Source of the DNA: Palleronia sp. THAF1
Lineage (GTDB): Bacteria > Pseudomonadota > Alphaproteobacteria > Rhodobacterales > Rhodobacteraceae
Direction: 5' to 3'
Assembly: GCF_009363795.1 (NCBI RefSeq)
Contig: NZ_CP045421.1
Location: 1 to 64,000 of the forward strand
DNA: 64,000 nucleotides
The notes beneath the pieces are model-generated. The model saw only the letters and a list, made by a program, of their open reading frames with translations. It was not told where the DNA came from and searched no databases. Within the stretch, counting starts at the first letter, position 1. Every line of letters starts with the position of its first letter. Positions 1 through 64,000 of this stretch are shown piece by piece. Both the position numbers and the translations under genes were made by a program.

Positions 1-90
1 GTCCTCGGTGAAATACGCGGCCAGATCCTGCGGATCGGTGTCCGGATCGGCCATCTTCGCCGACAGTTCCTCAAGCGTGATCTTGTCCAT
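1..90 (-). CDS. N-terminal part of an unknown protein, cut by window edge
   Basis: Only the first 30 codons are present, beginning MDKITLEELSAKMADPDTD. The ATG at 90 is preceded by a good Shine-Dalgarno sequence (AAAGGAGAGGACGG), and the start lies inside the last 20 bases of the upstream C1-peptidase-like gene, so the two are probably translationally coupled. The visible part is acidic and soluble with no signal peptide. I do not recognise a family from this fragment; by position it is the last visible member of the peroxidase/protease operon. Confidence 0.7.
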   Translation of the reverse strand, partial: MDKITLEELSAKMADPDTDPQDLAAYFTED

Positions 91-2053
91 CCGTCCTCTC
101 CTTTGAAATTTGGGCGTCTTCGGTCAGCCAGTCGGCCAGGCGCGCAAGGTGACTTGCCTGCAGCTCGCGGTGCGCAACGACGTGATGCTGCGTGTAGCGT
201 CGGCGGCGTGCCTCTGGCGGCTGCCTGGCATGGTCTGGCGTCTTGATGCTGCGCACCGTCACGCCTTCCAGCAGCCCGCCGGGCTGGGTCAGCGCCTCGG
301 CCCCAAAGCGTTTGGCGGACATGCCGATGAAATGCTCTGTCGCCTTGTCCGCGCCTTCGAACCCGTAAAGCACAAGGTCGAGGATCGAGCGCGAGTAGTG
401 GCCCACCGTCAGCTTGCGCTCGAACCCCTTGGTCGGCACCCAAAGGGTCACCCGCTCCGGCCCGCGCAGGGCCAAACGGTCGATCAGGGGGCGGAACGCG
501 CGCTCAAAGGCATCCGCCCGGATGGTTGGCGCGATCAGGGTCAGCGACGCGACTGATTCGAGGAACGCTTTTTTCTTCTCAAGGATTTCGTGCAGCCAGT
601 CCGCCCCTTGCAGCGACAGCAGGTAGCGTTCCAGCAGAATGACCCCTGCCCCATCCACCGTCAGGTGCAGCGGCGCGCCCGTTGCGGCGAACTGGTCGAA
701 CATCTCTGCCGCCGCACCGTCGGCATCGGCGGCGATTCCCTTTTGCGCCAGCATATAGCGATGCTGTCCTGCCCGGTCGGCGGCGCGCGCGATATCGCGC
801 CAGAACGCCCGACCGATCCCCGCCGTCGTGGCCTCGATCTCGTCGTTCAGATTCTCGGACAACGCGCCGACCTTCTTCACCGCAGTCTGGAACAGATGCT
901 CCAGCACGGCGCTCGTGCTTTCGACCATGTCGTTGCACCAGAACAGAGTGTACGGATAGACGCCCGCCGCCTGCAGCGCAGGCCTTCGGTCGATCTCTGC
1001 ATGAAAGGCCGCGTCGATCCCCAACAGCGAACCGGGCAGAGAGACATGGACGGGCCGATGCGGTTTTGCGGCGATCTTTCCGGCGGTCAGGCCGACGGAC
1101 TTGCGCGTCGAGGCATAGCTGCCCACCGTCACGTGATCCCCGTCATCGAGATGCGCGAAATGCCCCAAAAGCTGGTGGCGCGGCGCCGATCCGGCCTTGA
1201 TCGGCCCGTCATCGAAAAAGATGCCGCGCCGCGAATGGGAGTAGGTGAAGGCGTCGGGCGCTGGCACCCCGAGCCGCAGCACCCACGCATCGAGCACATG
1301 GCTCGACCAGTCCTCGTACGTCCAAAGCGCCACGCCCTTCAGACGATGGCCGTCGACCTCCACCCCGCCCCACTCCGCGCCATGGGAGTTCAGAACCAGG
1401 AACCCACGATCCGTGTAACCGATCACGACGAACGCGTGGTTCTCGCCCGGCTCTGCCCGCAGCGTGATCACGCCCTCTTCGGGGTCGCGCCACCCGGCAT
1501 GGGTCGAGGCCGCGACCAAGATACTGTCAGCCTCTGCCAATGCCGCATGATAGTCGTTCAGGTAGGACCGGACGCGATAATAGGCCCCCAGCGTGGTGCG
1601 CGTCGCGGCAACCGCACGCTCGACCGTCAGATCGGTGTCCCGCGGATCGTCGGGCCACAGGGCATCGCCGCAGACGCCGTTGTGGTAGAATCCCTTGATG
1701 ACCGATCGCAAAGAGGTGACGCCCCTTGCGGTGCGCGCGGCCGTGCCCTGCTCCTGCTGCACACCCATTTGATACAGCATCCGCGCCGACACGGGCGGAG
1801 GACGCGCGGCCCCGTCGGCCAGGGCACCGATCCGGTGCATATCGATCAGGTTCGCCAGCGCGTGTCCCGCGCAGGTGCCCGCCGCGCCTTGATGGCGCAG
1901 CTCATAGGGCAGCCCGCCCACCCGCACGAGCCGGTCGATCAGCGCGGTCTGGCTGCTCTGCGCCAAGGGCCGCAAGGACGGCTCGTACACCCGGTCCCGA
2001 AGGTCGGTCGGGTCGGCACGAAAGCCGGTGTCGGGGTTCGGCAGATGCGGCAA
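71..2053 (-). CDS. papain-like (C1) cysteine peptidase with alpha/beta-hydrolase-like C-terminal region
   Basis: 660 residues. The N-terminal third (about 25-265) has the papain layout: QGAAGTCAGHALANLID carries the nucleophile Cys with the usual upstream Gln, ENHAFVVIGY the catalytic His, and LNSHGAEWGG the Asn. There is no signal peptide or propeptide. The rest (about 290-640) is not peptidase; the order of a YPYTLFWCNDMVEST segment, a TVDGAGVILLERYLL segment, a SLTLIAPT strand and a GHYSRSILDLVLYGFEG segment resembles an alpha/beta-hydrolase-like fold in which the HSAG nucleophile serine position reads DGAG, so that domain is probably not a hydrolase. The domain assignment is inference by eye. 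The start is a TTG with AGGAG 8 bases upstream; no ATG fits as well. It lies 59 bp downstream of the peroxidase gene and overlaps the next gene by 20 bp. Substrate unknown; processing of operon partners is one possibility. Confidence 0.75.
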   Translation of the reverse strand: MPHLPNPDTGFRADPTDLRDRVYEPSLRPLAQSSQTALIDRLVRVGGLPYELRHQGAAGTCAGHALANLIDMHRIGALADGAARPPPVSARMLYQMGVQQEQGTAARTARGVTSLRSVIKGFYHNGVCGDALWPDDPRDTDLTVERAVAATRTTLGAYYRVRSYLNDYHAALAEADSILVAASTHAGWRDPEEGVITLRAEPGENHAFVVIGYTDRGFLVLNSHGAEWGGVEVDGHRLKGVALWTYEDWSSHVLDAWVLRLGVPAPDAFTYSHSRRGIFFDDGPIKAGSAPRHQLLGHFAHLDDGDHVTVGSYASTRKSVGLTAGKIAAKPHRPVHVSLPGSLLGIDAAFHAEIDRRPALQAAGVYPYTLFWCNDMVESTSAVLEHLFQTAVKKVGALSENLNDEIEATTAGIGRAFWRDIARAADRAGQHRYMLAQKGIAADADGAAAEMFDQFAATGAPLHLTVDGAGVILLERYLLSLQGADWLHEILEKKKAFLESVASLTLIAPTIRADAFERAFRPLIDRLALRGPERVTLWVPTKGFERKLTVGHYSRSILDLVLYGFEGADKATEHFIGMSAKRFGAEALTQPGGLLEGVTVRSIKTPDHARQPPEARRRRYTQHHVVAHRELQASHLARLADWLTEDAQISKERTDGQDHA

Positions 2054-2072
2054 CGGACTGACTCCTGCTGGT

Positions 2073-2088
2073 GGGGCGGCACCGCCCC
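2073..2088. other. GC-rich inverted repeat in the peroxidase/C1-peptidase gap
   Basis: GGGGCGG-CA-CCGCCCC lies between the peroxidase stop (2113) and the Shine-Dalgarno of the TTG-started C1 gene. It could form a tight hairpin in the mRNA and stabilise or attenuate the junction. It has no T-tract, so it is not a clear terminator. Confidence 0.4.
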
Positions 2089-2112
2089 CGAAGGGACGGC
2101 ACCCGTGCTTGG

Positions 2113-3930
2113 TCAGGCGTGCAGCCCGCAGGCGCGCATCATCTTTTCAAGCGTGTCGATGGGTTCACCGTTCGGCTGAACCGCATCGGCCGGGGTCCAG
2201 CTGTTGAAGCTGCCTTGGTTCAGATAGCTGCGCGGGTCCGTCACCAGCAGACCGACCAGCGTTTCGGCCACCAGCCGACTGCCCAAGCTGCCCAGATGCG
2301 CGCCGTCCGCTTCGACTTCGGCCTCTTTCAGCACGTAGTACCAAAGTGGCGTCGCCGTTTCGAACCCGCCGCCGGTTACGGCGGCCTGCATCGCTTCACT
2401 GCCAGAGGCAATCTGCTCTGCCGACAGTTCGGGCACCGAAATACCCTTGTCGTACAGGCACTTCACCATCGCCTGCCCCGTCGGAACATTGAACACGTAG
2501 CCCCGCCGCATGTTACGCTCGGCCAGACGCGACATCATCTCGTTCGGGTCGTTGTTCTCCAGACTGTTCATCGGCAACGCGATCCGCGTGTCGATCTTGC
2601 GCGCAACACGGTTGGGCATCGGAGAGGTGCCGATCATCCTGTCCCATTCCGCAGGCCAGTTGCTGGGCAGGGTGGGCAGACCGCGCATCCCCCCGCCGCC
2701 GGTGAACTGGAACATCTCGCGGAACGTCGCCCGTCCGTCACCGCTGCCATCGGCGGCACGGCCGAAGTTGCGGTTCCAGTCGTAGTCGCCCCGCACCATC
2801 GAGTGCCCGTAGCGGTAGGCCGCGACAGAGAATTCCAGCGGCATCGGCAGCACGCCTTCCGGCAAGCTGTCCTTGTGGGCATCGTGGAATGCCGAATAAA
2901 GCGGCGCGCGATCCGCCACGACCTGATCCACCACGGCAGGATCGCAGATCGTCTTCAGGAAGACGTTCACCACAAGCCATTGGTAGATCAGCGTGACGTT
3001 CTGGCGTGCTTCGGCAAAGATTTCGTCGGCGTCGGTCTTGCCTTCGTCCCGCAGGGTGTCGGCGATGGCGTTGTGAAGCCGCAGGATGCTCAGGTGGAAC
3101 TGCGCCACGATCAGGTTCTCGTCGTTGCGCCCGTCGCCGATCAGCGCGGTCCGCCGCACCTCCTCGTCCGAGCGCGCGCCATCCGGATTGAACAGCTCGT
3201 TCACCTCGTCCATCGTCAAATGGCCGCTGTCGATGGCGGCGCCCAAACGGGGCAGGTCCGCACCGTCATCCGCGGGCAGCGGAGGACGCTCGAAGCCAGG
3301 AATGTTGCTGATCAAGCCCAACCGCATCTTGGCCGGATCGTCGGGATCGCGCAGTGCGATCTCCAGCTTTTCCGCTGCCGGGCTTTGCCCCGGACCGTCA
3401 CCGTAGACGCTGTCCAGCTCCAACCGGCCCTTGCGCAGGTTCAGCTTGACGGTTTCTGCCGCGTCGCGCGATTGCGGCGCGATGTCGGGGCGGTCGATGT
3501 TGAACGCGCCCTCGGGCGTGCCGGGCGCATCCTCACGGTCCGTATTGGCCGTGATATCATGGTCGATGAACTGTCCCATGTAGGTGAAGACCGGCGGCAT
3601 CGTGGACTCGCCCGCCGCGTCTTTCTGGTCCAACGACGCCTCTGCCATGGCATCGGCCAAGGCCTTGATCTTGTCGCCCACGCCGTCGATCGCGGGCACG
3701 TCCGCCGCATCCTTGCAGTAAAAGCGGAACGCCTGGCGCGGCTCCAGCCCCAGAGCGGGGTCGGGATCGGGATCGGGGACCGGGTATTTCTCGGTCTTCC
3801 ACTCGCGGGATTTTTGAATGCTGGCCACGTCACGCAGATCGACATGGTCCGAAGCAGATTTGGAACGGCTGGCGCCACGCGCTGCCGGTGTGGCCGAAAT
3901 GGTTTGGCCATGTCCTAATTTGTAAAGCAT
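2113..3930 (-). CDS. animal-type haem peroxidase
   Basis: 605 residues from the ATG at 3930 (GGAG 10 bases upstream); the open frame runs 22 codons further to 3996, but that extension looks non-coding. The distal-side signature FTYMGQFIDHDIT (distal His about residue 124 with the Asp-coordinated calcium site) and the proximal-side AAYRYGHSMVRGDYDWN are both present, so the haem site looks complete. This is the peroxidase-cyclooxygenase superfamily (Pfam An_peroxidase), which oxidises halides or organic donors with H2O2. There is no signal peptide, transmembrane segment or RTX repeat, unlike many secreted bacterial members. A short acidic DPDPDPDP stretch precedes the domain. It sits between the S8 and C1 peptidase-like genes on the same strand. 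Physiological donor unknown. Confidence 0.88.
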   Translation of the reverse strand: MLYKLGHGQTISATPAARGASRSKSASDHVDLRDVASIQKSREWKTEKYPVPDPDPDPALGLEPRQAFRFYCKDAADVPAIDGVGDKIKALADAMAEASLDQKDAAGESTMPPVFTYMGQFIDHDITANTDREDAPGTPEGAFNIDRPDIAPQSRDAAETVKLNLRKGRLELDSVYGDGPGQSPAAEKLEIALRDPDDPAKMRLGLISNIPGFERPPLPADDGADLPRLGAAIDSGHLTMDEVNELFNPDGARSDEEVRRTALIGDGRNDENLIVAQFHLSILRLHNAIADTLRDEGKTDADEIFAEARQNVTLIYQWLVVNVFLKTICDPAVVDQVVADRAPLYSAFHDAHKDSLPEGVLPMPLEFSVAAYRYGHSMVRGDYDWNRNFGRAADGSGDGRATFREMFQFTGGGGMRGLPTLPSNWPAEWDRMIGTSPMPNRVARKIDTRIALPMNSLENNDPNEMMSRLAERNMRRGYVFNVPTGQAMVKCLYDKGISVPELSAEQIASGSEAMQAAVTGGGFETATPLWYYVLKEAEVEADGAHLGSLGSRLVAETLVGLLVTDPRSYLNQGSFNSWTPADAVQPNGEPIDTLEKMMRACGLHA

Positions 3931-4032
3931 TGGTCTCTGGCTCCGACTTGGCCGATGCCAAGATCGCGAAAGCGGATCTACCCTGAAACTGGGCACCTCG
4001 CGGAACTTGGTCGTTCGGCGAAATTAAGAAAT

Positions 4033-4050
4033 ACCGCGATATGGCGCGGT
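4033..4050 (-). terminator. possible weak terminator between S8 and peroxidase genes
   Basis: ACCGCG-atatgg-CGCGGT forms a 6-bp stem followed, on the minus strand, by TATTTCTT. It lies in the 280-bp gap 3931-4210. If active it would separate transcription of regulator-PAP2-S8 from peroxidase-C1; the stem is short and the T-run interrupted, so this is weak. Apart from it and the peroxidase ribosome-binding site I see nothing else in the gap. Confidence 0.3.
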
Positions 4051-4210
4051 CCTTTATCTCTCGTCGCGGGCCTCTTCTTCCTCCTCCTTTCCGGCGTCGC
4101 GACCTGAAATCAATCCGGGAAAGCCCCGGCCTTCGACGTCTGCCTGAACACGGGCTGACGACTGATACCGTGTAGGACACCCCGTGACCCACCGGCCGGA
4201 CCGGACACCA

Positions 4211-5704
4211 TCACTGGATGGCTCCGGTTCGCAACGTCGACCAGTGGATCGCCGGTTGTGCCGCCGCGTGGTCAGCCTTGCGCCCCGCCGTCAGCGCGGC
4301 CTTGACAGCCACACCGGTTCCGGCGCCACGCGGCGCGATGCATCCTGCCGACATACCCAGAGACACAAGCCCCGCCGTCAGCGCCACCGCACCCGACGTG
4401 CCCGAGAACCGGCAATAGGCCGACCGATAGTCAAGGATTGCGCCGTCCACACCGAACACCTGCGCGTTGGGGCTGGAATTGTAGCCCGCCCGCCCCGGCA
4501 CGTCTGTAGACACAAGGTCCTGCGGTGCGTGAAGACGCGCGTTGGCGTCAGTGCCCGCCGCATCTCCGAAATTGCCCAGCCCGTCCAGATAGGCGCGGCC
4601 GTGATCGTTGGGATTGAACCCTGCCGCCTGCACGTCCAATCGTTGCAGATCATGGTCCAGCCTCTCACCGTCGCCGCTTGGCGCGTATACGGTGATCGCC
4701 TCTGACACCGGGGAATAGCTGGCCGCGTGCCCGGCTGCGGTCCGCGCGCCGACGGCGATGATCCCGTTGTCATCGGCGGCAAGATTTCCCGGAAACAGCA
4801 CCGTGTCCTGTGCGCCATTCCCGGCGGCACAGATGACCGGAACCCGCTGGGACACCGCCACTGTCAGCGCGCCTAGCAAGTCCCATTGCGCCAGTTCCTC
4901 TTCGCTCAGCCCGACCCCCAACGCACGCCCCAGCGCGTCCACAGTGGTCGCGGCGTCCGGTGCCAAGCTGCGCGGCGACGGGAAGTCACGCGCCAGAACG
5001 ATGACATCCGCCTTGATCAGAACCGCGTAGAGCATCGCCAGGATCAGCTGCTCTGGCTCCGGGTCGAAATGTGTCGAGATCGGTACGATCTCGCAGAAGG
5101 GATCCACCCCGGCAAAGGCGAAGGACACCGAACCCGCGCCGGTGACTTCCTTCATGTCGCCCGTGACCGGATCGAAGATGCGCGTGCCGGAAACAGCCAC
5201 CTGATCCGCCGCAACGGGCCGCGCCCCGATCAGACCAGCCATCGCGGTGCCATGCGCCGAAAAGCTGGGGGCCGTGGCAGGCTGCACGATAGGGTCTACG
5301 TCGCTTCGCAAATGCGCTACCAACAGGTCCCATTGGGACCGCGCGCCATTCGGCAGATCATCGGGAAAAGGGATCATCTCGCTTCCAAGCGCCGACGCCA
5401 GTCCAGCCCTGTCGGCAGGAACCGCAAAACGCGCCGAGAAGAAATCCAGCGCCCGACCCGTGTCGATCGCGCCCCTCAGGTTCGGATGCTCCGCCGCGAC
5501 GGACGTGTCGATCAGCGCCACTCGCGTCCGACGCGATCCTGCACGCTCTGCCGCCCGGTCCCATCCATCCGAGCGAAAGCTCGACAGATCCGTGACAACC
5601 CCCATCTCCGCCAGCGGCCACAGGGCGTGGAACGCCGGGTAGACCCCCCTGCCCCGCTGCGCGTCACTGTCCAGCCGGATCCGGTCCTGCATCGTCTCGC
5701 TCAT
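4211..5704 (-). CDS. subtilisin-like (S8) serine protease domain protein
   Basis: 497 residues from the ATG at 5704, chosen because GGGAGGAATGGGT lies directly upstream and because it forms an ATGA overlap with the stop of the PAP2 gene. The S8 triad is present in order: VALIDTSVA (Asp about 66), FSAHGTAMAGLIG (His about 151) and RFSGTSGAVALTAG (Ser about 437), with the oxyanion Asn in ICAAGNGAQD (about 296). There is no signal peptide and little room for an inhibitor propeptide, so it is either cytoplasmic or exported by an unseen route. A long insert (about 85-145) separates Asp and His. It is translationally coupled to the PAP2 gene. A regulatory or maturation protease for the operon is plausible but unproven. 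Confidence 0.85.
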   Translation of the reverse strand: MSETMQDRIRLDSDAQRGRGVYPAFHALWPLAEMGVVTDLSSFRSDGWDRAAERAGSRRTRVALIDTSVAAEHPNLRGAIDTGRALDFFSARFAVPADRAGLASALGSEMIPFPDDLPNGARSQWDLLVAHLRSDVDPIVQPATAPSFSAHGTAMAGLIGARPVAADQVAVSGTRIFDPVTGDMKEVTGAGSVSFAFAGVDPFCEIVPISTHFDPEPEQLILAMLYAVLIKADVIVLARDFPSPRSLAPDAATTVDALGRALGVGLSEEELAQWDLLGALTVAVSQRVPVICAAGNGAQDTVLFPGNLAADDNGIIAVGARTAAGHAASYSPVSEAITVYAPSGDGERLDHDLQRLDVQAAGFNPNDHGRAYLDGLGNFGDAAGTDANARLHAPQDLVSTDVPGRAGYNSSPNAQVFGVDGAILDYRSAYCRFSGTSGAVALTAGLVSLGMSAGCIAPRGAGTGVAVKAALTAGRKADHAAAQPAIHWSTLRTGAIQ

Positions 5705-6651
5705 ACCCATTCCTCCCGCGCGGCCAGCATCTGATCTTCCAGCACGACTTCGAAGATCGGCGTCATCATCTGCGCCAGCGCCCGTCCCGCCGCCGTGTCC
5801 TGCGCATAGTGCAGACCGGCCCATTCACGGTTTTCCGCGATGCGGCGCGCGCTTAGAAACAGTTCGGCGATGCCCGGATGTTCGGGCGCGACACGCGCGA
5901 AGACGAAAGCGATGGCGTAGGACAGGAACGCGTGGTTCGACGGATAAGACGGGTGAACAGGCACCGGCACGAAGGTCCGCAGGCGCGGATTGACAGTGCT
6001 GGGCCGGGGCGCATCGAAGCGATCCTTGTAGCGCAGGCCGATTTCCTCGCACAGCCGCGCCAAGATCAGAAACAGCGCCACGGTCTGCGGCGCACCCCCC
6101 GTATCCGTCACGCCCAGGGGCCGCAGATAGCCCGACAATTCAAGCTCCTGCTCCCTTACGATCTCTTGCCGACGCCCCGCTTCGGCATCCGTCAAAAGCG
6201 CCGCTTGCTTGCGCAACAACTCGCGCGTCTGGTCATACAATCCCGCAGGCGACGCGGGCAGCGGGATGGGCAGGTCATGCCACCAGTCCCGCAGGCGATG
6301 CAGTCTGTCGATCTCGTTCCACGGCAGCAGGATATCGGGTGTCTCGCCGGTCACCGGCGCGCCCGTGTCCACGGCATTGCGGTTCCTGTTCCGGTTTCGA
6401 TTGCGGTTCCTGTTGCGATTCCGATTTCGGTTTCGGTTCCTGTTCCTGTTCCGGTTCAGCAAGGACGACGCGCCGCCCGAGCCCGCCGGAACCGACACGA
6501 AAGTCGTCGCATCGAACATCCCACCGCCCGCGGTCGGCAAATCCCCAAGGCGCGACGCCTCGACTGCCTCGAAACTGTCACCCACCGCCAAGAGCGCTGT
6601 CTTCACCAGAACGGCGCTGAATGGGTTCGTAGGTCTGTCATCGTCGTACAT
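5701..6651 (-). CDS. PAP2-superfamily / vanadium-haloperoxidase-fold protein with Asn-Arg repeat
   Basis: 316 residues. The acid-phosphatase/haloperoxidase motifs are in the C-terminal half: KDRFDAPRP (209-217), HPSYPSNHA (about 233-241) and NREWAGLHYAQD (Arg275, His281, Asp285), matching the K-x6-RP, PSGH and SR-x5-H-x3-D signatures. There are no strong transmembrane helices, unlike lipid-phosphate PAP2 enzymes, so it is closer in style to soluble bacterial vanadium-dependent haloperoxidase relatives. Residues 66-92 are a perfect Asn-Arg dipeptide repeat. The ATG at 6651 shares one base with the stop of the regulator gene (TGATG), and its own stop overlaps the S8 start (ATGA), so the three are coupled. 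Whether it is a phosphatase or a haloperoxidase cannot be told from sequence alone. Confidence 0.8.
   Translation of the reverse strand: MYDDDRPTNPFSAVLVKTALLAVGDSFEAVEASRLGDLPTAGGGMFDATTFVSVPAGSGGASSLLNRNRNRNRNRNRNRNRNRNRNRNRNRNAVDTGAPVTGETPDILLPWNEIDRLHRLRDWWHDLPIPLPASPAGLYDQTRELLRKQAALLTDAEAGRRQEIVREQELELSGYLRPLGVTDTGGAPQTVALFLILARLCEEIGLRYKDRFDAPRPSTVNPRLRTFVPVPVHPSYPSNHAFLSYAIAFVFARVAPEHPGIAELFLSARRIAENREWAGLHYAQDTAAGRALAQMMTPIFEVVLEDQMLAAREEWV
6376..6456 (-). repeat. hexanucleotide-like repeat encoding N(RN)13
   Basis: Twenty-seven codons alternate Asn and Arg without interruption. Asn uses both AAC and AAT, and Arg uses CGC, AGG, CGG and CGA, so the DNA repeat is degenerate while the protein repeat is exact. 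It forms a highly basic linker between the unassigned N-terminus and the PAP2 domain. Confidence 0.95.
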
Positions 6652-8363
6652 CAGTCTGCCCCAGCTTTCGTCAGTCCCTCGATCAGTATTCTTTTCGCCC
6701 GTGCGTCTCTCACGGCCATTCTATCGTCGCGCACCCAATCCACCGAAAACGCCGGGTCCATGCTGCGCAGCCGCTGCACGCAGTCCTTCGCGCCGTCGAT
6801 ATCACCGCGATGGGCCAGTGCGATCGACATGTATCGCAATGCTGCGCCGAAGTTCGGACGCAGCGACAGAACCCGTGCGCCCAGATCGGTCGCCGTCGGG
6901 AAATCGCCCTGAAGCGTCGCGATCATGCTGCGCGTGGTCTGCATGGTGAAGGAAATCGGGCTGAACGCGCCAAGCCGCAGCGCATTGCGCGAGGCCACCT
7001 GCGCCAGATCGTATTTGCCGCCGTAGGTGCAATGCAGCGCCAGATGGTCCCAGCAGAAGGCCGACTGCGGCGCCATCCGCAGCGCATGTTGCAGCATATC
7101 GCCCGCACCCTCGTGATCGTGCAGCACGTACCCGGCCGCATGACCAACCATCCCCAGCGCCAGCCCTCCGCTCGCCGGATCGCTGCGCACTTGGGCCACA
7201 AGGCGACGGGTGTCTTCTTCCAGCGTGCCCCTGCCCGTCTGCCAGTGCTCGCCCACGCGAAAGGTGTTCTGATACGCCAGCAAAGCCGGATAGATCGGTG
7301 CGTTGGTCACTTGCCAGGCCCGCTCCAACTCTGCCTCAAGGTCATCCAGCGCCTGATGGTCCAGCTGGAACATGGATGTCAGTGCATGAAACGGAGTGAT
7401 CGGCGCGTCAGGATTTCCTTCTGCGCCCGACGCCAGCGTCCCTGACGTCCGTTCGACCACCTCTCCCAGAAGCCCAAGCACCTCGCTATGCTCCAGACAG
7501 GCCCGATCGGTGCGGATCGGGCCCCGCTCGGCGAACCACAGCAATTCCGTGTTCGAGCGATCCATCACCAGAACGCGCAGCGATACGCTGTCGCCCAACT
7601 CATACAGTCGGAATCGCAGGTACAGGCTGGGACTGTTCTGGACATCCAGCTCGCAAGTGTCTGCATCGCGGTCTCGGTAGTCGAACACCCGAGCCCCGAC
7701 ATAATCACGCAAACCGTCGGAAATGCAGTCAACCAACGCCTCGGCCAGGTACAGCGCGTTGATCGAACGCGAATGAATAACCGGCTGCAGCAACCCAATC
7801 ACTGGGCGAAGATCTTCAGCCGGGGGCGTGGAGTAGTCCGTCAACAAGCGCGCCCGAGGCGGTTCAGCCGCGGCCTCGATGATCCTGTCGCGCCACTGCA
7901 TGCGCTGATCGCGCAGCCATTCTTCGAACCCCTCTGCTGGAAGGTCGATACCTTCCAACACGTCGGGCGGATCGCTGACGATCTCTGTAGGTAAAGCCGA
8001 AACTCCGTCCCGCAGGAATCTCAGCAGATCGACGGAAACGACATCGGGATCAAGACGCACGAGTGACGGGGTGATCTCAATCAAGGCGGGATCGCACTCC
8101 GCCAGTTCTCGGCGCAGTCCATGCAGGGCCGTTCTCAAGCTCTGCGCCGCGCGTTGCGTGTCCTTGTCCCCCCAGAACAGATCTTGCAGTCGGGCTCTGG
8201 ACACGCCGCCGCGCCCCGCAAGGGCGATTACAGCAAGCATCGCTTGCCGGTGGGTGCTTCGCGATGTGTAGTCCGCGCCGTCGGCGCCGGTAAGCCGCAT
8301 CGGCCCCAGCAAGTCCAATGTAGCCGCGCGATCCGCGCAGGCTTTGCGTCGGGCGTCGAACAC
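6651..8363 (-). CDS. SARP/BTAD-type transcriptional regulator with TPR region
   Basis: About 570 residues from a GTG at 8363, which has AAAGGA 9 bases upstream; the open frame continues to 8633 but the distal part is AT-rich and looks non-coding. Residues about 15-115 form a winged-helix DNA-binding unit of the SARP/CadC type (LDLLGPMRLT, then RQAMLAVIALAGRGGVSRARL, LFWGD, AAQSLRTALHGLRREL). A middle segment (RPVIGLLQPV, EALVDCISDGLRDYV) resembles the TolB/FlgO-like domain often found behind such regulators. The C-terminal half contains helical repeats consistent with TPRs. It is the promoter-proximal gene of the operon and coupled to the PAP2 gene, so it most likely activates that operon. 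The signal sensed is unknown. Start uncertain. Confidence 0.8.
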   Translation of the reverse strand: MFDARRKACADRAATLDLLGPMRLTGADGADYTSRSTHRQAMLAVIALAGRGGVSRARLQDLFWGDKDTQRAAQSLRTALHGLRRELAECDPALIEITPSLVRLDPDVVSVDLLRFLRDGVSALPTEIVSDPPDVLEGIDLPAEGFEEWLRDQRMQWRDRIIEAAAEPPRARLLTDYSTPPAEDLRPVIGLLQPVIHSRSINALYLAEALVDCISDGLRDYVGARVFDYRDRDADTCELDVQNSPSLYLRFRLYELGDSVSLRVLVMDRSNTELLWFAERGPIRTDRACLEHSEVLGLLGEVVERTSGTLASGAEGNPDAPITPFHALTSMFQLDHQALDDLEAELERAWQVTNAPIYPALLAYQNTFRVGEHWQTGRGTLEEDTRRLVAQVRSDPASGGLALGMVGHAAGYVLHDHEGAGDMLQHALRMAPQSAFCWDHLALHCTYGGKYDLAQVASRNALRLGAFSPISFTMQTTRSMIATLQGDFPTATDLGARVLSLRPNFGAALRYMSIALAHRGDIDGAKDCVQRLRSMDPAFSVDWVRDDRMAVRDARAKRILIEGLTKAGAD

Positions 8364-8884
8364 AGCGTCCAATCCTTTTACGGTGGCACTGTCGTCGAAG
8401 ACGGCCGCCGCAAGCGGAAGTCTATCGGAACAAAACTCGCTTACGCAAGGTAAAGTGGAGAGCCTCTGCCTGACGAAATGATTTTCATGATAATAAATCA
8501 CAGGGGTCTCTCCGGAAATATCTCGGACGCGCACAGCCGATCCGCCGGACGCTCTTGCGACGGTTGGGACAACTCCAGAATAAAGCGCGCCGTATAACTG
8601 TCTTCCGAACGCCCTTTGCCGACCGCCATACATGGGCGGGAGAGATCATCGTAATAACCGGCCGACAAAGGGCTTCGAATTGCGGTCCGATCAATCCAGA
8701 CACACAACTTCAGCGAACGCGTGGTTGCTGTGGTCCGCTCGGTCGAACATTCCGAAACAGGTGTTCCACAGCAGATCATCTCGAACCTCCACATACTGAA
8801 GCTGAGACATAGATATGTGACGTGGCGTTATCGCGACGTTAACCAACTGTTAACAAATCTGATTTTCTTCGGATCTGCCGCGAA
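8364..8884. promoter_or_regulatory. intergenic region upstream of the SARP-type regulator
   Basis: No convincing gene lies here. The part next to 8885 is AT-rich and contains two GTTAAC hexamers (8838-8843 and 8849-8854) spaced 11 bp centre to centre, one helical turn, a plausible operator or promoter element for the minus-strand operon. The rest is the non-coding-looking 5' extension of the regulator frame. Confidence 0.4.
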
Positions 8885-9598
8885 TCAGTCTGCGACAACC
8901 CGGATTTCGCGAATCGTCTGATCCTGAACGGCCAGTGCCGCGCGTAGACGGTCTGCATGATGCGTTTGGACGTACCCCGCCACGAACCGCGATTGCGCTC
9001 GCAATGTCAGGATACCGCTCTCCGTATCCAGCGCCGTAAGTCCAGCGAACCATGCCGCATGAAGTGCCGGATCCTGCGCCAGCAGTCGAGCAGACGCTCG
9101 GCTCCAGGCATCGTTCACGACCGGCGCTTCCGATTTGGGATGCAGTGGAATGACCGTCGCTCCGCTCTGTGCGGGCGGTTCGGGTGCGTCGCTCATCCGG
9201 GCCACGAAGTCCGGGCCAACCGCCTCCCAATGCGGTGCTGTTGCGCGCAGCAGCCGATCCATCTGAATACGGTACTGAGCGACGCGCCCGCGTGCGGCAG
9301 GGACATGAAGCGCTATCCACTCACGGCGTTTCAATTCCGCAATCTCGCGTTTCGCGGTGCGTTCTGTTACGCCCCACATACGTGCGAGTTCGCGTTGTCC
9401 GACGGAAAAGGTGCCTTGTCGCCAGTTGAACCGTGCTGTGATCAAAAGAGAGAGGCGCAGCGCCAGTCGCGAAGATACCGGATCGCCACAACTTGCCATG
9501 GCCAGTAGGGCAGTGAGGATATCGTATTTGATCGCCGCCGCGCCCGGACCCGCGATGGGTCTTGTTTGCGACAGCAGGCCTGCGCGACCGCTGTTCAT
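8885..9598 (-). CDS. DnaA-like plasmid replication initiator
   Basis: 237 residues. Residues about 65-110 form a winged helix-turn-helix (SVGQRELARMWGVTERTAKREIAELKRR is the core, split here as SVGQRELARMWG and VTERTAKREIAEL). Residues about 163-235 resemble the DnaA N-terminal domain: WSRASARLLAQDP, AAWFAGLTALD, LTLRAQSRFVAGYVQTHH and ADRLRAAL. There is no AAA+ or DnaA box-binding domain. This layout is the DnaA-like replicase of Rhodobacterales plasmids. The ATG at 9598 has GAGGAG 8 bases upstream. It is transcribed away from parAB, with the probable origin in the 456-bp gap between them. Family confidence is high from the DnaA-I-like block plus context. Confidence 0.85.
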   Translation of the reverse strand: MNSGRAGLLSQTRPIAGPGAAAIKYDILTALLAMASCGDPVSSRLALRLSLLITARFNWRQGTFSVGQRELARMWGVTERTAKREIAELKRREWIALHVPAARGRVAQYRIQMDRLLRATAPHWEAVGPDFVARMSDAPEPPAQSGATVIPLHPKSEAPVVNDAWSRASARLLAQDPALHAAWFAGLTALDTESGILTLRAQSRFVAGYVQTHHADRLRAALAVQDQTIREIRVVAD

Positions 9599-10054
9599 CG
9601 TCCTGCTCCTCGTCCCGGCGATCCAAGCGCCGTGGTGGTCAGGGGCGTCGACCGATTACCCGGCTCTTCAAACGCTATTCCCGACCTTGAAGGGATTAGC
9701 GTTGGAATGCCCCTTCTTGTCAAGGATTCGTCAGGAAGTTCAATTTCCTCAAACCAAATTTAATCTCTTATCGGTATGAGTATTGGTATTGGGGGACGTC
9801 TAGTGTGTCACCCTATTGGGGCTTAATGTCCCCTCAAGATGTATGCAGGGCGCTTTCATGTCCCCCCAATATGCCGTCTCGGACAGATGATTCTGCCCTC
9901 GATGGACGCGTCCCCTGATTCGGAGGTCAGGCTATTACAGGCTTGGGCTTATCCGCGGGTAAGCCCCTGCCCCATCGGAAAATATCCATCTCGACAGAAA
10001 ACGCAAATTGCGCGTAAATACTGGAAGAGCAGATAATAACGTCCGAGGCAAAAC
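9599..10054. other. probable replication origin region between initiator and parA
   Basis: This 456-bp divergent gap has an AT-rich stretch (about 9730-9790) followed by short repeats of a GTCCCC/ATTGGGG(G)AC element: ATTGGGGGAC at 9788-9797, GTCCCCT at 9829-9835, the inverted form GTCCCCCCAAT at 9860-9870, and GTCCCCT again near 9910. A CCGCGGG-centred palindrome sits at 9945-9966. Iteron-like repeats next to an AT-rich tract beside an initiator gene are what a plasmid oriV looks like, but no experiment is implied. It also holds the divergent promoters and the GAGG ribosome-binding site of parA. Confidence 0.55.
9945..9966. repeat. parS-like palindrome 1 (intergenic)
   Basis: A 22-bp inverted repeat with core TTATCCGCGGGTAAG and one mismatch between arms (ATCCG against CGGGT). 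It lies about 90 bp upstream of parA and belongs to the five-copy set with 10242, 11034, 11355 and 12484. Candidate ParB-binding centromere site. Confidence 0.7.
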
Positions 10055-11398
10055 ATGCTGACACATACAGATCTAAGAGAGCTGCAATCCCGTTCGCTGA
10101 AGATGCAGGGTTGGATCCGCCAGCAGACCTTCTCTCCCGAGAACCAGAAGACCCTGCGGCGCTTTTCCTCGTGGGAGGTGTCAGAACTGATCTTCGGCAT
10201 GAACCAGTCCACCTTCCGTGGCAAGCTGGCCGCTGATCCCTCCTTACCCGCGGGTAAGGTCGAGCCGGACGGACGGCAGCGCTGGTTCTCTCTGGATGAG
10301 GTCAACGCCCTGCGGCGCAAGCTGAAGCCCCGCGGCAAATCCCTGATGCCGCCCCGCCCTCCTGGCCGCGCCTTCCGGACCGCCATCGCCAACTTCAAGG
10401 GCGGCGCCGGCAAGTCCACCGTGGCCCTTCACTTTGCCCATGCCGCTGCGCTTGATGGGTACCGGGTGCTCTGCGTCGACTTCGATCCGCAGGCGACCCT
10501 GAGCCATTCGATGGGCCTGACCGATGTCAGCGAAGAGAATACCGTCTGGGGTATCATGGCCCGCGATTTGATCCGCGAGACCGAGGCCCAGAACGCCGCC
10601 CCCCGTGGCGCGATGTCGGGCACCGCCCTGCCCCAGCGCCAGATTCCCAGTTCGATCACCGACCTGGGCTTGCAGGATCTGCGCGTGCAGGACTTTGTGC
10701 AGCCCACCAACTGGTCCACGATCGACCTGATCCCGTCCTGCGCCAACGCGGCCTTCGTGGAGTTCGCGTCGGCCCAGTATCGCCACCTCAATCCCGAGTG
10801 GTCGTTCTTCGCCGCCGTCAGCCGGTTCCTGGATCAACTGCCTGATGACCAATGGGATCTGATCTTTTTCGATTGCCCGCCGGCCATCGGCTATCAGTCG
10901 ATGAACGCCGTTTTCGCGGCTGACATGCTCTATATTCCCTCTGGCCCCGGGTACTGGGAATACGATTCGACCACCAGCTTTATCGGCCAATTGTCCGAAG
11001 CGCTGGAGGATCTGGCCCACGGTTTCCAAGGCACCTTACCCGCGGGGAAGGCAGACCTGCCCAAGGCCTTTCACGATGTGCGCTTCCTGCTGACGCGCTA
11101 CGAATCCGGCAACGAGTTGCACCGCGCGATGTTCGAGGCGTTTGGTAAAGTGTTCGGCGATAGGCTGGCCACCCACCCGATCGAGATGACCCGCGCCGTC
11201 GAACAGTCCGGCCGGTTTCTCAGCTCGGTCTACGAAATGGATTACCGCGACATGACACGCGAAACATGGCGCCGCGCCCGGGCCAGCTTTGACACCGCAT
11301 ACGCAGAGATGAAGGGCACGCTGAATTCCCATTGGGAGGCGATTGCAAGCGGCACCTTACCCGCGGATAAGGTCGGGGAAGAAGGAGAGACGGCATGA
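10055..11398 (+). CDS. parA: ParA-type partition ATPase with N-terminal HTH
   Basis: 447 residues. A MerR/RepA-like DNA-binding segment (about 38-90: SSWEVSELIFGMNQSTFRGK and RWFSLDEVNALRRKL) precedes the deviant Walker A motif FKGGAGKSTVALHFAH (about 114-129); the switch and Walker B positions follow as VLCVDFDPQATLSHSMG and LIFFDCPPAIGYQSM. This is the long type Ia ParA that can also autoregulate. The ATG at 10055 follows GAGG with a 7-base gap, and the stop overlaps parB as ATGA. Three parS-like palindromes are embedded in the coding sequence and translate as LPAGK or LPADK, which looks like DNA-level constraint imposed on the protein. Role: segregation of this replicon with ParB. Confidence 0.95.
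   Translation: MLTHTDLRELQSRSLKMQGWIRQQTFSPENQKTLRRFSSWEVSELIFGMNQSTFRGKLAADPSLPAGKVEPDGRQRWFSLDEVNALRRKLKPRGKSLMPPRPPGRAFRTAIANFKGGAGKSTVALHFAHAAALDGYRVLCVDFDPQATLSHSMGLTDVSEENTVWGIMARDLIRETEAQNAAPRGAMSGTALPQRQIPSSITDLGLQDLRVQDFVQPTNWSTIDLIPSCANAAFVEFASAQYRHLNPEWSFFAAVSRFLDQLPDDQWDLIFFDCPPAIGYQSMNAVFAADMLYIPSGPGYWEYDSTTSFIGQLSEALEDLAHGFQGTLPAGKADLPKAFHDVRFLLTRYESGNELHRAMFEAFGKVFGDRLATHPIEMTRAVEQSGRFLSSVYEMDYRDMTRETWRRARASFDTAYAEMKGTLNSHWEAIASGTLPADKVGEEGETA
10242..10259. repeat. parS-like palindrome 2 (perfect, inside parA)
   Basis: CCTTACCCGCGGGTAAGG is a perfect 18-bp palindrome, the best copy of the set. In the parA frame it encodes LPAGK (about residues 64-68). Confidence 0.8.
11034..11051. 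repeat. parS-like palindrome 3 (inside parA)
   Basis: CCTTACCCGCGGGGAAGG, one base from the perfect 18-mer. Encodes LPAGK about residue 328 of ParA. Confidence 0.65.
11355..11372. repeat. parS-like palindrome 4 (3' end of parA)
   Basis: CCTTACCCGCGGATAAGG, one base from the perfect 18-mer. Encodes LPADK near the ParA C-terminus, just before the parB start. Confidence 0.65.
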
Positions 11399-12483
11399 CC
11401 CGCAAACGGCGCATGTTCGATATCGACCTGCCGGACGATCCCGCGACGGACCCGGCGCCCGCGCCATCCGATGCCCCGCCGGCGCGGCGCGGGCCAATGG
11501 CCAGCGCCATTGCCGAAAACGCCGAAGCATTGCAGGCACGCCAGACCGCCAGCCAGGCCATCCGCGCCGAGAACGACGCGCTGGCGCACGAGTTCGTGGC
11601 GCTGCGCGAGGCCGGTCACGTGGTCGAAAGCGTGCCGCTGGAGGATGTGCATACCCATCTTCTGGCGCGAGATCGCATGCCCGGAGAGGATCACGAGCTG
11701 GCAGAGCTGGTCACATCAATCCGTGATCTGGGGCTATCGAACCCGATCCGCGTTCTGCCGCGTCCTGACGGCGACGGCTATGAGTTGGTGCAGGGCTATC
11801 GACGCCTCAGCGCGTATCGCGCGCTGGCCGAAGAAGGGCAGGGGGACTGGGCACGGATTCCGGCGCTCGTCCTGCAGGGCGCGTCTGACATCGAAGGGCT
11901 GTATCGCCGGATGGTGGACGAGAACGTCATCCGAAAGGCGCTGTCTTTTGCCGAGATGGCGCAAGCCGCCCAGAACTTCGCCGCCGATCCGGCGACCGAG
12001 GCATCCGATGTCGGAAGCGCCATCGCGGCACTATTCCAGTCTGCGCCCTATTCCAAGCGCAGCTACATCAAGTCCTTTGCCTATCTGATGGACCGGATCG
12101 GCCCGTTGCTGCTGTACCCGACAGAAGTGCCGCGCGCCCTTGGTGTGTCGTTGGCGCGCGAGATGAAGGATCGGCCCGAAATCATCGGCCTGATCCGCGA
12201 GGCGCTGGCGGATTGGGACACGCGCTCGATCGCCGACGAATTGGCCGTGCTGCGCAGCGTGGTTTCCGACGAAGCCGCACCGGAAGCGACGGCAAAGCCG
12301 CAGTCGAAGACGAAGGCGGCGACGCGGACCAAGACGACATTCCACATTTCCAGCAGGGCAGGGCAGGTCAAATGCACTGCCGGTCCGGGTCGGTTGGAAA
12401 TCAAGGTGGACCGTGATTTTTCATCCATCGAACGCCAGAAGCTGGAGCGTGCGATTGCCTCTCTGATAGACGGACTTGCCTGA
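11395..12483 (+). CDS. parB: ParB-type centromere-binding partition protein
   Basis: 362 residues. The ParB/Spo0J N-terminal domain is recognisable: VPLEDVHTHLLARDR, ELAELVTSIRDLGLSNPIRV and the arginine-rich CTPase-type motif here as LVQGYRRLSAYRAL. A central HTH region follows (RMVDENVIRKALSFAEMAQAA, read in two parts, and KRSYIKSFAYLMDRI). The C-terminus is Lys/Thr-rich with a short basic tail. It starts inside the parA stop codon (ATGA), so the two are coupled. It should bind the CCGCGG-centred palindromes around the pair; one copy lies immediately after its stop codon at 12484. Confidence 0.93.
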   Translation: MTRKRRMFDIDLPDDPATDPAPAPSDAPPARRGPMASAIAENAEALQARQTASQAIRAENDALAHEFVALREAGHVVESVPLEDVHTHLLARDRMPGEDHELAELVTSIRDLGLSNPIRVLPRPDGDGYELVQGYRRLSAYRALAEEGQGDWARIPALVLQGASDIEGLYRRMVDENVIRKALSFAEMAQAAQNFAADPATEASDVGSAIAALFQSAPYSKRSYIKSFAYLMDRIGPLLLYPTEVPRALGVSLAREMKDRPEIIGLIREALADWDTRSIADELAVLRSVVSDEAAPEATAKPQSKTKAATRTKTTFHISSRAGQVKCTAGPGRLEIKVDRDFSSIERQKLERAIASLIDGLA

Positions 12484-12501
12484 CCTTATCCGCGGGTAAG
12501 G
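12484..12501. repeat. parS-like palindrome 5 (after parB)
   Basis: CCTTATCCGCGGGTAAGG begins directly after the parB stop. One mismatch from the perfect copy. It is followed by TTTGGCTTTT, so as RNA it could also act as a weak terminator for parAB. Confidence 0.7.
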
Positions 12502-12706
12502 TTTGGCTTTTCCGTAGTGTAAGTGTCCTGAGAATACAAATATATCAGTATCTTGAGCGAAATTTGCGTCTGCAAAGCCTTGCAGACGCAGACTCCCAGT
12601 TCGGTAAAGTTCGTGCCAAAGGGACCAGGCCTGCCCCCTTATGGCTGATTGATCGCACCCCGTGGCGGCGCGAGGCTTGGTGCGTCTGAACAAAAGGGGC
12701 ACGGGC

Positions 12707-13108
12707 ATGAGGGTAGGGCAACTTCGCGCGATACGTATACCGACCTCGGGGTGGATCGACGTGCCCCGATTCGTGCGGTTCCTTGCGACGGGATTGGTCA
12801 ACACAGGCTTCGGTTACGCCGTTTTCGTCGTAGGGCTTCTCGTCGGCTTGCAGCCCGCAACGGCGCTTGCCATGCAATTTGCGCTCGGCATCCCGTTCAA
12901 CTTCCTTGTTCACGGTCGGTATGTTTTCGGACCGAAGGGCACCGCGCGTCTGCCGGCCTATGCGCTGGCATATCTTGCGCTTTACGGCGTCAATCTTTGG
13001 CTGCTGGGTCTGCTGATCCCGACCCTGGCCGCATCCGCGGCGCAGGCCCTGTTGCTGCTGCCGATGGCCGGCCTGTCGTTCATCGTTCTGTCCCGCGTCA
13101 TGCGATAG
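12707..13108 (+). CDS. gtrA: GtrA-family polyprenyl-phosphate-sugar flippase
   Basis: 133 residues from the ATG at 12707 (AGGGG 7 bases upstream); an in-frame GTG at 12662 is less likely. Four transmembrane helices are visible, with the GtrA signature FVRFLATGLVNTGFGYAVF at the start and the NFLVHGRYVFGPKG loop. Family members flip undecaprenyl-phosphate-linked monosaccharides to the periplasm. It opens an operon of eight plus-strand genes ending with a GtrB-type transferase at 21206, and the GT-C enzyme right behind it fits the GtrC role. Confidence 0.85.
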   Translation: MRVGQLRAIRIPTSGWIDVPRFVRFLATGLVNTGFGYAVFVVGLLVGLQPATALAMQFALGIPFNFLVHGRYVFGPKGTARLPAYALAYLALYGVNLWLLGLLIPTLAASAAQALLLLPMAGLSFIVLSRVMR

Positions 13109-13117
13109 GAGGCGAAA

Positions 13118-14701
13118 TTGGTCACTGCATCCGATATCCCGGTCGGCTCCGTATCCCGGTACCGTTGGCAGGGGCGCGCGGCAGCCGTCGCCCTTGTCGC
13201 GCTGCTGTTCGTCGCCGTTACTGCCCGCATACTGACGTTCGAAATCCGGGCGGATGAGCAACTTTACATACCGCCTGCCGTGCTTCTGGAGAGCGGTCGG
13301 ATCTATGCCGATTTCTTCTACAACCACACACCGTACTCCGCCTTCCTTTACCGCGCCGTCTACCTGCTGACCGGCGCTCAGGACCTTGTTGGCGCCGCGC
13401 GGTTGACCACCGTTCTGGCTTGGGGCGTGACGTTGGCGGTGGTGTGGTGGGCCAGCCTGAAGCTGTCGCGGTCGGTCCCGATGGCGATGTTCTGCACCGT
13501 TTCGGTGGCGGCGAATGTCTATCTGCTGACGGTGGTCGGCATGACGGCGACCAACAACTTCTTGCAACTGGGGCTGGTGTACGCCGGTTTGGCGCTGTTC
13601 GCGCTGGCGGCGCTGGAGCCGCAGCACCGGCGCATCCGCATGTTCGGGGCAGGGGTCGTTCTGGCCATCGCGGTCGGTATCAAGGTCAGTGCGGGCTATG
13701 CCGTCCTGCCCGTCGTTCTGGCAGCGGTCTTTCTGCCTGCGGGCGTGTCATTGCGTGAGCGTTTCAACTCTATGTTTCTTCCGCTGGCGCTTGGCGGGCT
13801 GATCGGGGGGCTGCCCCTGTTCGCCATCGTGTTGGCCGATCCCATCCGCTTTCTGGATCACGTCATCGGCTATCACACCGGGCCGCATGTCGCTTACTGG
13901 ACAGAGATGCGGCACACAGAACCGGGCTTGGCCTTCGGCCTTGGCGGCAGGCTCCAGTTGGCGTTCGAGGTCTGGTTGCAAAGCACCAACCTTCTGATCC
14001 TGGCCGCGATTGCGCTTGTTGGCGGGCTAGCTTTGCCGAATGCCGGTCGGCATCCAGTGCGCCTGATCGCCGGGTTGGTTGTCATCACCGCCGTCATCGC
14101 CATCCTGTGTTTTCTGCCGAAGCCCGCGTTTCCGCAGTATTTCATTCTGCCGCTGGCCGGTTTTCTGCTGGTGCCGCCGCTTTTGTGGCGCGACCTTGAT
14201 CCGGGGCAGGCGGCTGTCGCGCGTCCGGCCCTGACGGGACTGGTGGTGTTGATCTTCATTCTGGGCGCGCCGCGACTGGCCGAACCGGTGCTGTCGCTGG
14301 CCAAGGGCACACCGACCACGGCCCAGCGGGTTGAGGATGGCGGCATCGCGATCCGCGATGCCATACGCGTGGAAGAAAAGGGGCGCATCGCCACGTTCTT
14401 CCCGGTCTATCCATTGCAGGCCGGTCTGCCGGTCTACCCCGAATTCGCGACTGGCCCGTTTGCCTACCGCGTCGTGCCGATGGCGGCACCTGAGGAGCTG
14501 ACCCGTTTCGTGATCGCCGGTCCCTCTGATGTGGCGCCGCTGTTCGACGCCGATCCCCCCGCGGCCTTGCTGACGGGCTTCATGCCCGATCTGGAAGCAC
14601 CCTTGGAGGCTTGGGCCGAGGCCAACGGCTACCGCATCGATCCGAACGTTGATTTCAATACACGCTACGGACGCGCCCGGTTGTGGGTGCCGGCTGACTG
14701 A
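13118..14701 (+). CDS. GT-C-type membrane glycosyltransferase (GT39/GT83-like)
   Basis: 527 residues with about ten transmembrane helices. The first periplasmic loop holds an acidic pair (IRADEQLYIPPAV) followed by RIYADFFYNHTPYSAF, the usual place of the catalytic Asp in polyprenyl-phosphate-sugar-dependent GT-C enzymes (ArnT/PMT type). The start is TTG with a strong AGGAGG 6 bases upstream; no ATG fits as well. It lies 9 bp after gtrA. In context it should transfer the sugar flipped by GtrA from undecaprenyl phosphate to a periplasmic glycan or protein. The acceptor is unknown. Confidence 0.8.
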   Translation: MVTASDIPVGSVSRYRWQGRAAAVALVALLFVAVTARILTFEIRADEQLYIPPAVLLESGRIYADFFYNHTPYSAFLYRAVYLLTGAQDLVGAARLTTVLAWGVTLAVVWWASLKLSRSVPMAMFCTVSVAANVYLLTVVGMTATNNFLQLGLVYAGLALFALAALEPQHRRIRMFGAGVVLAIAVGIKVSAGYAVLPVVLAAVFLPAGVSLRERFNSMFLPLALGGLIGGLPLFAIVLADPIRFLDHVIGYHTGPHVAYWTEMRHTEPGLAFGLGGRLQLAFEVWLQSTNLLILAAIALVGGLALPNAGRHPVRLIAGLVVITAVIAILCFLPKPAFPQYFILPLAGFLLVPPLLWRDLDPGQAAVARPALTGLVVLIFILGAPRLAEPVLSLAKGTPTTAQRVEDGGIAIRDAIRVEEKGRIATFFPVYPLQAGLPVYPEFATGPFAYRVVPMAAPEELTRFVIAGPSDVAPLFDADPPAALLTGFMPDLEAPLEAWAEANGYRIDPNVDFNTRYGRARLWVPAD

Positions 14702-14865
14702 GTCCCGAAAGGTCAGGGCGGGCAAATGAGGCCCGATCTTACTCCTTTGGAGGGATGCACCCGCCCGCAAAGAGGATTCCCGCCCGGACGGTGCCGCGTC
14801 AGCATGATCATGAGCCTGCACCGATCCGCGGACGGGCCGTCAACCGGAAGTCGGGGGACCTGGGA

Positions 14866-15675
14866 ATGAAGATTGTCTTACTTGCAGGTGGATTGGGGTC
14901 GCGATTGGCCGAAGAGACCACCAAGATTCCGAAACCCATGGTCGAGGTCGGCGGCAAGCCGATCATCGTTCACGTCATGGATATCTATAACCAGTTCGGA
15001 CACTCGGACTTCATCGTGGCGGCCGGCTACAAGTCGATGCTGCTGAAGCAGTATTTCAGCAACTTCCATCTTGTCACCAACGACATCACGGTTTCACCGG
15101 CGGCCGGCACCTGCAACCTGACCCCGACAGCCCTGCGCGACTGGAGTATCTCTGTCGTGGATACCGGCGCGCTGACGATGACCGGCGGTCGCCTGCAACG
15201 CCTGCGTGACTGGATCGGCGACGAGACCTTCATGGTCACATACTCCGACGGTGTCGGCGACATCGACATTGATGCGCTCGTGAAGTTCCACCGCAGCCAC
15301 GGCAAGCTGGCCACCGTCACCGCCGTGCAACCACCCGCCCGCTTCGGCAACCTGGAGCTGGACGCGGATGGCACGCAGGTCGTCGAATTCACCGAAAAGG
15401 TGCGCAAGCACGAGACCTGGATCAACGGCGGGTTCTTCGTGTTCGAGCCGGGCATCTTCGATTACCTGACCGGCGACACCGAGCCGCTGGAGCAGGCGCC
15501 GCTGACCAAGATCGCCCGCGACGGCGAGTTGATGGCGCATAAGCACTACGGCTTCTGGCATCCGATGGACACGATCCGCGACCGCCAGTTCCTCGACGGT
15601 CTGTGTAACGAGGGCACGCCGCCCTGGGCCAAGGCGGTCCCGGTGGGGGATCAGGCCCTGCAGGCGGCGGAATAG
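14866..15675 (+). CDS. rfbF: glucose-1-phosphate cytidylyltransferase
   Basis: 269 residues from the ATG at 14866. The nucleotidyltransferase signature AGGLGSRLAEETTKIPKPMV is at the very N-terminus, and the sequence follows RfbF over its length (VGGKPIIVHVMDIY, FIVAAGYKS, VTYSDGVGDID, INGGFFVFEPG, FWHPMDTIRDRQFLD). It makes CDP-glucose from CTP and glucose-1-phosphate, the first step of the CDP-6-deoxysugar pathway. It is followed 3 bp later by rfbG. An upstream in-frame start at 14755 is possible but adds a low-complexity leader that the family lacks. Confidence 0.94.
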   Translation: MKIVLLAGGLGSRLAEETTKIPKPMVEVGGKPIIVHVMDIYNQFGHSDFIVAAGYKSMLLKQYFSNFHLVTNDITVSPAAGTCNLTPTALRDWSISVVDTGALTMTGGRLQRLRDWIGDETFMVTYSDGVGDIDIDALVKFHRSHGKLATVTAVQPPARFGNLELDADGTQVVEFTEKVRKHETWINGGFFVFEPGIFDYLTGDTEPLEQAPLTKIARDGELMAHKHYGFWHPMDTIRDRQFLDGLCNEGTPPWAKAVPVGDQALQAAE

Positions 15676-15678
15676 GTG

Positions 15679-16749
15679 ATGGACCTCACTCGTCTTCAGG
15701 GTCGGCGCGTTCTGCTGACGGGCCATACCGGCTTCAAGGGCGGGTGGATGGCCCATTGGCTGGCCGCGTTGGGCGCCGATGTGGTCGGGGTCGCGCTGGA
15801 CCCCGAAGACCCGCGCGGCATCTGGCAGGCGGCGCGGCTGGATGACCTGATCGACAGCCGGATCGCGGATATTCGCGATGCGGACGCGCTGAACGCCGCG
15901 GTGCGCGATGTGGATGCCGATCTGGTGATCCACATGGCCGCGCAGCCCTTGGTGCGGGCGTCCTATGCCCGTCCGGTCGAGACGTTCGCCACCAATGTCA
16001 TGGGTACCGCACATGTGCTGGAGGCGGCACGCCGGATGCCGTCCCTGAAGGGCGTGATCGTGGTGACGTCCGACAAGTGCTACGACAACCGCGAATGGCT
16101 GTGGGGCTACCGTGAGAACGACCCCTTGGGCGGCAAGGACCCCTACAGCGCCTCTAAGGGCTGCACGGAAATCCTGGCGGCGTCCTGGCGGCATGCCTTT
16201 TTTTCTGACCCGACCGGTCCCCAGCTTGCGACGGTCCGGGCCGGCAACGTGATCGGCGGTGGCGACTGGTCGGCGGATCGCCTGATCCCCGATTTCGTCC
16301 GCGCCGCTCAGGCCTCTGCGCCGATGCGCATTCGCTGCCCGCAGGCCATCCGCCCCTGGCAGCACGTTCTGGAACCGCTGGCTGGCTATCTTGCGCTGGC
16401 GAACCGCCTGCTTGGCCCCGATGCCGCCGAAGCCGCAGAGGCTTGGAACTTCGGCCCCGATCCCGGTGGCGTGGCAACGGTCGAGGCCGTTTGCGCACAG
16501 CTTGCCCGGACTTGGCCCGAGGGACAGGCCGAAATCATCGTCGAACGCTCGAACGACGATCCGCCAGAGGCGGGACTGCTGCGGCTGGACAGCACGAAGG
16601 CCGCGACGCGGCTGGGCTGGCGGCCCTGCCTAGATCTGGGCCGCACGCTTGAGATGACGGCGGACTGGTATCTGGCACAGGCCGAGGGCGCCGACATGCG
16701 CGCCGTCGGAGAACATCAACTTTCCACTTACAGGGGACTGGCGGCATGA
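15679..16749 (+). CDS. rfbG: CDP-glucose 4,6-dehydratase
   Basis: 356 residues. This is an extended SDR enzyme: GHTGFKGGWMAHWL is the nucleotide-binding glycine motif in the RfbG form, and DPYSASKGCTEILA contains the catalytic Tyr and Lys. TSDKCYDNREWLWGYREND and IPDFVRA with RPWQHVLEPL are RfbG-typical. It converts CDP-glucose to CDP-4-keto-6-deoxyglucose. A GTG sits directly before the ATG used here. Its last codons overlap the next gene as ATGA. Confidence 0.94.
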   Translation: MDLTRLQGRRVLLTGHTGFKGGWMAHWLAALGADVVGVALDPEDPRGIWQAARLDDLIDSRIADIRDADALNAAVRDVDADLVIHMAAQPLVRASYARPVETFATNVMGTAHVLEAARRMPSLKGVIVVTSDKCYDNREWLWGYRENDPLGGKDPYSASKGCTEILAASWRHAFFSDPTGPQLATVRAGNVIGGGDWSADRLIPDFVRAAQASAPMRIRCPQAIRPWQHVLEPLAGYLALANRLLGPDAAEAAEAWNFGPDPGGVATVEAVCAQLARTWPEGQAEIIVERSNDDPPEAGLLRLDSTKAATRLGWRPCLDLGRTLEMTADWYLAQAEGADMRAVGEHQLSTYRGLAA

Positions 16750-17972
16750 ACGCGTTAGACAAGATCACGACCAAGACGCCCGGCATCCGGGTCAACTACG
16801 GTCAGACCGTCCACGGCGAAGAGGAGATCGCGGCCGTCGTACATGCGCTGCGTACCTCGACCCAGATGGGTAAGCACGTTCGCGAGATGCAGGAAAGGGT
16901 GTCCAAGCTCTTCGACAAGAGCCATGGCATCATGGTCAATTCCGGCTCTTCCGCGAATTACATCGCCATAGAGATCCTGGGTCTGGAGCCGGGGAGCGAG
17001 GTCATCACGCCCGCGCTGACCTTTGCCACGACGGTCGCGCCGATCGTGCGGCAGGGGCTTGTGCCCGTCTTCGTGGATGCCGCGCCCGGCACCTACAACA
17101 TCGACGTGGACCGCGTCGAAGAGATGATCGGGCCGAAGACGAAGGCCATGATGATTCCTTCGCTGATCGGCAACCTGCCCGACTGGAAGCGCCTGCGCCA
17201 GATTGCGGACAAGCACGGCCTGATCGTGGTCGAGGACAGCGCAGACACCCTGGGCGCGACCATCGGGGATGCATCCACGGGCCGGTTCTCGGACATTTCG
17301 ACCACCAGCTTCTACGGCAGCCATGTGATCAACTGCGCGGGCAACGGCGGGATGCTCTGCGTCAAGGACGACAGCCTGGCGCGTGAGGCGTTACTGCTGC
17401 GGTCCTGGGGGCGCACGTCGTCGCTGTTCACCGAGTCCGAGGCGCTTGAGAACCGTTTCGGCGTGCAACTCGACGGAATTGACTACGACGCGAAGTTCCT
17501 GTTCGAACGGCTGGGATACAACCTAGAGCCGTCTGAAATCGGCGCTGCCTTCGGGCTGGTGCAGTTGGACCGGCTGCAGGACAACATCGCGGCACGCGAA
17601 CGGAATTTTGCCGAGCAATACGGCTTTTTCTCGCAATACGAGAATTGGTTCGAGATGCCGAACCAATTGCCCGACAGCCGGACGGGCTGGCTGTCCTTCC
17701 CGCTGACCCTGCGCGACGATGCGCCGTTCAGCCGGACAGAGATGCAGGTCGCGCTGGAAACCGCGAATATCCAGACGCGCCCGGTCTTTACCGGCAACAT
17801 CCTGCGCCAGCCTGCGATGAAGGACGTGGCCAAGCGGGTCTCAGACGACGGCTACCCGGTGTCGGATCAGGTCATGCGTGGCGGCATCCTGCTGGCCTGT
17901 CACCACGGGCTGACGCCTGAACATCTTGACCACATGCACGCGACTTTCAGCGCATTCGCCGCCCGTTTCTGA
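16746..17972 (+). CDS. RfbH/ColD-like sugar 3-dehydratase (DegT family, Lys replaced by His)
   Basis: 408 residues of the DegT/DnrJ/EryC1/StrS fold. The PLP-anchoring lysine is replaced: SFYGSHVINCAGNGG has His at about 193, as in the CDP-4-keto-6-deoxyglucose 3-dehydratases (E1, RfbH) and in GDP-sugar ColD. The cofactor-phosphate region VVEDSADTLGATIGD is intact. The [2Fe-2S] cysteine segment of RfbH/E1, normally a Cys-rich stretch after WGR and before RF, reads WGRTSSLFTESEALENRF with no cysteine, so the cluster is gone. No reductase partner (RfbI/AscD type) is in the operon. It therefore probably removes the 3-hydroxyl by a ColD-like PMP mechanism. Coupled to rfbG by ATGA. Confidence 0.85.
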   Translation: MNALDKITTKTPGIRVNYGQTVHGEEEIAAVVHALRTSTQMGKHVREMQERVSKLFDKSHGIMVNSGSSANYIAIEILGLEPGSEVITPALTFATTVAPIVRQGLVPVFVDAAPGTYNIDVDRVEEMIGPKTKAMMIPSLIGNLPDWKRLRQIADKHGLIVVEDSADTLGATIGDASTGRFSDISTTSFYGSHVINCAGNGGMLCVKDDSLAREALLLRSWGRTSSLFTESEALENRFGVQLDGIDYDAKFLFERLGYNLEPSEIGAAFGLVQLDRLQDNIAARERNFAEQYGFFSQYENWFEMPNQLPDSRTGWLSFPLTLRDDAPFSRTEMQVALETANIQTRPVFTGNILRQPAMKDVAKRVSDDGYPVSDQVMRGGILLACHHGLTPEHLDHMHATFSAFAARF

Positions 17973-18002
17973 AACGGCCGTATAACAAGGGACGACCATA
18001 TC

Positions 18003-19259
18003 ATGTTGCAAAATCATTCCTCTATCGCCTTGTCCGATCCCGGCCTTCTGACGCAATGCCGTTGCTGCCTGTCAGAAGACCTTTTCTGCTTTCTGCCGCT
18101 GGGGCTGCACGCCCCGGCCAATATGTTCATCCGCCCGGAAGAGGCATCAGAGCCGCACCCCGCCTTCCCGCTGGACGCGCAGGTCTGCCTGTCCTGCGGT
18201 TTGGTGCAGGTCGCCGACCAGATCCCCGCCGGATTCTTCGAGCATTACCTTTATGTGCCGTCCGGCGCGTCCACGATGCACACGCATTTCAAGGGATTGG
18301 CCGAAGCGCTGGAAGCCCGCGCCAAGGGTGGGTTGATCGTCGATGTGGGCTGCAATGACGGACTGATGCTGGCGGCGGCGAACGCCCAAGGCTCGAAGAC
18401 GCTGGGGATCGACCCCGCAGCCAATATTGCCGAGCTGTCGCGCGAACGGGGCGTCGAGGTCGTCGTCGACTACTTCACGCCCGAAACGGCCGCCCGTTTG
18501 GCGAAGGAACGCGGCAAGGCCGCCGTGATCTCGACCACCAATACCTTCAACCACATCGGCGACCTGCACGATTTCATGCGCGCCGTGGATGTGCTGCTTG
18601 AGCCCGAGGGGACTTTCGTGATTGAGGTGCCTTGGGGCCTTGAAATCCTGGAAGGCAACCAGTTCGACAACATCTACCACGAGCACGTCTCGGAGCTGAG
18701 CCTGCTGTCCGTGCGCAAGCTGGTGCAGCATTTCGACATGGATATCGTCGATGTCGAACACATGCCGGTGCATGGCGGAACGATGCGGGTCTATGTGCGG
18801 CGCACGGCCTGCGGCGAAGCCCCCAGCGCGCGAGTCGTCTTCATGCTGGAACGCGAGGACGCCGCCGGCATGACCGATCGCGCCACGTGGATCGCATTCG
18901 CCGATCGGGTGCATGACATCCGTGAACGGTTGTTGGCGGCGCTCGATCTGATCAAGTCCGAAGGGTTGAAGGTGGCCGGATACGGTGCGCCGGCCAAGGG
19001 CAACACGCTTCTGACCTACTTCGGAATCGGGCCGGATCGCGTGGACTTCCTGGTGGACCGCAACCCGCTGAAGCAGAACATGCTGGCCCCGAACACGGGC
19101 ATTCCGGTCAAGAGCCCCGAGGCCATCAAGACCGAGAAGCCCGACGTCCTGCTGGTGCTGGCCTGGAACTTCCTGGACGAGATTCTGGAACAACAGGCCG
19201 ATTTTGCGGCCGCCGGTGGACGGTTCCTTGTGCCTCTGCCTGACGTCCGGATGATCTAG
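18003..19259 (+). CDS. SAM-dependent nucleotide-sugar C-methyltransferase
   Basis: 418 residues with the three-part layout of the TylC3/TcaB9/NovU family: an N-terminal zinc module (C19-x2-C22 and C62-x2-C65), a Rossmann SAM domain (IVDVGCNDGLML at 112-123), and a C-terminal domain that closes the active site. The catalytic block NIYHEHVSELSLLS is conserved. These enzymes add a methyl group to a carbon next to the 4-keto group of an NDP-sugar. With RfbF, RfbG and the RfbH-like dehydratase the likely substrate is a CDP-4-keto-3,6-dideoxyhexose, giving a branched sugar. The position methylated cannot be told. Confidence 0.88.
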   Translation: MLQNHSSIALSDPGLLTQCRCCLSEDLFCFLPLGLHAPANMFIRPEEASEPHPAFPLDAQVCLSCGLVQVADQIPAGFFEHYLYVPSGASTMHTHFKGLAEALEARAKGGLIVDVGCNDGLMLAAANAQGSKTLGIDPAANIAELSRERGVEVVVDYFTPETAARLAKERGKAAVISTTNTFNHIGDLHDFMRAVDVLLEPEGTFVIEVPWGLEILEGNQFDNIYHEHVSELSLLSVRKLVQHFDMDIVDVEHMPVHGGTMRVYVRRTACGEAPSARVVFMLEREDAAGMTDRATWIAFADRVHDIRERLLAALDLIKSEGLKVAGYGAPAKGNTLLTYFGIGPDRVDFLVDRNPLKQNMLAPNTGIPVKSPEAIKTEKPDVLLVLAWNFLDEILEQQADFAAAGGRFLVPLPDVRMI

Positions 19260-19263
19260 TCCG

Positions 19264-20199
19264 GTGACAAGCGCCATCGTCATAGGGGGTGAGGGCTTCA
19301 TCGGGCGTCACCTGGTGAAGACCCTTCGGGCGCAGGGAACGCGCGTGATCGTTGTGGGCCGCCCCAAGCGCGATGCGGTGGCGGCAGAGGACCTGCACCG
19401 GATCGACCTGACGGATCCTACGGCCGTGGCAGGGCTGTTCGACTCGTTTCCCGGCGCGCAGGTCTACTACCTGGCGGCGACGACCCGCCCGCCCGCATCC
19501 GCTAGCGGTGCTGGTGTCGCTGACTTGGCCATGTCCGATATCGTTCCGCTTCTGACGACGGTAGAGGTGGCGGCGCAAGCCGCCACGCCGCCGCGCTGTT
19601 TCGTGCGTGCGGGCAGCCTTGCGGAATACGGGTTCTCTCGGGTCGCCTGCGCGGAAAGCCACATTTGCCGACCGGCGACAGTTTACGGCGCCACGATCCT
19701 TGCCGGAACCGGCTACCTTGGCGCGATGTCCGAGCGCGTGCCGTTCCCGATCACCACCGCGCGGCTTGGCCTGACCTACGGAACGGGGCAGTCCCAGTCC
19801 TTTCTGGCGGCGCGGCTTCTGGCCGAGCTGTCCGCCGGGCGCCCCGTGCGCATCGCGCGGCCGATGGATCGTCGGCCGATGATCCATGTGGACGATGTGG
19901 TTGCGGGGTTGATGGCAATCGCGCAATGCGCTTCGCCGCCGCCGATCGTGAACCTTGCGCCTGATCGGGCGACAAGCATGGGCAACCTGGCGCGGCGCGT
20001 GATCGAAGCGTTGGACGCGTCCTGCGATCTGGTGTGCCTGGACCCGATGCCCGGCCCGTCACAGTCGTTGTTCGCGGATGCGAAACTGGCCCGCCGCCGC
20101 CTTGGCTGGACGGCTCAACTGGACTTGCGACAGGGCCTGGCCCGGTCGCTGCCCGTGCGCTCTGAATTGGCGGAACGCGCGATCCCTGCAGGAGAATGA
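19264..20199 (+). CDS. NAD(P)-dependent sugar epimerase/reductase (extended SDR)
   Basis: 311 residues from a GTG four bases after the methyltransferase stop. GGEGFIGRHLVKTL is the nucleotide-binding motif. The active site is not textbook: the region after RAGSLAEYGF lacks a clear YxxxK (the nearest candidate is ATVYGATILAGTGYL), so catalytic residues are uncertain. By position it should be the 4-keto reductase that finishes the branched dideoxysugar, with SRVACAESHICRPATVYG resembling other deoxysugar reductases. Its stop overlaps the following gtrB-like start as ATGA. Confidence 0.75.
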   Translation: MTSAIVIGGEGFIGRHLVKTLRAQGTRVIVVGRPKRDAVAAEDLHRIDLTDPTAVAGLFDSFPGAQVYYLAATTRPPASASGAGVADLAMSDIVPLLTTVEVAAQAATPPRCFVRAGSLAEYGFSRVACAESHICRPATVYGATILAGTGYLGAMSERVPFPITTARLGLTYGTGQSQSFLAARLLAELSAGRPVRIARPMDRRPMIHVDDVVAGLMAIAQCASPPPIVNLAPDRATSMGNLARRVIEALDASCDLVCLDPMPGPSQSLFADAKLARRRLGWTAQLDLRQGLARSLPVRSELAERAIPAGE

Positions 20200-21206
20200 A
20201 GATGCACATGCTTCGTCACGACAGCGGCAAGCCCCTCGTCTCGGTGATCGTGCCGGTCTTCAACGAGGAAGAGAACGTGATGCGGACCTACGGACGCATC
20301 GCCCGCGTGTTCGACCAGCTGCCCGATCACGACATGGAGCTGATCTTCGCCGACAACCATTCGACCGACGAGACCGAGGCGCTGCTGGCGTCGTTGGCCG
20401 AAAAGGACAGCCGGGTGCGTCTTTTGCGCTGGTCGCGAAACGTGGGCTACCAGCGGTCCCTGCTGATGGCCTACCAGAAGGCACGGGGCGATTGCGCGGT
20501 GCAAATCGACGCCGACCTGCAAGACCCGCCAGAGATGATCCCTCAGATGCTGGCAGCTTGGTCCGAGGGCCATGCGGTGATCTACGGCATCCGGAAAAGC
20601 CTGCCGGACGGCCCTGTCGTCGCGGCCCTGCGGCGGATCTTTTACGCGATGATCGACCGGCTGAGCGAGGATGACTTGCCGCGCGACGTGGGCGAGTTTC
20701 GTCTGGTCGACGGGCGTATCCTGACCGAACTGCGGCGGGTGGATGACAGTACGCCCTATCTGCGCGGCCTTATCAGCACGATGGGATTCAGTCAGATCGG
20801 GCTGAGCTATGACCGGGCCGCGCGCGTGGCGGGGCACAGCAAGTTTCCCCTGAAGGCGATGGTGACGCTGGCGGTGGACGGCATCGTCAACCATTCGCTG
20901 GTGCCGCTTCGGATCGCGTCGATGACCAGCCTGCTGGTCGGCACGCTGACATTTCTGGTGGCGATCGGCTACCTGGTCAGCAAGTTGATCTTCGGACAGC
21001 AATGGCCGCCGGGATTTGCGACGACCACGATGCTGCTTTTGCTGTCGATCACCATGAACGCGATGTTTCTGGGGATTGTCGGCGAGTATATCGGCCGCAT
21101 CTTCCAGCAGACCAAGCGGATGAACCGCCCCATCGTCGAGCGTGAGCTGAACGGCGATCGCGTGGTGCGCCAGCGTGACGGGCTGACGCAGGTTCCCGCC
21201 GAATAG
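20196..21206 (+). CDS. GtrB-type polyprenyl-phosphate glycosyltransferase (GT2 plus two TM helices)
   Basis: 336 residues. An N-terminal GT2 domain (VSVIVPVFNEEENVMRTY, ELIFADNHSTDETE, VQIDADLQDPPEMI with the DAD metal site) is followed by two hydrophobic helices near residues 245-300 (MTSLLVGTLTFLVAIGYLV and TTMLLLLSITMNAMFLGIV). This is the DPM1/GtrB/ArnC layout that loads a nucleotide sugar onto undecaprenyl phosphate. It ends the operon that starts with gtrA, giving a full A-B-C set around a CDP-sugar pathway. Confidence 0.88.
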   Translation: MKMHMLRHDSGKPLVSVIVPVFNEEENVMRTYGRIARVFDQLPDHDMELIFADNHSTDETEALLASLAEKDSRVRLLRWSRNVGYQRSLLMAYQKARGDCAVQIDADLQDPPEMIPQMLAAWSEGHAVIYGIRKSLPDGPVVAALRRIFYAMIDRLSEDDLPRDVGEFRLVDGRILTELRRVDDSTPYLRGLISTMGFSQIGLSYDRAARVAGHSKFPLKAMVTLAVDGIVNHSLVPLRIASMTSLLVGTLTFLVAIGYLVSKLIFGQQWPPGFATTTMLLLLSITMNAMFLGIVGEYIGRIFQQTKRMNRPIVERELNGDRVVRQRDGLTQVPAE

Positions 21207-21224
21207 AGTGAGTGTTGCCAGGGA

Positions 21225-22403
21225 TCAGGTCGGCGCGGGCTGACCTGACGCTGCCCCGCTGCGTTCGCGCAGCATGTCCTCGATCACCTGCATCCATTGC
21301 CCCATGATGATGGCCTCGTCGAAGTCCTGCGCCCGGCTTTTTGCGGCATTGGCCAGGCGGTGCCGCAGGGCCGGGGATGACTGCAAGCGGATCAGCCCTT
21401 CGGCCATGGCCGCCGGGTCGCCGACCGGAACGAGCATCCCGTCGGTGCCGTCTGTTATGATCTCTCCTGGCCCCCAGTCGCATCGGGTGGACAGCACGGC
21501 AAAGCCTGACGCCATTGCCTCTATCAGCACGTTGGGAAAGCCCTCGAAGCGGGATGACAGCACGAAGATTCCCGGCGAAGCGGTCCAGCCAAGGGGGACG
21601 TCAGAGCGGCCGGCGAAGCGGACCTGACAGCCAAGGTCCAGCGACTGCACAAGCGCTTTCAGTTTGGCCTCTTGCTTGCCGACGCCATAGATGGTCAGCG
21701 GAAGGCGGTGCCCGCGGTCGCGCGCGATACGCAGGGCATGAAGAAGGACGTCGTAACCTTTCTGATCGTTCAGACGACCGACGGCAATCAAGTCGCTGGA
21801 CGGAGCTTTGGTCGTCGTCAGTACGGCGGTTGCCACGGGATTCGCGACGACGCGCGCGTTTCGCACGGCCCAACCGGGCAAGGCGTCGCGTGCGGCCTTG
21901 GTCTGCATCACCACGGCGTCGGCCCGCGACAGCGTCAGTGGCATCGCCGCGCGCCACAGTGGGTTCATGCGCTGTTGTCTGAAGTTGTTACGCTCGGACG
22001 CGATCCAGCGCGTGTCCGTTCCCGCTGTCGCCAGCGCAGTCTGAACATTGATCTTTGTCAGGCAGGACAGGGCAAGGTCCTGTCCGCGAAGCGTGCGGCG
22101 CAGCCAGGCAATGCGGCGAAGGGTTCGATTGGCGGCGCTCTCGCCAAGTTCCGAGGCCATGGTTCGAAGGGCAACGCCTGCGGGCAACGGATGGTAGGCT
22201 GTATCGGACGTTCCGTGGATCGCCAGCATCGTTACGACATAGCCATCCCGGTCGAGGCGCGTGGCAAGTTGGGCCATTACTTTTTCCGTGCCACCTGCAC
22301 CCAGCCCGGCTTGGACCAGTGCGATCCGGGGACGGCGCAAAACCGTGTCCTTGTTCTGAGGCGGAGCACTGGGGGCGATTGTCGCGTCTGCTTGCCAAGC
22401 CAT
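21225..22403 (-). CDS. glycosyltransferase, GT4 family
   Basis: 392 residues from the ATG at 22403, which follows AAGGGG by 6 bases; the frame is open further upstream but that part is low-complexity. N-terminal LVQAGLGAGGTEKVMAQLA and C-terminal LSSRFEGFPNVLIEAMASG (the EX7E region) define a GT-B retaining enzyme. It is a close paralogue of the gene at 32541-33656 (shared CLTKINVQT, ERNNFRQQ, MNPLWR). It converges on the gtrB-like gene with only 18 bp between stops. Acceptor and donor unknown; a polysaccharide-repeat transferase by context. Confidence 0.88.
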   Translation of the reverse strand: MAWQADATIAPSAPPQNKDTVLRRPRIALVQAGLGAGGTEKVMAQLATRLDRDGYVVTMLAIHGTSDTAYHPLPAGVALRTMASELGESAANRTLRRIAWLRRTLRGQDLALSCLTKINVQTALATAGTDTRWIASERNNFRQQRMNPLWRAAMPLTLSRADAVVMQTKAARDALPGWAVRNARVVANPVATAVLTTTKAPSSDLIAVGRLNDQKGYDVLLHALRIARDRGHRLPLTIYGVGKQEAKLKALVQSLDLGCQVRFAGRSDVPLGWTASPGIFVLSSRFEGFPNVLIEAMASGFAVLSTRCDWGPGEIITDGTDGMLVPVGDPAAMAEGLIRLQSSPALRHRLANAAKSRAQDFDEAIIMGQWMQVIEDMLRERSGAASGQPAPT

Positions 22404-22474
22404 GCGATTCCCCTTAGAATTACTTGCTTTCAGTCTAAGCAACCGGACCGGCAGATTTGGCATGCCTGGCCGCA

Positions 22475-23866
22475 TCAGTCTGGCCCCGACCTGTCCCCGG
22501 CAAGCTCCGAGAGATAGGACTCGATCAAGGGTTGGCCGGTGGATGTGTCCGTGGCCCAGACATCGTCGGCCCGATTGGGCGAAAGCGCGGGGCGGGTCGC
22601 TTCCCAGTCGTCGGGCAGGCCGTCGCCGTCGGTGTCTTGCGCGGCGGGGGCTGCGGCCAGTGAAGGCCAACCGCCGACATCGTCGGTTCTGTCGATCACA
22701 CGACCACCACAGGTGCGCAGGTCGTCGATGACGCGCAGGTCCAGCGCGTCGCGGTGCAGGGTGTCTCCGCTGTCGGCCAGCACGCTATCGAACAGCGTTT
22801 CAGCAGGTATGACCGGAAGGGCAGGGGAGGGGGCGATCCTTGCGCCTGACTTTTCGCGTGCGGTGGGGCCCAGAACGGGTCCGCGCGCGTCGTGGCGGCA
22901 GCCGGGTTGATGGGCAAGGTTGTCCATCGCGGCCAGCGCCAGCGGAATGGCCCCCCCCAGCATGAAAACCTCGACCGATGGGGGCAGATCGGAAATCGTG
23001 CTGGGCCCCGGCATGGTCACGTTGCCTACGTGCAGGATGCGGGTGTCACCGACAAGATTGTAGTACTCCCCGAACTGGCTGATCGGATTGTAGAAAATGT
23101 TGTTCACCACCTCGACCGGGCCGGTGGCCGATGCTTTCACATCCGGGTTGCGGTCGCGGTGATGCGCGAAGACGTTCCGCCACAGGGTGATCCGTCCGCA
23201 GCCACTGGCGGACTTGTCATAGGAACAGATCAACGCGCCCTTGGAATGACGCCCCTTGGGATGGCTGGACCGGTCCAGGGAGTAGCTGAGCAGGCTGCGG
23301 GCCAGCGTGATATCGGACGTCTCGCCCTTGCTGGCATGGACGTTGAATGTCTCGTCCGTGGCGAAGGACAGCGACAGGTGGTCCAGGTAGATGCGCTGCG
23401 CGTTTTCAACGGTGACGGAATCGACGGCTGGGCTTGGGGTGTCGGTCGGTCCGGGGCGGACCTTGATGAACCGCACCAGAACGTCGTGAGCATTCTTGAT
23501 GACAAGGGGCGTGGCCCCGACCCCGTCAAGCCGGATCTGGATGCCGTCCCCGGGTGCCGTCTGCCCGGCGATGTACACATCAGAGCGGACCATGATGGGG
23601 CGACCCACGATGATTGTGCCGGCAACCTGAATCAGGCAGACGCGCGGCCCGTCCCGTTCGGCGCAGGCGCGCAGCGAGCCGGGGCCTTCATCAGCCAGGG
23701 TCGTGACCTTCACGATCTGCCCGCCGCGCCAGCCATCGGCGTCGCGCCCGTAGCCGACAGCACCGGGAAACGCGAGCGCGGCTGCGGCAGCGGGCGCCAA
23801 TAGACCCGCCAGCAGCGTGGCCCATCGCAGGGCAGAGGCGCGCGCGCTACGCATAGCCCTTCTCAT
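22475..23866 (-). CDS. secreted pectate-lyase-like beta-helix protein
   Basis: About 463 residues. A signal peptide is visible (MRRAMRSARASALRW, then a hydrophobic core TLLAGLLAPAAAAALA ending before FPGAVGYG). The body reads as a right-handed parallel beta-helix of the pectate-lyase type: VTTLADEGPGSLRACAERDG, QTAPGDGIQIR, VVNNIFYNP. A DTDGDGLPDDWE calcium-binding-like segment is near the C-terminus. It overlaps the end of the Wzc-like kinase gene, so it belongs to that operon. Such lyases in EPS loci usually trim the polymer. The start could also be the ATG at 23854. Confidence 0.82.
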   Translation of the reverse strand: MRRAMRSARASALRWATLLAGLLAPAAAAALAFPGAVGYGRDADGWRGGQIVKVTTLADEGPGSLRACAERDGPRVCLIQVAGTIIVGRPIMVRSDVYIAGQTAPGDGIQIRLDGVGATPLVIKNAHDVLVRFIKVRPGPTDTPSPAVDSVTVENAQRIYLDHLSLSFATDETFNVHASKGETSDITLARSLLSYSLDRSSHPKGRHSKGALICSYDKSASGCGRITLWRNVFAHHRDRNPDVKASATGPVEVVNNIFYNPISQFGEYYNLVGDTRILHVGNVTMPGPSTISDLPPSVEVFMLGGAIPLALAAMDNLAHQPGCRHDARGPVLGPTAREKSGARIAPSPALPVIPAETLFDSVLADSGDTLHRDALDLRVIDDLRTCGGRVIDRTDDVGGWPSLAAAPAAQDTDGDGLPDDWEATRPALSPNRADDVWATDTSTGQPLIESYLSELAGDRSGPD

Positions 23867-25823
23867 CGTAGGACGTGGTGTAGGCGTAATAACCGTAGGA
23901 TTTCGCATATCGGGGATCGACGCCGTTGATGACGATCCCGGCAATCTCCAGATCGCTTTTCCGCATCCTTTGGGCGGTCGCGGAAAAGGCCTGTTGGCTG
24001 CACATGCGCCAACCGCAGACGAGGATCGCCTTGTCCGCGATGCCGCCAAGACGCCCCGCCTCTTCGGCGGCAAGAAACGGAGGCGTGTCGATGATGATCA
24101 GGTCATAGTCGATACGCAATTCGGCGAATATCTCGGCGGCGCTGTTACTGCGCACCGCGCGGCGCGACACGCGCGACCCCGGCTTGAAATTCATCACATC
24201 CACCCCCGCATGTTTGGTGGGTCTGATGACATCCGACGCGGTTACCTCTCCGTTCAGCAGGGCGGTCATCCTGTGGCGGTTGCGCACCGCGTTGAGAAGC
24301 GTGGAGGCGCCCATATGATGGGTGTCGAAGTCGATCAGCAGAACCCTCAGATCGTCGCGGGATGCGGAGACGGCCATCGCCGAAGAGATCGACGACTTGC
24401 CTTCGCCGGAGATCGAAGATCCGATGAGAACCACGGGCGCCTTTCCAATCTGCGCATCCCGCATGGCAAGTGTCACAAGCGAACTGACGCCGTTGGCATA
24501 ACTGGCGTCGGCGTGGGTCGCTATGACGCCCGCGGGACCGCCCTTTTTCCGAAGCATCCTGCGGTTGAGTTTGGGCAGCGAGGTGGCGACCTCTGCCCCC
24601 GTGGCTTTTTCCGCATCTGCGGAACTGGTGACGCGATGGTCGATATTCTCGCGCAGGATCACAAGGACGATACCGATGAAGCCGAAGGCCAGGACTGCGA
24701 TCGCCATCGTCGCACCGACGGATGGGCTGATGGGCCGAAGGGGAATTTCGGCGCGGGCGATCTGATCGACGTCGAAGTTGGGCGTCTGTCGCTGCGCTTC
24801 CAGCTCGTCCAGGCGCTGGCGGACGCTGTCGAAACGGCTCGTCTCTGTCTTCAGGGCAAGTTCACGCTCGGCGAGGGCGATCTCGGCGGCGACCCGCGCG
24901 TCCAGAAGGGTGTCAATCTCTGCCAGCCGGGTGTTGATCTCGCGCGTGCGTTCCGTGCCCGGATCGGCGACGGCGGCCATGTTCTCAAGCCGGATATTTT
25001 CGGCGATCAGAAGCTGTGTGGCGGTGGTGTCGTGCAGACCGTGGTCGCGGATCAACGCGGCCGCTTCGCTTTGCGTTTGCTTCAATCCGTCTGCGATCTC
25101 GTTGCTACGCTGGGTCAGGAAGGTGATGAGACGGTCCAGATCGCGCTGCTGGTTCGTCGCCCGCATGTCGATATAAAGATTGGCCGCTTCGTTGGCGAAG
25201 TAGGCTGCAAGCTCGGGGTTCGGATGCCGGATCTGAATGCGCACGACGTTGTGTCGGTCGCTGGCCGATACGTCGTACTGCGACAACAGCTTGTTGACGA
25301 CCGCATCGTGCTGCGCTTCTTCGGTCATCATCCGTGCGTCACTGCCGACCGGAAGCGGGAAACGGAAATCTCGGCCCGGAAAAACTCGTTCGGTGAGCAA
25401 ATCGAGGCGCGGTTGGAGCCAGGCCACCATGTCCACCCCATCATCAGGGGCAAGGGCAGGGTTGTATCGTGGGTCATCGAACAGATCGAGCCGTTCGGCC
25501 AGGCGGCGAACGAAATCACGCGACGACATCACTTCCACTTCGGTGAATACCTGCGTCGGATTGAGCGTGGTTTGATTTTGTGTGTTTTGGGTCGTGTCGC
25601 TGGGAAGCTCGGACCCGCGCAAGACGACTGCCGCGCTGGAAACATAGATCGGGGCCTGTCGACTAAGCCAGAACGCGGTCAGGGCCGATCCGAGCAACGT
25701 CACCAACAGGATCAGACCGGCATTCCGTCGAAGAAGCCCCAGGATGTCAGCCCCGGCGAAATCCGAAAGGTTTGATTGGAGTGTCTGCCCTGCTGTCCTA
25801 TCGGTCATCGTCGTTCCGTCCAT
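23847..25823 (-). CDS. Wzc/ExoP-like polysaccharide co-polymerase and tyrosine autokinase
   Basis: 658 residues. An N-terminal Wzz domain with TM1 about 36-54, a long periplasmic coiled-coil part, TM2 in SPSVGATMAIAVLAFGFIGI, then a cytoplasmic BY-kinase with Walker A GSSISGEGKSSISSAM, Walker A' VLLIDFDTHHMG and Walker B LIIIDTPPFLAAEEAG. The C-terminal tail SYGYYAYTTSYDEKGYA has six tyrosines in 17 residues, the autophosphorylation cluster. It controls chain length and export in Wzx/Wzy systems, with the OPX protein at 38838. Start uncertain: an in-frame ATG at 25808 is as good. Confidence 0.94.
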   Translation of the reverse strand: MDGTTMTDRTAGQTLQSNLSDFAGADILGLLRRNAGLILLVTLLGSALTAFWLSRQAPIYVSSAAVVLRGSELPSDTTQNTQNQTTLNPTQVFTEVEVMSSRDFVRRLAERLDLFDDPRYNPALAPDDGVDMVAWLQPRLDLLTERVFPGRDFRFPLPVGSDARMMTEEAQHDAVVNKLLSQYDVSASDRHNVVRIQIRHPNPELAAYFANEAANLYIDMRATNQQRDLDRLITFLTQRSNEIADGLKQTQSEAAALIRDHGLHDTTATQLLIAENIRLENMAAVADPGTERTREINTRLAEIDTLLDARVAAEIALAERELALKTETSRFDSVRQRLDELEAQRQTPNFDVDQIARAEIPLRPISPSVGATMAIAVLAFGFIGIVLVILRENIDHRVTSSADAEKATGAEVATSLPKLNRRMLRKKGGPAGVIATHADASYANGVSSLVTLAMRDAQIGKAPVVLIGSSISGEGKSSISSAMAVSASRDDLRVLLIDFDTHHMGASTLLNAVRNRHRMTALLNGEVTASDVIRPTKHAGVDVMNFKPGSRVSRRAVRSNSAAEIFAELRIDYDLIIIDTPPFLAAEEAGRLGGIADKAILVCGWRMCSQQAFSATAQRMRKSDLEIAGIVINGVDPRYAKSYGYYAYTTSYDEKGYA

Positions 25824-25940
25824 GTTACGTGTCAGGTGCGGAACGGTCCCGATCGGAGAGCTCCGCCTTTTCAGTCACCTGCGTTGACGTCCAGTCTTGC
25901 AGGGCAAACAGTTTCGATCATCTGGGCAAAGACAGAGAGT

Positions 25941-27212
25941 CTAATCCTTTCGGGCGGGGGTGCTCCGCCCATGCGGGTAGTCCGATCCCGATACGGCCAG
26001 TGCGATCACCAGCACGACGGGAACGATCCAGAATCGGGCGAAGACGTGGGCAAAGGCGTTCAGCACGAGCAGGCAGATCAGCGCCATCGCCAGAACGAAG
26101 GCGCCCCGGTTCCGCGTGGGACGATACAGTGTCCGGGCGATCCCCAGCATGGCGGTTCCGGCGAACATCATGACCAAGCCGGCCAACGACAGCGCGCCGC
26201 CCTCGACCAGCATCAGGACGTAGGTGTTGTGAACGGGTTGATCGAACCTGGAAATGTAGCGGTAGCCATCGGCACCGATGCCGATGAACAGGTGATCGGC
26301 GGCCTTGTCCCAGCCTTCTTGCACCAGTTCCATGCGTCCGTCGAACGACCCGGCCTGCGAAAGGTCGGCAGAGGTCAACGCACCGGCGACACGGTTCATG
26401 AAGGAGGCGGGAAGGATGTCTGTACCGAACACGGCGATCACGAGCACGCCCATGGCGACCAGCAGAAGCATGTTCCCGATGTGCCGTCTTGTGCGCTGAA
26501 GAGCTGTGTAGACCGCCGCACCAATACCGGCCGCGAAAAGCCCGGTGTTCGATGCCGTCAGGAAGATTCCGTACAGGATGACGGCCGCGGCGGGCAGGAC
26601 GATCGTGCGTCGTATCTGCCGCTCTGCCCCAAGATAGAGAACCGCGACAAGCGCCATCGCGCCGAGAGCGGCGGCCTCGTTCGAGCGTTCGACGACCCCG
26701 CGCAACCGGCCAGAGATCGAAACGAAATTCAGCGGTGGGTTGGTCGCGAATTCAATCAGGTAGATGCCGTGCAGGCTGGCCACGCACATCGACAGGGCGA
26801 AAATGCCGATCAGGGTATGACATTCGTCGATGCTGCGGCGGGTGATGACCATCGGCACGATCACCATGGCGAAGAAATACTGGGCCAGAACCTCGGCCCC
26901 TTCGACAAGGCGCTGGTTGGCGATCGACCCGATCAGCAGTCCGCCTGCAAGCGCAAGGAAGCCGCCGTACCAGATTGTCGAAAACCGTCCGAACGGCGCC
27001 AGTGTCAGCCGCCCTGTGATGATCAGAACGAACAGCGCGACCAGAACGCAGATGTCCGAAGCGGTCAGATAGACGCCCGGCACGCGGATCACGTTGAAGG
27101 GCGACAGGAACACGACCGCGGCGGCCAGTGGCATCTCGAACCGGCCTGCTACCTTGGCAACGCCGGAATGGACCGGAACGGACGCTGGTATTGGCCCGAT
27201 ATGGTTCGTCAT
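25941..27212 (-). CDS. O-antigen ligase/polymerase-like (Wzy or WaaL) membrane protein
   Basis: About 423 residues from the ATG at 27212; a GTG at 27218 with AGGAG 10 bases upstream is an alternative start. About eleven hydrophobic helices, with a large periplasmic loop near the C-terminus containing GRMELVQEGWDKAADHLFIGIGADGYR and HNTYVLMLVEGG, the Wzy_C/O-antigen-ligase signature. It is probably the polymerase of the Wzy-dependent pathway. It lies upstream of the Wzc-like gene on the same strand and diverges from the GT4 gene at 27372. Ligase rather than polymerase remains possible. Confidence 0.85.
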   Translation of the reverse strand: MTNHIGPIPASVPVHSGVAKVAGRFEMPLAAAVVFLSPFNVIRVPGVYLTASDICVLVALFVLIITGRLTLAPFGRFSTIWYGGFLALAGGLLIGSIANQRLVEGAEVLAQYFFAMVIVPMVITRRSIDECHTLIGIFALSMCVASLHGIYLIEFATNPPLNFVSISGRLRGVVERSNEAAALGAMALVAVLYLGAERQIRRTIVLPAAAVILYGIFLTASNTGLFAAGIGAAVYTALQRTRRHIGNMLLLVAMGVLVIAVFGTDILPASFMNRVAGALTSADLSQAGSFDGRMELVQEGWDKAADHLFIGIGADGYRYISRFDQPVHNTYVLMLVEGGALSLAGLVMMFAGTAMLGIARTLYRPTRNRGAFVLAMALICLLVLNAFAHVFARFWIVPVVLVIALAVSGSDYPHGRSTPARKD

Positions 27213-27371
27213 GGTCACGGCGCTCGCGCTCCTGAGGGTCGATCTCAGGCTAAGGCCCTGAGGGAGCGCGCAGAATACGCTTTTCGGGGTAGGATGTGGC
27301 GCATGTGGGGGATTGCGGGTCCGATGGGGAGCGGGGATGCCTATTGTATGACGTGAACGGAGAGCAAGGCA
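27213..27371. promoter_or_regulatory. divergent promoter region, polymerase versus GT4
   Basis: This 159-bp gap separates two divergent transcription units. It contains an imperfect inverted repeat (GCGCTCCTGAGGG near 27225 with CCCTGAGGGAGCGC near 27257) that could be an operator or a leader hairpin for the minus-strand gene. No promoter boxes could be fixed with confidence. Confidence 0.35.
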
Positions 27372-28586
27372 TTGATACGCATCCTGTTTCCTTATGTCGG
27401 CGGTGACGTGATCGGCGGCAGTCATGTGTCCTCGCTGACGCTTGCCGCCCGGCTGGACCGCGACCGTTTCGCCCCCCAAGTTCTGTTGCATCGCACATCA
27501 GGACGTTTGGCAGAGATGGTGCGCGACATGGGCCTTCCGTGCGAGGTTCTGGAAGACGTGCGGATCATGGCGCCGGCCTACAGCCGCACACCCCATGATA
27601 CCGGCGCGGCCGGCTACCTTGCGCGTTCGGTCTGGCGGTTGGCCGCCGCGCTGCGCCAGCGCCGTATCGACATCGTGCATACGAATGACGGTCGGATGCA
27701 CGTAAATTGGTCCCCCGCGGCGCGGCTGTCGGGCGTGCGGCACCTTTGGCACCACCGCGAAGACCCCAAGACGCGGGGCGCCAACCTGATCGCGCCCATC
27801 ATGGCGGATCGGTTGCTGAGCGTGTCAGACTTCGCCGTGCCCCAGCGGGCGCGGGCGCACATGAAAGACCGGGTGTCGGTGGTGCGCAGCCCCTTCGAGT
27901 TCAATTTCGTCCCGCCCGATAGGATGGCCCACCGGTCGGCCTTGTGCGCCGAGATCGGAGCCGACCCGAAAGATGCCGTTCTGATCGGCTATGTGGGCGG
28001 GCTGATCGCGCGGAAGCGGCCCGAGATGTTCGTCCGCATCCTGAAGGAAGCACGCGATGCGATGCCCAAGCGCCAGGTCTTTGGGCTGATGTTCGGAGAA
28101 GTGGACCGCCCCGGATCGACGATAGTCGAAGAGGTCAAGGCGCTGGCAGATCAGCTGGGCGTGTCCGACAGCTTGCGTCTGATGGGGCATCGTTCGCCCG
28201 TTGCGGGGCCCATGTCGGCGCTGGACGCGCTGATCGTTTCGGCACTGGACGAGCCGTTCGGGCGCACGCTGATAGAGGCGATGGACCTGGGTGTTCCGGT
28301 CATCGCCAGCCGCCACGGCGGCAATGTGGAAGCGATTTCAGACGGGATAACGGGGTTTCTGGTCCCGCCCGACGATCCGGGAATCTACGCAAACCGCGTG
28401 AAAGCCCTGACGGGCGATCCAGGCTTGCGCGGCCGGGTGACAGAAGCGGCTCGGGCCTCGGTGCGCGAGCGGTTCGCTATCGAGACCAGCGTCGGCGCGG
28501 TCGAAAAGACTTATGTCGACATGCTGCAGGACCCGCCGCGTTTGCTGTCGCGCCGAGGGCACGGTGCGCTTGGGGCGGTGCGCTAG
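27372..28586 (+). CDS. glycosyltransferase, GT4 family
   Basis: 404 residues from a TTG start with GGAG/AAGG just upstream. GT-B fold with VGGDVIGGSHVSSLTLAARL at the N-terminus, VHTNDGRMHVNW in the acceptor domain, and VSALDEPFGRTLIEAMDLG as the donor EX7E site. Its stop codon shares CTAG with the stop of the convergent HAD gene. Substrate unknown. Confidence 0.85.
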   Translation: MIRILFPYVGGDVIGGSHVSSLTLAARLDRDRFAPQVLLHRTSGRLAEMVRDMGLPCEVLEDVRIMAPAYSRTPHDTGAAGYLARSVWRLAAALRQRRIDIVHTNDGRMHVNWSPAARLSGVRHLWHHREDPKTRGANLIAPIMADRLLSVSDFAVPQRARAHMKDRVSVVRSPFEFNFVPPDRMAHRSALCAEIGADPKDAVLIGYVGGLIARKRPEMFVRILKEARDAMPKRQVFGLMFGEVDRPGSTIVEEVKALADQLGVSDSLRLMGHRSPVAGPMSALDALIVSALDEPFGRTLIEAMDLGVPVIASRHGGNVEAISDGITGFLVPPDDPGIYANRVKALTGDPGLRGRVTEAARASVRERFAIETSVGAVEKTYVDMLQDPPRLLSRRGHGALGAVR

Positions 28587-29260
28587 ACCGTCGACTTGGC
28601 GGGTTGCAGGACCGTCTCCAGATCGTCGAGCGTCGTGATGCGGTGTTCGGCTGCGTGCAGGGGTGTGGGGGGCGGCGCCGTATGGACGCGGCCGGGCCGG
28701 GCGATCATCACGGTCTGCCAGCCAAGTCGGCGGGGCGTGATGAAATCCTTTACGGGATTGTCTGCGACATAGACCAAGTCATTCTTGCCAAGACCCGTTG
28801 CCCGTTCGACCTGAAGATAGGCGTCCGGGGCGGGCTTGCCGGCGTTCGGGCCCAATGCGCCGGTCAGCACGATCGGCGCCAGATAGTCCCGCAGGCCAAG
28901 CGCTTCGACCTTCGCCGATTGAGTGGCCGCAAGGCCGTCGCTGATCAAGGCGGCCCGACCGGCATATCGGCGCAATGCTCGCTGGGCGTCGGGTTGCAAG
29001 GAAATGCGCGGGGTGTGATGGCGGTAGATCTCTGTCAGCTCCGTCACCAGCGTCGGGTCGGGCGGGCAGCCGAGCAGCGCCAGCGCGCGATCGAAGATGC
29101 GGGTGCGGTCTCCCTTTTCGAAGGCGCTCCGACACGCGCGTTCCAGTCCCGAAAGCCCAATACGCGCCAGCACCCATTGATCGGCGATCGAATAGGCGCT
29201 GAAGGCGAAATCCCGTTCCAGATACAGGGTGTCGTCCAGATCGAACACGACGAACGTCAT
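28583..29260 (-). CDS. HAD-superfamily hydrolase
   Basis: 225 residues. VVFDLDDTLYLERDF gives the DxDxT nucleophile motif at the N-terminus, LISDGLAATQSAKVEALG motif II, and GKPAPDAYLQVERATG with VYVADNPVKDF motifs III and IV, with a helical cap between. A phosphatase of the haloacid dehalogenase family with a subclass I cap. It starts in an ATGA overlap with the ATP-grasp gene, which itself overlaps the formyltransferase gene, so the three act together. Probably dephosphorylates a sugar intermediate; the substrate cannot be told. Confidence 0.85.
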   Translation of the reverse strand: MTFVVFDLDDTLYLERDFAFSAYSIADQWVLARIGLSGLERACRSAFEKGDRTRIFDRALALLGCPPDPTLVTELTEIYRHHTPRISLQPDAQRALRRYAGRAALISDGLAATQSAKVEALGLRDYLAPIVLTGALGPNAGKPAPDAYLQVERATGLGKNDLVYVADNPVKDFITPRRLGWQTVMIARPGRVHTAPPPTPLHAAEHRITTLDDLETVLQPAKSTV

Positions 29261-30258
29261 TCGGCGGCTTCAACCGGCTGCGCGGCTGCCTCATGGAAAT
29301 GGAAGAACGCGGCGTCGTATCGAATCATCTCGACCCCCTCGATCCAGTTGTCGTGCGCGCCGCTGTCCTGGCCCAGTGTCTCGGCCAGCAGCCAGCGTGC
29401 GAAATTGGCCCCGGCACGGTCGGCCAGGGGGAAGCCGCCACCGAAGCGAGCGTTGATCTCCAACACGCGCAGGCCGCGCGTCTTGTCATCGATCAACTGG
29501 AAGCACATCACGCCGCGAGGCTCTGGCAGCGCCGCCACCAGGTCACGTGCAATGGTCTGGATTCGCGGATCGCGGACAGTGCGGCCCTTTTCGACCTCTC
29601 CCGCGCGGATCGACAGGCGCAGATGCGGGACGATTGTCCGCAGGCTTCCGCGTTGATCCACGAAGACGTTGACCGTGTATTCCGGCCCGTCGAGAAACTC
29701 CTGCACGATCGTCGGCTCGTCAAAGCTGTCCGGCATGTCTTCGGGTCGATCCAGCTTCAACAGGCCGCGGCTGGCGCTGCCGCCCGAGGGTTTGCTGAAC
29801 AGCGGCCAATGGTCGGGATAGGCCAGCGTGCGGGCGACTTCGGGCGTGTAGGTCTTCGGGACGGGAACGCCGTGCCGGCCCAGATGCATGCACGTCAGGT
29901 TCTTGTCGCGCACGATGTCGATCAATTCGGGTGAGCCGACGTGTACCCGGCAGCCGATCTTCTGGAATTGCCCGGCGGCCTCGGCCAGTACGGAGAGTTC
30001 GGTGTCGATGGTCGGCACCAGAAGTTCGATGCCGTTGCGATCGCAATAGGTCAGCAACGCATCGACGTAGCCCGGCCCATCGCATCGCGGGACCGCGAAG
30101 GCATGATCCGCGGCGTCACAGGCCGCGCTTTGCCGTGGGTTCAGGTCACAGGCATGGACGGTAACGCCGATTTCGGAACCGGCATTGCGAAAGGCTTCGA
30201 CCAGACCGACACGTCGTCCGGCAGAGGTGACCAGGACTTGTGGACCCCAGATCGTCAT
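29257..30258 (-). CDS. ATP-grasp ligase (carbamoyl-phosphate-synthase-like)
   Basis: 333 residues from the ATG at 30258, chosen because it overlaps the formyltransferase stop (ATGA). The N-terminus is a Rossmann-like pre-ATP-grasp domain (VLVTSAGRRVGLVEAFRNAG). The ATP-grasp core follows: VGSPELIDIVRDKNLTCMHL, PLFSKPSGGSASRGLLKL, PTIVQEFLDGPEYTVNVFVD and LRVLEINARFGGGFPL with the metal-binding Glu and Asn. It should couple a carboxylate to an amine or thiol. Beside a formyltransferase and a HAD phosphatase it likely modifies an amino sugar or an aglycone of the polysaccharide. Not PylC or biotin carboxylase by context. Confidence 0.85.
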   Translation of the reverse strand: MTIWGPQVLVTSAGRRVGLVEAFRNAGSEIGVTVHACDLNPRQSAACDAADHAFAVPRCDGPGYVDALLTYCDRNGIELLVPTIDTELSVLAEAAGQFQKIGCRVHVGSPELIDIVRDKNLTCMHLGRHGVPVPKTYTPEVARTLAYPDHWPLFSKPSGGSASRGLLKLDRPEDMPDSFDEPTIVQEFLDGPEYTVNVFVDQRGSLRTIVPHLRLSIRAGEVEKGRTVRDPRIQTIARDLVAALPEPRGVMCFQLIDDKTRGLRVLEINARFGGGFPLADRAGANFARWLLAETLGQDSGAHDNWIEGVEMIRYDAAFFHFHEAAAQPVEAAE

Positions 30259-31178
30259 GCGCTGACCCGTTGGTTCTGGCCAAGGATGGCGTGGCGGGGA
30301 AGGGGGGTCAGCGTCTGATTGCGCCAAGCGGTCACTTCAATGCAGGAAAAGCCGCCGCAGCTGACCCGGACCCAGCCCGGCCCGCGATCCTGTATCTGGC
30401 CGGGTATGCCGATGTAACGCGGCGGGCCGTCGAACACATGCGCGGCATCGATCTGGACGGTGTGGCCGTCCATATGGGTGAACGCGCCGGGATAGGGATC
30501 GCCGACGGCGCGGATCAGGCGGTCAAGCTCTTCGGCGGGGCGGGTCCAGTCGATCAGACCGTCGCCGGGCCGCCGCCGCGCGCAATAACTGGCTTTCGTG
30601 TGGTCCTGTGGGCTGCGGTCAATCTGGCCGGACTCGATCCGGGCAAGGACCTTTGGCAGAAGTTGGCTTAGCGCGTTGACCTGCTTGTCGTAAAGCGAAC
30701 GCGCGGTTTCCAGCGTCGTAACCGGGATCGGGGCCTGCGCCGCGATGTCGCCGGTGTCGCAGCCTTCGTCGATCCAGAACAGGCTGGCGGCGGTTTCGGT
30801 CAGGCCGGCCAAGATCGTCCAAGGGATCGACGCACGCCCCCGCAACTGGGGCAGTGGCGCGGGATGAAAGCCCAAGGTGCCAAGGCGCGGGATGGCGCGG
30901 AATGGAGCGTGGACGATCTGAGACCAGCCGATGACCAAAGCAAGGTCGGGTTCCCGGTCCGCGATGGCGGCCAGTGTCTGCGGATCATTGATATTGTCGG
31001 TGAAATGGAGCTGCGAACCGCTACTTCGCGCCAGCGGTACCAGATCGGCGAAATCCGAATGGCGCTTGGCCCGGTCAGGCGGCAAGGTCACGACAAGGTC
31101 GGGCGCGCGTCCTGACCTTATCAAGGCCGAAAGCGCCCTTTCTGAACCTTCGACCGCGCCGACGAAAACGGTTTTCAT
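30255..31178 (-). CDS. formyltransferase-family protein (sugar N-formyltransferase-like)
   Basis: 307 residues from the ATG at 31178 (GGAG 11 bases upstream). The formyl_trans_N core is seen in TLGFHPAPLPQLRGRASIPW and WIDEGCDTGDIAAQAP, giving the catalytic His and Asp; the usual Asn two residues before the His is Gly here. A C-terminal domain like that of Fmt follows (DGLIDWTRPAEELDRLIRA). Two known roles for such enzymes are methionyl-tRNA formylation and N-formylation of amino sugars with formyl-tetrahydrofolate. The location inside an EPS locus and the missing Asn favour a sugar-directed or non-canonical role over Fmt. Confidence 0.8.
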   Translation of the reverse strand: MKTVFVGAVEGSERALSALIRSGRAPDLVVTLPPDRAKRHSDFADLVPLARSSGSQLHFTDNINDPQTLAAIADREPDLALVIGWSQIVHAPFRAIPRLGTLGFHPAPLPQLRGRASIPWTILAGLTETAASLFWIDEGCDTGDIAAQAPIPVTTLETARSLYDKQVNALSQLLPKVLARIESGQIDRSPQDHTKASYCARRRPGDGLIDWTRPAEELDRLIRAVGDPYPGAFTHMDGHTVQIDAAHVFDGPPRYIGIPGQIQDRGPGWVRVSCGGFSCIEVTAWRNQTLTPLPRHAILGQNQRVSA

Positions 31179-31423
31179 GGCTGCACTCTCCAAGTTCCCT
31201 GAACCGGCAAACAGTGATGCCCAGATTGGACACGCGGTTTCCCCCAATGCCTGTTTTTGTGCCGCCGCCGGTCGGACCTCTCAATCACCCATTGCGATCG
31301 AGTTTACTCAATAGGGCTAGAAATCTGGGCTCATGGCCAGTTTCGCCGCATTGGTTCCGGATCGAAGATGAAGGTGTCGGCCAGCACGTTGCGGGCGGCG
31401 CAATCTTGGCGAGGTTAAGCACG

Positions 31424-32572
31424 ATGATCGATCCGCAGATGTCGAACGGGTCGGGGGCAACAACCCCGGCGGGTCACCAGAAAACACAGTTCAACGCAGC
31501 CGTTCATGGATTGCGCGGGCTGGCGGCGATGATGGTGTTCTTCGCGCACATTCTGAACGGTCTGCGTGAGCATGCCTATCCCGAGATGACGGAGTTCGTC
31601 GCCCGGTCAGAGGTGTTCTGGAACCTGGGCACCTACGGCGTATACCTTTTCTTCACGATCAGCGGGTTCGTCATCCTGCCAAGCGCGATGCGCTATTCGG
31701 CGGGCGAGTTCGCGGCGCGGCGCTTTTGGCGGATCTATCCGTTGTTCCTGTTCATGACGGTGATCTTCATCGTCCTCGCCGGTGTGACGGGGCAGGGCGA
31801 CGTCTCTCTTGATCCCTACACAATCTTTGTCGCGCTCACGTTCATGGATCTGTTCACTCCGACGGGCCAGCTGACACCGAACGCCTGGAGCCTGACGTTC
31901 GAGGTCTTCTTCTACGCATTGACCTGCATGGTCGTCGTCTGGACGATCAAGCGTCCGCATTGGCTGGGCGGAAGCGTCGCGGTCGCCTTGGCGGTTGCCT
32001 TCATGCTGGCGTTCCCGGTCTCTGTCTTCTTCCTGATGGGGATGGCTGCCCGAATCGGACATGACCGAGGCTGGTTGCTGCCGCGGAGCACCGCGGTGCC
32101 GGTAGAGCTGCTGCTCTTGCTGGGCCTGGGGCTGATCGCATCGCAAGGGCACTTCGCCTACGTCTGGGCCGACTTCTCCAGCCCCATCGCGCTGGCGACG
32201 ATCACACTGACGGGCGCCTACTTCTACCACGCGGCCGCACCGGGCAGCCTGACCGGGCGCATCATGACGTGGCGGCCGTTGCTGTATATCGGAACGGTCA
32301 GCTACAGCCTGTACCTTGTGCATCCCTATACCTATCTGGCGGTGCGCATGACGTTCCAGAAACTGGGCTTCTTCACGCCCGACGTGTTCCTGTCCGGGGT
32401 GTTGTTCTACGCCGCCGTCATTGTTCCCACGATTCTTGTGACGCACGTGATCCACCGCACGGTAGAGACCTGGCCCTACCGCGCGGTGTTCAATCGCAAT
32501 GTGGTGAAGTCGGCGGAGCGCTACGTGGCCCCCGGTGGGTCTACGCGGCCCATTTCCCAACCCGCTCCCTGA
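31424..32572 (+). CDS. acyltransferase 3 (OafA/NodX-type) membrane O-acyltransferase
   Basis: 382 residues from the ATG at 31424; the frame opens at 31214 but that part lacks coding character. About ten transmembrane helices. NAAVHGLRGLAAMMVFFAHI carries the catalytic His-containing RGLAA motif, and ISGFVILPSAMRY and ARRFWRIYPLFLFM match the family. It probably O-acetylates a sugar of the repeat unit. Its 3' end overlaps the convergent GT4 gene by 32 bp. Confidence 0.9.
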   Translation: MIDPQMSNGSGATTPAGHQKTQFNAAVHGLRGLAAMMVFFAHILNGLREHAYPEMTEFVARSEVFWNLGTYGVYLFFTISGFVILPSAMRYSAGEFAARRFWRIYPLFLFMTVIFIVLAGVTGQGDVSLDPYTIFVALTFMDLFTPTGQLTPNAWSLTFEVFFYALTCMVVVWTIKRPHWLGGSVAVALAVAFMLAFPVSVFFLMGMAARIGHDRGWLLPRSTAVPVELLLLLGLGLIASQGHFAYVWADFSSPIALATITLTGAYFYHAAAPGSLTGRIMTWRPLLYIGTVSYSLYLVHPYTYLAVRMTFQKLGFFTPDVFLSGVLFYAAVIVPTILVTHVIHRTVETWPYRAVFNRNVVKSAERYVAPGGSTRPISQPAP

Positions 32573-33656
32573 TGCGCTGACGGCTTGAGGCGGACTCTAT
32601 CGCCGCCATCCATTGCGACATGATGCGGTCTTCCGAAAAGTCCCCTGCGCGGTCCAGCCCATTGCGGGCCAGCGTGGCGCGCAGGTTCGGATCGGCGTAC
32701 AGGCGCAGCATCGCATCGGCCAACGCCTTCGGATCGTCCGGCTGTACAAGGACGCCGGATTTCTCTGGCTCGATGATCTCGGCAGGACCCCAATCGCAAT
32801 CGGTCGATATGACGGCGAACCCTGCGGCGAGGGCTTCGACCAACACGTTCCCGAAGCCTTCGTAGCGTGACGACAGCACGAAGACTGCGGGATTCGCCAT
32901 CCAGTCGTGGGGACGCGGCGTGCGCCCGGCGAAGGTCACGGCATCTTCGAGATGCAGATGTGTTGCAAGAGATTGAAGGTCAGACAGCTTTTCGCCCTGC
33001 CCGTAGATGGTCAGACGCAGGTCGGCACCCGCGTCGCGCCCGATGCGCAGTGCGCGAAGTAGGATGTCGAAGCCCTTTTGCTCGACCAGACGACCGACCG
33101 CCACGAAGTGGCCGTCCGGAGTGGCGGAAGGTGCGGTGCCCATGGGTTCGACGGCGTTATAGATCACGCTGGCTTTGCGGGATGCGAACGCCGGTAGGGC
33201 GTCTCGCTGTGCCTTCGTCAGCATGACCGAATGATCTGCGCAATAATGCGCGAACGGCATGAGGACGCGCCACAACGGGTTCATCACCTGACGCCGGAAA
33301 TTGTTGCGTTCGGACAGGACCAGTTTCACGCCCAACCCGGTGCAGGCCAGCGTTGTCTGTACGTTGATCTTGGTCAGGAAGGACAGCACGGTATCCGCCC
33401 GCGCGTCCCTGATGCACCGTCTGATCCAGGCGACGCGTCTTGCGGTGGAATTCGTGGCATCAAGGCCCAGCTCGGCTTCCATCGAGCGGACTTTGACGCT
33501 GTCGGGCACCGCATAATAGGCGTCCTGTGGGCGGTCGTTGATGGCTAGGATCGTTGGAACATACCCCAAAGATTCCAGGTGTGTCGCAAGGCGGGCGATG
33601 ACCTTCTCGACCCCGCCCGCCCCCAGTCCGGCCTGAACAAGAACGATCGGGCTCAT
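32541..33656 (-). CDS. glycosyltransferase, GT4 family
   Basis: 371 residues, paralogous to the gene at 21225-22403 (LVQAGLGAGGVEKVIARLA, FLTKINVQTT, SERNNFRRQVMNPLWR). The donor site is LSSRYEGFGNVLVEALAAG. The start lies in an ATGA overlap with the aminotransferase stop, so it is the last gene of a dehydratase-aminotransferase-GT operon and may transfer the amino sugar made by those two enzymes or the next residue. Confidence 0.9.
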   Translation of the reverse strand: MSPIVLVQAGLGAGGVEKVIARLATHLESLGYVPTILAINDRPQDAYYAVPDSVKVRSMEAELGLDATNSTARRVAWIRRCIRDARADTVLSFLTKINVQTTLACTGLGVKLVLSERNNFRRQVMNPLWRVLMPFAHYCADHSVMLTKAQRDALPAFASRKASVIYNAVEPMGTAPSATPDGHFVAVGRLVEQKGFDILLRALRIGRDAGADLRLTIYGQGEKLSDLQSLATHLHLEDAVTFAGRTPRPHDWMANPAVFVLSSRYEGFGNVLVEALAAGFAVISTDCDWGPAEIIEPEKSGVLVQPDDPKALADAMLRLYADPNLRATLARNGLDRAGDFSEDRIMSQWMAAIESASSRQRIRERVGKWAA

Positions 33657-34894
33657 CTGGTGGCAAGCGCCATCACGTCTACGACGGCATCGGCCAGCCG
33701 GTTCATTTCCCGCGCGTTCAGTGTTGGATCGACCCGGAACGCCAGGCTTGTCTTGCCCAACTCATGCGCGACGGGCAGCGGTTTGGCGGGACGGAAGCCC
33801 CCTTTGCGGAACACGCCCTCGTCGTAGATCTCGGGGCAACTGCCGCTGAAGGCCGTCTGGCCACGTTGTGCGATCTCCGCAAGGACGAGATCGCGATCCC
33901 AGCCGGGCTTCAACGCTTCCGGGCGCACGAAGGCATAGAAGCGATACCAGGCGTGGGTCGTGGCCGTATCGGGCATGGGCACGCGCAGGGCGGGGCATTC
34001 ACTGAATGCGTCGGCCAGGATGTGAGCGTTGCGGAGGCGTAGCCGATGCCAGTCGGACATGCGCCTGATTTGGACCAACCCGATCGCAGCGGCCATGCCG
34101 GACATCCGAAGGTTTGTGCCGGAATCGGCATGAAGCCAACGGAAACCCGGCGGATGATCGTTGCTGTGGACCAGCCCGTAGTCCTTTCCGTGATCCTTTC
34201 GCGACCAGGCGCTGCGCCACAAGCGGTCAGAATCGGTGACCAACATGCCGCCTTCGCCACCCGTGGTCATGATCTTGTCCTGACAGAACGAGAATGATCC
34301 GAAGTCTCCGAAGCTGCCGACATGGCGGCCTTCGATCCGCGCGCCGTGGGCCTGGGCGCAATCCTCGATCACCCAGAGGTCATGCGCTTCGGCAACATCC
34401 ATGATCCCCTTCATGTCGCAGGGCCAACCCGCAAGGTGAACGGGAATGATACCGACGGTGCGGGGGCTGATTTTCTCGGCGATCGACCGGGGCGTGATGT
34501 TCTGCGTGTCGGGATCGACATCCGCGAAGATCGGAACGCCGCCGGCAAGGATCACGGCACTGGCCGATATGACGAAACTGCGGGGCGTCACGATGACTTC
34601 ATCGCCGGGATCGAGATCGAGACTGTCTAGCGCGAGGTTCAGGCTTAGGCTACCGTTCGCGACCGCGATTCCGTGTGTGCTGCCGACCATGTCGGCAAAC
34701 GCGATTTCGAATTCCGAGACTTCCGGGCCGGTCCATGCGTTCACATGTCCGCTTTGCAGCACACGCGAGACGGCGGCGACCTGTTCGGCGTCGTAGCGCG
34801 GCCAGACCGGGCGGGGTTTCCGGGCAGGAAGCGCGGGCTTTACCGGTGTTGGGACGCTCAACGCCCCGCTGATTGAAGCTTCGTTTCGCATCAT
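33653..34894 (-). CDS. PLP-dependent sugar aminotransferase (DegT/DnrJ/EryC1/StrS)
   Basis: 413 residues. VIEDCAQAHGARIEGRHVG carries the PLP-binding Asp and SFSFCQDKIMTTGGEGG the Schiff-base Lys, so unlike the RfbH-like protein at 16746 it is a normal aminotransferase. It overlaps the upstream PglF-like dehydratase by ATGA and the downstream GT4 by ATGA. Together the first two should make a UDP-4-amino-4,6-dideoxy-HexNAc (PglF/PglE logic). Two ATGs are adjacent; the second (34891) has better spacing from AGGAG. Confidence 0.9.
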   Translation of the reverse strand: MMRNEASISGALSVPTPVKPALPARKPRPVWPRYDAEQVAAVSRVLQSGHVNAWTGPEVSEFEIAFADMVGSTHGIAVANGSLSLNLALDSLDLDPGDEVIVTPRSFVISASAVILAGGVPIFADVDPDTQNITPRSIAEKISPRTVGIIPVHLAGWPCDMKGIMDVAEAHDLWVIEDCAQAHGARIEGRHVGSFGDFGSFSFCQDKIMTTGGEGGMLVTDSDRLWRSAWSRKDHGKDYGLVHSNDHPPGFRWLHADSGTNLRMSGMAAAIGLVQIRRMSDWHRLRLRNAHILADAFSECPALRVPMPDTATTHAWYRFYAFVRPEALKPGWDRDLVLAEIAQRGQTAFSGSCPEIYDEGVFRKGGFRPAKPLPVAHELGKTSLAFRVDPTLNAREMNRLADAVVDVMALATR

Positions 34895-36930
34895 ACAACT
34901 CCTGCTTCTCTTAGGTCTGGAATGGTATCGTGCCGGGCGGGACGGTGGGGCTGCGCAGCGGTGCCGTCTTGGGGGGCAGTGTCTGAAGCAGACGGCCCGG
35001 GCTCGTAGCCCGGCACGATTTCGGAGAGGATGGACACGACGAGCGATGCCGCGCCATGTCGGGCGGCAGCGTCCAGTGCGGCGATGCCGTCGCGCATCTC
35101 GTATAGGGGGCGCCCTTCGGTCGTGGCGACGTGGATGCCCTCGACCGCGCTTTTGGTGCGAACTTCCTTGGCGTCGAACAGCTCTTCGAAGAGCTTCTCT
35201 CCGGGGCGGATGCCGATCGTCTCGATCTTTATGTCGCGGCCCGGCACCATCCCGGCCAATCGGATCATCCGTTCGGCGATGTTCATGATCGGGATCGGCT
35301 CTCCCATATCCAGCACCATGATCTGCCCTTGGGACAGATCGCGCTGAAGCCCGCTGGCAGAGGCCAGAAGAGTCAGTTCGACTGCCTCGCGGATGGTCAT
35401 GAAGAACCGCGTCATGCGCGCGTCGGTGACCGTCAGCGGGCCGCCTTCGTCGATCTGGCGCTTGAACAGAGGGATCAGCGAGCCGGACGAGCCCAACACG
35501 TTGCCGAAGCGGACGGTCATGAACCGGGTGCCGCCGCGCTTGTCGAGCGCCTGGCAGTAAAGCTCTGCCACACGCTTCGTCGCGCCCATCACATTGGATG
35601 TGTTGACGGCCTTGTCGGTCGATATCTGGATCATCGCCAGCGCGCCGGTTTCCAGCGCCAGATCGGCGACGTTGCGGGCGCCGACCACGTTGGTCAACAC
35701 GCCCTCGCAGGGGTTGGCTTCGACGATGGGCACGTGCTTGAGAGCGGCAGCGTTGAAGACCAATTCCGGGCGGTGCGTGCGGAAGATCGTTGCCAGCCGG
35801 GCGCGATCACGGATGCAGCAGATGTAGGAATGGCGTTGGACCTTGGGGTAGTGACGGCCAAGGTCCATGTCGATCTGGTAGCTGTTCAGCTCGCAGCTTT
35901 CGATCAGGACGACCTGCGACGGACCCAAGGATGCGACCTGTCGCACCAGCTCGGACCCGATCGAGCCGCCTGCGCCCGTGATCATCACGCGGCGGCCTTT
36001 TACCAAGGATTGGATCGACTTGTAGTCGACCTTGGCTTCCTGCCGTTCCAGCAGGGCGTGGATGTCGATTGTCGCAAGATCGCCGGTCGGTCCCATCGGA
36101 CGCAAGGCGCTGAGACCGGGAAGCTGGGATACCGTGATGCCCGACGCCCGCGCCCAGCTGAAAAGCGGCTCCAGCGCCACGGTCGCTTGCCGGGTCAAGG
36201 GCTCTGTCAGGATGATCCGGTCCAGCGACACCGCCCGTTTTTCCAGCGTGGCGCGAACCGCGTCGCAGTCGTGGTAGTCGCCCAGGATCGGAATTCCGTG
36301 GATGCACGTGCCGACAGTATTCGAAATATCGTCGATGATACCGACCGGTGCATAGCGGATCGCAACCTGATTTCTCAACGACCGGAGAAAAAGCTCGCAA
36401 GCCGTGCCGCGACCGACAAGCAGGACCGAATCGGTCTGCTGCCCGTCTTCTGCTGCGGCAGTGACATGACGTGACCGGGAGGTCAGCAGATCCTGCCCGC
36501 GGAAGAAGGCGCGTGGGGCCGCGAGAAGGGACACAAGGACCAGCAGCATGACGATGTCGGCGCGGATGGTGGATTCGGTGACACCAGACAGGCGCACGCC
36601 CGACCCGAACACGGTGACGATCAGGACCGCCGCGACCGCCAACGACACCAGATCGCCAAGCGATACGAAACGCAGGTTCGAGCGATAGGTGACAACCGCC
36701 GGCAGGATCACGACGCCTGCCAAAAGCGCGATGATTAGCTGGATCCAGCCGACGGCGGCGGTGGGAACCGCGCCAGTGGCCAGATATGTCCCCAGAATGA
36801 ATGCCAGACCGCAAGCCGCGATGTCGGTTGCAAGCATGGCAATCGAGCGGCGCGAGCCGGAAACCAAAGCATCGAATGAACGGCGCTTCGAAACACCGCT
36901 CTGCTTATCGAAATACTCGAATAAAGCCAT
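34891..36930 (-). CDS. PglF/WbpM-like membrane-bound UDP-HexNAc 4,6-dehydratase
   Basis: 679 residues. Four transmembrane helices (about 30-50, 62-82, 92-110, 122-140), a CoA-binding-like Rossmann domain (about 165-290), then the extended SDR domain with MITGAGGSIGSELVR (317-329). The catalytic motif is STDKAVNTSNVMGATK (about 437-452), with Met in the Tyr position, as in WbpM and PglF. These enzymes make UDP-2-acetamido-2,6-dideoxy-4-keto-hexose. It leads the minus-strand operon dehydratase-aminotransferase-GT4. A perfect 17-bp palindrome lies about 135 bp upstream. Confidence 0.93.
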   Translation of the reverse strand: MALFEYFDKQSGVSKRRSFDALVSGSRRSIAMLATDIAACGLAFILGTYLATGAVPTAAVGWIQLIIALLAGVVILPAVVTYRSNLRFVSLGDLVSLAVAAVLIVTVFGSGVRLSGVTESTIRADIVMLLVLVSLLAAPRAFFRGQDLLTSRSRHVTAAAEDGQQTDSVLLVGRGTACELFLRSLRNQVAIRYAPVGIIDDISNTVGTCIHGIPILGDYHDCDAVRATLEKRAVSLDRIILTEPLTRQATVALEPLFSWARASGITVSQLPGLSALRPMGPTGDLATIDIHALLERQEAKVDYKSIQSLVKGRRVMITGAGGSIGSELVRQVASLGPSQVVLIESCELNSYQIDMDLGRHYPKVQRHSYICCIRDRARLATIFRTHRPELVFNAAALKHVPIVEANPCEGVLTNVVGARNVADLALETGALAMIQISTDKAVNTSNVMGATKRVAELYCQALDKRGGTRFMTVRFGNVLGSSGSLIPLFKRQIDEGGPLTVTDARMTRFFMTIREAVELTLLASASGLQRDLSQGQIMVLDMGEPIPIMNIAERMIRLAGMVPGRDIKIETIGIRPGEKLFEELFDAKEVRTKSAVEGIHVATTEGRPLYEMRDGIAALDAAARHGAASLVVSILSEIVPGYEPGPSASDTAPQDGTAAQPHRPARHDTIPDLREAGVV

Positions 36931-37064
36931 GATTGCGTCCCCACGGTAATTAGGCAGCCAGAAAGTCCGACGCCTTGATTATGCGCGGTAACTTCCACTG
37001 ATGAAGGGCCAATGTGGGTGGGTATTCGGATGCGCCGATAAACTACAATCGGGCGATGATTGGC

Positions 37065-37081
37065 GCTGTGTCGGACACAGC
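37065..37081. promoter_or_regulatory. perfect 17-bp palindrome upstream of the PglF-like operon
   Basis: GCTGTGTC-G-GACACAGC, two 8-bp arms around one base, between the dehydratase start (36930) and the LuxR-gene terminator (37125). Size and position suit a binding site for a dimeric regulator; the LuxR-type protein next door is an obvious candidate. Confidence 0.5.
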
Positions 37082-37124
37082 ACTGTTCAAAGGAGGTAGG
37101 GATTCAGCATAGGTATCAGACAAG

Positions 37125-37151
37125 AAAAAAACGCCGCGAAAATTCGCGGCG
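37125..37151 (-). terminator. rho-independent terminator of the LuxR-type regulator gene
   Basis: On the minus strand CGCCGCGAA-tt-TTCGCGGCG forms a 9-bp stem followed directly by a run of T (7 A on the plus strand, 37125-37131). It lies 30 bp after the regulator stop at 37181 and is the clearest terminator in the window. Confidence 0.9.
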
Positions 37152-37180
37152 CTTCATGTCGGTTACTGATCGAATTGTGT

Positions 37181-37795
37181 TCAGGAATTCAGTTTGGGCT
37201 GATCGAATCCGTGACGCACGGCCCAGACGGCGGCCTGGGTCCGATTCGAGACCCCAAGCTTTCGCATGATCGCCTTGACGTGAACCTTCGTCGTCGCCTC
37301 GGCTATTCCTACCGATCTTGAGATTTCCTTGTTGCAGTAGCCCTTTGCAAGGCACCGGATGACCACCATCTCTTTGGCGGACAATGGCACGTAAGCAACA
37401 TCTTTCGGTATGCCGGCAAGATGTTCCGCAAGGACCGACGGCAGAGCGATTTCGTTCAGGGCAACGATCTGGATGGTCGCCCTGAGCACGGATGAGGACA
37501 CGGTCTCCAACTGGTAACCACGGATGCCACGGTCAATAAGACTGACCAGATTCGAATGGCTGAACTTGGGCGCGATTACGATGATTCGGATATTCTCTTC
37601 CGTGAACTTTGCGTTCTCATCTATCTCGTTCAGCAAATCGGTTTCGTGAACGATCAGTTGCACGCAACGATAAGCAGCGGCTGCCCGCCGCGCGTCGTGG
37701 ACCGTCTCGAATTCAAGAACTTCCTGGTCCCCTAGCAGAGACTTTATCGCGTTTCTAAAGAAAACGCTCGTGCTGCAAATTCCAACTTTGAACAT
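37181..37795 (-). CDS. LuxR/FixJ-type regulator with degenerate receiver domain
   Basis: 204 residues from the ATG at 37795 (AAGGGGG 6 bases upstream); an in-frame start at 37831 is less likely. The N-terminal about 120 residues have a receiver-like alternation, but the phospho-acceptor position reads LIVHETDLLNE without the normal Asp context, so phosphorylation is doubtful. The C-terminal GerE HTH is clear (LSAKEMVVIRCLAKGYCNKE, ISRSVGIAEATTKVHVKAIM, RKLGVSNRTQAAV). It stands alone with its own terminator in the middle of the EPS locus and is likely its regulator. The 175-bp AT-rich upstream gap should hold its promoter. Confidence 0.88.
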   Translation of the reverse strand: MFKVGICSTSVFFRNAIKSLLGDQEVLEFETVHDARRAAAAYRCVQLIVHETDLLNEIDENAKFTEENIRIIVIAPKFSHSNLVSLIDRGIRGYQLETVSSSVLRATIQIVALNEIALPSVLAEHLAGIPKDVAYVPLSAKEMVVIRCLAKGYCNKEISRSVGIAEATTKVHVKAIMRKLGVSNRTQAAVWAVRHGFDQPKLNS

Positions 37796-37970
37796 ATCGA
37801 ACCCCCTTCTCAGGAAAAGTAATTTCTCCAACCCACGGCTTTACTTTACACCCTCGGCAAAAATCTTCCTACACCTAAAGTCGAACAATTTTCTGGTTGT
37901 TAACATTTTGTAAATCAATGTTTTTTCTCGGCGCCGCACCGCCTTACAACCATAGCGTGCGCCAGTTGGA

Positions 37971-38813
37971 CTAGGCTTCCTGCCCTTGCGGCAACTTTCC
38001 GCCCGAATCGGTTAGAGCTATCCCCATTTCAGAAAGTCCAGACGAAACTGGTGCAAGGTACTGCTCCATCCGCTTGCGAAGGGTCGGCTCCAACGGCGGG
38101 TACTGAACAGGTGCTGTCAGCAGGGTGCGCACCGCTTCGAACGACCGGCTGCCACGCAACGGCGCGACCAGCGGTTTCAACGGAGCAAGGGCCCGGCGGA
38201 TACCAAGTGGCAGAAGCTCTGAAGTGGAGTCGTTGATCTTCTTGCGGGCCTGGGGCGCAATCGCGCGCGGTGCAAGGCCCAAGTGGTGGCGGATCCCGTC
38301 GAGCGTGGCCTGTGGATGACTGGCGACACTCTCATAAGAGGTCACATACAGAGCATCCGCCGGATAAAAGGACAGCAGACGTTTCAGGTGCAGATCGTAC
38401 CGCGACACCGACAAAAAGCGTTTGTCGGCCGCGCGCTCAGGGTCGAGATAGGCCTCGATATCCGCCGTTACGCTGCCGCGCCGGAAGTACATGCAGTAGT
38501 CTGAATAGGCCCGTTCGACCGGATCGCGCAGAACGGCCACCAGGCGGACATGGGGCAGGGCCTTGAACATCCGCTCCGCGGCGATGGGCGTGTCCATGTA
38601 GGTGTTCGACTTCTCACCGATTAGCCGCGCGCCGGGATGGGGGGTGAACTGGTCCGTGTACCAGTCCAAGCCGCGCTCATACTCGCGCGAGAAAAAATGC
38701 AGCTCCGGGTCCGGCATGTAGATGGCAGGATCGTCCTGAAGCTGGTGCCGAAGCCAGGTCGTTGCGGATTTCGCCGCGCCGACGACCAGAAAGTCGATGT
38801 GATCCGTGGTCAT
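37971..38813 (-). CDS. sulfotransferase (PAPS-dependent)
   Basis: 280 residues. FLVVGAAKSATTWLRHQL is the 5'-phosphosulfate loop, and VRLVAVLRDPVERAYSDY the 3'-phosphate-binding motif with its Arg and Ser; KFLS-like KRFLSVSRYDLHLKRLLSF follows. This is the carbohydrate sulfotransferase type related to heparan-sulfate enzymes. In an EPS locus it should sulfate the polymer or a lipid-linked precursor. It lies 24 bp after the OPX gene stop region, same strand, so probably cotranscribed. A second enzyme of the family is at 62294. Confidence 0.9.
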   Translation of the reverse strand: MTTDHIDFLVVGAAKSATTWLRHQLQDDPAIYMPDPELHFFSREYERGLDWYTDQFTPHPGARLIGEKSNTYMDTPIAAERMFKALPHVRLVAVLRDPVERAYSDYCMYFRRGSVTADIEAYLDPERAADKRFLSVSRYDLHLKRLLSFYPADALYVTSYESVASHPQATLDGIRHHLGLAPRAIAPQARKKINDSTSELLPLGIRRALAPLKPLVAPLRGSRSFEAVRTLLTAPVQYPPLEPTLRKRMEQYLAPVSSGLSEMGIALTDSGGKLPQGQEA

Positions 38814-38837
38814 GTTCCCAGTGTCCTTTTGCAGTGA

Positions 38838-40061
38838 CTAGTCGTTCGCCGTTGCCACGATCAGCGTGTCACCGGGATTCAACGGTGTTTCTGGCTGCAC
38901 TGCGCGTGGGGTCGGATCGTCGGCGGACACACGGGAGGTGCGCAGCGAGACGGGACCTGACTGAGAATCTAGACGACTGGCAGAGACCAGCGTCTCTTCC
39001 AGTTCCAGATCCCTGCGTCGATCGCGTGCGGCGGACAGATCGTTCAGGATTTCGAGCTTCATGTCCTGCCGCAATGCATCGCGGCGTTCACGCGCCTTGC
39101 TCAGATCCTGTTCCAGCGTCAGCCGCTGGGTCGTCAGGTCGATTTCCCGCAGACGCAGACCCGAGAGGCGCGCTTCGGCTGACGAAAGGTCGTTGGCCCG
39201 CGCCAATCCCCGATCGAGCAGGTCCTGCCTGCGTGCTGCGTCCTCTTCCGCGCGGGCGATATCGGCGGCGATCAGGTCGGACTGGCGTACCAGCCCGTCC
39301 GCCACCTGGTTCAGCACGTCGATCAACGTGTCGATAGACTTCGTGCGGTCCGCCAGCGTTTCGGCACGGGCCTGCATGATCTGACGCTCGATGGCCACAA
39401 GGTCGGAGCGAGTGCCCAGATTGGCGGGGGCGGTGAAATCCGTGGCTTCGTCAAGCTCGGCCTCTAGCCGTGCGATCCGCAGATCGACGCGCAGCAGACC
39501 CTCACGCGTTCGCGCTTCGCGCGCGAAAAGGCCGAATTCGCCATCGGGCATAGTGCGAAAGACGCCACCCGCCATCGCCACGGCCTGCCTGACGGTCAGT
39601 CCCGGACGATAGACGATATCGCCGGGGGTCATGACATGGCCCGAAACGGTGACGGGCGGGCGCGCCCCGATCTCAACCGAGACGGACGGCGCCGAGGCAG
39701 ACCCGGATGAACTGTGCAGCGCCTCTGCAAGAGCATCAGCAACATCGGCAGGATCGCGCCCGGCAGCCGGGATGCGCCCCGCCATCGGAAACATGAAATA
39801 ACCATCAGGCTGCACCTGTACGGTGCCGCTGATCCCGGCCCATTCGGTGTAACTTGCAGTGACGGCGTCCCACAGGCCCGCCCGCACGGTCAGACTGTCA
39901 CCGACACCGATCCGCGCATCAGGCGCGCTCTTCGTCCCGACGATCTGTACGGTCGTGTCCGGCACCGCGGCCAACTGCGTCTGCGCGTCGGTGGAATGTG
40001 CGGCCAATGCAGCCACCAGACCGACCGAGCAAAAGCGCAGTGTGGAGGCGGGCTTTATCAT
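38838..40061 (-). CDS. outer-membrane polysaccharide export protein (OPX, ExoF/Wza type)
   Basis: 407 residues with a signal peptide (cut near HSTDAQTQ). The Poly_export domain (IGVGDSLTVRAG, VQVQPDGYFMFPMAGRIPAAG) is followed by an SLBB domain (VTVSGHVMTPGDIVYRPGLT, AVAMAGGV) and a long coiled-coil C-terminal part with few glycines (about 190-360). The coiled-coil form is known from ExoF-like OPX proteins of alphaproteobacteria. It is the partner of the Wzc-like kinase. It has no lipobox that I can see. The OPX gene is on the minus strand, divergent from the flippase gene at 40154. Confidence 0.9.
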   Translation of the reverse strand: MIKPASTLRFCSVGLVAALAAHSTDAQTQLAAVPDTTVQIVGTKSAPDARIGVGDSLTVRAGLWDAVTASYTEWAGISGTVQVQPDGYFMFPMAGRIPAAGRDPADVADALAEALHSSSGSASAPSVSVEIGARPPVTVSGHVMTPGDIVYRPGLTVRQAVAMAGGVFRTMPDGEFGLFAREARTREGLLRVDLRIARLEAELDEATDFTAPANLGTRSDLVAIERQIMQARAETLADRTKSIDTLIDVLNQVADGLVRQSDLIAADIARAEEDAARRQDLLDRGLARANDLSSAEARLSGLRLREIDLTTQRLTLEQDLSKARERRDALRQDMKLEILNDLSAARDRRRDLELEETLVSASRLDSQSGPVSLRTSRVSADDPTPRAVQPETPLNPGDTLIVATAND

Positions 40062-40153
40062 ACTTTCGGGTTCCAGACTGGCCGTTTGAGGTTTGGCGGT
40101 GTCGCCATGGTTCGGCGTAGGTTCATGGCGGAATATGCTGGGAAAAGGCGCTT

Positions 40154-41506
40154 TTGCGTATGATTCATTCGGCTAGGTATGCTGCCATTCGGCGGATGAC
40201 TCAGACCTTCGACGGTCTGTGGGCGGGTCTTTGGGCAATCCTGTCCTCGAACGTCATCGTTGCCGTGCTGACTTTTGCGACGCTGGCGCTGACATCGCGG
40301 GCGCTGGCACCGGCCGGGCTGGGCCTGCTGGTCCTGATCGAAGCTTACGGAAGGTTGTTCGATCAGATCCTGCGACTGGAGCCGACTCAGGCCCTGATCC
40401 GTCTGGCGACCGATCAGAAGAACAATCCAGACGGCGCACCGTTTCGGCGGCTGATCAAATTCGGCATCCTGCTGGACGTGGCCGGGTCCGTTCTGGCGGC
40501 GACGGCGGCGATCTTGTTGCTGCCCTTTGTCGGAGGGTGGTTCGGTTTCGATGATACCGGCAGCGGGCTTGTGCTACTGTTTTGCCTGACGCTTCTGGTT
40601 CCAGCGCCGATGACGGCGCGCGCGCTGCTACGCCTGTTCGACCGTTTCAGCCTTTATGCGCGGATCAATGTCGCGACGGCGCTGCTGCGGCTGGCGGGAA
40701 CGGTCCTGTTGTACTGGCTGGGGGCAGAGATCCAGCATTTCGTGATCCTGCTCTGCGCTGTGTCCCTGTTCGAGCGTCTGGCCCCCAGCGTGGTTTGCTG
40801 GCCGATCCTGCAGCGCGCATCGGGACGCGGCGTGATGGCAACGCCCCTGCGGGGACTGCTGGGCGAGAACACCGGGCTGTGGCGCTTCATCTGGGCCGCG
40901 AACCTGAGCGTCCTGGCGCGCGGATCGACTCGGCAATTCGACGTTCCGATCCTGAGCGGTTTCGTTGGTCTGACGGAAATCGGACTATACGTGCTGGCCA
41001 AACGCTTTGCGATGCTTCTGATCCGTGTCGGCAGCCCCGTGCAACTGGTCGTCTACCCCCGCATGTGCGAGCTGGTTTCCCGCGGAGATAGCGCCCGGAT
41101 TGCCCAATTCGTCACCGCGATGATGGTCTGTTTCGCAAGCCTGTCGGTGGTTGGGCTGGCGGTGTTCTACCTGATCGGCACGCCCTTGGTCGCGACCGTG
41201 TTCGGCGCGGAGTTTACCGCCGCCGTTCCGCTGATTCTGGTGCAGCTTGTCGGCGCCTGCCTGTTGCTGATGGGCACGATCCTGAACTCGGCATTGCAGG
41301 CGGTGCGCCGCGAAGGACAGTTGCTGACGATATCGGTGATCGCGGCACTTCTGTTCTTCCTGCCGATCCCGATACTCGTGCCAGCCTATGGGATCATCGC
41401 TGCGTGCTACCTGTTCGCCGGGGTCGGGGCGATCGTGGTCCTGGGATGCGCGCTGTCGTTTCGATCCGCGCTGCGCGCGTCACCTCAGCGCCCCGCCAGA
41501 GAATGA
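40154..41506 (+). CDS. Wzx-type flippase (MOP superfamily)
   Basis: 450 residues with about 12-14 transmembrane helices and the family's N-terminal helix pair (SSNVIVAVLTFATLALTSR, ALAPAGLGLLVLIEAYGRLF). The TTG at 40154 has AAGG 5-6 bases upstream; ATGs at 40160 and 40196 are alternatives. It should move the lipid-linked repeat unit across the inner membrane for the Wzy-like polymerase. Its end overlaps the convergent GT4 gene by 22 bp. Confidence 0.87.
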   Translation: MRMIHSARYAAIRRMTQTFDGLWAGLWAILSSNVIVAVLTFATLALTSRALAPAGLGLLVLIEAYGRLFDQILRLEPTQALIRLATDQKNNPDGAPFRRLIKFGILLDVAGSVLAATAAILLLPFVGGWFGFDDTGSGLVLLFCLTLLVPAPMTARALLRLFDRFSLYARINVATALLRLAGTVLLYWLGAEIQHFVILLCAVSLFERLAPSVVCWPILQRASGRGVMATPLRGLLGENTGLWRFIWAANLSVLARGSTRQFDVPILSGFVGLTEIGLYVLAKRFAMLLIRVGSPVQLVVYPRMCELVSRGDSARIAQFVTAMMVCFASLSVVGLAVFYLIGTPLVATVFGAEFTAAVPLILVQLVGACLLLMGTILNSALQAVRREGQLLTISVIAALLFFLPIPILVPAYGIIAACYLFAGVGAIVVLGCALSFRSALRASPQRPARE

Positions 41507-42651
41507 ACCGCCGGGCCGGTGTCCGGCACGCGACGGGGCTCGGTGATCTGGCGATACATGTCACGATGCGCTGCGGCGTAGCTGCGAAGCGAGAAGTTCG
41601 ACACGACGCGGTCCCGGTCGCGCATCCCCAGCCTGTGACGCTCGGCGGGTGACAGCCTTGCCAAAGCCGACAGCACCTGCGCCATCTTGTCGTCGTGGCG
41701 TGGGGGTACGATGCGGTCGGGATCCCCCAGCAGCCAGCGGCCATCGCCAACGTCTGTGGTAACCGACGGCACGCCCGCCGCCATCGCTTCGCCCATGGCC
41801 AGAGAGAACGCTTCTCCCCAAGCCGAACAAAGCGCAAAGATGTCGAAGCCGGGTACGATTTCTTCCATGTCAGAGCGCGCGGGCAGGGTGGTCACCCGGT
41901 CGTCCAGACCCAGAACCTGCGCGGCCAGCCGGGCGGGGCCTTCGGGCTGCCCTTCGCCGACCAGAACAAGATGCGCGTCGACCCCGTCCGCCACCATCCG
42001 GTTCAGCGCACGCACCAGCATGCCCACGTCCTTCATTGGATGATTGCGGGTGACGTTTCCGATGATGACACGCTCTGGCGGAATGCCCGCCAGATCGACC
42101 AACCGCCCCCGCGCCTCTGCGTTGGGATGAAATACGTCGCAATCGATGCCGTTCGGAATCACCACCCGGCGATCCCTGGCGAAGCCGATCGCCTCGTGCT
42201 GTTCAGAAATGCTGTGCCCGCAGTAGGCGACCGCCGCGCTGCGTCGGGAAATCGGAGCCAACATCCGCAGCATTACCCGTGTCGGCAAGCGCTCGTTCCT
42301 GGGGTTCTGAAGCGAGTGATGGATTCCCATGACCAATGGCACGTCCCGCGGAGCGGTCAATCCGGCGGCAAGACAGCCGTGGTACATCCAGCCGTGAACG
42401 ACGTCCGGTTTGCGGTCCCGCAGGATCCTGCTCAGCTTGCGCAGGGCGAACGGAAGGCGGGCAGGGCTTTTCATGCCAAGATCGAACACCTCTATACCAA
42501 GACGCTCCAGTTCGAACCGGGTCCGGCCGCCGGGGGTCAGGGATATGACCTCATGCGTGTCGCAACTGGTGCAAGCCACTTCAAGAAAGCGGCGCAGCAT
42601 GATTTGCGCACCACCGATATCCAAGGTTGTCGTGACATGAATGATGTGCAT
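41485..42651 (-). CDS. glycosyltransferase, GT4 family
   Basis: 388 residues from the ATG at 42651, which follows GAGAGGA by 5 bases. N-terminal VTTTLDIGGAQIMLRRFLE and VVHGWMYHGCLAAGL, donor site CSAWGEAFSLAMGEAMAAG. It resembles the capsular/EPS transferases that act on polyprenyl-linked acceptors. The gap 42652-42834 to the divergent phosphoglycosyltransferase gene should contain both promoters. Confidence 0.87.
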   Translation of the reverse strand: MHIIHVTTTLDIGGAQIMLRRFLEVACTSCDTHEVISLTPGGRTRFELERLGIEVFDLGMKSPARLPFALRKLSRILRDRKPDVVHGWMYHGCLAAGLTAPRDVPLVMGIHHSLQNPRNERLPTRVMLRMLAPISRRSAAVAYCGHSISEQHEAIGFARDRRVVIPNGIDCDVFHPNAEARGRLVDLAGIPPERVIIGNVTRNHPMKDVGMLVRALNRMVADGVDAHLVLVGEGQPEGPARLAAQVLGLDDRVTTLPARSDMEEIVPGFDIFALCSAWGEAFSLAMGEAMAAGVPSVTTDVGDGRWLLGDPDRIVPPRHDDKMAQVLSALARLSPAERHRLGMRDRDRVVSNFSLRSYAAAHRDMYRQITEPRRVPDTGPAVHSLAGR

Positions 42652-42834
42652 CCGGTCCTCTCGGGCTGGTGAGTGTGCGTCGCATGGCGGGTTCAGCAAA
42701 CAGGCCGAGAGGACGGCAGGATAGTCCTTCGTCCGCTCAGTTTACCGCTCGAAAGGCTTAGATGCCTATCACGACGATCAATTGTGCAGCGTTTGCCCCT
42801 CGGTAGCGTGACCTTGAATTGCCGAGGGAACAGC

Positions 42835-43464
42835 GTGCCAAGAACCGTTGAAATCATACTGACAGTCGCGTTGTTGGTCTGCGTCGCGCCGTTGGCCGTC
42901 GCTGTGGCGATTGCCGTCCGGGCAGAGCTTGGCCGTCCGATACTCTTTCGGCAGATCCGATCGGGCCAATGGGGCGAGAGGATAGCGATCTACAAGTTCC
43001 GCAGCATGACCGACGCGCGGGACGCAGCCGGCGCGTTGTTGCCAGATGCCGCGCGGACCGGGCGCGTCGGGCACACGATCCGCCGTTTCCGCCTGGATGA
43101 GATCCCACAGCTATTGTCGATCCTGCGCGGCGATACCGCGCTGGTCGGCCCGCGCCCGCTTCTGGAAGAGACGGTCAGGGAGTTCGATCTGGCGGGCGAA
43201 GCCCGCGGCGCCGTGCGGCCCGGTCTGACCGGGTGGGCGCAAGTGAACGGCAACAGCCGTCTCGCGAACGTCGAAAAAATCTGCATGGACCTTTGGTATG
43301 TTTACCGGCGGGATACCTGGCTGGATTTCAGGATCCTGTGGCTCACGCTGGTTACTCTTGTGCGGGGTGAAACGCGATCGGAACGCCGGATCGCCGCCGC
43401 CTGTGCTTGGCTCAAGGACGGGGCGAATTTTAACTTCCCCCCGGAAATGCGGCGGCACCCATGA
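42835..43464 (+). CDS. small polyprenyl-phosphate phosphoglycosyltransferase (PglC-like)
   Basis: 209 residues from a GTG at 42835 with GAGGGA 5 bases upstream; the frame opens earlier but the family starts at the membrane helix. One N-terminal re-entrant hydrophobic helix (VEIILTVALLVCVAPLAVA) is followed by the monotopic PGT core: IYKFRSMTDARD, RRFRLDEIPQLLSILRGD with the Asp-Glu catalytic dyad (about 88-89), and LVGPRPLL. The short form without extra helices is the PglC type. It starts the repeat unit by moving a phospho-sugar to undecaprenyl phosphate; the PglF-like and aminotransferase genes suggest a bacillosamine-like sugar. Overlaps the PIG-L gene by ATGA. Confidence 0.92.
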   Translation: MPRTVEIILTVALLVCVAPLAVAVAIAVRAELGRPILFRQIRSGQWGERIAIYKFRSMTDARDAAGALLPDAARTGRVGHTIRRFRLDEIPQLLSILRGDTALVGPRPLLEETVREFDLAGEARGAVRPGLTGWAQVNGNSRLANVEKICMDLWYVYRRDTWLDFRILWLTLVTLVRGETRSERRIAAACAWLKDGANFNFPPEMRRHP

Positions 43465-44147
43465 TTCTGCCCGTACCCGACACCGGACCGGTGCTGGTCA
43501 TCGCACCGCACCCTGACGACGAAGTTCTTGGCGTTGGCGGCACGATTGCCCGCCTCTCCCGTGCTGGCCGCGAGGTTCACGTCTGCATCGCGACCCGCGG
43601 CCGGGTCGAGCGGTTCGGGCAGGAACAGGTAGATACCGTTCGGCGTGAGGCGCGAGCCGCCCACGATATACTTGGCGTGGAACACACGCACTGGCTGGAC
43701 CACGAAGCCGCCGCACTCGACACCGAAGCGCACGGCGATCTGAACCGCAGCCTGGCGGACCTTGTGAAGCGCATCGGCGCGCAGGTGCTGTTCGTGCCGC
43801 ATGTGGGTGACATTCATCTGGATCACCAACTGGTTTTCCTGTCCGCGATGGTCGCCGCGCGGCCCGCACAGCAACAGTATCCCGCCGCCATCTTCGCCTA
43901 TGAGACGCTGTCGGAAACGAACTGGAATGCGCCCTACCTGACGCCGCCTTTCGTGCCGAACGTCTTCGTCGACATCTCGGAAACGCTGGACACCAAGCTG
44001 GCGGCCTTCTCGGCCTTTGCCAGCCAGGTCCGGCCCAGCCCCGCCGAACGCTCGATTTCTGCCCTGTCAGCCTTGGCCACCCTGCGTGGGGCGACGGTGC
44101 ATCGCCACGCGGCCGAAGCGTTCGTGGCGATCCGGCAGTGCTACTGA
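43461..44147 (+). CDS. PIG-L/LmbE-type N-acetyl-sugar deacetylase
   Basis: 228 residues. VLVIAPHPDDEVLGVGGT supplies the zinc-binding HPDDE motif and HVGDIHLDHQL the third His. Known members de-N-acetylate GlcNAc-containing lipids, mycothiol precursors or other small amino sugars. It starts inside the stop of the PglC-like gene, which suggests that it acts on the primer sugar, either on the nucleotide or on the lipid-linked form, or on a bacillosamine-like intermediate. No signal peptide, so cytoplasmic. Confidence 0.88.
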   Translation: MILPVPDTGPVLVIAPHPDDEVLGVGGTIARLSRAGREVHVCIATRGRVERFGQEQVDTVRREARAAHDILGVEHTHWLDHEAAALDTEAHGDLNRSLADLVKRIGAQVLFVPHVGDIHLDHQLVFLSAMVAARPAQQQYPAAIFAYETLSETNWNAPYLTPPFVPNVFVDISETLDTKLAAFSAFASQVRPSPAERSISALSALATLRGATVHRHAAEAFVAIRQCY

Positions 44148-44176
44148 AACCCGCAAATTGATAAGGAATTTCTGCC

Positions 44177-45526
44177 ATGCGTATCGCAATGATCGGAACA
44201 GGATATGTCGGACTCGTCTCCGGAGTGTGCTTCTCCGATTTCGGTCACTCGGTCGTTTGCGTCGATACCGACGGGGGCAAGATCGAACGTCTGAAGAAGG
44301 GAGAAGTCCCGATCTACGAGCCGGGTCTTGCTGCCGTAATGGAGCGCAACGTAGAGGCCGGACGGCTGGCGTTTTCCACAAATCTCGCGGCCGCGTTGCA
44401 GGGTGCGGACGCCGCCTTCATCGCCGTCGGCACCCCGTCGCGGCGCGGTGACGGGCAGGCAGACCTGTCCTACGTCATGGCCGCGGCCCGCGACATCGCG
44501 CAGCGTGCAGATGACGGTCTGGTCGTCGTGGTGAAGTCCACCGTTCCGATCGGCACCAATCGCCGCATGGCAGAAGAGATCCGCTCTGTCGCGCCTACCC
44601 TGAAGTTCGATATCGCGTCGAACCCCGAGTTTCTGCGCGAAGGGGCCGCGATAGAGGATTTCATGCGACCAGACCGCGTGGTTTTCGGATGCGACACGGA
44701 GCGCGCGGCGCAGGTGATGCGCGACATCTACCGCCCCTTGTTCCTGCGCGAGTTTCCCATCGTCGTGACCGATCTGGAATCGGCAGAGATGATCAAATAC
44801 GCCGCCAATGCCTTCCTTGCGACGAAGATCACCTTCATCAACGAGATCGCATCCCTGTGCGAACGTGTCGGCGCCGACGTCCGAGAAGTGGCGCGCGGCA
44901 TCGGGTTGGACGGACGCATCGGCAAGACATTCCTGCACGCGGGGCCGGGCTACGGCGGATCCTGTTTTCCCAAGGATACGCGGGCACTGGCTCGCACGGC
45001 CCAAGAATACGGACGCCCGCTGCATATCGTTGAGACGGTCATCAAATCGAACGAGGATGCCAAGCGGCGCGCCGTTGAAAAGATCTTCGAACTGTGCGGC
45101 GACAGGGTCGGCGGCAAGACGATTGCTGTGCTGGGCGTCACCTTCAAGCCCGACACGGACGACATGCGCGAATCGCCTGCGCTGACCATCGTGCCGGCGC
45201 TGATCGGGGGCGGGGCGACGGTCCGCGTGGTCGATCCGAAAGGGCGGGCCGAAGGCGAGGCTTTGTTGCCTTCGGTTCAGTGGGAAACCGATCCCTACGC
45301 CGCTGCAGAGGGCGCTGACATGATCGTTCTGCTGACCGAATGGAACGCGTTCCGCGCGTTGGATCTGTCGCGTCTTGCACAGGGGATGCGCAATCGCTGC
45401 TTCGTTGATCTGCGGAACGTCTATCCCACCGACTCCCTGCGCGCCGCCGGATTCGAGGCGGTCGCCTCGGTCGGTCGGTCGGGTTTCGATATCCGCGACG
45501 ATCTTCACGCTGTTGCTGCGGAATAA
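44177..45526 (+). CDS. ugd: UDP-glucose 6-dehydrogenase
   Basis: 449 residues. IAMIGTGYVGLVSGVCFSDFG binds NAD, and PGYGGSCFPKDT carries the catalytic Cys (about 262). The Ugd central and UDP-binding domains are complete (KSTVPIGTNRRM, NPEFLREGAAIEDF, MIKYAANAFLATKITFINEI, GVTFKPDTDDMRESPAL). It makes UDP-glucuronate. Followed by a GT4 gene 20 bp later. This supports uronic acid in the polysaccharide. Confidence 0.95.
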   Translation: MRIAMIGTGYVGLVSGVCFSDFGHSVVCVDTDGGKIERLKKGEVPIYEPGLAAVMERNVEAGRLAFSTNLAAALQGADAAFIAVGTPSRRGDGQADLSYVMAAARDIAQRADDGLVVVVKSTVPIGTNRRMAEEIRSVAPTLKFDIASNPEFLREGAAIEDFMRPDRVVFGCDTERAAQVMRDIYRPLFLREFPIVVTDLESAEMIKYAANAFLATKITFINEIASLCERVGADVREVARGIGLDGRIGKTFLHAGPGYGGSCFPKDTRALARTAQEYGRPLHIVETVIKSNEDAKRRAVEKIFELCGDRVGGKTIAVLGVTFKPDTDDMRESPALTIVPALIGGGATVRVVDPKGRAEGEALLPSVQWETDPYAAAEGADMIVLLTEWNAFRALDLSRLAQGMRNRCFVDLRNVYPTDSLRAAGFEAVASVGRSGFDIRDDLHAVAAE

Positions 45527-45546
45527 CTGCGGAAAAGGATGCGAAG

Positions 45547-46755
45547 ATGACAGTCACCGACGCAAACGGCTTTCGAACGAAATCGGCGCGTCCGTTCCCG
45601 ACCGGGCGACGGCGCGTTCTCGTTGTCGCCAGCCTGACCTCTTCGCTGGTGAACTTCCGCTACGATATCCTGCGCGAGCTGGCGATGCGGGCCGAGGTTC
45701 TGGCCGTCGCGCCTGACGACGATCCCGAAAGCATCGCCCGACTGCGCGAAATCGGGGTAAGGTTCCAGCGCATCCCCATGCAACGCGTCGGTATAAATCC
45801 CTTCGCGGACCTTGTAACGCTGGCCGCACTCATACGGATCTGCCTGCGCTTTCGGCCCCACACCCTGTTTCCCTATACGATGAAGCCCATAATCTATGGC
45901 TGCCTTGCGGGTCGGTTGACCCGCGTGCCTGACCGGGTGCCGATGTGTACCGCGCTGGGATACGTCTTCTTCAACCCCGACGCGGGCCGCATGCAGAAGC
46001 TGGTGCGCCGGATCAGTATTCTTCTGTACCGCGTTGCACTCGGGGGGGTCAGCAAGGTGCTGGTCTACAACGAGGGCGACACGGAGGCCTTTCGCGAACA
46101 CCGGCTGGTCGCGCCGTCTGTCCCGCTGGTGCGTGTGCCCGGTTCGGGCATCAACCTTGATCGCTTTCCCCACGTGCCGCCCATGGACGGGCCACCGGTC
46201 TTTCTGATGATCGGTCGGATCCTGCGGATGAAGGGCGTTCCGGAATACGCCGAGGCCGCCCGCCGGCTGAAGCGTCGATTCCCCGAGGCACGCTGTCAGC
46301 TTCTGGGTCCATTCGATGACAACCCAAGCGCCCTGCGGCCCGAACAGCTGCAGGAGTACATCGATGACGGAAGTATCGAGTATCTGGGCGAGACACGCGA
46401 CGTGCGCCCGGTCCTTGCCGCCTCCTCGGTTTTCGTGCTGCCCTCCTATTGCGAAGGCATTTCCAGATCGGTGCTGGAGGCGATGGCCACCGGGCGCGCG
46501 ATCGTCACCAGCGACGGCGTGGGGTGCCCCGAGCCGGTGATCGAGGGGCAGACGGGCCATGTCGTTCCAGTCGGTGACGCCAAGGCGCTGGCCGATGCGA
46601 TGGCGCGGTTCTGCGAAGACCCCGCGCTGGTGGCTACGATGGGACAGGCGGCCCGGGATCACGCGGCCGCGACATTCGATGTGCGTGTCGTGAACCGGCA
46701 TCTTCTGCGCGCACTCGATCTGCCCGCAGACCCGGTGCCCGCCGTCGCCAACTGA
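45547..46755 (+). CDS. glycosyltransferase, GT4 family (PglA/WbpY-like)
   Basis: 402 residues. [37 protein letters not shown] and CTALGYVFF define a GT4 subgroup typified by PglA and WbpY-type enzymes that add HexNAc to a lipid-linked primer. Donor site [19 protein letters not shown]. It is paralogous to the gene at 49290-50522 (about half identical by eye). It directly follows ugd. The likely role is the second residue of the repeat unit. Confidence 0.88.
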   Translation: MTVTDANGFRTKSARPFPTGRRRVLVVASLTSSLVNFRYDILRELAMRAEVLAVAPDDDPESIARLREIGVRFQRIPMQRVGINPFADLVTLAALIRICLRFRPHTLFPYTMKPIIYGCLAGRLTRVPDRVPMCTALGYVFFNPDAGRMQKLVRRISILLYRVALGGVSKVLVYNEGDTEAFREHRLVAPSVPLVRVPGSGINLDRFPHVPPMDGPPVFLMIGRILRMKGVPEYAEAARRLKRRFPEARCQLLGPFDDNPSALRPEQLQEYIDDGSIEYLGETRDVRPVLAASSVFVLPSYCEGISRSVLEAMATGRAIVTSDGVGCPEPVIEGQTGHVVPVGDAKALADAMARFCEDPALVATMGQAARDHAAATFDVRVVNRHLLRALDLPADPVPAVAN

Positions 46756-46761
46756 AACGGC

Positions 46762-48165
46762 CTACGCCGCGGTCGAGCCGTCCTCTTGCCGTCGGGTCGG
46801 ATCGGCGTCGCGGTCGAAGGTGTCCCGGTCACCCACAATGATGGACCTTGCGGCCTGCATACCCGCCAGCGTGGCCCAATCCGCACCGGGACGGTTCACA
46901 TGATAGATCGCCGGTACATCGCGCAGCTTTTCGAACAGCCGGGTCCGGGTGGACGTTTGCTGCTCGCGCCAACTGGCTGCGGCATTGGTCCGGTCCAGCC
47001 GCAACACATACGCACCGGTCAGATTGGAGCGGTCGATCAGACCAGCACCGGCGGTTTCGGTCATCGCCAGCGCGATCTGCGCATCCTCCGATGCGTCGAA
47101 CAGTGGATCGTTCCCGGCCAGAAAGAATTCGACGCACAGCGCCGTACGGCGTTGGGGCACCATGTCGCCCCCGAAGGCCGCGTAATTGACGACGCGCCCG
47201 GCCTTCAGCTTGGTGTCGTTAACCTCCAGCCAGGCGTGCGGGAACGCAGGCGGTCCGTCGAGCAACAGATAGACCAGAAGGACAGCGCGCTGTGCCGATG
47301 GGTCGGCGACGGGTGCCGCGTCGGCGTGGACCGGCAGAAGTGACCACAGACGTTCGACCGCAAGACCGGAAATGACGTTCGGATAGCTTTGCATCGTCAC
47401 AGCGCGACCCTGCCGGATCGTCGCCGTCACGCCGCCATCAGGCTCTGGCACCAGTGCCAGAACCTCGGCTCCGTAGTCGATCCGGCCACCGCGCGCTGTC
47501 ACGCGGGCGGCCAGCGCCTCGAACAACTGGCCGGTTCCGCGCAGGGGATGCCGCCAGACCTTCTGGCCTGCCATCCCGCCCCGCCGCGCCATTCTCAGGG
47601 CCTGCGCCGCTGCCATGCGACGGGAGGCATCGACGGGTGGTGGCATGTCCGCCCAGCCCTGGCCGCGAAACTTCTCCCAATAACCTTGCGCCAACACGCG
47701 CGCGAAATGCGGGCCGACCCGCCCGTGCCAATGCTCCTCGTAGGTGCGGGGCGACCGTAGAGCCGCCTGCGTCCATCCGGCGGCCAGTCCAATCCCGCCG
47801 CGCACCAGCCAAGCGGGCGGCATGCCCCGCGCCGGACCGCGATACCGGCCCGACATCTCTATGATCCGCCCGCCGAACAAAGAGCCGACACGATGGGGGT
47901 AGGGCCGATACTCATCCCCCAGAAGGTCATTCCATAGCGCATCGACCTGGGGGAACCGTGCATAAAGCTCTTTCCGGCCCAGATCGACGATGCAGTCGTC
48001 GAAGCGCGGAGAGCGCATCAGCCCACCGGCGCGGTCGCCCCGCTCGACCACCCGCACCGGCAGCCCCGCGTCACGCAGTGCAAGGGCTGCCGCAAGACCC
48101 GACGGACCTGCACCAATGATCAAGATTTCATCCATCTGGGGGAGAGAAGTCTGGGCGACATTCAT
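46762..48165 (-). CDS. FAD-dependent oxidoreductase (amine-oxidase / PPOX-like)
   Basis: 467 residues from the ATG at 48165; an in-frame TTG at 48228 and an ATG at 48135 are alternatives. The dinucleotide-binding motif IIGAGPSGLAAALALRDAGL is at the N-terminus followed by VRVVERGDRAGGLMRS, and the family's GTGQLFEALAARVTARGG segment lies near residue 235. Related proteins occur in EPS loci next to polysaccharide deacetylases, and UDP-galactopyranose mutase has the same fold, but its substrate residues are not evident. It starts 88 bp from the divergent deacetylase gene. Function unassigned. Confidence 0.8.
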   Translation of the reverse strand: MNVAQTSLPQMDEILIIGAGPSGLAAALALRDAGLPVRVVERGDRAGGLMRSPRFDDCIVDLGRKELYARFPQVDALWNDLLGDEYRPYPHRVGSLFGGRIIEMSGRYRGPARGMPPAWLVRGGIGLAAGWTQAALRSPRTYEEHWHGRVGPHFARVLAQGYWEKFRGQGWADMPPPVDASRRMAAAQALRMARRGGMAGQKVWRHPLRGTGQLFEALAARVTARGGRIDYGAEVLALVPEPDGGVTATIRQGRAVTMQSYPNVISGLAVERLWSLLPVHADAAPVADPSAQRAVLLVYLLLDGPPAFPHAWLEVNDTKLKAGRVVNYAAFGGDMVPQRRTALCVEFFLAGNDPLFDASEDAQIALAMTETAGAGLIDRSNLTGAYVLRLDRTNAAASWREQQTSTRTRLFEKLRDVPAIYHVNRPGADWATLAGMQAARSIIVGDRDTFDRDADPTRRQEDGSTAA

Positions 48166-48253
48166 GGCACCATGCCTTTGCTGCGTACGCCCGGTTCGGG
48201 ACTTCGGCGTGGCCCCAAGGTCCTTCAAAGATGCGAGGAAATGAATCCTCCTT

Positions 48254-49282
48254 ATGGATAGCCAACTGCCCTCTTACGCGGCGCGCGCCGCCGGTTTCGT
48301 GCTTTCTCTCGACCTGGAGCTGATGTGGGGCGTGCTGGATAGCTCGGCACCCGACGCCTACGCGCCGAACATCCACGGCGCGCGCAAAGCCGTGCCCGCG
48401 TTGCTGCATCTGTTCGCAGAGCACGGTATTCACGCAACCTGGGCGACCGTGGGTTTCCTGTTCTTCGACACGCGCAAGGCGCTGATGGACGCGCTGCCCG
48501 ACACACGGCCTGCCTATCCCCGGCCCGGGATGAATGCCTATGCCCGCCTGTCCGGGATCGGCGCAAACGAGGTAGAGGATCCACTGCACTTCGGCGGCTC
48601 TCTGGTCCGCCGAATCGCAGCCTCGCCCGGTCAGGAAGTCGCGACTCACACGTTTTCGCACCTGTTCTGCTTTGATCAGCCGTTCGATCCGCAGGTGTTC
48701 GAGGCAGACATCCTGGCCGCCGTGCGCGCGGCCCACATGGCCGGGATCGACCTGCGCAGCATCGTCTTTCCGCGCAACCAGATCACGGAGACGGCGGTGT
48801 CGATCTGCCTGCGGCACGGAATTTACGTGATCCGGGGATGTGGTGTGCCGTGGTATGACCGGGCACGGGCGCGACGCGACGAGCGGATCGCACAGCGAGT
48901 GATGCGGATGACGCGCGCCTATGTGCCCTTCGATGCCAGCGGGCCGGTGCGCGTCGGGTCCTGCGGGCGTGCCGTGAACGTGCCGGCCAGCCGCCTTCTG
49001 CGACCCGCCGGACGCGGTGGCGCAGTAGCCATTCGGCGTCAGATCGCCACGATCAAGGCCGACATGACGCGCGCGGCGCGGACGGGACAAACCTATCACC
49101 TGTGGTTCCATCCCCACAATTTCGGCCGCAACCTGCCCGAAAACCTTGCGCTTCTGGATGCGATCCTGCGCCACGCAAACCATCTGGACGCCCTGCATGA
49201 CTGGCCCTCGATGACGATGGCCGAGGCTGCCGATCGCTGGATCGAATCCATGCCGCCGATGCCACAACCCCGCACAGCGTGA
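48254..49282 (+). CDS. polysaccharide deacetylase (NodB homology, CE4)
   Basis: 342 residues. The NodB core is visible: FVLSLDLELMWG with the catalytic Asp region, HGIHATWATVGFLF, QEVATHTFSHLFCF (the metal-binding HxxxH as THTFSH) and LWFHPHNFG near the C-terminus. There is no signal peptide, so it is either cytoplasmic or acts on lipid-linked sugars on the inner face. It is followed 7 bp later by a GT4 gene. Similar CE4 genes pair with FAD oxidoreductase genes in EPS clusters. Confidence 0.87.
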   Translation: MDSQLPSYAARAAGFVLSLDLELMWGVLDSSAPDAYAPNIHGARKAVPALLHLFAEHGIHATWATVGFLFFDTRKALMDALPDTRPAYPRPGMNAYARLSGIGANEVEDPLHFGGSLVRRIAASPGQEVATHTFSHLFCFDQPFDPQVFEADILAAVRAAHMAGIDLRSIVFPRNQITETAVSICLRHGIYVIRGCGVPWYDRARARRDERIAQRVMRMTRAYVPFDASGPVRVGSCGRAVNVPASRLLRPAGRGGAVAIRRQIATIKADMTRAARTGQTYHLWFHPHNFGRNLPENLALLDAILRHANHLDALHDWPSMTMAEAADRWIESMPPMPQPRTA

Positions 49283-49289
49283 GGCCGCC

Positions 49290-50522
49290 GTGACCCAGAT
49301 CGACCACTCTCTCGCGCCGCAGCTCTCTGGATTGTCGCAGGTGACCGAACCGCCGATGGCACACGCGCGCGCCCGTATCGCCGTAGTCGCCAGCCTGACC
49401 TCATCCCTCATTGGTTTCCGCTACGAGCTGCTGCGCGAGTTGGCGCTGCGCGCCGATGTTCTCGCGCTGGCCCCGGACCATGACCCGCGCGCGGAAACGG
49501 CCCTTGCCCGCATCGGCGTCCGGTTCCAGCGCATCCCCATGGCGCGCACCGGAAAGAACCCGTTCCAGGACATTCTGACCTTGGTCGCCCTGCTGCACGC
49601 CTTTCGCACGTTCCGTCCGGACATCGTGCTGCCCTACACCATGAAACCGATCATCTATGCCGGGTTGGCCGGGCGCATCGTGGGCGTGCGGAAACGCGTC
49701 GCGATGTGTACGGGGCTGGGCTACCTGTTCGTTCAGGATGGCAGGCAAACCCTGATCAAACGCGCGCTGCGCCGCCTGTCGATGAGCCTTTATCGCGCGG
49801 CATTGCGGGGGGTCGACGACCTTATCGTCTACAACACCGCCGATGCCGACGAATTCCGGCGCAATCGGCTTGTATCGGACCAGACCCGTATCTGTCTTGT
49901 GCCGGGGTCCGGCGTGAACCTGACGCGGCACGCATTTCACGAACCCCCGCCTGGTCCGCCGGTTTTCCTTATGGTCAGCCGCCTGTTGTGCGACAAGGGG
50001 GTGCGCGAATACGTCGACGCCGCCCGACGGTTGCGCGCGATCCATCCCCATGTCCGTTGTCAGCTCTTGGGGCCCCATGACGCGAACCCGGCTGCGATCG
50101 GCGCCGGTGAACTGGCGGATTGGATCGAGGAAGAAGCCATCGAATACCTGGGTGCCACTTCAGACGTACGCCCCTATCTGCAAGACGCGTCGGTCTTCGT
50201 TCTACCGTCCTACCGCGAGGGTCTGTCGCGGTCCGTGCTGGAAGCCATGGCGACGGGGCGGGCCGTCATTACCTCGGATGCGCCGGGCTGTCCCGACCCC
50301 GTGACCGAAGGTGTGACCGGCTTTGTCGTTCCGGTGCGCGACGCCGCGGCCCTGGTCAATGCAATGGAGCGGTTCGTGTGTGATCCGGCTCTGGCGGACG
50401 GGATGGGCCGCGCCGCGCGGAAAAAGGCCGAACGACAGTTCGACGTGGCAGCGATCAATGCGATCCTGCTGGACCGGCTTGGGCTGGCGGATGTGCCAGC
50501 AACCAGAGCGGCTACAGCCTAA
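49290..50522 (+). CDS. glycosyltransferase, GT4 family (PglA/WbpY-like)
   Basis: 410 residues, paralogue of 45547-46755 with the same blocks ([68 protein letters not shown]). The GTG start has GAGG upstream; the conserved part begins about 30 residues in, so the true start may be the ATG at 49356. Its stop overlaps the convergent dehydrogenase gene by 11 bp. Confidence 0.88.
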
Positions 50523-51795
50523 GGTCGCTTACGTCGCGGTCGATCATATTCTTCAGATCGTAGATGACGCAGGTTTCTGCCCCGAGCTGGCGTACCGAAC
50601 CTGCGCAGAGGTCGCGGAAGGCATCGTGGGCTACCGCCAGAATGATACCGTCGTACTTGCCGCGCGACGGCGTCTCGACAAGGTCAAGCGCGTACTCCCG
50701 ACGCGCTGCGTCCGGATCGGCCATCGGGTCATGAACATCAACGGCAACGCCGTAGTCCTGTAATTCCCTGACCACGTCCACGACGCGGGTATTCCGCAGA
50801 TCCCTGCAATTTTCCTTGAATGTCAGGCCAAGAACCAGAACGCGCGCACCGCGGATCTGCACCCGTTTGCGTAACATCGCCTTGATCATCTGACCGGCGA
50901 CGTAGGCGCCCATTCCGTCGTTGATACGACGACCGGCCAAAATGACCTGCGAATGGTGGCCGATCGCCTCTGCCTTGTGGGTCAGGTAATAGGGGTCCAC
51001 GCCGATGCAGTGACCTCCGACCAGACCGGGATGGAAGGGCAGGAAGTTCCATTTCGACCGCGCCGCCTCGAGCACCGCGGTCGTGTCGATCCCCATCCTC
51101 CCGAAGATCATGGCCAATTCGTTGACCAACGCGATGTTCAGGTCGCGCTGCGTGTTCTCTATGACCTTCGCCGCCTCTGCCACGCGAATGGACTCGGCGC
51201 GAAAGGTGCCGGCGGTGATGATAGACGCGTAAAGGGCATCCACCGCATCCGCCGTCGCGGCATCGCTGCCGCTGGTCACCTTGACGATATCGGGCAGGCG
51301 ATGCGCCCTGTCGCCGGGATTGATCCGTTCCGGAGAATATCCGCAGTGGAAGTCCGCCTTGTAGGTTAGGCCCGATACCCGCTCCAACACCGGCACGCAG
51401 TCCTCTTCGGTGGCGCCGGGATAGACGGTCGATTCGTAAATCACCAGATCGCCGGGCTTCAGGATCGCGCCGACCAGCTCAGACGCCCTGCAGATCGGGC
51501 CAAGGTCCGGTTGCTTGTGGGCGTTGATCGGAGTGGGAACGGCGATGATGTAGATTGTGGCGGCCCGCATGTCCTCGGGATCGTCACTGAAGGTCAGGTC
51601 CTGGCAACCCACCAGGTCTTCCTTTGACACTTCGCGCGTTCGGTCCTGACCTTCGCGCAATTCGGCGATCCGGGTCGGGCACAGGTCGAAGCCAATCGTT
51701 CGACGCTGCTTTCCAAAGGCCAGGGCCAAGGGCAGTCCGACGTATCCCAGCCCGATTACCGCGATAGGTCCATCCATTGTCAGCGGTTCCGTCAT
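50512..51795 (-). CDS. UDP-N-acetylhexosamine 6-dehydrogenase (WbpO/TviB/WbpA type)
   Basis: 427 residues from the ATG at 51795, which follows AAGG; the frame opens at 51882. [18 protein letters not shown] binds NAD; the long form with [19 protein letters not shown] places the catalytic Cys, and [19 protein letters not shown] and [19 protein letters not shown] are typical of UDP-GlcNAc/GalNAc/ManNAc dehydrogenases rather than Ugd. It makes a UDP-HexNAc-uronate. With ugd it predicts at least two acidic sugars. It is the last intact polysaccharide gene before the mobile-element scar. Confidence 0.92.
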
Positions 51796-52013
51796 CGCAC
51801 AGACCTTGATGAGATCGATGGTTGTCTTGTTCCAGCACCCTTTCTTGAGGCCGGGTGGCTTGGTTTCACGACTGATAGTCAACGAAAGGGGGAAACACCC
51901 TTGGATTGACTTGACCCTACCATGTTCTGTTCGCGTCAGATCTGCAAAATCGGCTACCTACCCAAACGCGCTACAATTTACATAATAAATGTTATTAGAC
52001 GTTTTGTGTAGTT

Positions 52014-52058
52014 GCAAAGTTAGAATGTCCCACATCTGCAAAGTAGAAGTATCACACT
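52014..52058. repeat. near-direct repeat at left end of the IS remnant
   Basis: Two copies of GCAAAGTNAGAANTNTC-like sequence begin at 52014 and 52038, 24 bp apart, just before the transposase remnant. Tandem terminal repeats of this kind are usual transposase-binding sites, so they probably mark the left end of the element. The 218 bp before them (51796-52013) is AT-rich and holds no gene. Confidence 0.6.
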
Positions 52059-52106
52059 TCCCTGTCGGGCAAGCAGGACTGGAGTGTGTCTGTGGGGCTG
52101 GTGATC

Positions 52107-53185
52107 ATGAGCGAGCGCGAGCTGAACCGCATAGAAGTACTGAGCCAAGTGAGCCAAGACAGAATGACTGCCTCGAATGCGGCAAATGTTCTGGGATTGA
52201 GCCGCAGGCAGGTTCACCGGCGTTTGAAGACGTTCCAGTCAGACGGTCCGGCGGCGATCCGGCACAAGGCGCGCGGTCGGGCATTGAACAATAGGATTGA
52301 TCCGGCGGTGCGGGAGGTTGCGGTCACGTTGGTCCGGGAGAACTACATCGACTTCGGGCCGACCTTTGCCGCTGAGAAGCTGCACGAAGATCATGGACTG
52401 AAGGTCTCGCGCGAGACCCTGCGCAAATGGATGCAGGATGCGGGGATTTGGCTGTCTCGGAAGCAACGCCGCACGTTCCACCAGCCACGCTTGCGGCGAG
52501 AGTGCTTTGGTGAGCTGATCCAGATCGACGGGTCAGATCATCACTGGTTCGAGGATCGCGGCCCGTCCTGCACCCTGCTCGTCTTCATCGACGATGCCAC
52601 CAGCACGTTGATGCATCTGGAGTTCTTGATGTCCGAGAGCACGTTCAGCTATTTCGGCGCTCTGGAGGATTATCTGCATGAACATGGACGCCCTGTTGCG
52701 TTCTGTAGTGACAAACACACGGTGTTACGTGCTGCCCAGCAAGGCGCGAAGTGCGGCCACGGCATGCCCCAGTTTGGCAGGGCCTTAAATGAGCTGAACA
52801 TCGAGATCCTTTGCGCCAATTCTTCCCAAGCCAAAGGTCGTGTCGAGCGCGCGAACCGCACACTACAAGACAGGCTGGTGAAGGAGCTGCGCCTGGCGGG
52901 CATCTCTGACCTGAAGGCCGCCAACGCCTTTTCCAGGGCTTCACGGAGCGTTACAATGCGAAGTTCGCCAAGACCCCACGCCGGACGGATAATCTTCACC
53001 GAGCGCTCAATGTCGAGCCGGACCGCTTACGGGATATCCTGTGCTAACGCGACGAGTGCTATATTGGGCAGCAGCTTGCCTTCTCCTACGACCGGCGCTG
53101 CATCATTTTCGAGCAGAACGACCTCTCGCGCACGCTGCCTGGCAAGTGTGTCGACAGCTACGAGTTCGCCGACGGCGTCGTGCGG
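52107..53185 (+). pseudogene. ISNCY-type transposase, frameshifted and truncated
   Basis: HTH regions (SQDRMTASNAANVLGLSRRQ) and a DDE catalytic core (GELIQIDGSDHHWF, VFIDDATSTLMHL, AFCSDKHTV, SQAKGRVERANRTLQDRLV) are in the first frame. Near 52930 a one-base deletion shifts the frame; the protein continues as FTERYNAKFAKTPRRTDNL and LNVEPDRLRDILC, meets an in-frame TAA at 53045, reads on through QQLAFSYDRRC and PGKCVDSYEFADGVVR, and stops being transposase at about 53185. The usual last 40-60 residues and the right end are missing. Two lesions plus truncation mean it is dead. Confidence 0.9.
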
Positions 53186-53430
53186 ATGAGGTCGAGGAGA
53201 TCGTCGGGGCCGTCACCGGCGATGGCGCCGCTGGCCGCGACGAAATCAAGATCCTCCGACCAACGCCCCGACGCGTGACAGGTCGCGAGACAGGTCCCGC
53301 CGTGGAACATGCCGCGGCCCGCAAATGTGGGCCCTGTGCGGGAGATCCCATCGAGCAACGCGATCTGGCATTCTTGGGCGATCATCGCCCGCTCGGTGGC
53401 ATCCAGGGGCTGCCTTGCACTCAAATCCAT
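53158..53430 (-). pseudogene. AbiEii/AbiGii-type nucleotidyltransferase toxin, N-terminal fragment
   Basis: About 80 residues of real sequence from the ATG at 53430. FHGGTCLATCHASGRWSEDLDF is the nucleotidyltransferase signature of AbiEii toxins (type IV toxin-antitoxin family), whose full length is about 250-300. The similarity ends at about 53186, exactly where the transposase remnant ends, so a deletion or insertion joined the two. No antitoxin gene is visible on the upstream side. It should be non-functional. Confidence 0.75.
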
Positions 53431-53841
53431 ACCTGTCTCTCGTTTTTATCGTTTCTTTTCAGTAATATACCGGAGATGTAACGCTGTAACGGTTTCTGAG
53501 AGAGTGTGTCTTCGCGTGTGTGCGTGCGTGCGCGTACATGTATATATACATCTGTATACTGTTACATATAGATAAATAGATAATAAACCATTGTAAAGAT
53601 TTATTTTTTTGCTGTAACAAGGCCGTAACGCAGGTGTAACAGTTGTTACAGCGTTGATTCCGAACAATAATTTTTCAGGAGATTTCAGGCGAAATCGGCG
53701 GATTCGGGCGAAAAACGCGAAAAGATGCAATTAAATCTGCCTTTGAGGCGCGTTTGGGCCATGAAAACAAGGCTGTTACATCGGCAAAAGTATTACCGGC
53801 CCGTTTTGAGGATGTTTCGGGGCCGATAACGCCATGATTCC
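53431..53841. repeat. AT-rich tract with eight TGTAAC/GTTACA repeats and alternating purine-pyrimidine DNA
   Basis: No gene. TGTAAC occurs at 53477, 53485, 53613 and 53635, CGTAAC at 53624, and the inverse GTTACA at 53561, 53645 and 53775; the pair at 53635/53645 makes a perfect inverted repeat. Between them 53513-53551 is 39 bases of strict pyrimidine-purine alternation, including the 14-bp palindrome ATGTATATATACAT. Base composition is far below the rest of the window. It could be a relic of a replication or integration control region. Confidence 0.6.
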
Positions 53842-54405
53842 TTCATAACCCCCACCGGATCCCCGATGATGGAGATCGTTCAATAGGGGACGACGTGCTG
53901 GAACAGGGTTATGAAAGACATGCGTAAACGCTGACCTGGGATGGAAAGGCCACCGCGGGGGCAAGGATCTTCGAAGCTGAGAGAGGCCGCCTTGATCGGA
54001 TAGAGGATATCTCGAGAAAAGGTCAGGTCGCCGTGGGAAGGTGCGGGCGCCTTTGGGTGTGAGAGGTGGTCATCTCTGGGCAGAGGTCCCCGTACAGGTC
54101 ATCGATCGCCATCCGGAGTCTGAGGGTTCCGGGAGGCCAAGGGTGTCCGGAGAGTCCATCCGTCGATCTTGAGATGCTCACGTGATCTGGTGCGAGGATC
54201 GCCAGTCCCAAGGCAAAGCGGGTGACCTGACGAAGCTCTGCTCGGGCCCCGTTGAAGGCCGCCGCGACCCACATCAGAAGCGCCCCCATTCAGTCAGATG
54301 ACCTACCTTCGCCAGTCGATCTACGATTTTCACGATGTCAAAACGGGTTGCGTTCAACACCCCAGGGGCACGTTCATAACCCTAATTCGCGAGATTCATA
54401 ACCCT
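53842..54405. repeat. iteron-like TTCATAACCC repeats
   Basis: TTCATAACCCC at 53842-53852, its inverse AGGGTTATGAA at 53905-53915, and two direct copies of TTCATAACCCT at 54373-54383 and 54395-54405, exactly 22 bp apart (two helical turns). The DNA between (53916-54372) has no convincing gene; a short minus-strand frame at 54023-54289 has no recognisable domain. Confidence 0.55.
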
Positions 54406-54783
54406 GACGCGCGTCGTTGATTTTGTCGTTCGTCGGCGTTTTTTTGGGTGGGCGAAAAACGGACAGGTGGCGATATGCCGGTGGCATCACTTCGGCGGGG
54501 TGTGACCTGCCACAGGATTTTTTCTCCACCGTTCGGACGACACCTTCCACATTTTTGGACGGCTCTCATGCAAGCGTTCGAGGTCGTCTCCGATCTATGA
54601 CGGGTGCTGATATCTATCCGGCGTCACCGGTCGATGTCGGCGCGTTCGAATTTGTGATCCGCGAAGCATGGCCCTCAACAAATAGTCGGCCCCATAGGCC
54701 TTTATGAAAGCCAGGATTTCCATGCACCGGGTCCGTCCGGTCGGGTCATTTCCTCTTTCGCCTGCACCTCGAACCGTTCCGCG
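54406..54783. other. no recognisable feature
   Basis: 378 bp with only short open frames and no matching domain. A few minus-strand codons near 54650-54700 (AYGADYLLRAML) are vaguely like an IS5-type transposase, but not enough to call. Confidence 0.3.
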
Positions 54784-55516
54784 TCAGGTTGCGGGACGGT
54801 ATTCCTCATTGTTGGCCAGCAGCGCCCAGATGATACGCGCACTCGCCATTGTCCTCTGACCATATATGGATGGCCCCTTGGCAAGAGCTTTGTTCGGATT
54901 TGGCATTTGGTCGGTCGCGGTCATGTATACGGCGTCCAAGATGCAGCGCTCTGTGTAGCTGCGCGCCCTGATGAAGTCAGCCGGCGGGCGGGTACCGATC
55001 AATGGCACGCACTCGAAGGTGCTTCGGTCCGAACTGGGGTGAGGCCCGATCTGCCATCGGTCCGAAGATCGGGCCGAACGTCCGCTATTTTACCGTCTCT
55101 GTGCCATCCACTGCCCGGCAGGGTCTTGCGTGAGCCAAGGTCCCGAGAGGGAACTCCTGCTGCGCTTCACCGTCTCTGGGCCTGCCGGTGCAATACCGGC
55201 GGGCTGGTCTCGTGTGTCGCGCAGCTGATCGGACAGCATGTCCAGTGCTGGGCGCGCTGCATCGGGCATGTCGCATGCGGCGTCGAGAAGGCTATCGACG
55301 TCGTGGATGCCATTTGCAACGACTACCCCGAACTCTGCCAGGTGTGCGCGGATCGCGTTTACGATCTGCGTCCGCTGGCGGACCAGGAAGTGTCGCGCGT
55401 TGCGCCAAAGGCGCACCTCCGGCGCGACGTGATCGAGTGGGGCCGCCTGCCGTTCTGCCAACTTCACTGGCACGAAGCGCGTTCTGCGCCTTCAAATGAT
55501 CTCCCGGATCATTCAA
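54784..55516 (-). pseudogene. IS110-family transposase remnant
   Basis: Two pieces of an IS110 transposase on the minus strand. The first (55473-55250) has VRQRTQIVNAIRAHLAEFG followed by PDAARPALDMLSDQLRD, the end of the N-terminal DEDD domain and the linker. The second (about 54890-54790) ends ASARIIWALLANNEEYRPA, the standard C-terminal motif. The part between is scrambled and the N-terminus is lost. The 293 bp from 55517 to the next gene hold nothing I can name. Confidence 0.8.
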
Positions 55517-55809
55517 TCCGCTGGCGCGGACCAGCTTTGACCCGAGCGCGAGCGCGTCACCGTTTCGCAGATCGCTTCGGCATCATTTCGGGACTTACTC
55601 GGCGCCACTGGCGCCACGGTCCCCTCCACCGTTCGTCTTGCCTCGCTTACATAAGGGCGGCATAGGCTGGTGGCATGAGCCGAACCTCATGACCCAAAGC
55701 TGTCGGCGACCGCGCCCAGTGATGGGCTCCGGCGCAGGCTTCCATGCCAACGAGGCTGTGGTCTGCCCTCTGAAAATTGGATCGCTTATAGCTGGAGCTT
55801 TTGGCTATT

Positions 55810-57075
55810 CTAGTGTCGGGCTAGGCGCTTTGCGTTGCGGTCAAAGATTTCGCGTAGGGCAGCGACGCTAGATCGCCACGGCATCAGGGTCTTCCACGTC
55901 GCCAGCGCCTTCCGGGCACGAAGGCCATCCTTTTCGCGACGTGCGATCTTCAGCTCATGTAGCAGCGGGCGAGATAACGGCACCAGAAGGTCGGACGGAT
56001 CGTCACGATGCTGCGCGATGCCGCGTAGGCGACGGACCAGATCGGGGTCGTCGTGAACCTCGTCGATGCCATAGCGACACCCCAGCGCCTTGGATATGAT
56101 GCGTCTCTCCTCTGCTGTCAGGGAAGTACTCGGCATCAAGGCAGCGCCCTCGTCCAGCGCGTCCAAGGCCACCGGCCACAGCTTCTTGCGGGCGGCGATG
56201 GTGGCCTTCTGAAAAAGAGCGCGCCGCTTTTCGCTTGGGTCCGTCAGAGGTGAGCCGTAGCGCGCATCTCCGCTATGATAGATATAAGCGCCCAAGGGCA
56301 GACTTTGCAGCAAGGGCCCGATCAGCATCTTGTCATGCATGATCCAACGGGCGTTGCGGTCGTTCTCGCCGTAGCGAAGGGCACTGGGGCCGCGGCTGCC
56401 GCGGTGCTGTCGCTGACGAAGAACAAGGCGATCAACGAAAACCGTTTTTCCTTGCGTCGCCACACCAAGGTGAAGGTAGTAGTCCACCGACGCCAATATG
56501 TCTCGACGAAACGGGCGCATGTCCTCGAGGGCAGCGCGTCGGACGAGAACGCATGGGTGGCCGGTAATGAAGCAATCTTCCATCAGCCTGACGAGGAAAG
56601 ACCGATCATCTGGCGGCGGATAGGGCACGTCGGAATCAGAACCGGTATCCTCTTCGCCATCCTCGAACCGCGACATGCGCCCGTAGCTCATCACGCAGCG
56701 GGGGTCGGCGGCTAGCGGCTCAAGCAAGGCTTCCATGGCGTCCGGCGTGGCCAGATCGTCGTCGTCCATGATCCAGACGAAATCCCCGGTGGCATGATCC
56801 AGACCTCGGGCTATGGCGGCCAGTTTGCCCGCATTTTCCTGGCGCAGGTAAGTGACGCGATCACCGAAGGTGGCGACGACATCTGCGGTCTCATCCTTCG
56901 ATCCGTCATCGACTACGATAATTTCGCGCAACTCTTGCGTCTGATCCAGGATCGACTGGATCGCAGCGGCAATGAAACCCGAACGCTCATACGTTGCGAG
57001 GATGACCGATATTCCGGCATGGCCGGTTTGTTCATTATGGGGCAATGTTCGATCCAATCCGTCGCGGGAAATCAA
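55810..57075 (-). CDS. glycosyltransferase, GT2 family
   Basis: 421 residues. ISVILATYERSGFIAAAIQS, EIIVVDDGSKDET and FVWIMDDDDLATPDAM give a GT-A domain with the DxD metal site (residues about 20-125). The C-terminal 170 residues are helical and not assigned. The frame starts with TTG at 57075 after AAGGG; conserved sequence begins about 20 residues in, so the start may be slightly later. It is divergent from the GT4 gene at 57259. Confidence 0.85.
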   Translation of the reverse strand: MISRDGLDRTLPHNEQTGHAGISVILATYERSGFIAAAIQSILDQTQELREIIVVDDGSKDETADVVATFGDRVTYLRQENAGKLAAIARGLDHATGDFVWIMDDDDLATPDAMEALLEPLAADPRCVMSYGRMSRFEDGEEDTGSDSDVPYPPPDDRSFLVRLMEDCFITGHPCVLVRRAALEDMRPFRRDILASVDYYLHLGVATQGKTVFVDRLVLRQRQHRGSRGPSALRYGENDRNARWIMHDKMLIGPLLQSLPLGAYIYHSGDARYGSPLTDPSEKRRALFQKATIAARKKLWPVALDALDEGAALMPSTSLTAEERRIISKALGCRYGIDEVHDDPDLVRRLRGIAQHRDDPSDLLVPLSRPLLHELKIARREKDGLRARKALATWKTLMPWRSSVAALREIFDRNAKRLARH

Positions 57076-57258
57076 AGGCCCTTGTCCGTCCCATTCATTT
57101 TATGGAACGCCCGAGGAAACGTCGATTGATCGACCGCTAGCTAGCGACCACGCGGCTTTGATCAAGGGCGGTCGCTGGCGGATTCCTTCGGCGCCAGGAA
57201 CAATGCAGGCGCAGAAATGCTTTAGGTACACCAGAACCGATGATCGGAACCTTTCCTC

Positions 57259-58422
57259 TTGCAGCCGTCCCGTCCCCTGAGTGTCTGCGTCGTAACGGAC
57301 ACCTTCCCTAAACTGTCCGAAACCTTCATTCTTAGCCAGATCGAGGAATTAAGGCAGTCCGGAGTCCAAGTCACGGTTGTCGCCGACCATGTCGCGCCAG
57401 CTACTGAAGAGACCCACCACTTGAACGTGGTCCGTCGCTGGAGCGCTGCCAGCCGGGCGGAGCCTCAGGTGCGGCGCTTGCCGTCTCGCTGGGCGGATCG
57501 AGGCGTGACCGGGTTGGATCGCGCATTCGGACGCAGGCTGATGGGTGTCGACGCGGTGATCTGCCATTTCGGAATGAACGGTGTTCGCGTCGCACGCACT
57601 GGCCACCGCATGTCAGGATTTCCGCCGATTATAACGGTGTTTCACGGCTTCGACGTAAGTATGGCGGCCCAGGATGGCACTCTGGATCAATATCATCCGC
57701 TGTTTACGCACCCCGGCCTTCTTCTGACCGTCAATCACCCCTTCCGCGAGACCCTGATCGGGGCTGGCGCACCGCAGGATCGAACCCGGGTGCATCACCT
57801 CGGCATACGGCCAGAGACAATTCCATTCCGCGACAAGGATTGGTCCGCGCCAATACGCTTCCTCTCCGTCGGGCGCTTGACCGAAAAGAAGGGCATCGAC
57901 GTGGCCCTGCGCGCCCTTGGCCAGTTGCGCGTTGATCAGCCCGATTTGCATTGGCGATATGATATCATAGGCGACGGTGATCTGCGCGACACATTGGAAG
58001 CTTTGACGCGTGATCTGAACCTTTCGGAACTGGTTCGCTTTCGTGGCGCACAACCCCATGCCAGCGTAAGGGAAGCGATGGCAAAGGCTGACAGCTTCCT
58101 GCTTCCCAGCCGAACTGCCTCGACCGGCGATCAGGAAGGTATTCCCATTGTTCTGATGGAAGCGATGTCAGCCGGGCTTATTGTCGTCTCAACTCGCCAT
58201 TCCGGTATCCCAGAACTGGTTCGAGATGGAGAGACCGGGCTTTTGGCTGATGAGAACGACGTCAGCGACCTTGAGCGCAGTCTGCGGCGGGTGTTCGAAG
58301 ACAGGGTCGCACTTACATCGATGACAAACGCGGCGCGCCGCACCATCGAGACCGAATTCCACGCAGACCGTCAGAACGCCGAGCTTGTCGGTTGGGTCGA
58401 AGAACTTGCAAGGAACAGATAA
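57259..58422 (+). CDS. glycosyltransferase, GT4 family (AmsK/WcaL-like)
   Basis: 387 residues from a TTG start. VTDTFPKLSETFILSQIEEL is the N-terminal signature of the colanic-acid/amylovoran-type GT4 enzymes, ITVFHGFDVS the acceptor-side loop and EGIPIVLMEAMSAGLIVVST the donor EX7E site. It leads a plus-strand run with the GT61 and tandem GT2 genes. Confidence 0.88.
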   Translation: MQPSRPLSVCVVTDTFPKLSETFILSQIEELRQSGVQVTVVADHVAPATEETHHLNVVRRWSAASRAEPQVRRLPSRWADRGVTGLDRAFGRRLMGVDAVICHFGMNGVRVARTGHRMSGFPPIITVFHGFDVSMAAQDGTLDQYHPLFTHPGLLLTVNHPFRETLIGAGAPQDRTRVHHLGIRPETIPFRDKDWSAPIRFLSVGRLTEKKGIDVALRALGQLRVDQPDLHWRYDIIGDGDLRDTLEALTRDLNLSELVRFRGAQPHASVREAMAKADSFLLPSRTASTGDQEGIPIVLMEAMSAGLIVVSTRHSGIPELVRDGETGLLADENDVSDLERSLRRVFEDRVALTSMTNAARRTIETEFHADRQNAELVGWVEELARNR

Positions 58423-58499
58423 GCATCGCGATCGCTTCAACAACGAGACCGTGATCATTCGCTTGAATCATCACGACAATAGGAAAAGGCCAAACGGGA

Positions 58500-59675
58500 A
58501 TGCTGAACAAGTTCACGGACACGGCGCGTCGCAAGGCCATTGGTCTATGCGAACAAGGTGTCAGGAATGGCCTGCCCCCGAAGATGTTCGGCTGGCGTTG
58601 GGTGCGAGAGGAGACCTTGCGCGACTATTTCACCAGCGGCGGACAGGGTGATCTGACCGTCGTTCATACGCATGCGCGCGCCTCGAACCCCTTGCCCGTA
58701 AACATCGACACCCCCCTAAAGCTGTCCGACGATCCGGACTGGTTCGGCTATTCTCAGCGCGATGTGCTGTCGCGCGACAGTGGCGAGACACTGATTGCGA
58801 CTGTTCCAGACGCGCGTGTCGTTTCGTTCACCGATCAGCCGCGCAACCGCTTTTGGCCGACCATCATAAACCATCGCGACAAGGCATTCGAAATCCGGGA
58901 AATGCGTTTTCGTCCCGGCCACGGTGAGATGTTGCGTACCGTCGGCAAGCCGCGCCACCTGGACCGCGCGACCTGGTTCACCGAACGGGTCTACAACAAC
59001 TACTCCCACTGGCTTAGCGCCCATCTGCCTAAGCTTTGCCTTCTGGCGCAGCGCAACGAGATGGATGGGCTCTTGCTGCCCGAAAAGCGTCCGGCTTTCA
59101 TCGACGCATCACTGCGCATCCTTGGTTTCGATCCAAATGCTTTCGAGACCCATGGCGCGGGCGGCGTCATTGAGGTCGACCGACTGACGCTTTTGGAAAC
59201 AGACCGCTTTCGCCCGGAATTGTTGCGCCCCGTGCGCGACATGATGAGACATACGCCTGATCGCGCCCCATGGCGGCGTGTCTTCATCAGTCGTGCGGCT
59301 GCTGACATCCGGCGTTTGGAAAACGAGGCCGAGTTGGTGCCGATGTTGCAAGCCGCCGGGTTCGAACTGGTTGCAATGGAGGATCTGAGCTTCGATCAGC
59401 AGGTGCAGCTGATGGGCGAGACCAGCGTGCTCATGGCTCCGCACGGCGCAGGGCTGACCAACATGATCTTTTGCGCACCTGGCACGCAGGTCGTGGAAAT
59501 CGCAGAGCCAAGTTACCCAAACCCCAACTTTTATGCGATCGCCGTAGCCATGGGGCTGGATTACTGGAAAGTCGACGGTGCCTTCGCGGGCAGCGCAGAC
59601 GTTCATCGACTTGACAGAGACCTGAAGGTTGATACGGCGAACATTGATGCCGTTCTGAAAGCGATGGCGGGTTAA
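58500..59675 (+). CDS. glycosyltransferase, GT61 family
   Basis: 391 residues from the ATG at 58500. YNNYSHWLSAHLPKLCLL and APHGAGLTNMIFCAPGTQVVEI are the two signature blocks of the DUF563/GT61 family, which includes plant xylosyltransferases and bacterial capsule enzymes. There is no transmembrane helix. It is 4 bp from the tandem GT2 gene and likely in one operon with it. Confidence 0.88.
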   Translation: MLNKFTDTARRKAIGLCEQGVRNGLPPKMFGWRWVREETLRDYFTSGGQGDLTVVHTHARASNPLPVNIDTPLKLSDDPDWFGYSQRDVLSRDSGETLIATVPDARVVSFTDQPRNRFWPTIINHRDKAFEIREMRFRPGHGEMLRTVGKPRHLDRATWFTERVYNNYSHWLSAHLPKLCLLAQRNEMDGLLLPEKRPAFIDASLRILGFDPNAFETHGAGGVIEVDRLTLLETDRFRPELLRPVRDMMRHTPDRAPWRRVFISRAAADIRRLENEAELVPMLQAAGFELVAMEDLSFDQQVQLMGETSVLMAPHGAGLTNMIFCAPGTQVVEIAEPSYPNPNFYAIAVAMGLDYWKVDGAFAGSADVHRLDRDLKVDTANIDAVLKAMAG

Positions 59676-59678
59676 GTC

Positions 59679-61613
59679 ATGCGTATCTCGGTCATCATCC
59701 CGGTTCACAATGGCGCGGCCTTCCTGCCTCAGACTTTGCGATCTGTCTTGCATCAAGACCGTCCGCCGGACGAGGTTATCGTGGTCGATGATGGCTCGAA
59801 GGATGACAGCGCCGATATCGCGGAACGCTTCGACACGCGGATCTCGGTTATACGAGGGCATTATGGTGGGGCCGCAGCGGCCCGCGTCGCCGGTGTTGCA
59901 CAGGCAACCGGGGATGCGATCATGTTCATGGATGCCGACGATTTGTTGGGGATCGGCGTCATGGCTGCACTATCGGACAAACTGGCCAAGAACACCGAGG
60001 CCATCACCTGCTGCGATTGGATGCGATACGAGCAGATCGGTGCCACTTGGCAGGCACGTCCTGCTTCTTGCGCGCCGCGCCGCCCCGGTCAAAGCGCTTT
60101 GGCCGCCTGGCTTACCGGGTGGTATCATCCGCCCTGTTCTGTCCTGTGGTCTCGCGCTGCATACGAAGCCTGTGGTGGTTGGGATCCCGAGATATTGGTC
60201 AACAACGACGGCGACTTGATGATGCGTGCGTTGGCCGGCGGTACTGACCTGGTCCACACGCCTATCGGCACATCTTACTACCGACGGCTCCCGAACGGAG
60301 CCGTGTCTTTAAGTGGACGACGGTTCACGAAAGAAGGCTTGGCCTCTCGGTTGCGCGTGCTCGACGGGCTTTCGGCGATATTGGAGCCGGTGGGCTTTCC
60401 CGACGGAGCGCGTCCTGCCCTTGCCGAAGCTTACGGAAACATTGCAGGCGATGCCGCTGCCGTGGGGTTCGATGAACTGGCTGCGCAAGCTGCCGAGAAG
60501 GATCGCCAACACAGGGGCACGCCTGCGCTGGCGTTGCGCCGCAAGCGGGCAGACCGTGACCGGCGACGCGCGCGAGTGAACACGACTGCTCCTTTGATCA
60601 TCACCGAAGACGAAGCGCCGCCCGTCGTCGCCGGTCTGGAAGCGACACCAGCCAACGGACCGCGCGTCACGGTGGTCATTCCCGCCTACAACCGCGCGGC
60701 GCTATTGAAGCGCGCGATTGATACAGTCCTGTCGCAGGATTTCGCGGACTTCGAAGTACTGGTGATCGACGATGCCTCGACTGAAAACCTTGCTCCAGTT
60801 ATCGAAAGCTACGACGACCCGCGGCTGCGCTGTATTCGTCAAAGCCGTAACCAGGGAGTCGCTGCAGCACGCAACCGAGGCATCGTCGAAGCGCGCGCGC
60901 CTTTGATCGCGTTTCTGGATTCTGATGATGAATGGCTGCCGGGTAAGTTATCGGAGCAGGTCGCGGCAATGGATGCCGCCTCTCCGCGCGTTGGGATGTC
61001 CCATACAGGCCTGATCGAAAAGGGCTCGGACGGCACGGATACTGAATTCCGGCCTGTGCCATCGCGAAATGTGTGGGCCGAAATCCTGCATAGAAACATC
61101 GTTCACTATGGCACGAGCAGCGTCATGATCCGCCGCGACGTGATCGATACGACCGGCGGCTTTGACCAGGGCCTGCCAGCGATCGAGGATTGGGACATGT
61201 GGATCCGCATCGCGCGCTTCTATGAGATATTGCCCCTGCCGCAGCCGCTGATGATCTACCACGACGAAGCCCCGGCCGACCTACCTGACGACGACAAGCG
61301 CTCACGCGATTTCGCGGCGAACATGGTTGCCCGGCGCATGCTGATCGATCGCTACGGAGACGAGCTGCTACGCGCCGGTACGCTTCATCGCACGCATCTG
61401 GACAACGCACGTCGCCACCTTGAGATGAAGGGCGGGCACCAGAAAGATGCCATCGTGCATTTGCTCAAGGCAATCCGTCGCAAGCCTGCGTCTCCACGCC
61501 TTTATGCCTGGCTTGCCTTCTCCGGTCTGCCACCGAGCATACGGCAGAAGGTATTCCCCACCCTTGCCCGGCTGCGGACTCGGCTTCCCGAAAGTCTTTG
61601 GGCTGACAGGTAG
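59679..61613 (+). CDS. tandem GT2 glycosyltransferase (two catalytic domains)
   Basis: 644 residues. The first GT-A domain (about 1-210) has ISVIIPVHNGAAFLPQTLRS, VIVVDDGSKDDS and MFMDADDLL; the second (about 328-540) has VTVVIPAYNRAALLKRAIDT, VLVIDDASTENL and AFLDSDDEW. Both DxD sites are intact, so the protein may add two sugars or make an alternating polymer. A basic linker (ALRRKRADRDRRRARV) separates the domains. Cytoplasmic, no transmembrane helix. Confidence 0.9.
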   Translation: MRISVIIPVHNGAAFLPQTLRSVLHQDRPPDEVIVVDDGSKDDSADIAERFDTRISVIRGHYGGAAAARVAGVAQATGDAIMFMDADDLLGIGVMAALSDKLAKNTEAITCCDWMRYEQIGATWQARPASCAPRRPGQSALAAWLTGWYHPPCSVLWSRAAYEACGGWDPEILVNNDGDLMMRALAGGTDLVHTPIGTSYYRRLPNGAVSLSGRRFTKEGLASRLRVLDGLSAILEPVGFPDGARPALAEAYGNIAGDAAAVGFDELAAQAAEKDRQHRGTPALALRRKRADRDRRRARVNTTAPLIITEDEAPPVVAGLEATPANGPRVTVVIPAYNRAALLKRAIDTVLSQDFADFEVLVIDDASTENLAPVIESYDDPRLRCIRQSRNQGVAAARNRGIVEARAPLIAFLDSDDEWLPGKLSEQVAAMDAASPRVGMSHTGLIEKGSDGTDTEFRPVPSRNVWAEILHRNIVHYGTSSVMIRRDVIDTTGGFDQGLPAIEDWDMWIRIARFYEILPLPQPLMIYHDEAPADLPDDDKRSRDFAANMVARRMLIDRYGDELLRAGTLHRTHLDNARRHLEMKGGHQKDAIVHLLKAIRRKPASPRLYAWLAFSGLPPSIRQKVFPTLARLRTRLPESLWADR

Positions 61614-62293
61614 ATAGACGAAAGACCGATCCGCGACCGCGAGAACTCCGCTTCTGCATAGCGGATATTCGAGGGCCGCCAGCACTTGCCTGCACCCCGA
61701 CATATTTCCCTTTATTGATCCCGCGTTCGCCGTCCTTGGCTACTTCTCAACCGGTCAACGGGTAATGTTCTGTGTGTTGAGACGCGATCTTGGCGCTTGG
61801 CAGGCCTATGTGCGCACAAATGCAGACGGCACGTATCGGAGCATCGCAGATGTTTGTCGGCGACGCTCTGACACCGCCAGACTAAAAGAATGCCGAAGCA
61901 GGGAATGCCAACAGTTGTTCTGTTCGTACGGGACGTCGTTCGATCCATCCCTAGTTTTGGGCACTCGAGTCCTTTCATGTCGTCTGGCGAGATCGGTGTG
62001 CTTACCCTGCCGCAGCCGCCTTCTCCGGCCATTTCGCGAAGGTGATTTCGCCCCGGCGCCAGAGACATCACGCTTTGTTCTGGAAAAACAGGCAGATAAC
62101 ACACGGAGCTTGGTCGAAGCATTCGGCAGAGCTATGGCCGAAATAGGCTCTCTCGTAGCGTCTAGCTGATGTTCGCTCACTTCGCAGAGTTTCATTTGGA
62201 TCGTTTGAAAGTGATGTAAGATGATCCTACCGAGTCGCGCTATGGTTGAGTATCAGTAACGAGTTCCCACTCCTAGAGTTGTGAGGTCTCGAA
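61614..62293. other. 680-bp gap without a convincing gene
   Basis: Open frames in both directions have low coding character and no domain. No tRNA or clear repeat was seen. The promoter of the sulfotransferase gene should lie near its 3' end, which is AT-richer. It may be decayed coding or IS sequence. Confidence 0.5.
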
Positions 62294-63109
62294 ATGATCA
62301 ACCTTACCGAACGTGCGAAAATTCTCGCAACTGCCGCTTTGCGCGCAAAACCTGACTTTCTGATCATCGGAGCACAGAAAGCCGGAACGACATCGCTGCA
62401 CAGTTATCTGGCGCACCACCCCAAGCTAAGACCGGCCGCCGGGCGGAAGGAGCTGCATTACTTCAACTTCTACTATGATCGCAGCAATCTGGCCTGGTAT
62501 CTGTCGCACTTTCCTTACAAGTTCCGCCGCGACGGTGCGCTGTTGTTCGAAGCAACGCCTGACTACCTAATGCACGACGTGGTGCCGACGCGGATCAGGC
62601 GGGATCTGGGCCCGGTCCGTATGATCGCAGTGCTCCGAGAGCCGGTCGAGAGAGCATACTCTGCGTGGCGCATGTGGCATCACTTTGCGGAAAGCAAACC
62701 CGACCTGGCGTTCAAGGCGGACAGCCGAAGCTTCGCTTGTGCAATCAACGATGAACTGTCTTCTGACACCTATCAGCAGGAAAAGCACTTCCACTACGTC
62801 CGGGCAGGCCACTATGCAGAACAGCTGGAGGCCTATCATCAGCAGTTCTGCAGGTCCGACATCCTGGTCGTGAACTACACCGAGATGAGCCGCGACTTGG
62901 GCGGTTTCCTGCAACGCATCTGCCGCTTTCTAGGCGTTGATGGTTTTACCGATGCAGCGGTCGCCGACATGGGAAAACAACGTCACTGGGTGACACCGAA
63001 GGTCGAGATGACGGACGACACGAAAGAGGCCTTGGATTGTTTGCGAAGCCACTATGCGCCCCACAACGCACGTCTGTTCGATCTACTGGGGGAACGCTGG
63101 GACTGGTAG
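62294..63109 (+). CDS. sulfotransferase (PAPS-dependent, heparan-sulfate type)
   Basis: 271 residues. DFLIIGAQKAGTTSLHSYLA is the phosphosulfate loop, and VRMIAVLREPVERAYSAWRM the 3'-phosphate site with Arg and Ser. KELHYFNFYYDR and KHFHYVRAGHYAEQLEAYHQ are typical of NDST-like enzymes. It is the second sulfotransferase in the window and shares less than half its residues with the first, so they may act at different positions. Confidence 0.92.
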   Translation: MINLTERAKILATAALRAKPDFLIIGAQKAGTTSLHSYLAHHPKLRPAAGRKELHYFNFYYDRSNLAWYLSHFPYKFRRDGALLFEATPDYLMHDVVPTRIRRDLGPVRMIAVLREPVERAYSAWRMWHHFAESKPDLAFKADSRSFACAINDELSSDTYQQEKHFHYVRAGHYAEQLEAYHQQFCRSDILVVNYTEMSRDLGGFLQRICRFLGVDGFTDAAVADMGKQRHWVTPKVEMTDDTKEALDCLRSHYAPHNARLFDLLGERWDW

Positions 63110-63113
63110 AGAC

Positions 63114-64000
63114 CTAAGTTCGCTCCCGACCGGTCACGCGGTGGATCAGCCTCTTCGCGGGGCCCATCAGTTCCCGCTCCGGTCCGGCAGGACGACCTGC
63201 GGCAAGCCAGAGAAGAAGAACGGCGGTCGGATAGGTCACGACACCCGCCGCAATCATGGCTGCAGCCTTCAGGGCCTGAAGCCCCATGTCGCCATCGCCC
63301 ATCTGCACCCCAACCAGATAGACAACCGTCGCCATGATCGCGGCCCCGGCAAGCGAACGCCAGTTGATCCGGATCTGCTCTGTAACGCTCAGATCCAGGA
63401 TCTGCCGCACCAAATACAGATTCACGCCAATACTAATGATCGCCGCAATCGAACGGCCTATCAATAGGCCGACGAAACCGCCTGCCAGCAGACCGAGCAA
63501 CGTAAGCGGCACGCGAATACACAGGTTAATAAGGCTGCGGTTGAACAGAACCTTCGAACGCCCCGTCCCCATCGCGAGCGGTTGCACCATTCTGGCGATG
63601 GTTTGTATCGCAAAGATACTGGCCAGGAATTGAATCACCAGGGCGGCTTGCTGCCATTGCTCCCCCAACGCCAAAAGAACCAACGGTTCAGCCGCAACGG
63701 CAAGCCCCACCCCAAGGGGAAGTGCCAACAGCGTAAGGAGCGATTGCGCCCGTTGATACGCGCGGGTGAGACGTTCCTTGTCGTCGGCGAGCTTGGCGAA
63801 GCCGGGAAAGACCGCCTGTGAAATGGGCTGCGTCGCCTCACGCGTCGGCAGGTTTGCTAGCCGATCCCCGACGGAGTAGTAGCCAAGCAGAGTATTTCCC
63901 AAAAAGTAGCCAAGAGCCAACTGGTCGAAACGGTAATTGATGGTATTGACCGCCTGCCCCAAGCCAACCCAGATTGAAAATGACATCAAGTCGCGCCACT
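63114..64000 (-). CDS. flippase of the MOP superfamily, C-terminal part (cut by window edge)
   Basis: At least 295 residues; the frame stays open to the window edge, with WRDLMSFSIWVGLGQAVN as the visible start of the conserved middle part, so the N-terminal third (4-6 helices) is outside. About eight helices are seen, with NYRFDQLALGYFLGNTLLGYYSVGDR typical of the polysaccharide_synt_C / WzxC/ExoT type exporters. It is a second flippase beside that at 40154 and converges on the sulfotransferase with 4 bp between stops. Confidence 0.88.
   Translation of the reverse strand, partial: WRDLMSFSIWVGLGQAVNTINYRFDQLALGYFLGNTLLGYYSVGDRLANLPTREATQPISQAVFPGFAKLADDKERLTRAYQRAQSLLTLLALPLGVGLAVAAEPLVLLALGEQWQQAALVIQFLASIFAIQTIARMVQPLAMGTGRSKVLFNRSLINLCIRVPLTLLGLLAGGFVGLLIGRSIAAIISIGVNLYLVRQILDLSVTEQIRINWRSLAGAAIMATVVYLVGVQMGDGDMGLQALKAAAMIAAGVVTYPTAVLLLWLAAGRPAGPERELMGPAKRLIHRVTGRERT

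Follow-up and report, generated by a model that had tools for sequence, protein, structure and literature searches.

The window, a 64,000-nucleotide stretch of Palleronia sp. THAF1 DNA (NZ_CP045421.1, positions 1–64,000), cuts through a plasmid-borne operon that encodes a peroxidase and a range of enzymes cutting proteins, lipids and the cell wall. Joining the contig ends gives nine genes on one strand, in the order SARP regulator, PAP2 protein, S8 subtilase, haem peroxidase, papain-like protein, SGNH–caspase fusion, endolysin-type hydrolase, multi-TM protein and periplasmic binding protein (genes 1–9). Genes 1–5 occupy positions 71–8363 on the minus strand, confirming an earlier note that five genes run in one direction; the "further coupled gene" of that note is also present, and is in fact the SGNH–caspase fusion across the contig ends, with three more same-strand genes after it. 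The same note had described mostly overlapping genes, which holds for the pairs 1/2, 2/3, 5/6 and 6/7, but not for the S8–peroxidase, peroxidase–gene 5 and gene 7–gene 8 junctions, with spacers of 280, 59 and 143 bp, respectively. Simple hydropathy detected no N-terminal hydrophobic stretch in genes 1–7 and three internal ones in the subtilase, in agreement with the earlier statement that signal peptides are lacking; the presence of several proteases is likewise borne out. Other genes of the contig, as read by eye, are mostly polysaccharide genes.

Gene 1 (6651–8363, minus strand; start uncertain, frame open to 8633) matches only TPR in Pfam, and the NCBIfam SARP model scores 2e-4, far under its cut-off. 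A profile built from 12 homologues matches AfsR 8hvr (E 1e-7), 8jke, 8k60, EmbR, 2fez and TPR proteins, which supports the SARP identity assigned earlier, with a C-terminal TPR part and a predicted AfsR/EmbR-like DNA-binding region. Gene 2 (5701–6651, minus strand; 316 aa) contains a Pfam PAP2 domain (4e-7). Its profile ranks class A acid phosphatases first (4.6e-26; best haloperoxidase 1e-9), as does Foldseek (1e-7 versus about 1e-2). Judged from these comparisons, the domain resembles class A acid phosphatases more than vanadium haloperoxidases: the PAP2 fold of the earlier note stands, a haloperoxidase identity was rejected, and a second oxidant-making enzyme is not supported. K209, R216, P217, S238, H240, R275, H281 and D285, which we take to be active-site residues, are invariant in 12 homologues; the catalytic motif itself was read by eye.

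Gene 3 (4211–5704, minus strand; 497 aa; frame open to 5824) is an S8 subtilase (Pfam Peptidase_S8, 2e-14) whose catalytic triad was likewise read by eye. A 280-bp gap (3931–4210) separates it from gene 4 (2113–3930, minus strand; 605 aa, starting at the ATG common to homologues), an An_peroxidase protein (Pfam, 1e-17) with His124, Arg268, Glu271 and His376 invariant in 12 homologues. These residues are consistent with the distal His, Arg-x-x-Glu and proximal His motif described for the peroxidase–cyclooxygenase superfamily in the available part of PMC4420034. Gene 5 (71–2053, minus strand; 660 aa, TTG start assumed) has no Pfam match; its family profile matches cysteine protease 3ois (E 4e-24), and Gln55, Cys61, His206 and Asn222 are invariant in nine homologues. 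The papain-like assignment is therefore upheld, and a second, degenerate hydrolase-like domain, previously missed, is added; it reads VDGAG in the window protein and GHSAG in L024–L026. The catalytic motifs of all four enzymes, as previously stated, look complete.

Gene 6 (606 aa, minus strand) begins with 30 codons at window positions 1–90 and continues at contig positions 90721–88991. Its caspase (C14) domain scores 7e-15 in Pfam and retains the His–Cys dyad within conserved GHGG and CHSG motifs. The remaining minus-strand genes lie outside the window: gene 7 (contig 88311–89087; PG-binding and CHAP-like), gene 8 (86263–88167; multi-TM) and gene 9 (85295–86266; SBP_bac_3). Wall hydrolases encoded near gene 5 belong to different families, namely CHAP-like (under the Pfam cut-off), GH19, M15 and Amidase_3; by score, three of these four rank with phage endolysins or tail lysozyme, including gene 7 and the hydrolases of L036 and L053. 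Gene 8 and an extra frame in L033 are hydrophobic and match no PHROGs family, and the structure model of gene 8 is poor (pLDDT 57).

The operon combines two modules, each of which is also found without the other. Module A comprises SARP, PAP2 and S8; module B comprises the peroxidase, papain-like, SGNH–caspase and endolysin-type genes, the papain-like and SGNH genes being paired in it, and the boundary is the 280-bp gap. PAP2 matches were found in 53 of 198 family genomes, and a SARP gene lies near 56 of the 61 matches examined; those with no SARP match within 6.5 kb (L143, L148, L179, L196 and L207) are, except for L179, on short stretches or contig ends. Two Loktanella genomes (L033, L034) carry genes 1–7 in the same order at 54–78% identity, with about 900 bp and an extra hydrophobic frame at the module boundary; genes 8 and 9 were found in neither locus. 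Parts of the set also occur in other Rhodobacterales and in Rhizobiales, so that conservation extends beyond close relatives as far as checked. Among 80 gene-5 loci, the best of 487 relatives and hence biased towards near ones, a gene-6-type SGNH gene lies within 3 kb in 37 loci and no separate one in 43, of which one is the L060 fusion and some are on cut contigs. Across 289 genomes of the class, strong gene-5 matches were present in six, N-SGNH matches in six and both in four (hypergeometric 8e-7); in G424 the two genes are 2.5 Mb apart. In L060 a single polypeptide of 1792 aa unites a papain-like region with SGNH, caspase and M15 peptidase parts; its gene is divergent from one whose product has parts like those of genes 8 and 9. 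Frames in relatives were called with homology forcing, as heuristic calls gave antisense genes in some high-GC loci, and gene 5 of L035, L039, L058, L060 and L113, missed by gene calling, was read from frame matches.

Of the 80 gene-5 loci (the best of 487 relatives), only 8 have a peroxidase gene nearby; oxidant release, the theme proposed earlier, is therefore not a common one, and the shared theme is hydrolysis of protein, lipid or phosphate ester, and wall. Peroxidase and PAP2 matches are less than 3 kb apart in 6 of the 12 genomes having both (198 searched). The protein encoded after a peroxidase relative is of trypsin–NucA–S8 type in L164, where SARP–PAP2–S8 adjoins, and of hydrolase–trypsin type in L165. 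The peroxidase alone was discarded as an operon marker: in six stretches taken from 33 matching plasmid records, homology search found another operon gene in none.

The PAP2 protein carries a micro-repeat ahead of its domain, in the window Asn-Arg at residues 66–92 (6376–6456, minus strand). A perfect tandem repeat with a unit of 2–5 residues is present in 58 of 61 matches examined (of 62 places, the second G004 match being left out); L143 (a fragment), L179 and L200 have none. The 61 arrays use 49 different units with mixed codons, and the unit differs between most related lineages examined. The count by which only PAP2 genes have such repeats rests on heuristic gene calls, which missed the repeat-bearing PAP2 genes of L169 and L174. 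Between neighbouring units, third bases match at a rate of 0.357, compared with 0.441 in within-array shuffles, and 47 of 61 arrays fall below expectation (sign test 2.7e-5, uncorrected for relatedness), which argues against recent DNA slippage as the sole cause. Fourteen arrays show no lowered agreement, and the window array runs against the trend (0.48 versus 0.46 expected). For most residues, pooled codon usage in the repeats differs little from that elsewhere in the genes. A doubtful explanation is that the unit would be a lineage-specific recognition code, recognised by a matching partner from the same cluster (in the simplest case its subtilase), which would process or release no phosphatase but its own; the unit would be replaced wholesale between lineages, with exact repetition kept by peptide selection and DNA repetition lowered by alternating codons. 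If true, bacteria would have a peptide barcode of a kind not seen before. The phosphatase matters on its own account: with exact repeats kept, codons mixed and the word changing, what reads the repeat?

The observed gene set, order, recurrence, fusions and catalytic residues lead us to a tentative reading of the locus as a SARP-controlled, intracellular cell-demolition operon of two modules serving programmed death or lysis (probability about 0.38). We infer that modules A and B are co-transcribed and expressed together, and that genes 8 and 9, the membrane/periplasmic pair, act as a possible sensor, a signal read by this pair and the C-terminal part of the SARP turning the operon on. In the order of events we envisage, the proteases would cut cell proteins and perhaps their own partners, the lipid/phosphate hydrolases and peroxidase would damage membranes, and the endolysin-type enzyme would open the wall, with the producing cell as the target and lysis as the outcome. 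Several features count against a death operon: the GHSAG serine is absent from gene 5's hydrolase domain, genes 8 and 9 are set off by the 143-bp gap, and neither an antitoxin nor an inhibitor gene was recognised; nor was a holin-like gene through which a cytosolic wall hydrolase would reach the wall. Were the reading correct, caspase, papain, subtilase, peroxidase and endolysin-type enzymes would be united in one bacterial executioner.

The same enzymes could instead be directed against competitors, released through an unknown route or when part of the cells lyse. Their target range of protein, lipid and wall resembles mixed effector sets, and in L043 one gene close to module B encodes a T6SS Tle1-like catalytic domain; with no N-terminal hydrophobic stretch in genes 1–7 and no immunity gene recognised, we nevertheless consider antagonism unlikely. 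T6SS delivery was rejected, as the host genome (G000) has no VipB or Phage_sheath_1 match, and VipB occurs in 11 of 35 carrier genomes versus 44 of 198 family genomes, the carriers being a partial set unmatched in taxonomy. Triggering by phage infection, as in abortive-infection defence, would fit the frequent presence of caspase, trypsin, subtilase and NucA parts among predicted conflict systems, according to the accessible portions of PMC7159879 and PMC8195603. PADLOC, however, assigned no system to the operon genes (no match for genes 1–5 and 7–9, and only a caspase model on a Loktanella copy of gene 6), and no defence island was recognised among the flanking genes listed, as judged by annotation, making defence rather unlikely.

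A housekeeping or matrix role, in phosphate scavenging or the turnover of cell debris or polysaccharide-biofilm components, is to be rated just as low: the likeness of PAP2 to acid phosphatases, the polysaccharide genes elsewhere on the contig and the frequency of SARP–PAP2–S8 in the family speak for it, while hydropathy reveals no export signal and the caspase and papain-like partners in module B do not suggest nutrition. Production of an oxidised compound by the peroxidase, with PAP2 as haloperoxidase, under SARP control would parallel the SARP-controlled antibiotic clusters of Streptomyces (PMC10936776, in part), and yet it is highly improbable given that the operon has no recognisable assembly-line or tailoring gene and PAP2 ranks with phosphatases.

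Individual parts of the operon have known counterparts; no published description of the gene set, and no named system with the same genes, was found in the literature searched, consistent with its earlier designation as a candidate undescribed system. Gene 1 shares SARP region and TPR with AfsR/EmbR-type SARPs, but differs in its middle region, with no NTPase match in Pfam, in its occurrence in Rhodobacteraceae and in adjoining PAP2 and S8 genes. The PAP2 domain is alike in fold and sequence to class A acid phosphatases (P. aeruginosa 7f17; PhoN/PhoC), whereas gene 2 shows no N-terminal signal, carries the micro-repeat and is linked to SARP and S8 genes. With bacterial orthocaspases/metacaspases gene 6 has the C14 domain and His–Cys dyad in common; its fusion to SGNH sets it apart, the terms GDSL and SGNH being absent from the available parts of PMC6426788 and PMC4933709. 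Phage lysis cassettes share the endolysin or tail-lysozyme scores noted above, but here no holin family was matched and the neighbours are proteases and lipid hydrolases.

A further comparison is with NucA–peptidase sets, predicted conflict systems ("System 3" of Kaur et al. 2020, PMC7159879) that the accessible part of that paper describes as mostly alphaproteobacterial, with a proposed proteolytic cascade. Several peptidase domains including S8, papain-like parts and lysozyme-like, wall-attacking parts appear in both, and L164 has the trypsin–NucA–S8 protein after the peroxidase and beside SARP–PAP2–S8. Pfam detected no NucA/Endonuclease_NS, trypsin-like or EAD1 domain in genes 1–9; the operon has instead SARP, repeat-bearing PAP2, peroxidase and SGNH–caspase, and the terms peroxidase, SGNH, GDSL, PAP2 and SARP are absent from the main text of PMC7159879 as far as available. 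The operon is akin in style to these conflict systems, without their core domains, and, if indeed a death/lysis operon, would represent an executioner free of the NTPases of the Kaur et al. systems, with few enough genes to be tried out in laboratory strains.

The gene run begins at base 8363, in a frame open to 8633, and heads leftwards on the minus strand past base 1. Its contig, one of two in the genome, is 90,721 bases long, with the window covering bases 1–64000. Joining the contig ends yields an unbroken 606-codon gene (gene 6) spanning the junction, and this uninterrupted frame supports a circular plasmid. The replication/partition stretch resembles Rhodobacterales plasmid records (top match annotated DnaA-like-I), and the remaining contig genes, judged by eye, are mostly polysaccharide genes. 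Beyond the junction, gene 6 is followed by gene 7 (258 aa; peptidoglycan-binding domain plus a CHAP match that falls short of the Pfam cut-off), gene 8 (634 aa; seven hydrophobic stretches), and gene 9 (323 aa; SBP_bac_3). Two small genes at contig positions 84594–85291, outside the window, resemble by eye a VapB/PIN toxin–antitoxin pair and are convergent with gene 9.

Module A comprises genes 1–3. Gene 1, the SARP regulator, contains TPR and an AfsR/EmbR-like region in profile comparison; gene 2 is a PAP2 protein and gene 3 an S8 subtilase by Pfam. The gene 2 model is confident in the catalytic part (pLDDT mostly 80–97) and poor in the repeat part (<50). Among solved structures it is closest to 7f17, an acid phosphatase of P. 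aeruginosa (Foldseek 1e-7; profile 4.6e-26), and haloperoxidases rank lower by both methods. Module B comprises genes 4–7. Gene 4 is a haem peroxidase closest by profile to lacto- and myeloperoxidase, with active-site residues invariant across 12 homologues. Gene 5 combines a papain-like domain (closest family-profile match, 3ois) with a hydrolase-like domain that carries GHSAG in L024–L026, where the window protein, L011, L012, and L023 have DGAG or EGAG instead (L-numbers denote loci of relatives). Gene 6 joins SGNH hydrolase and caspase domains behind a conserved N-terminus of ~50 residues.

PAP2 matches occupied 62 places in 53 of 198 family genomes, and we examined 61 places: 57 in a wider set, three from earlier loci, and the window. 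A SARP match lay within 6.5 kb of PAP2 in 52/57 of the wider set and in all four other places. The window-type S8 gene stood alongside PAP2 in all eight loci of the window's clade (L135–L142), and an S8 protein of ~685 aa of a more distant type in 33 of 37 further PAP2 stretches (S8 Pfam match in 6/6 examples). In one regulator beside PAP2 (L171:10758–12671), an apparent nucleotide-cyclase-like N-terminus replaces the SARP region in an alignment read by eye. PAP2 and peroxidase matches were co-present in 12/198 genomes and lay within 3 kb of each other in six, the window's genome among them; taking genome size as 4 Mb, chance would place them within 10 kb in ~0.06 genomes. In L164 a trypsin–NucA–S8 protein (L164:13508–17299) comes directly after the peroxidase, and in L165 a hydrolase–trypsin protein follows it.

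Gene 2 contains a perfect short tandem peptide, (NR), at window positions 6376–6456. Such a repeat, N-terminal of the catalytic domain, occurred in all of the first 15 PAP2 proteins. Examination of the PAP2 genes of L135–L153 and L178–L214 likewise, with a criterion of ≥10 residues and ≥3.5 units for the 57-place set, detected it in 54/57; adding the remaining four places brings this to 58/61. In the earlier loci 1,527 genes were called; a repeat of this kind (≥6 units, ≥10 residues) was present in 12 of them, and all 12 encoded PAP2. The 61 arrays (L033, L034, and L053 included) comprise 49 distinct units of 2–5 residues, none containing Cys or Pro: NR in the window and Loktanella; elsewhere SR, NK, NRG, GNQ, GHE, ENW, SAY, GGGI, DAR, and others. 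The unit differs between most lineages. It was shared by 3/3 pairs at 80–90% identity of the rest of PAP2, 1/1 at 70–80%, 1/6 at 60–70%, 7/33 at 50–60%, and 7/99 at 40–50%. Repeat codons are mixed, and third codon bases of adjacent units agreed less (0.357) than in within-array shuffles (0.441; 61 arrays), falling below expectation in 47/61 arrays (sign test 2.7e-5, uncorrected for relatedness); the window array (0.48 vs 0.46 shuffled) is without the lowered agreement. Recent DNA slippage alone is therefore insufficient to account for the exact peptide repeats. The repeat may serve as a free-worded spacer or as a recognition tag.

Two Loktanella loci, L033 from a metagenome-assembled genome and L034 from L. 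atrilutea, keep genes 1–7 in order at 54–78% identity; L035 (Cereibacter johrii) has genes 4–6. The boundary between the modules measures 280 bp in the window versus ~900 bp in both Loktanella loci, where a hydrophobic frame of ~231 codons, absent from the window, lies between S8 and peroxidase (L033:7213–8113, L034:7185–8089; 73% DNA identity) and has no convincing match in Pfam or PHROGs. Homology search of these two loci found no genes 8–9; gene-8 homologues lie close to peroxidase and PAP2 in L167, and in the Sinorhizobium-type loci L036–L039 they stand downstream of module B.

Gene 5 was matched in 10/295 family genomes. A gene-5 family scan of genome contigs gave 487 relatives, and among the best 80 loci, 37 had a gene-6-type SGNH gene and eight a peroxidase gene on the gene-5 strand at a distance of 3 kb or less. 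The 289 class genomes held 16 gene-5 matches, six strong (E below 1e-100) and ten weak, and six matches to the gene-6-type N-terminal region plus SGNH. Strong matches to both coincided in four genomes (hypergeometric P 8e-7); in three the two genes adjoin or have the peroxidase in between, and in the fourth, G424, 2.5 Mb separates them. In L060 (Paracoccus lichenicola), a single 1792-aa polypeptide unites the papain-like region with SGNH, caspase, and M15 peptidase parts, divergent from a gene with gene-8-like and gene-9-like parts. Trypsin replaces caspase in the SGNH protein of L062 and L064, and that of L043 has an extra M15 peptidase. Wall hydrolases in or near module B clusters vary from GH19 (L036) and Amidase_3+M15 (L053) to PG-binding+CHAP-like (window, L025); gene 7 and the L036 and L053 enzymes score as phage endolysins or tail lysozyme. 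In L027, L028, and L031 (Roseivivax/Paracoccus), gene-5-like proteins bear the annotation trypsin-like or C1 peptidase and have a ~2300-aa neighbor without assigned function, and a 1220-aa KAP-family P-loop protein (L119:11292–14954) immediately follows a split gene-5 homologue.

Jointly, the proteases, lipid/phosphate hydrolases, endolysin-type enzyme, and peroxidase would carry out self-directed cell demolition. We hold this reading of the gene run tentatively (probability roughly 0.38). It fits somewhat better than secretion, since hydrolases and a peroxidase share one run and are part-fused in relatives, simple hydropathy of the N-termini of genes 1–7 revealed no export signal, and neither secretion-machine marker searched for (VipB, Phage_sheath_1) was matched in the host genome. 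Genes 8–9 are proposed as a putative sensor from their domain type, the L060 fusion, and the likeness of L060 to L026. The full-text literature, with few subscription papers covered, yielded no description of the operon or the PAP2 repeats, which is weak evidence. Among known systems, likeness to the NucA–peptidase conflict system (PMC7159879), itself a prediction, supports a death or conflict role; the core domains of that system are absent from this operon, and the trypsin–NucA–S8 protein behind the L164 peroxidase forms a link to the published NucA–peptidase systems.
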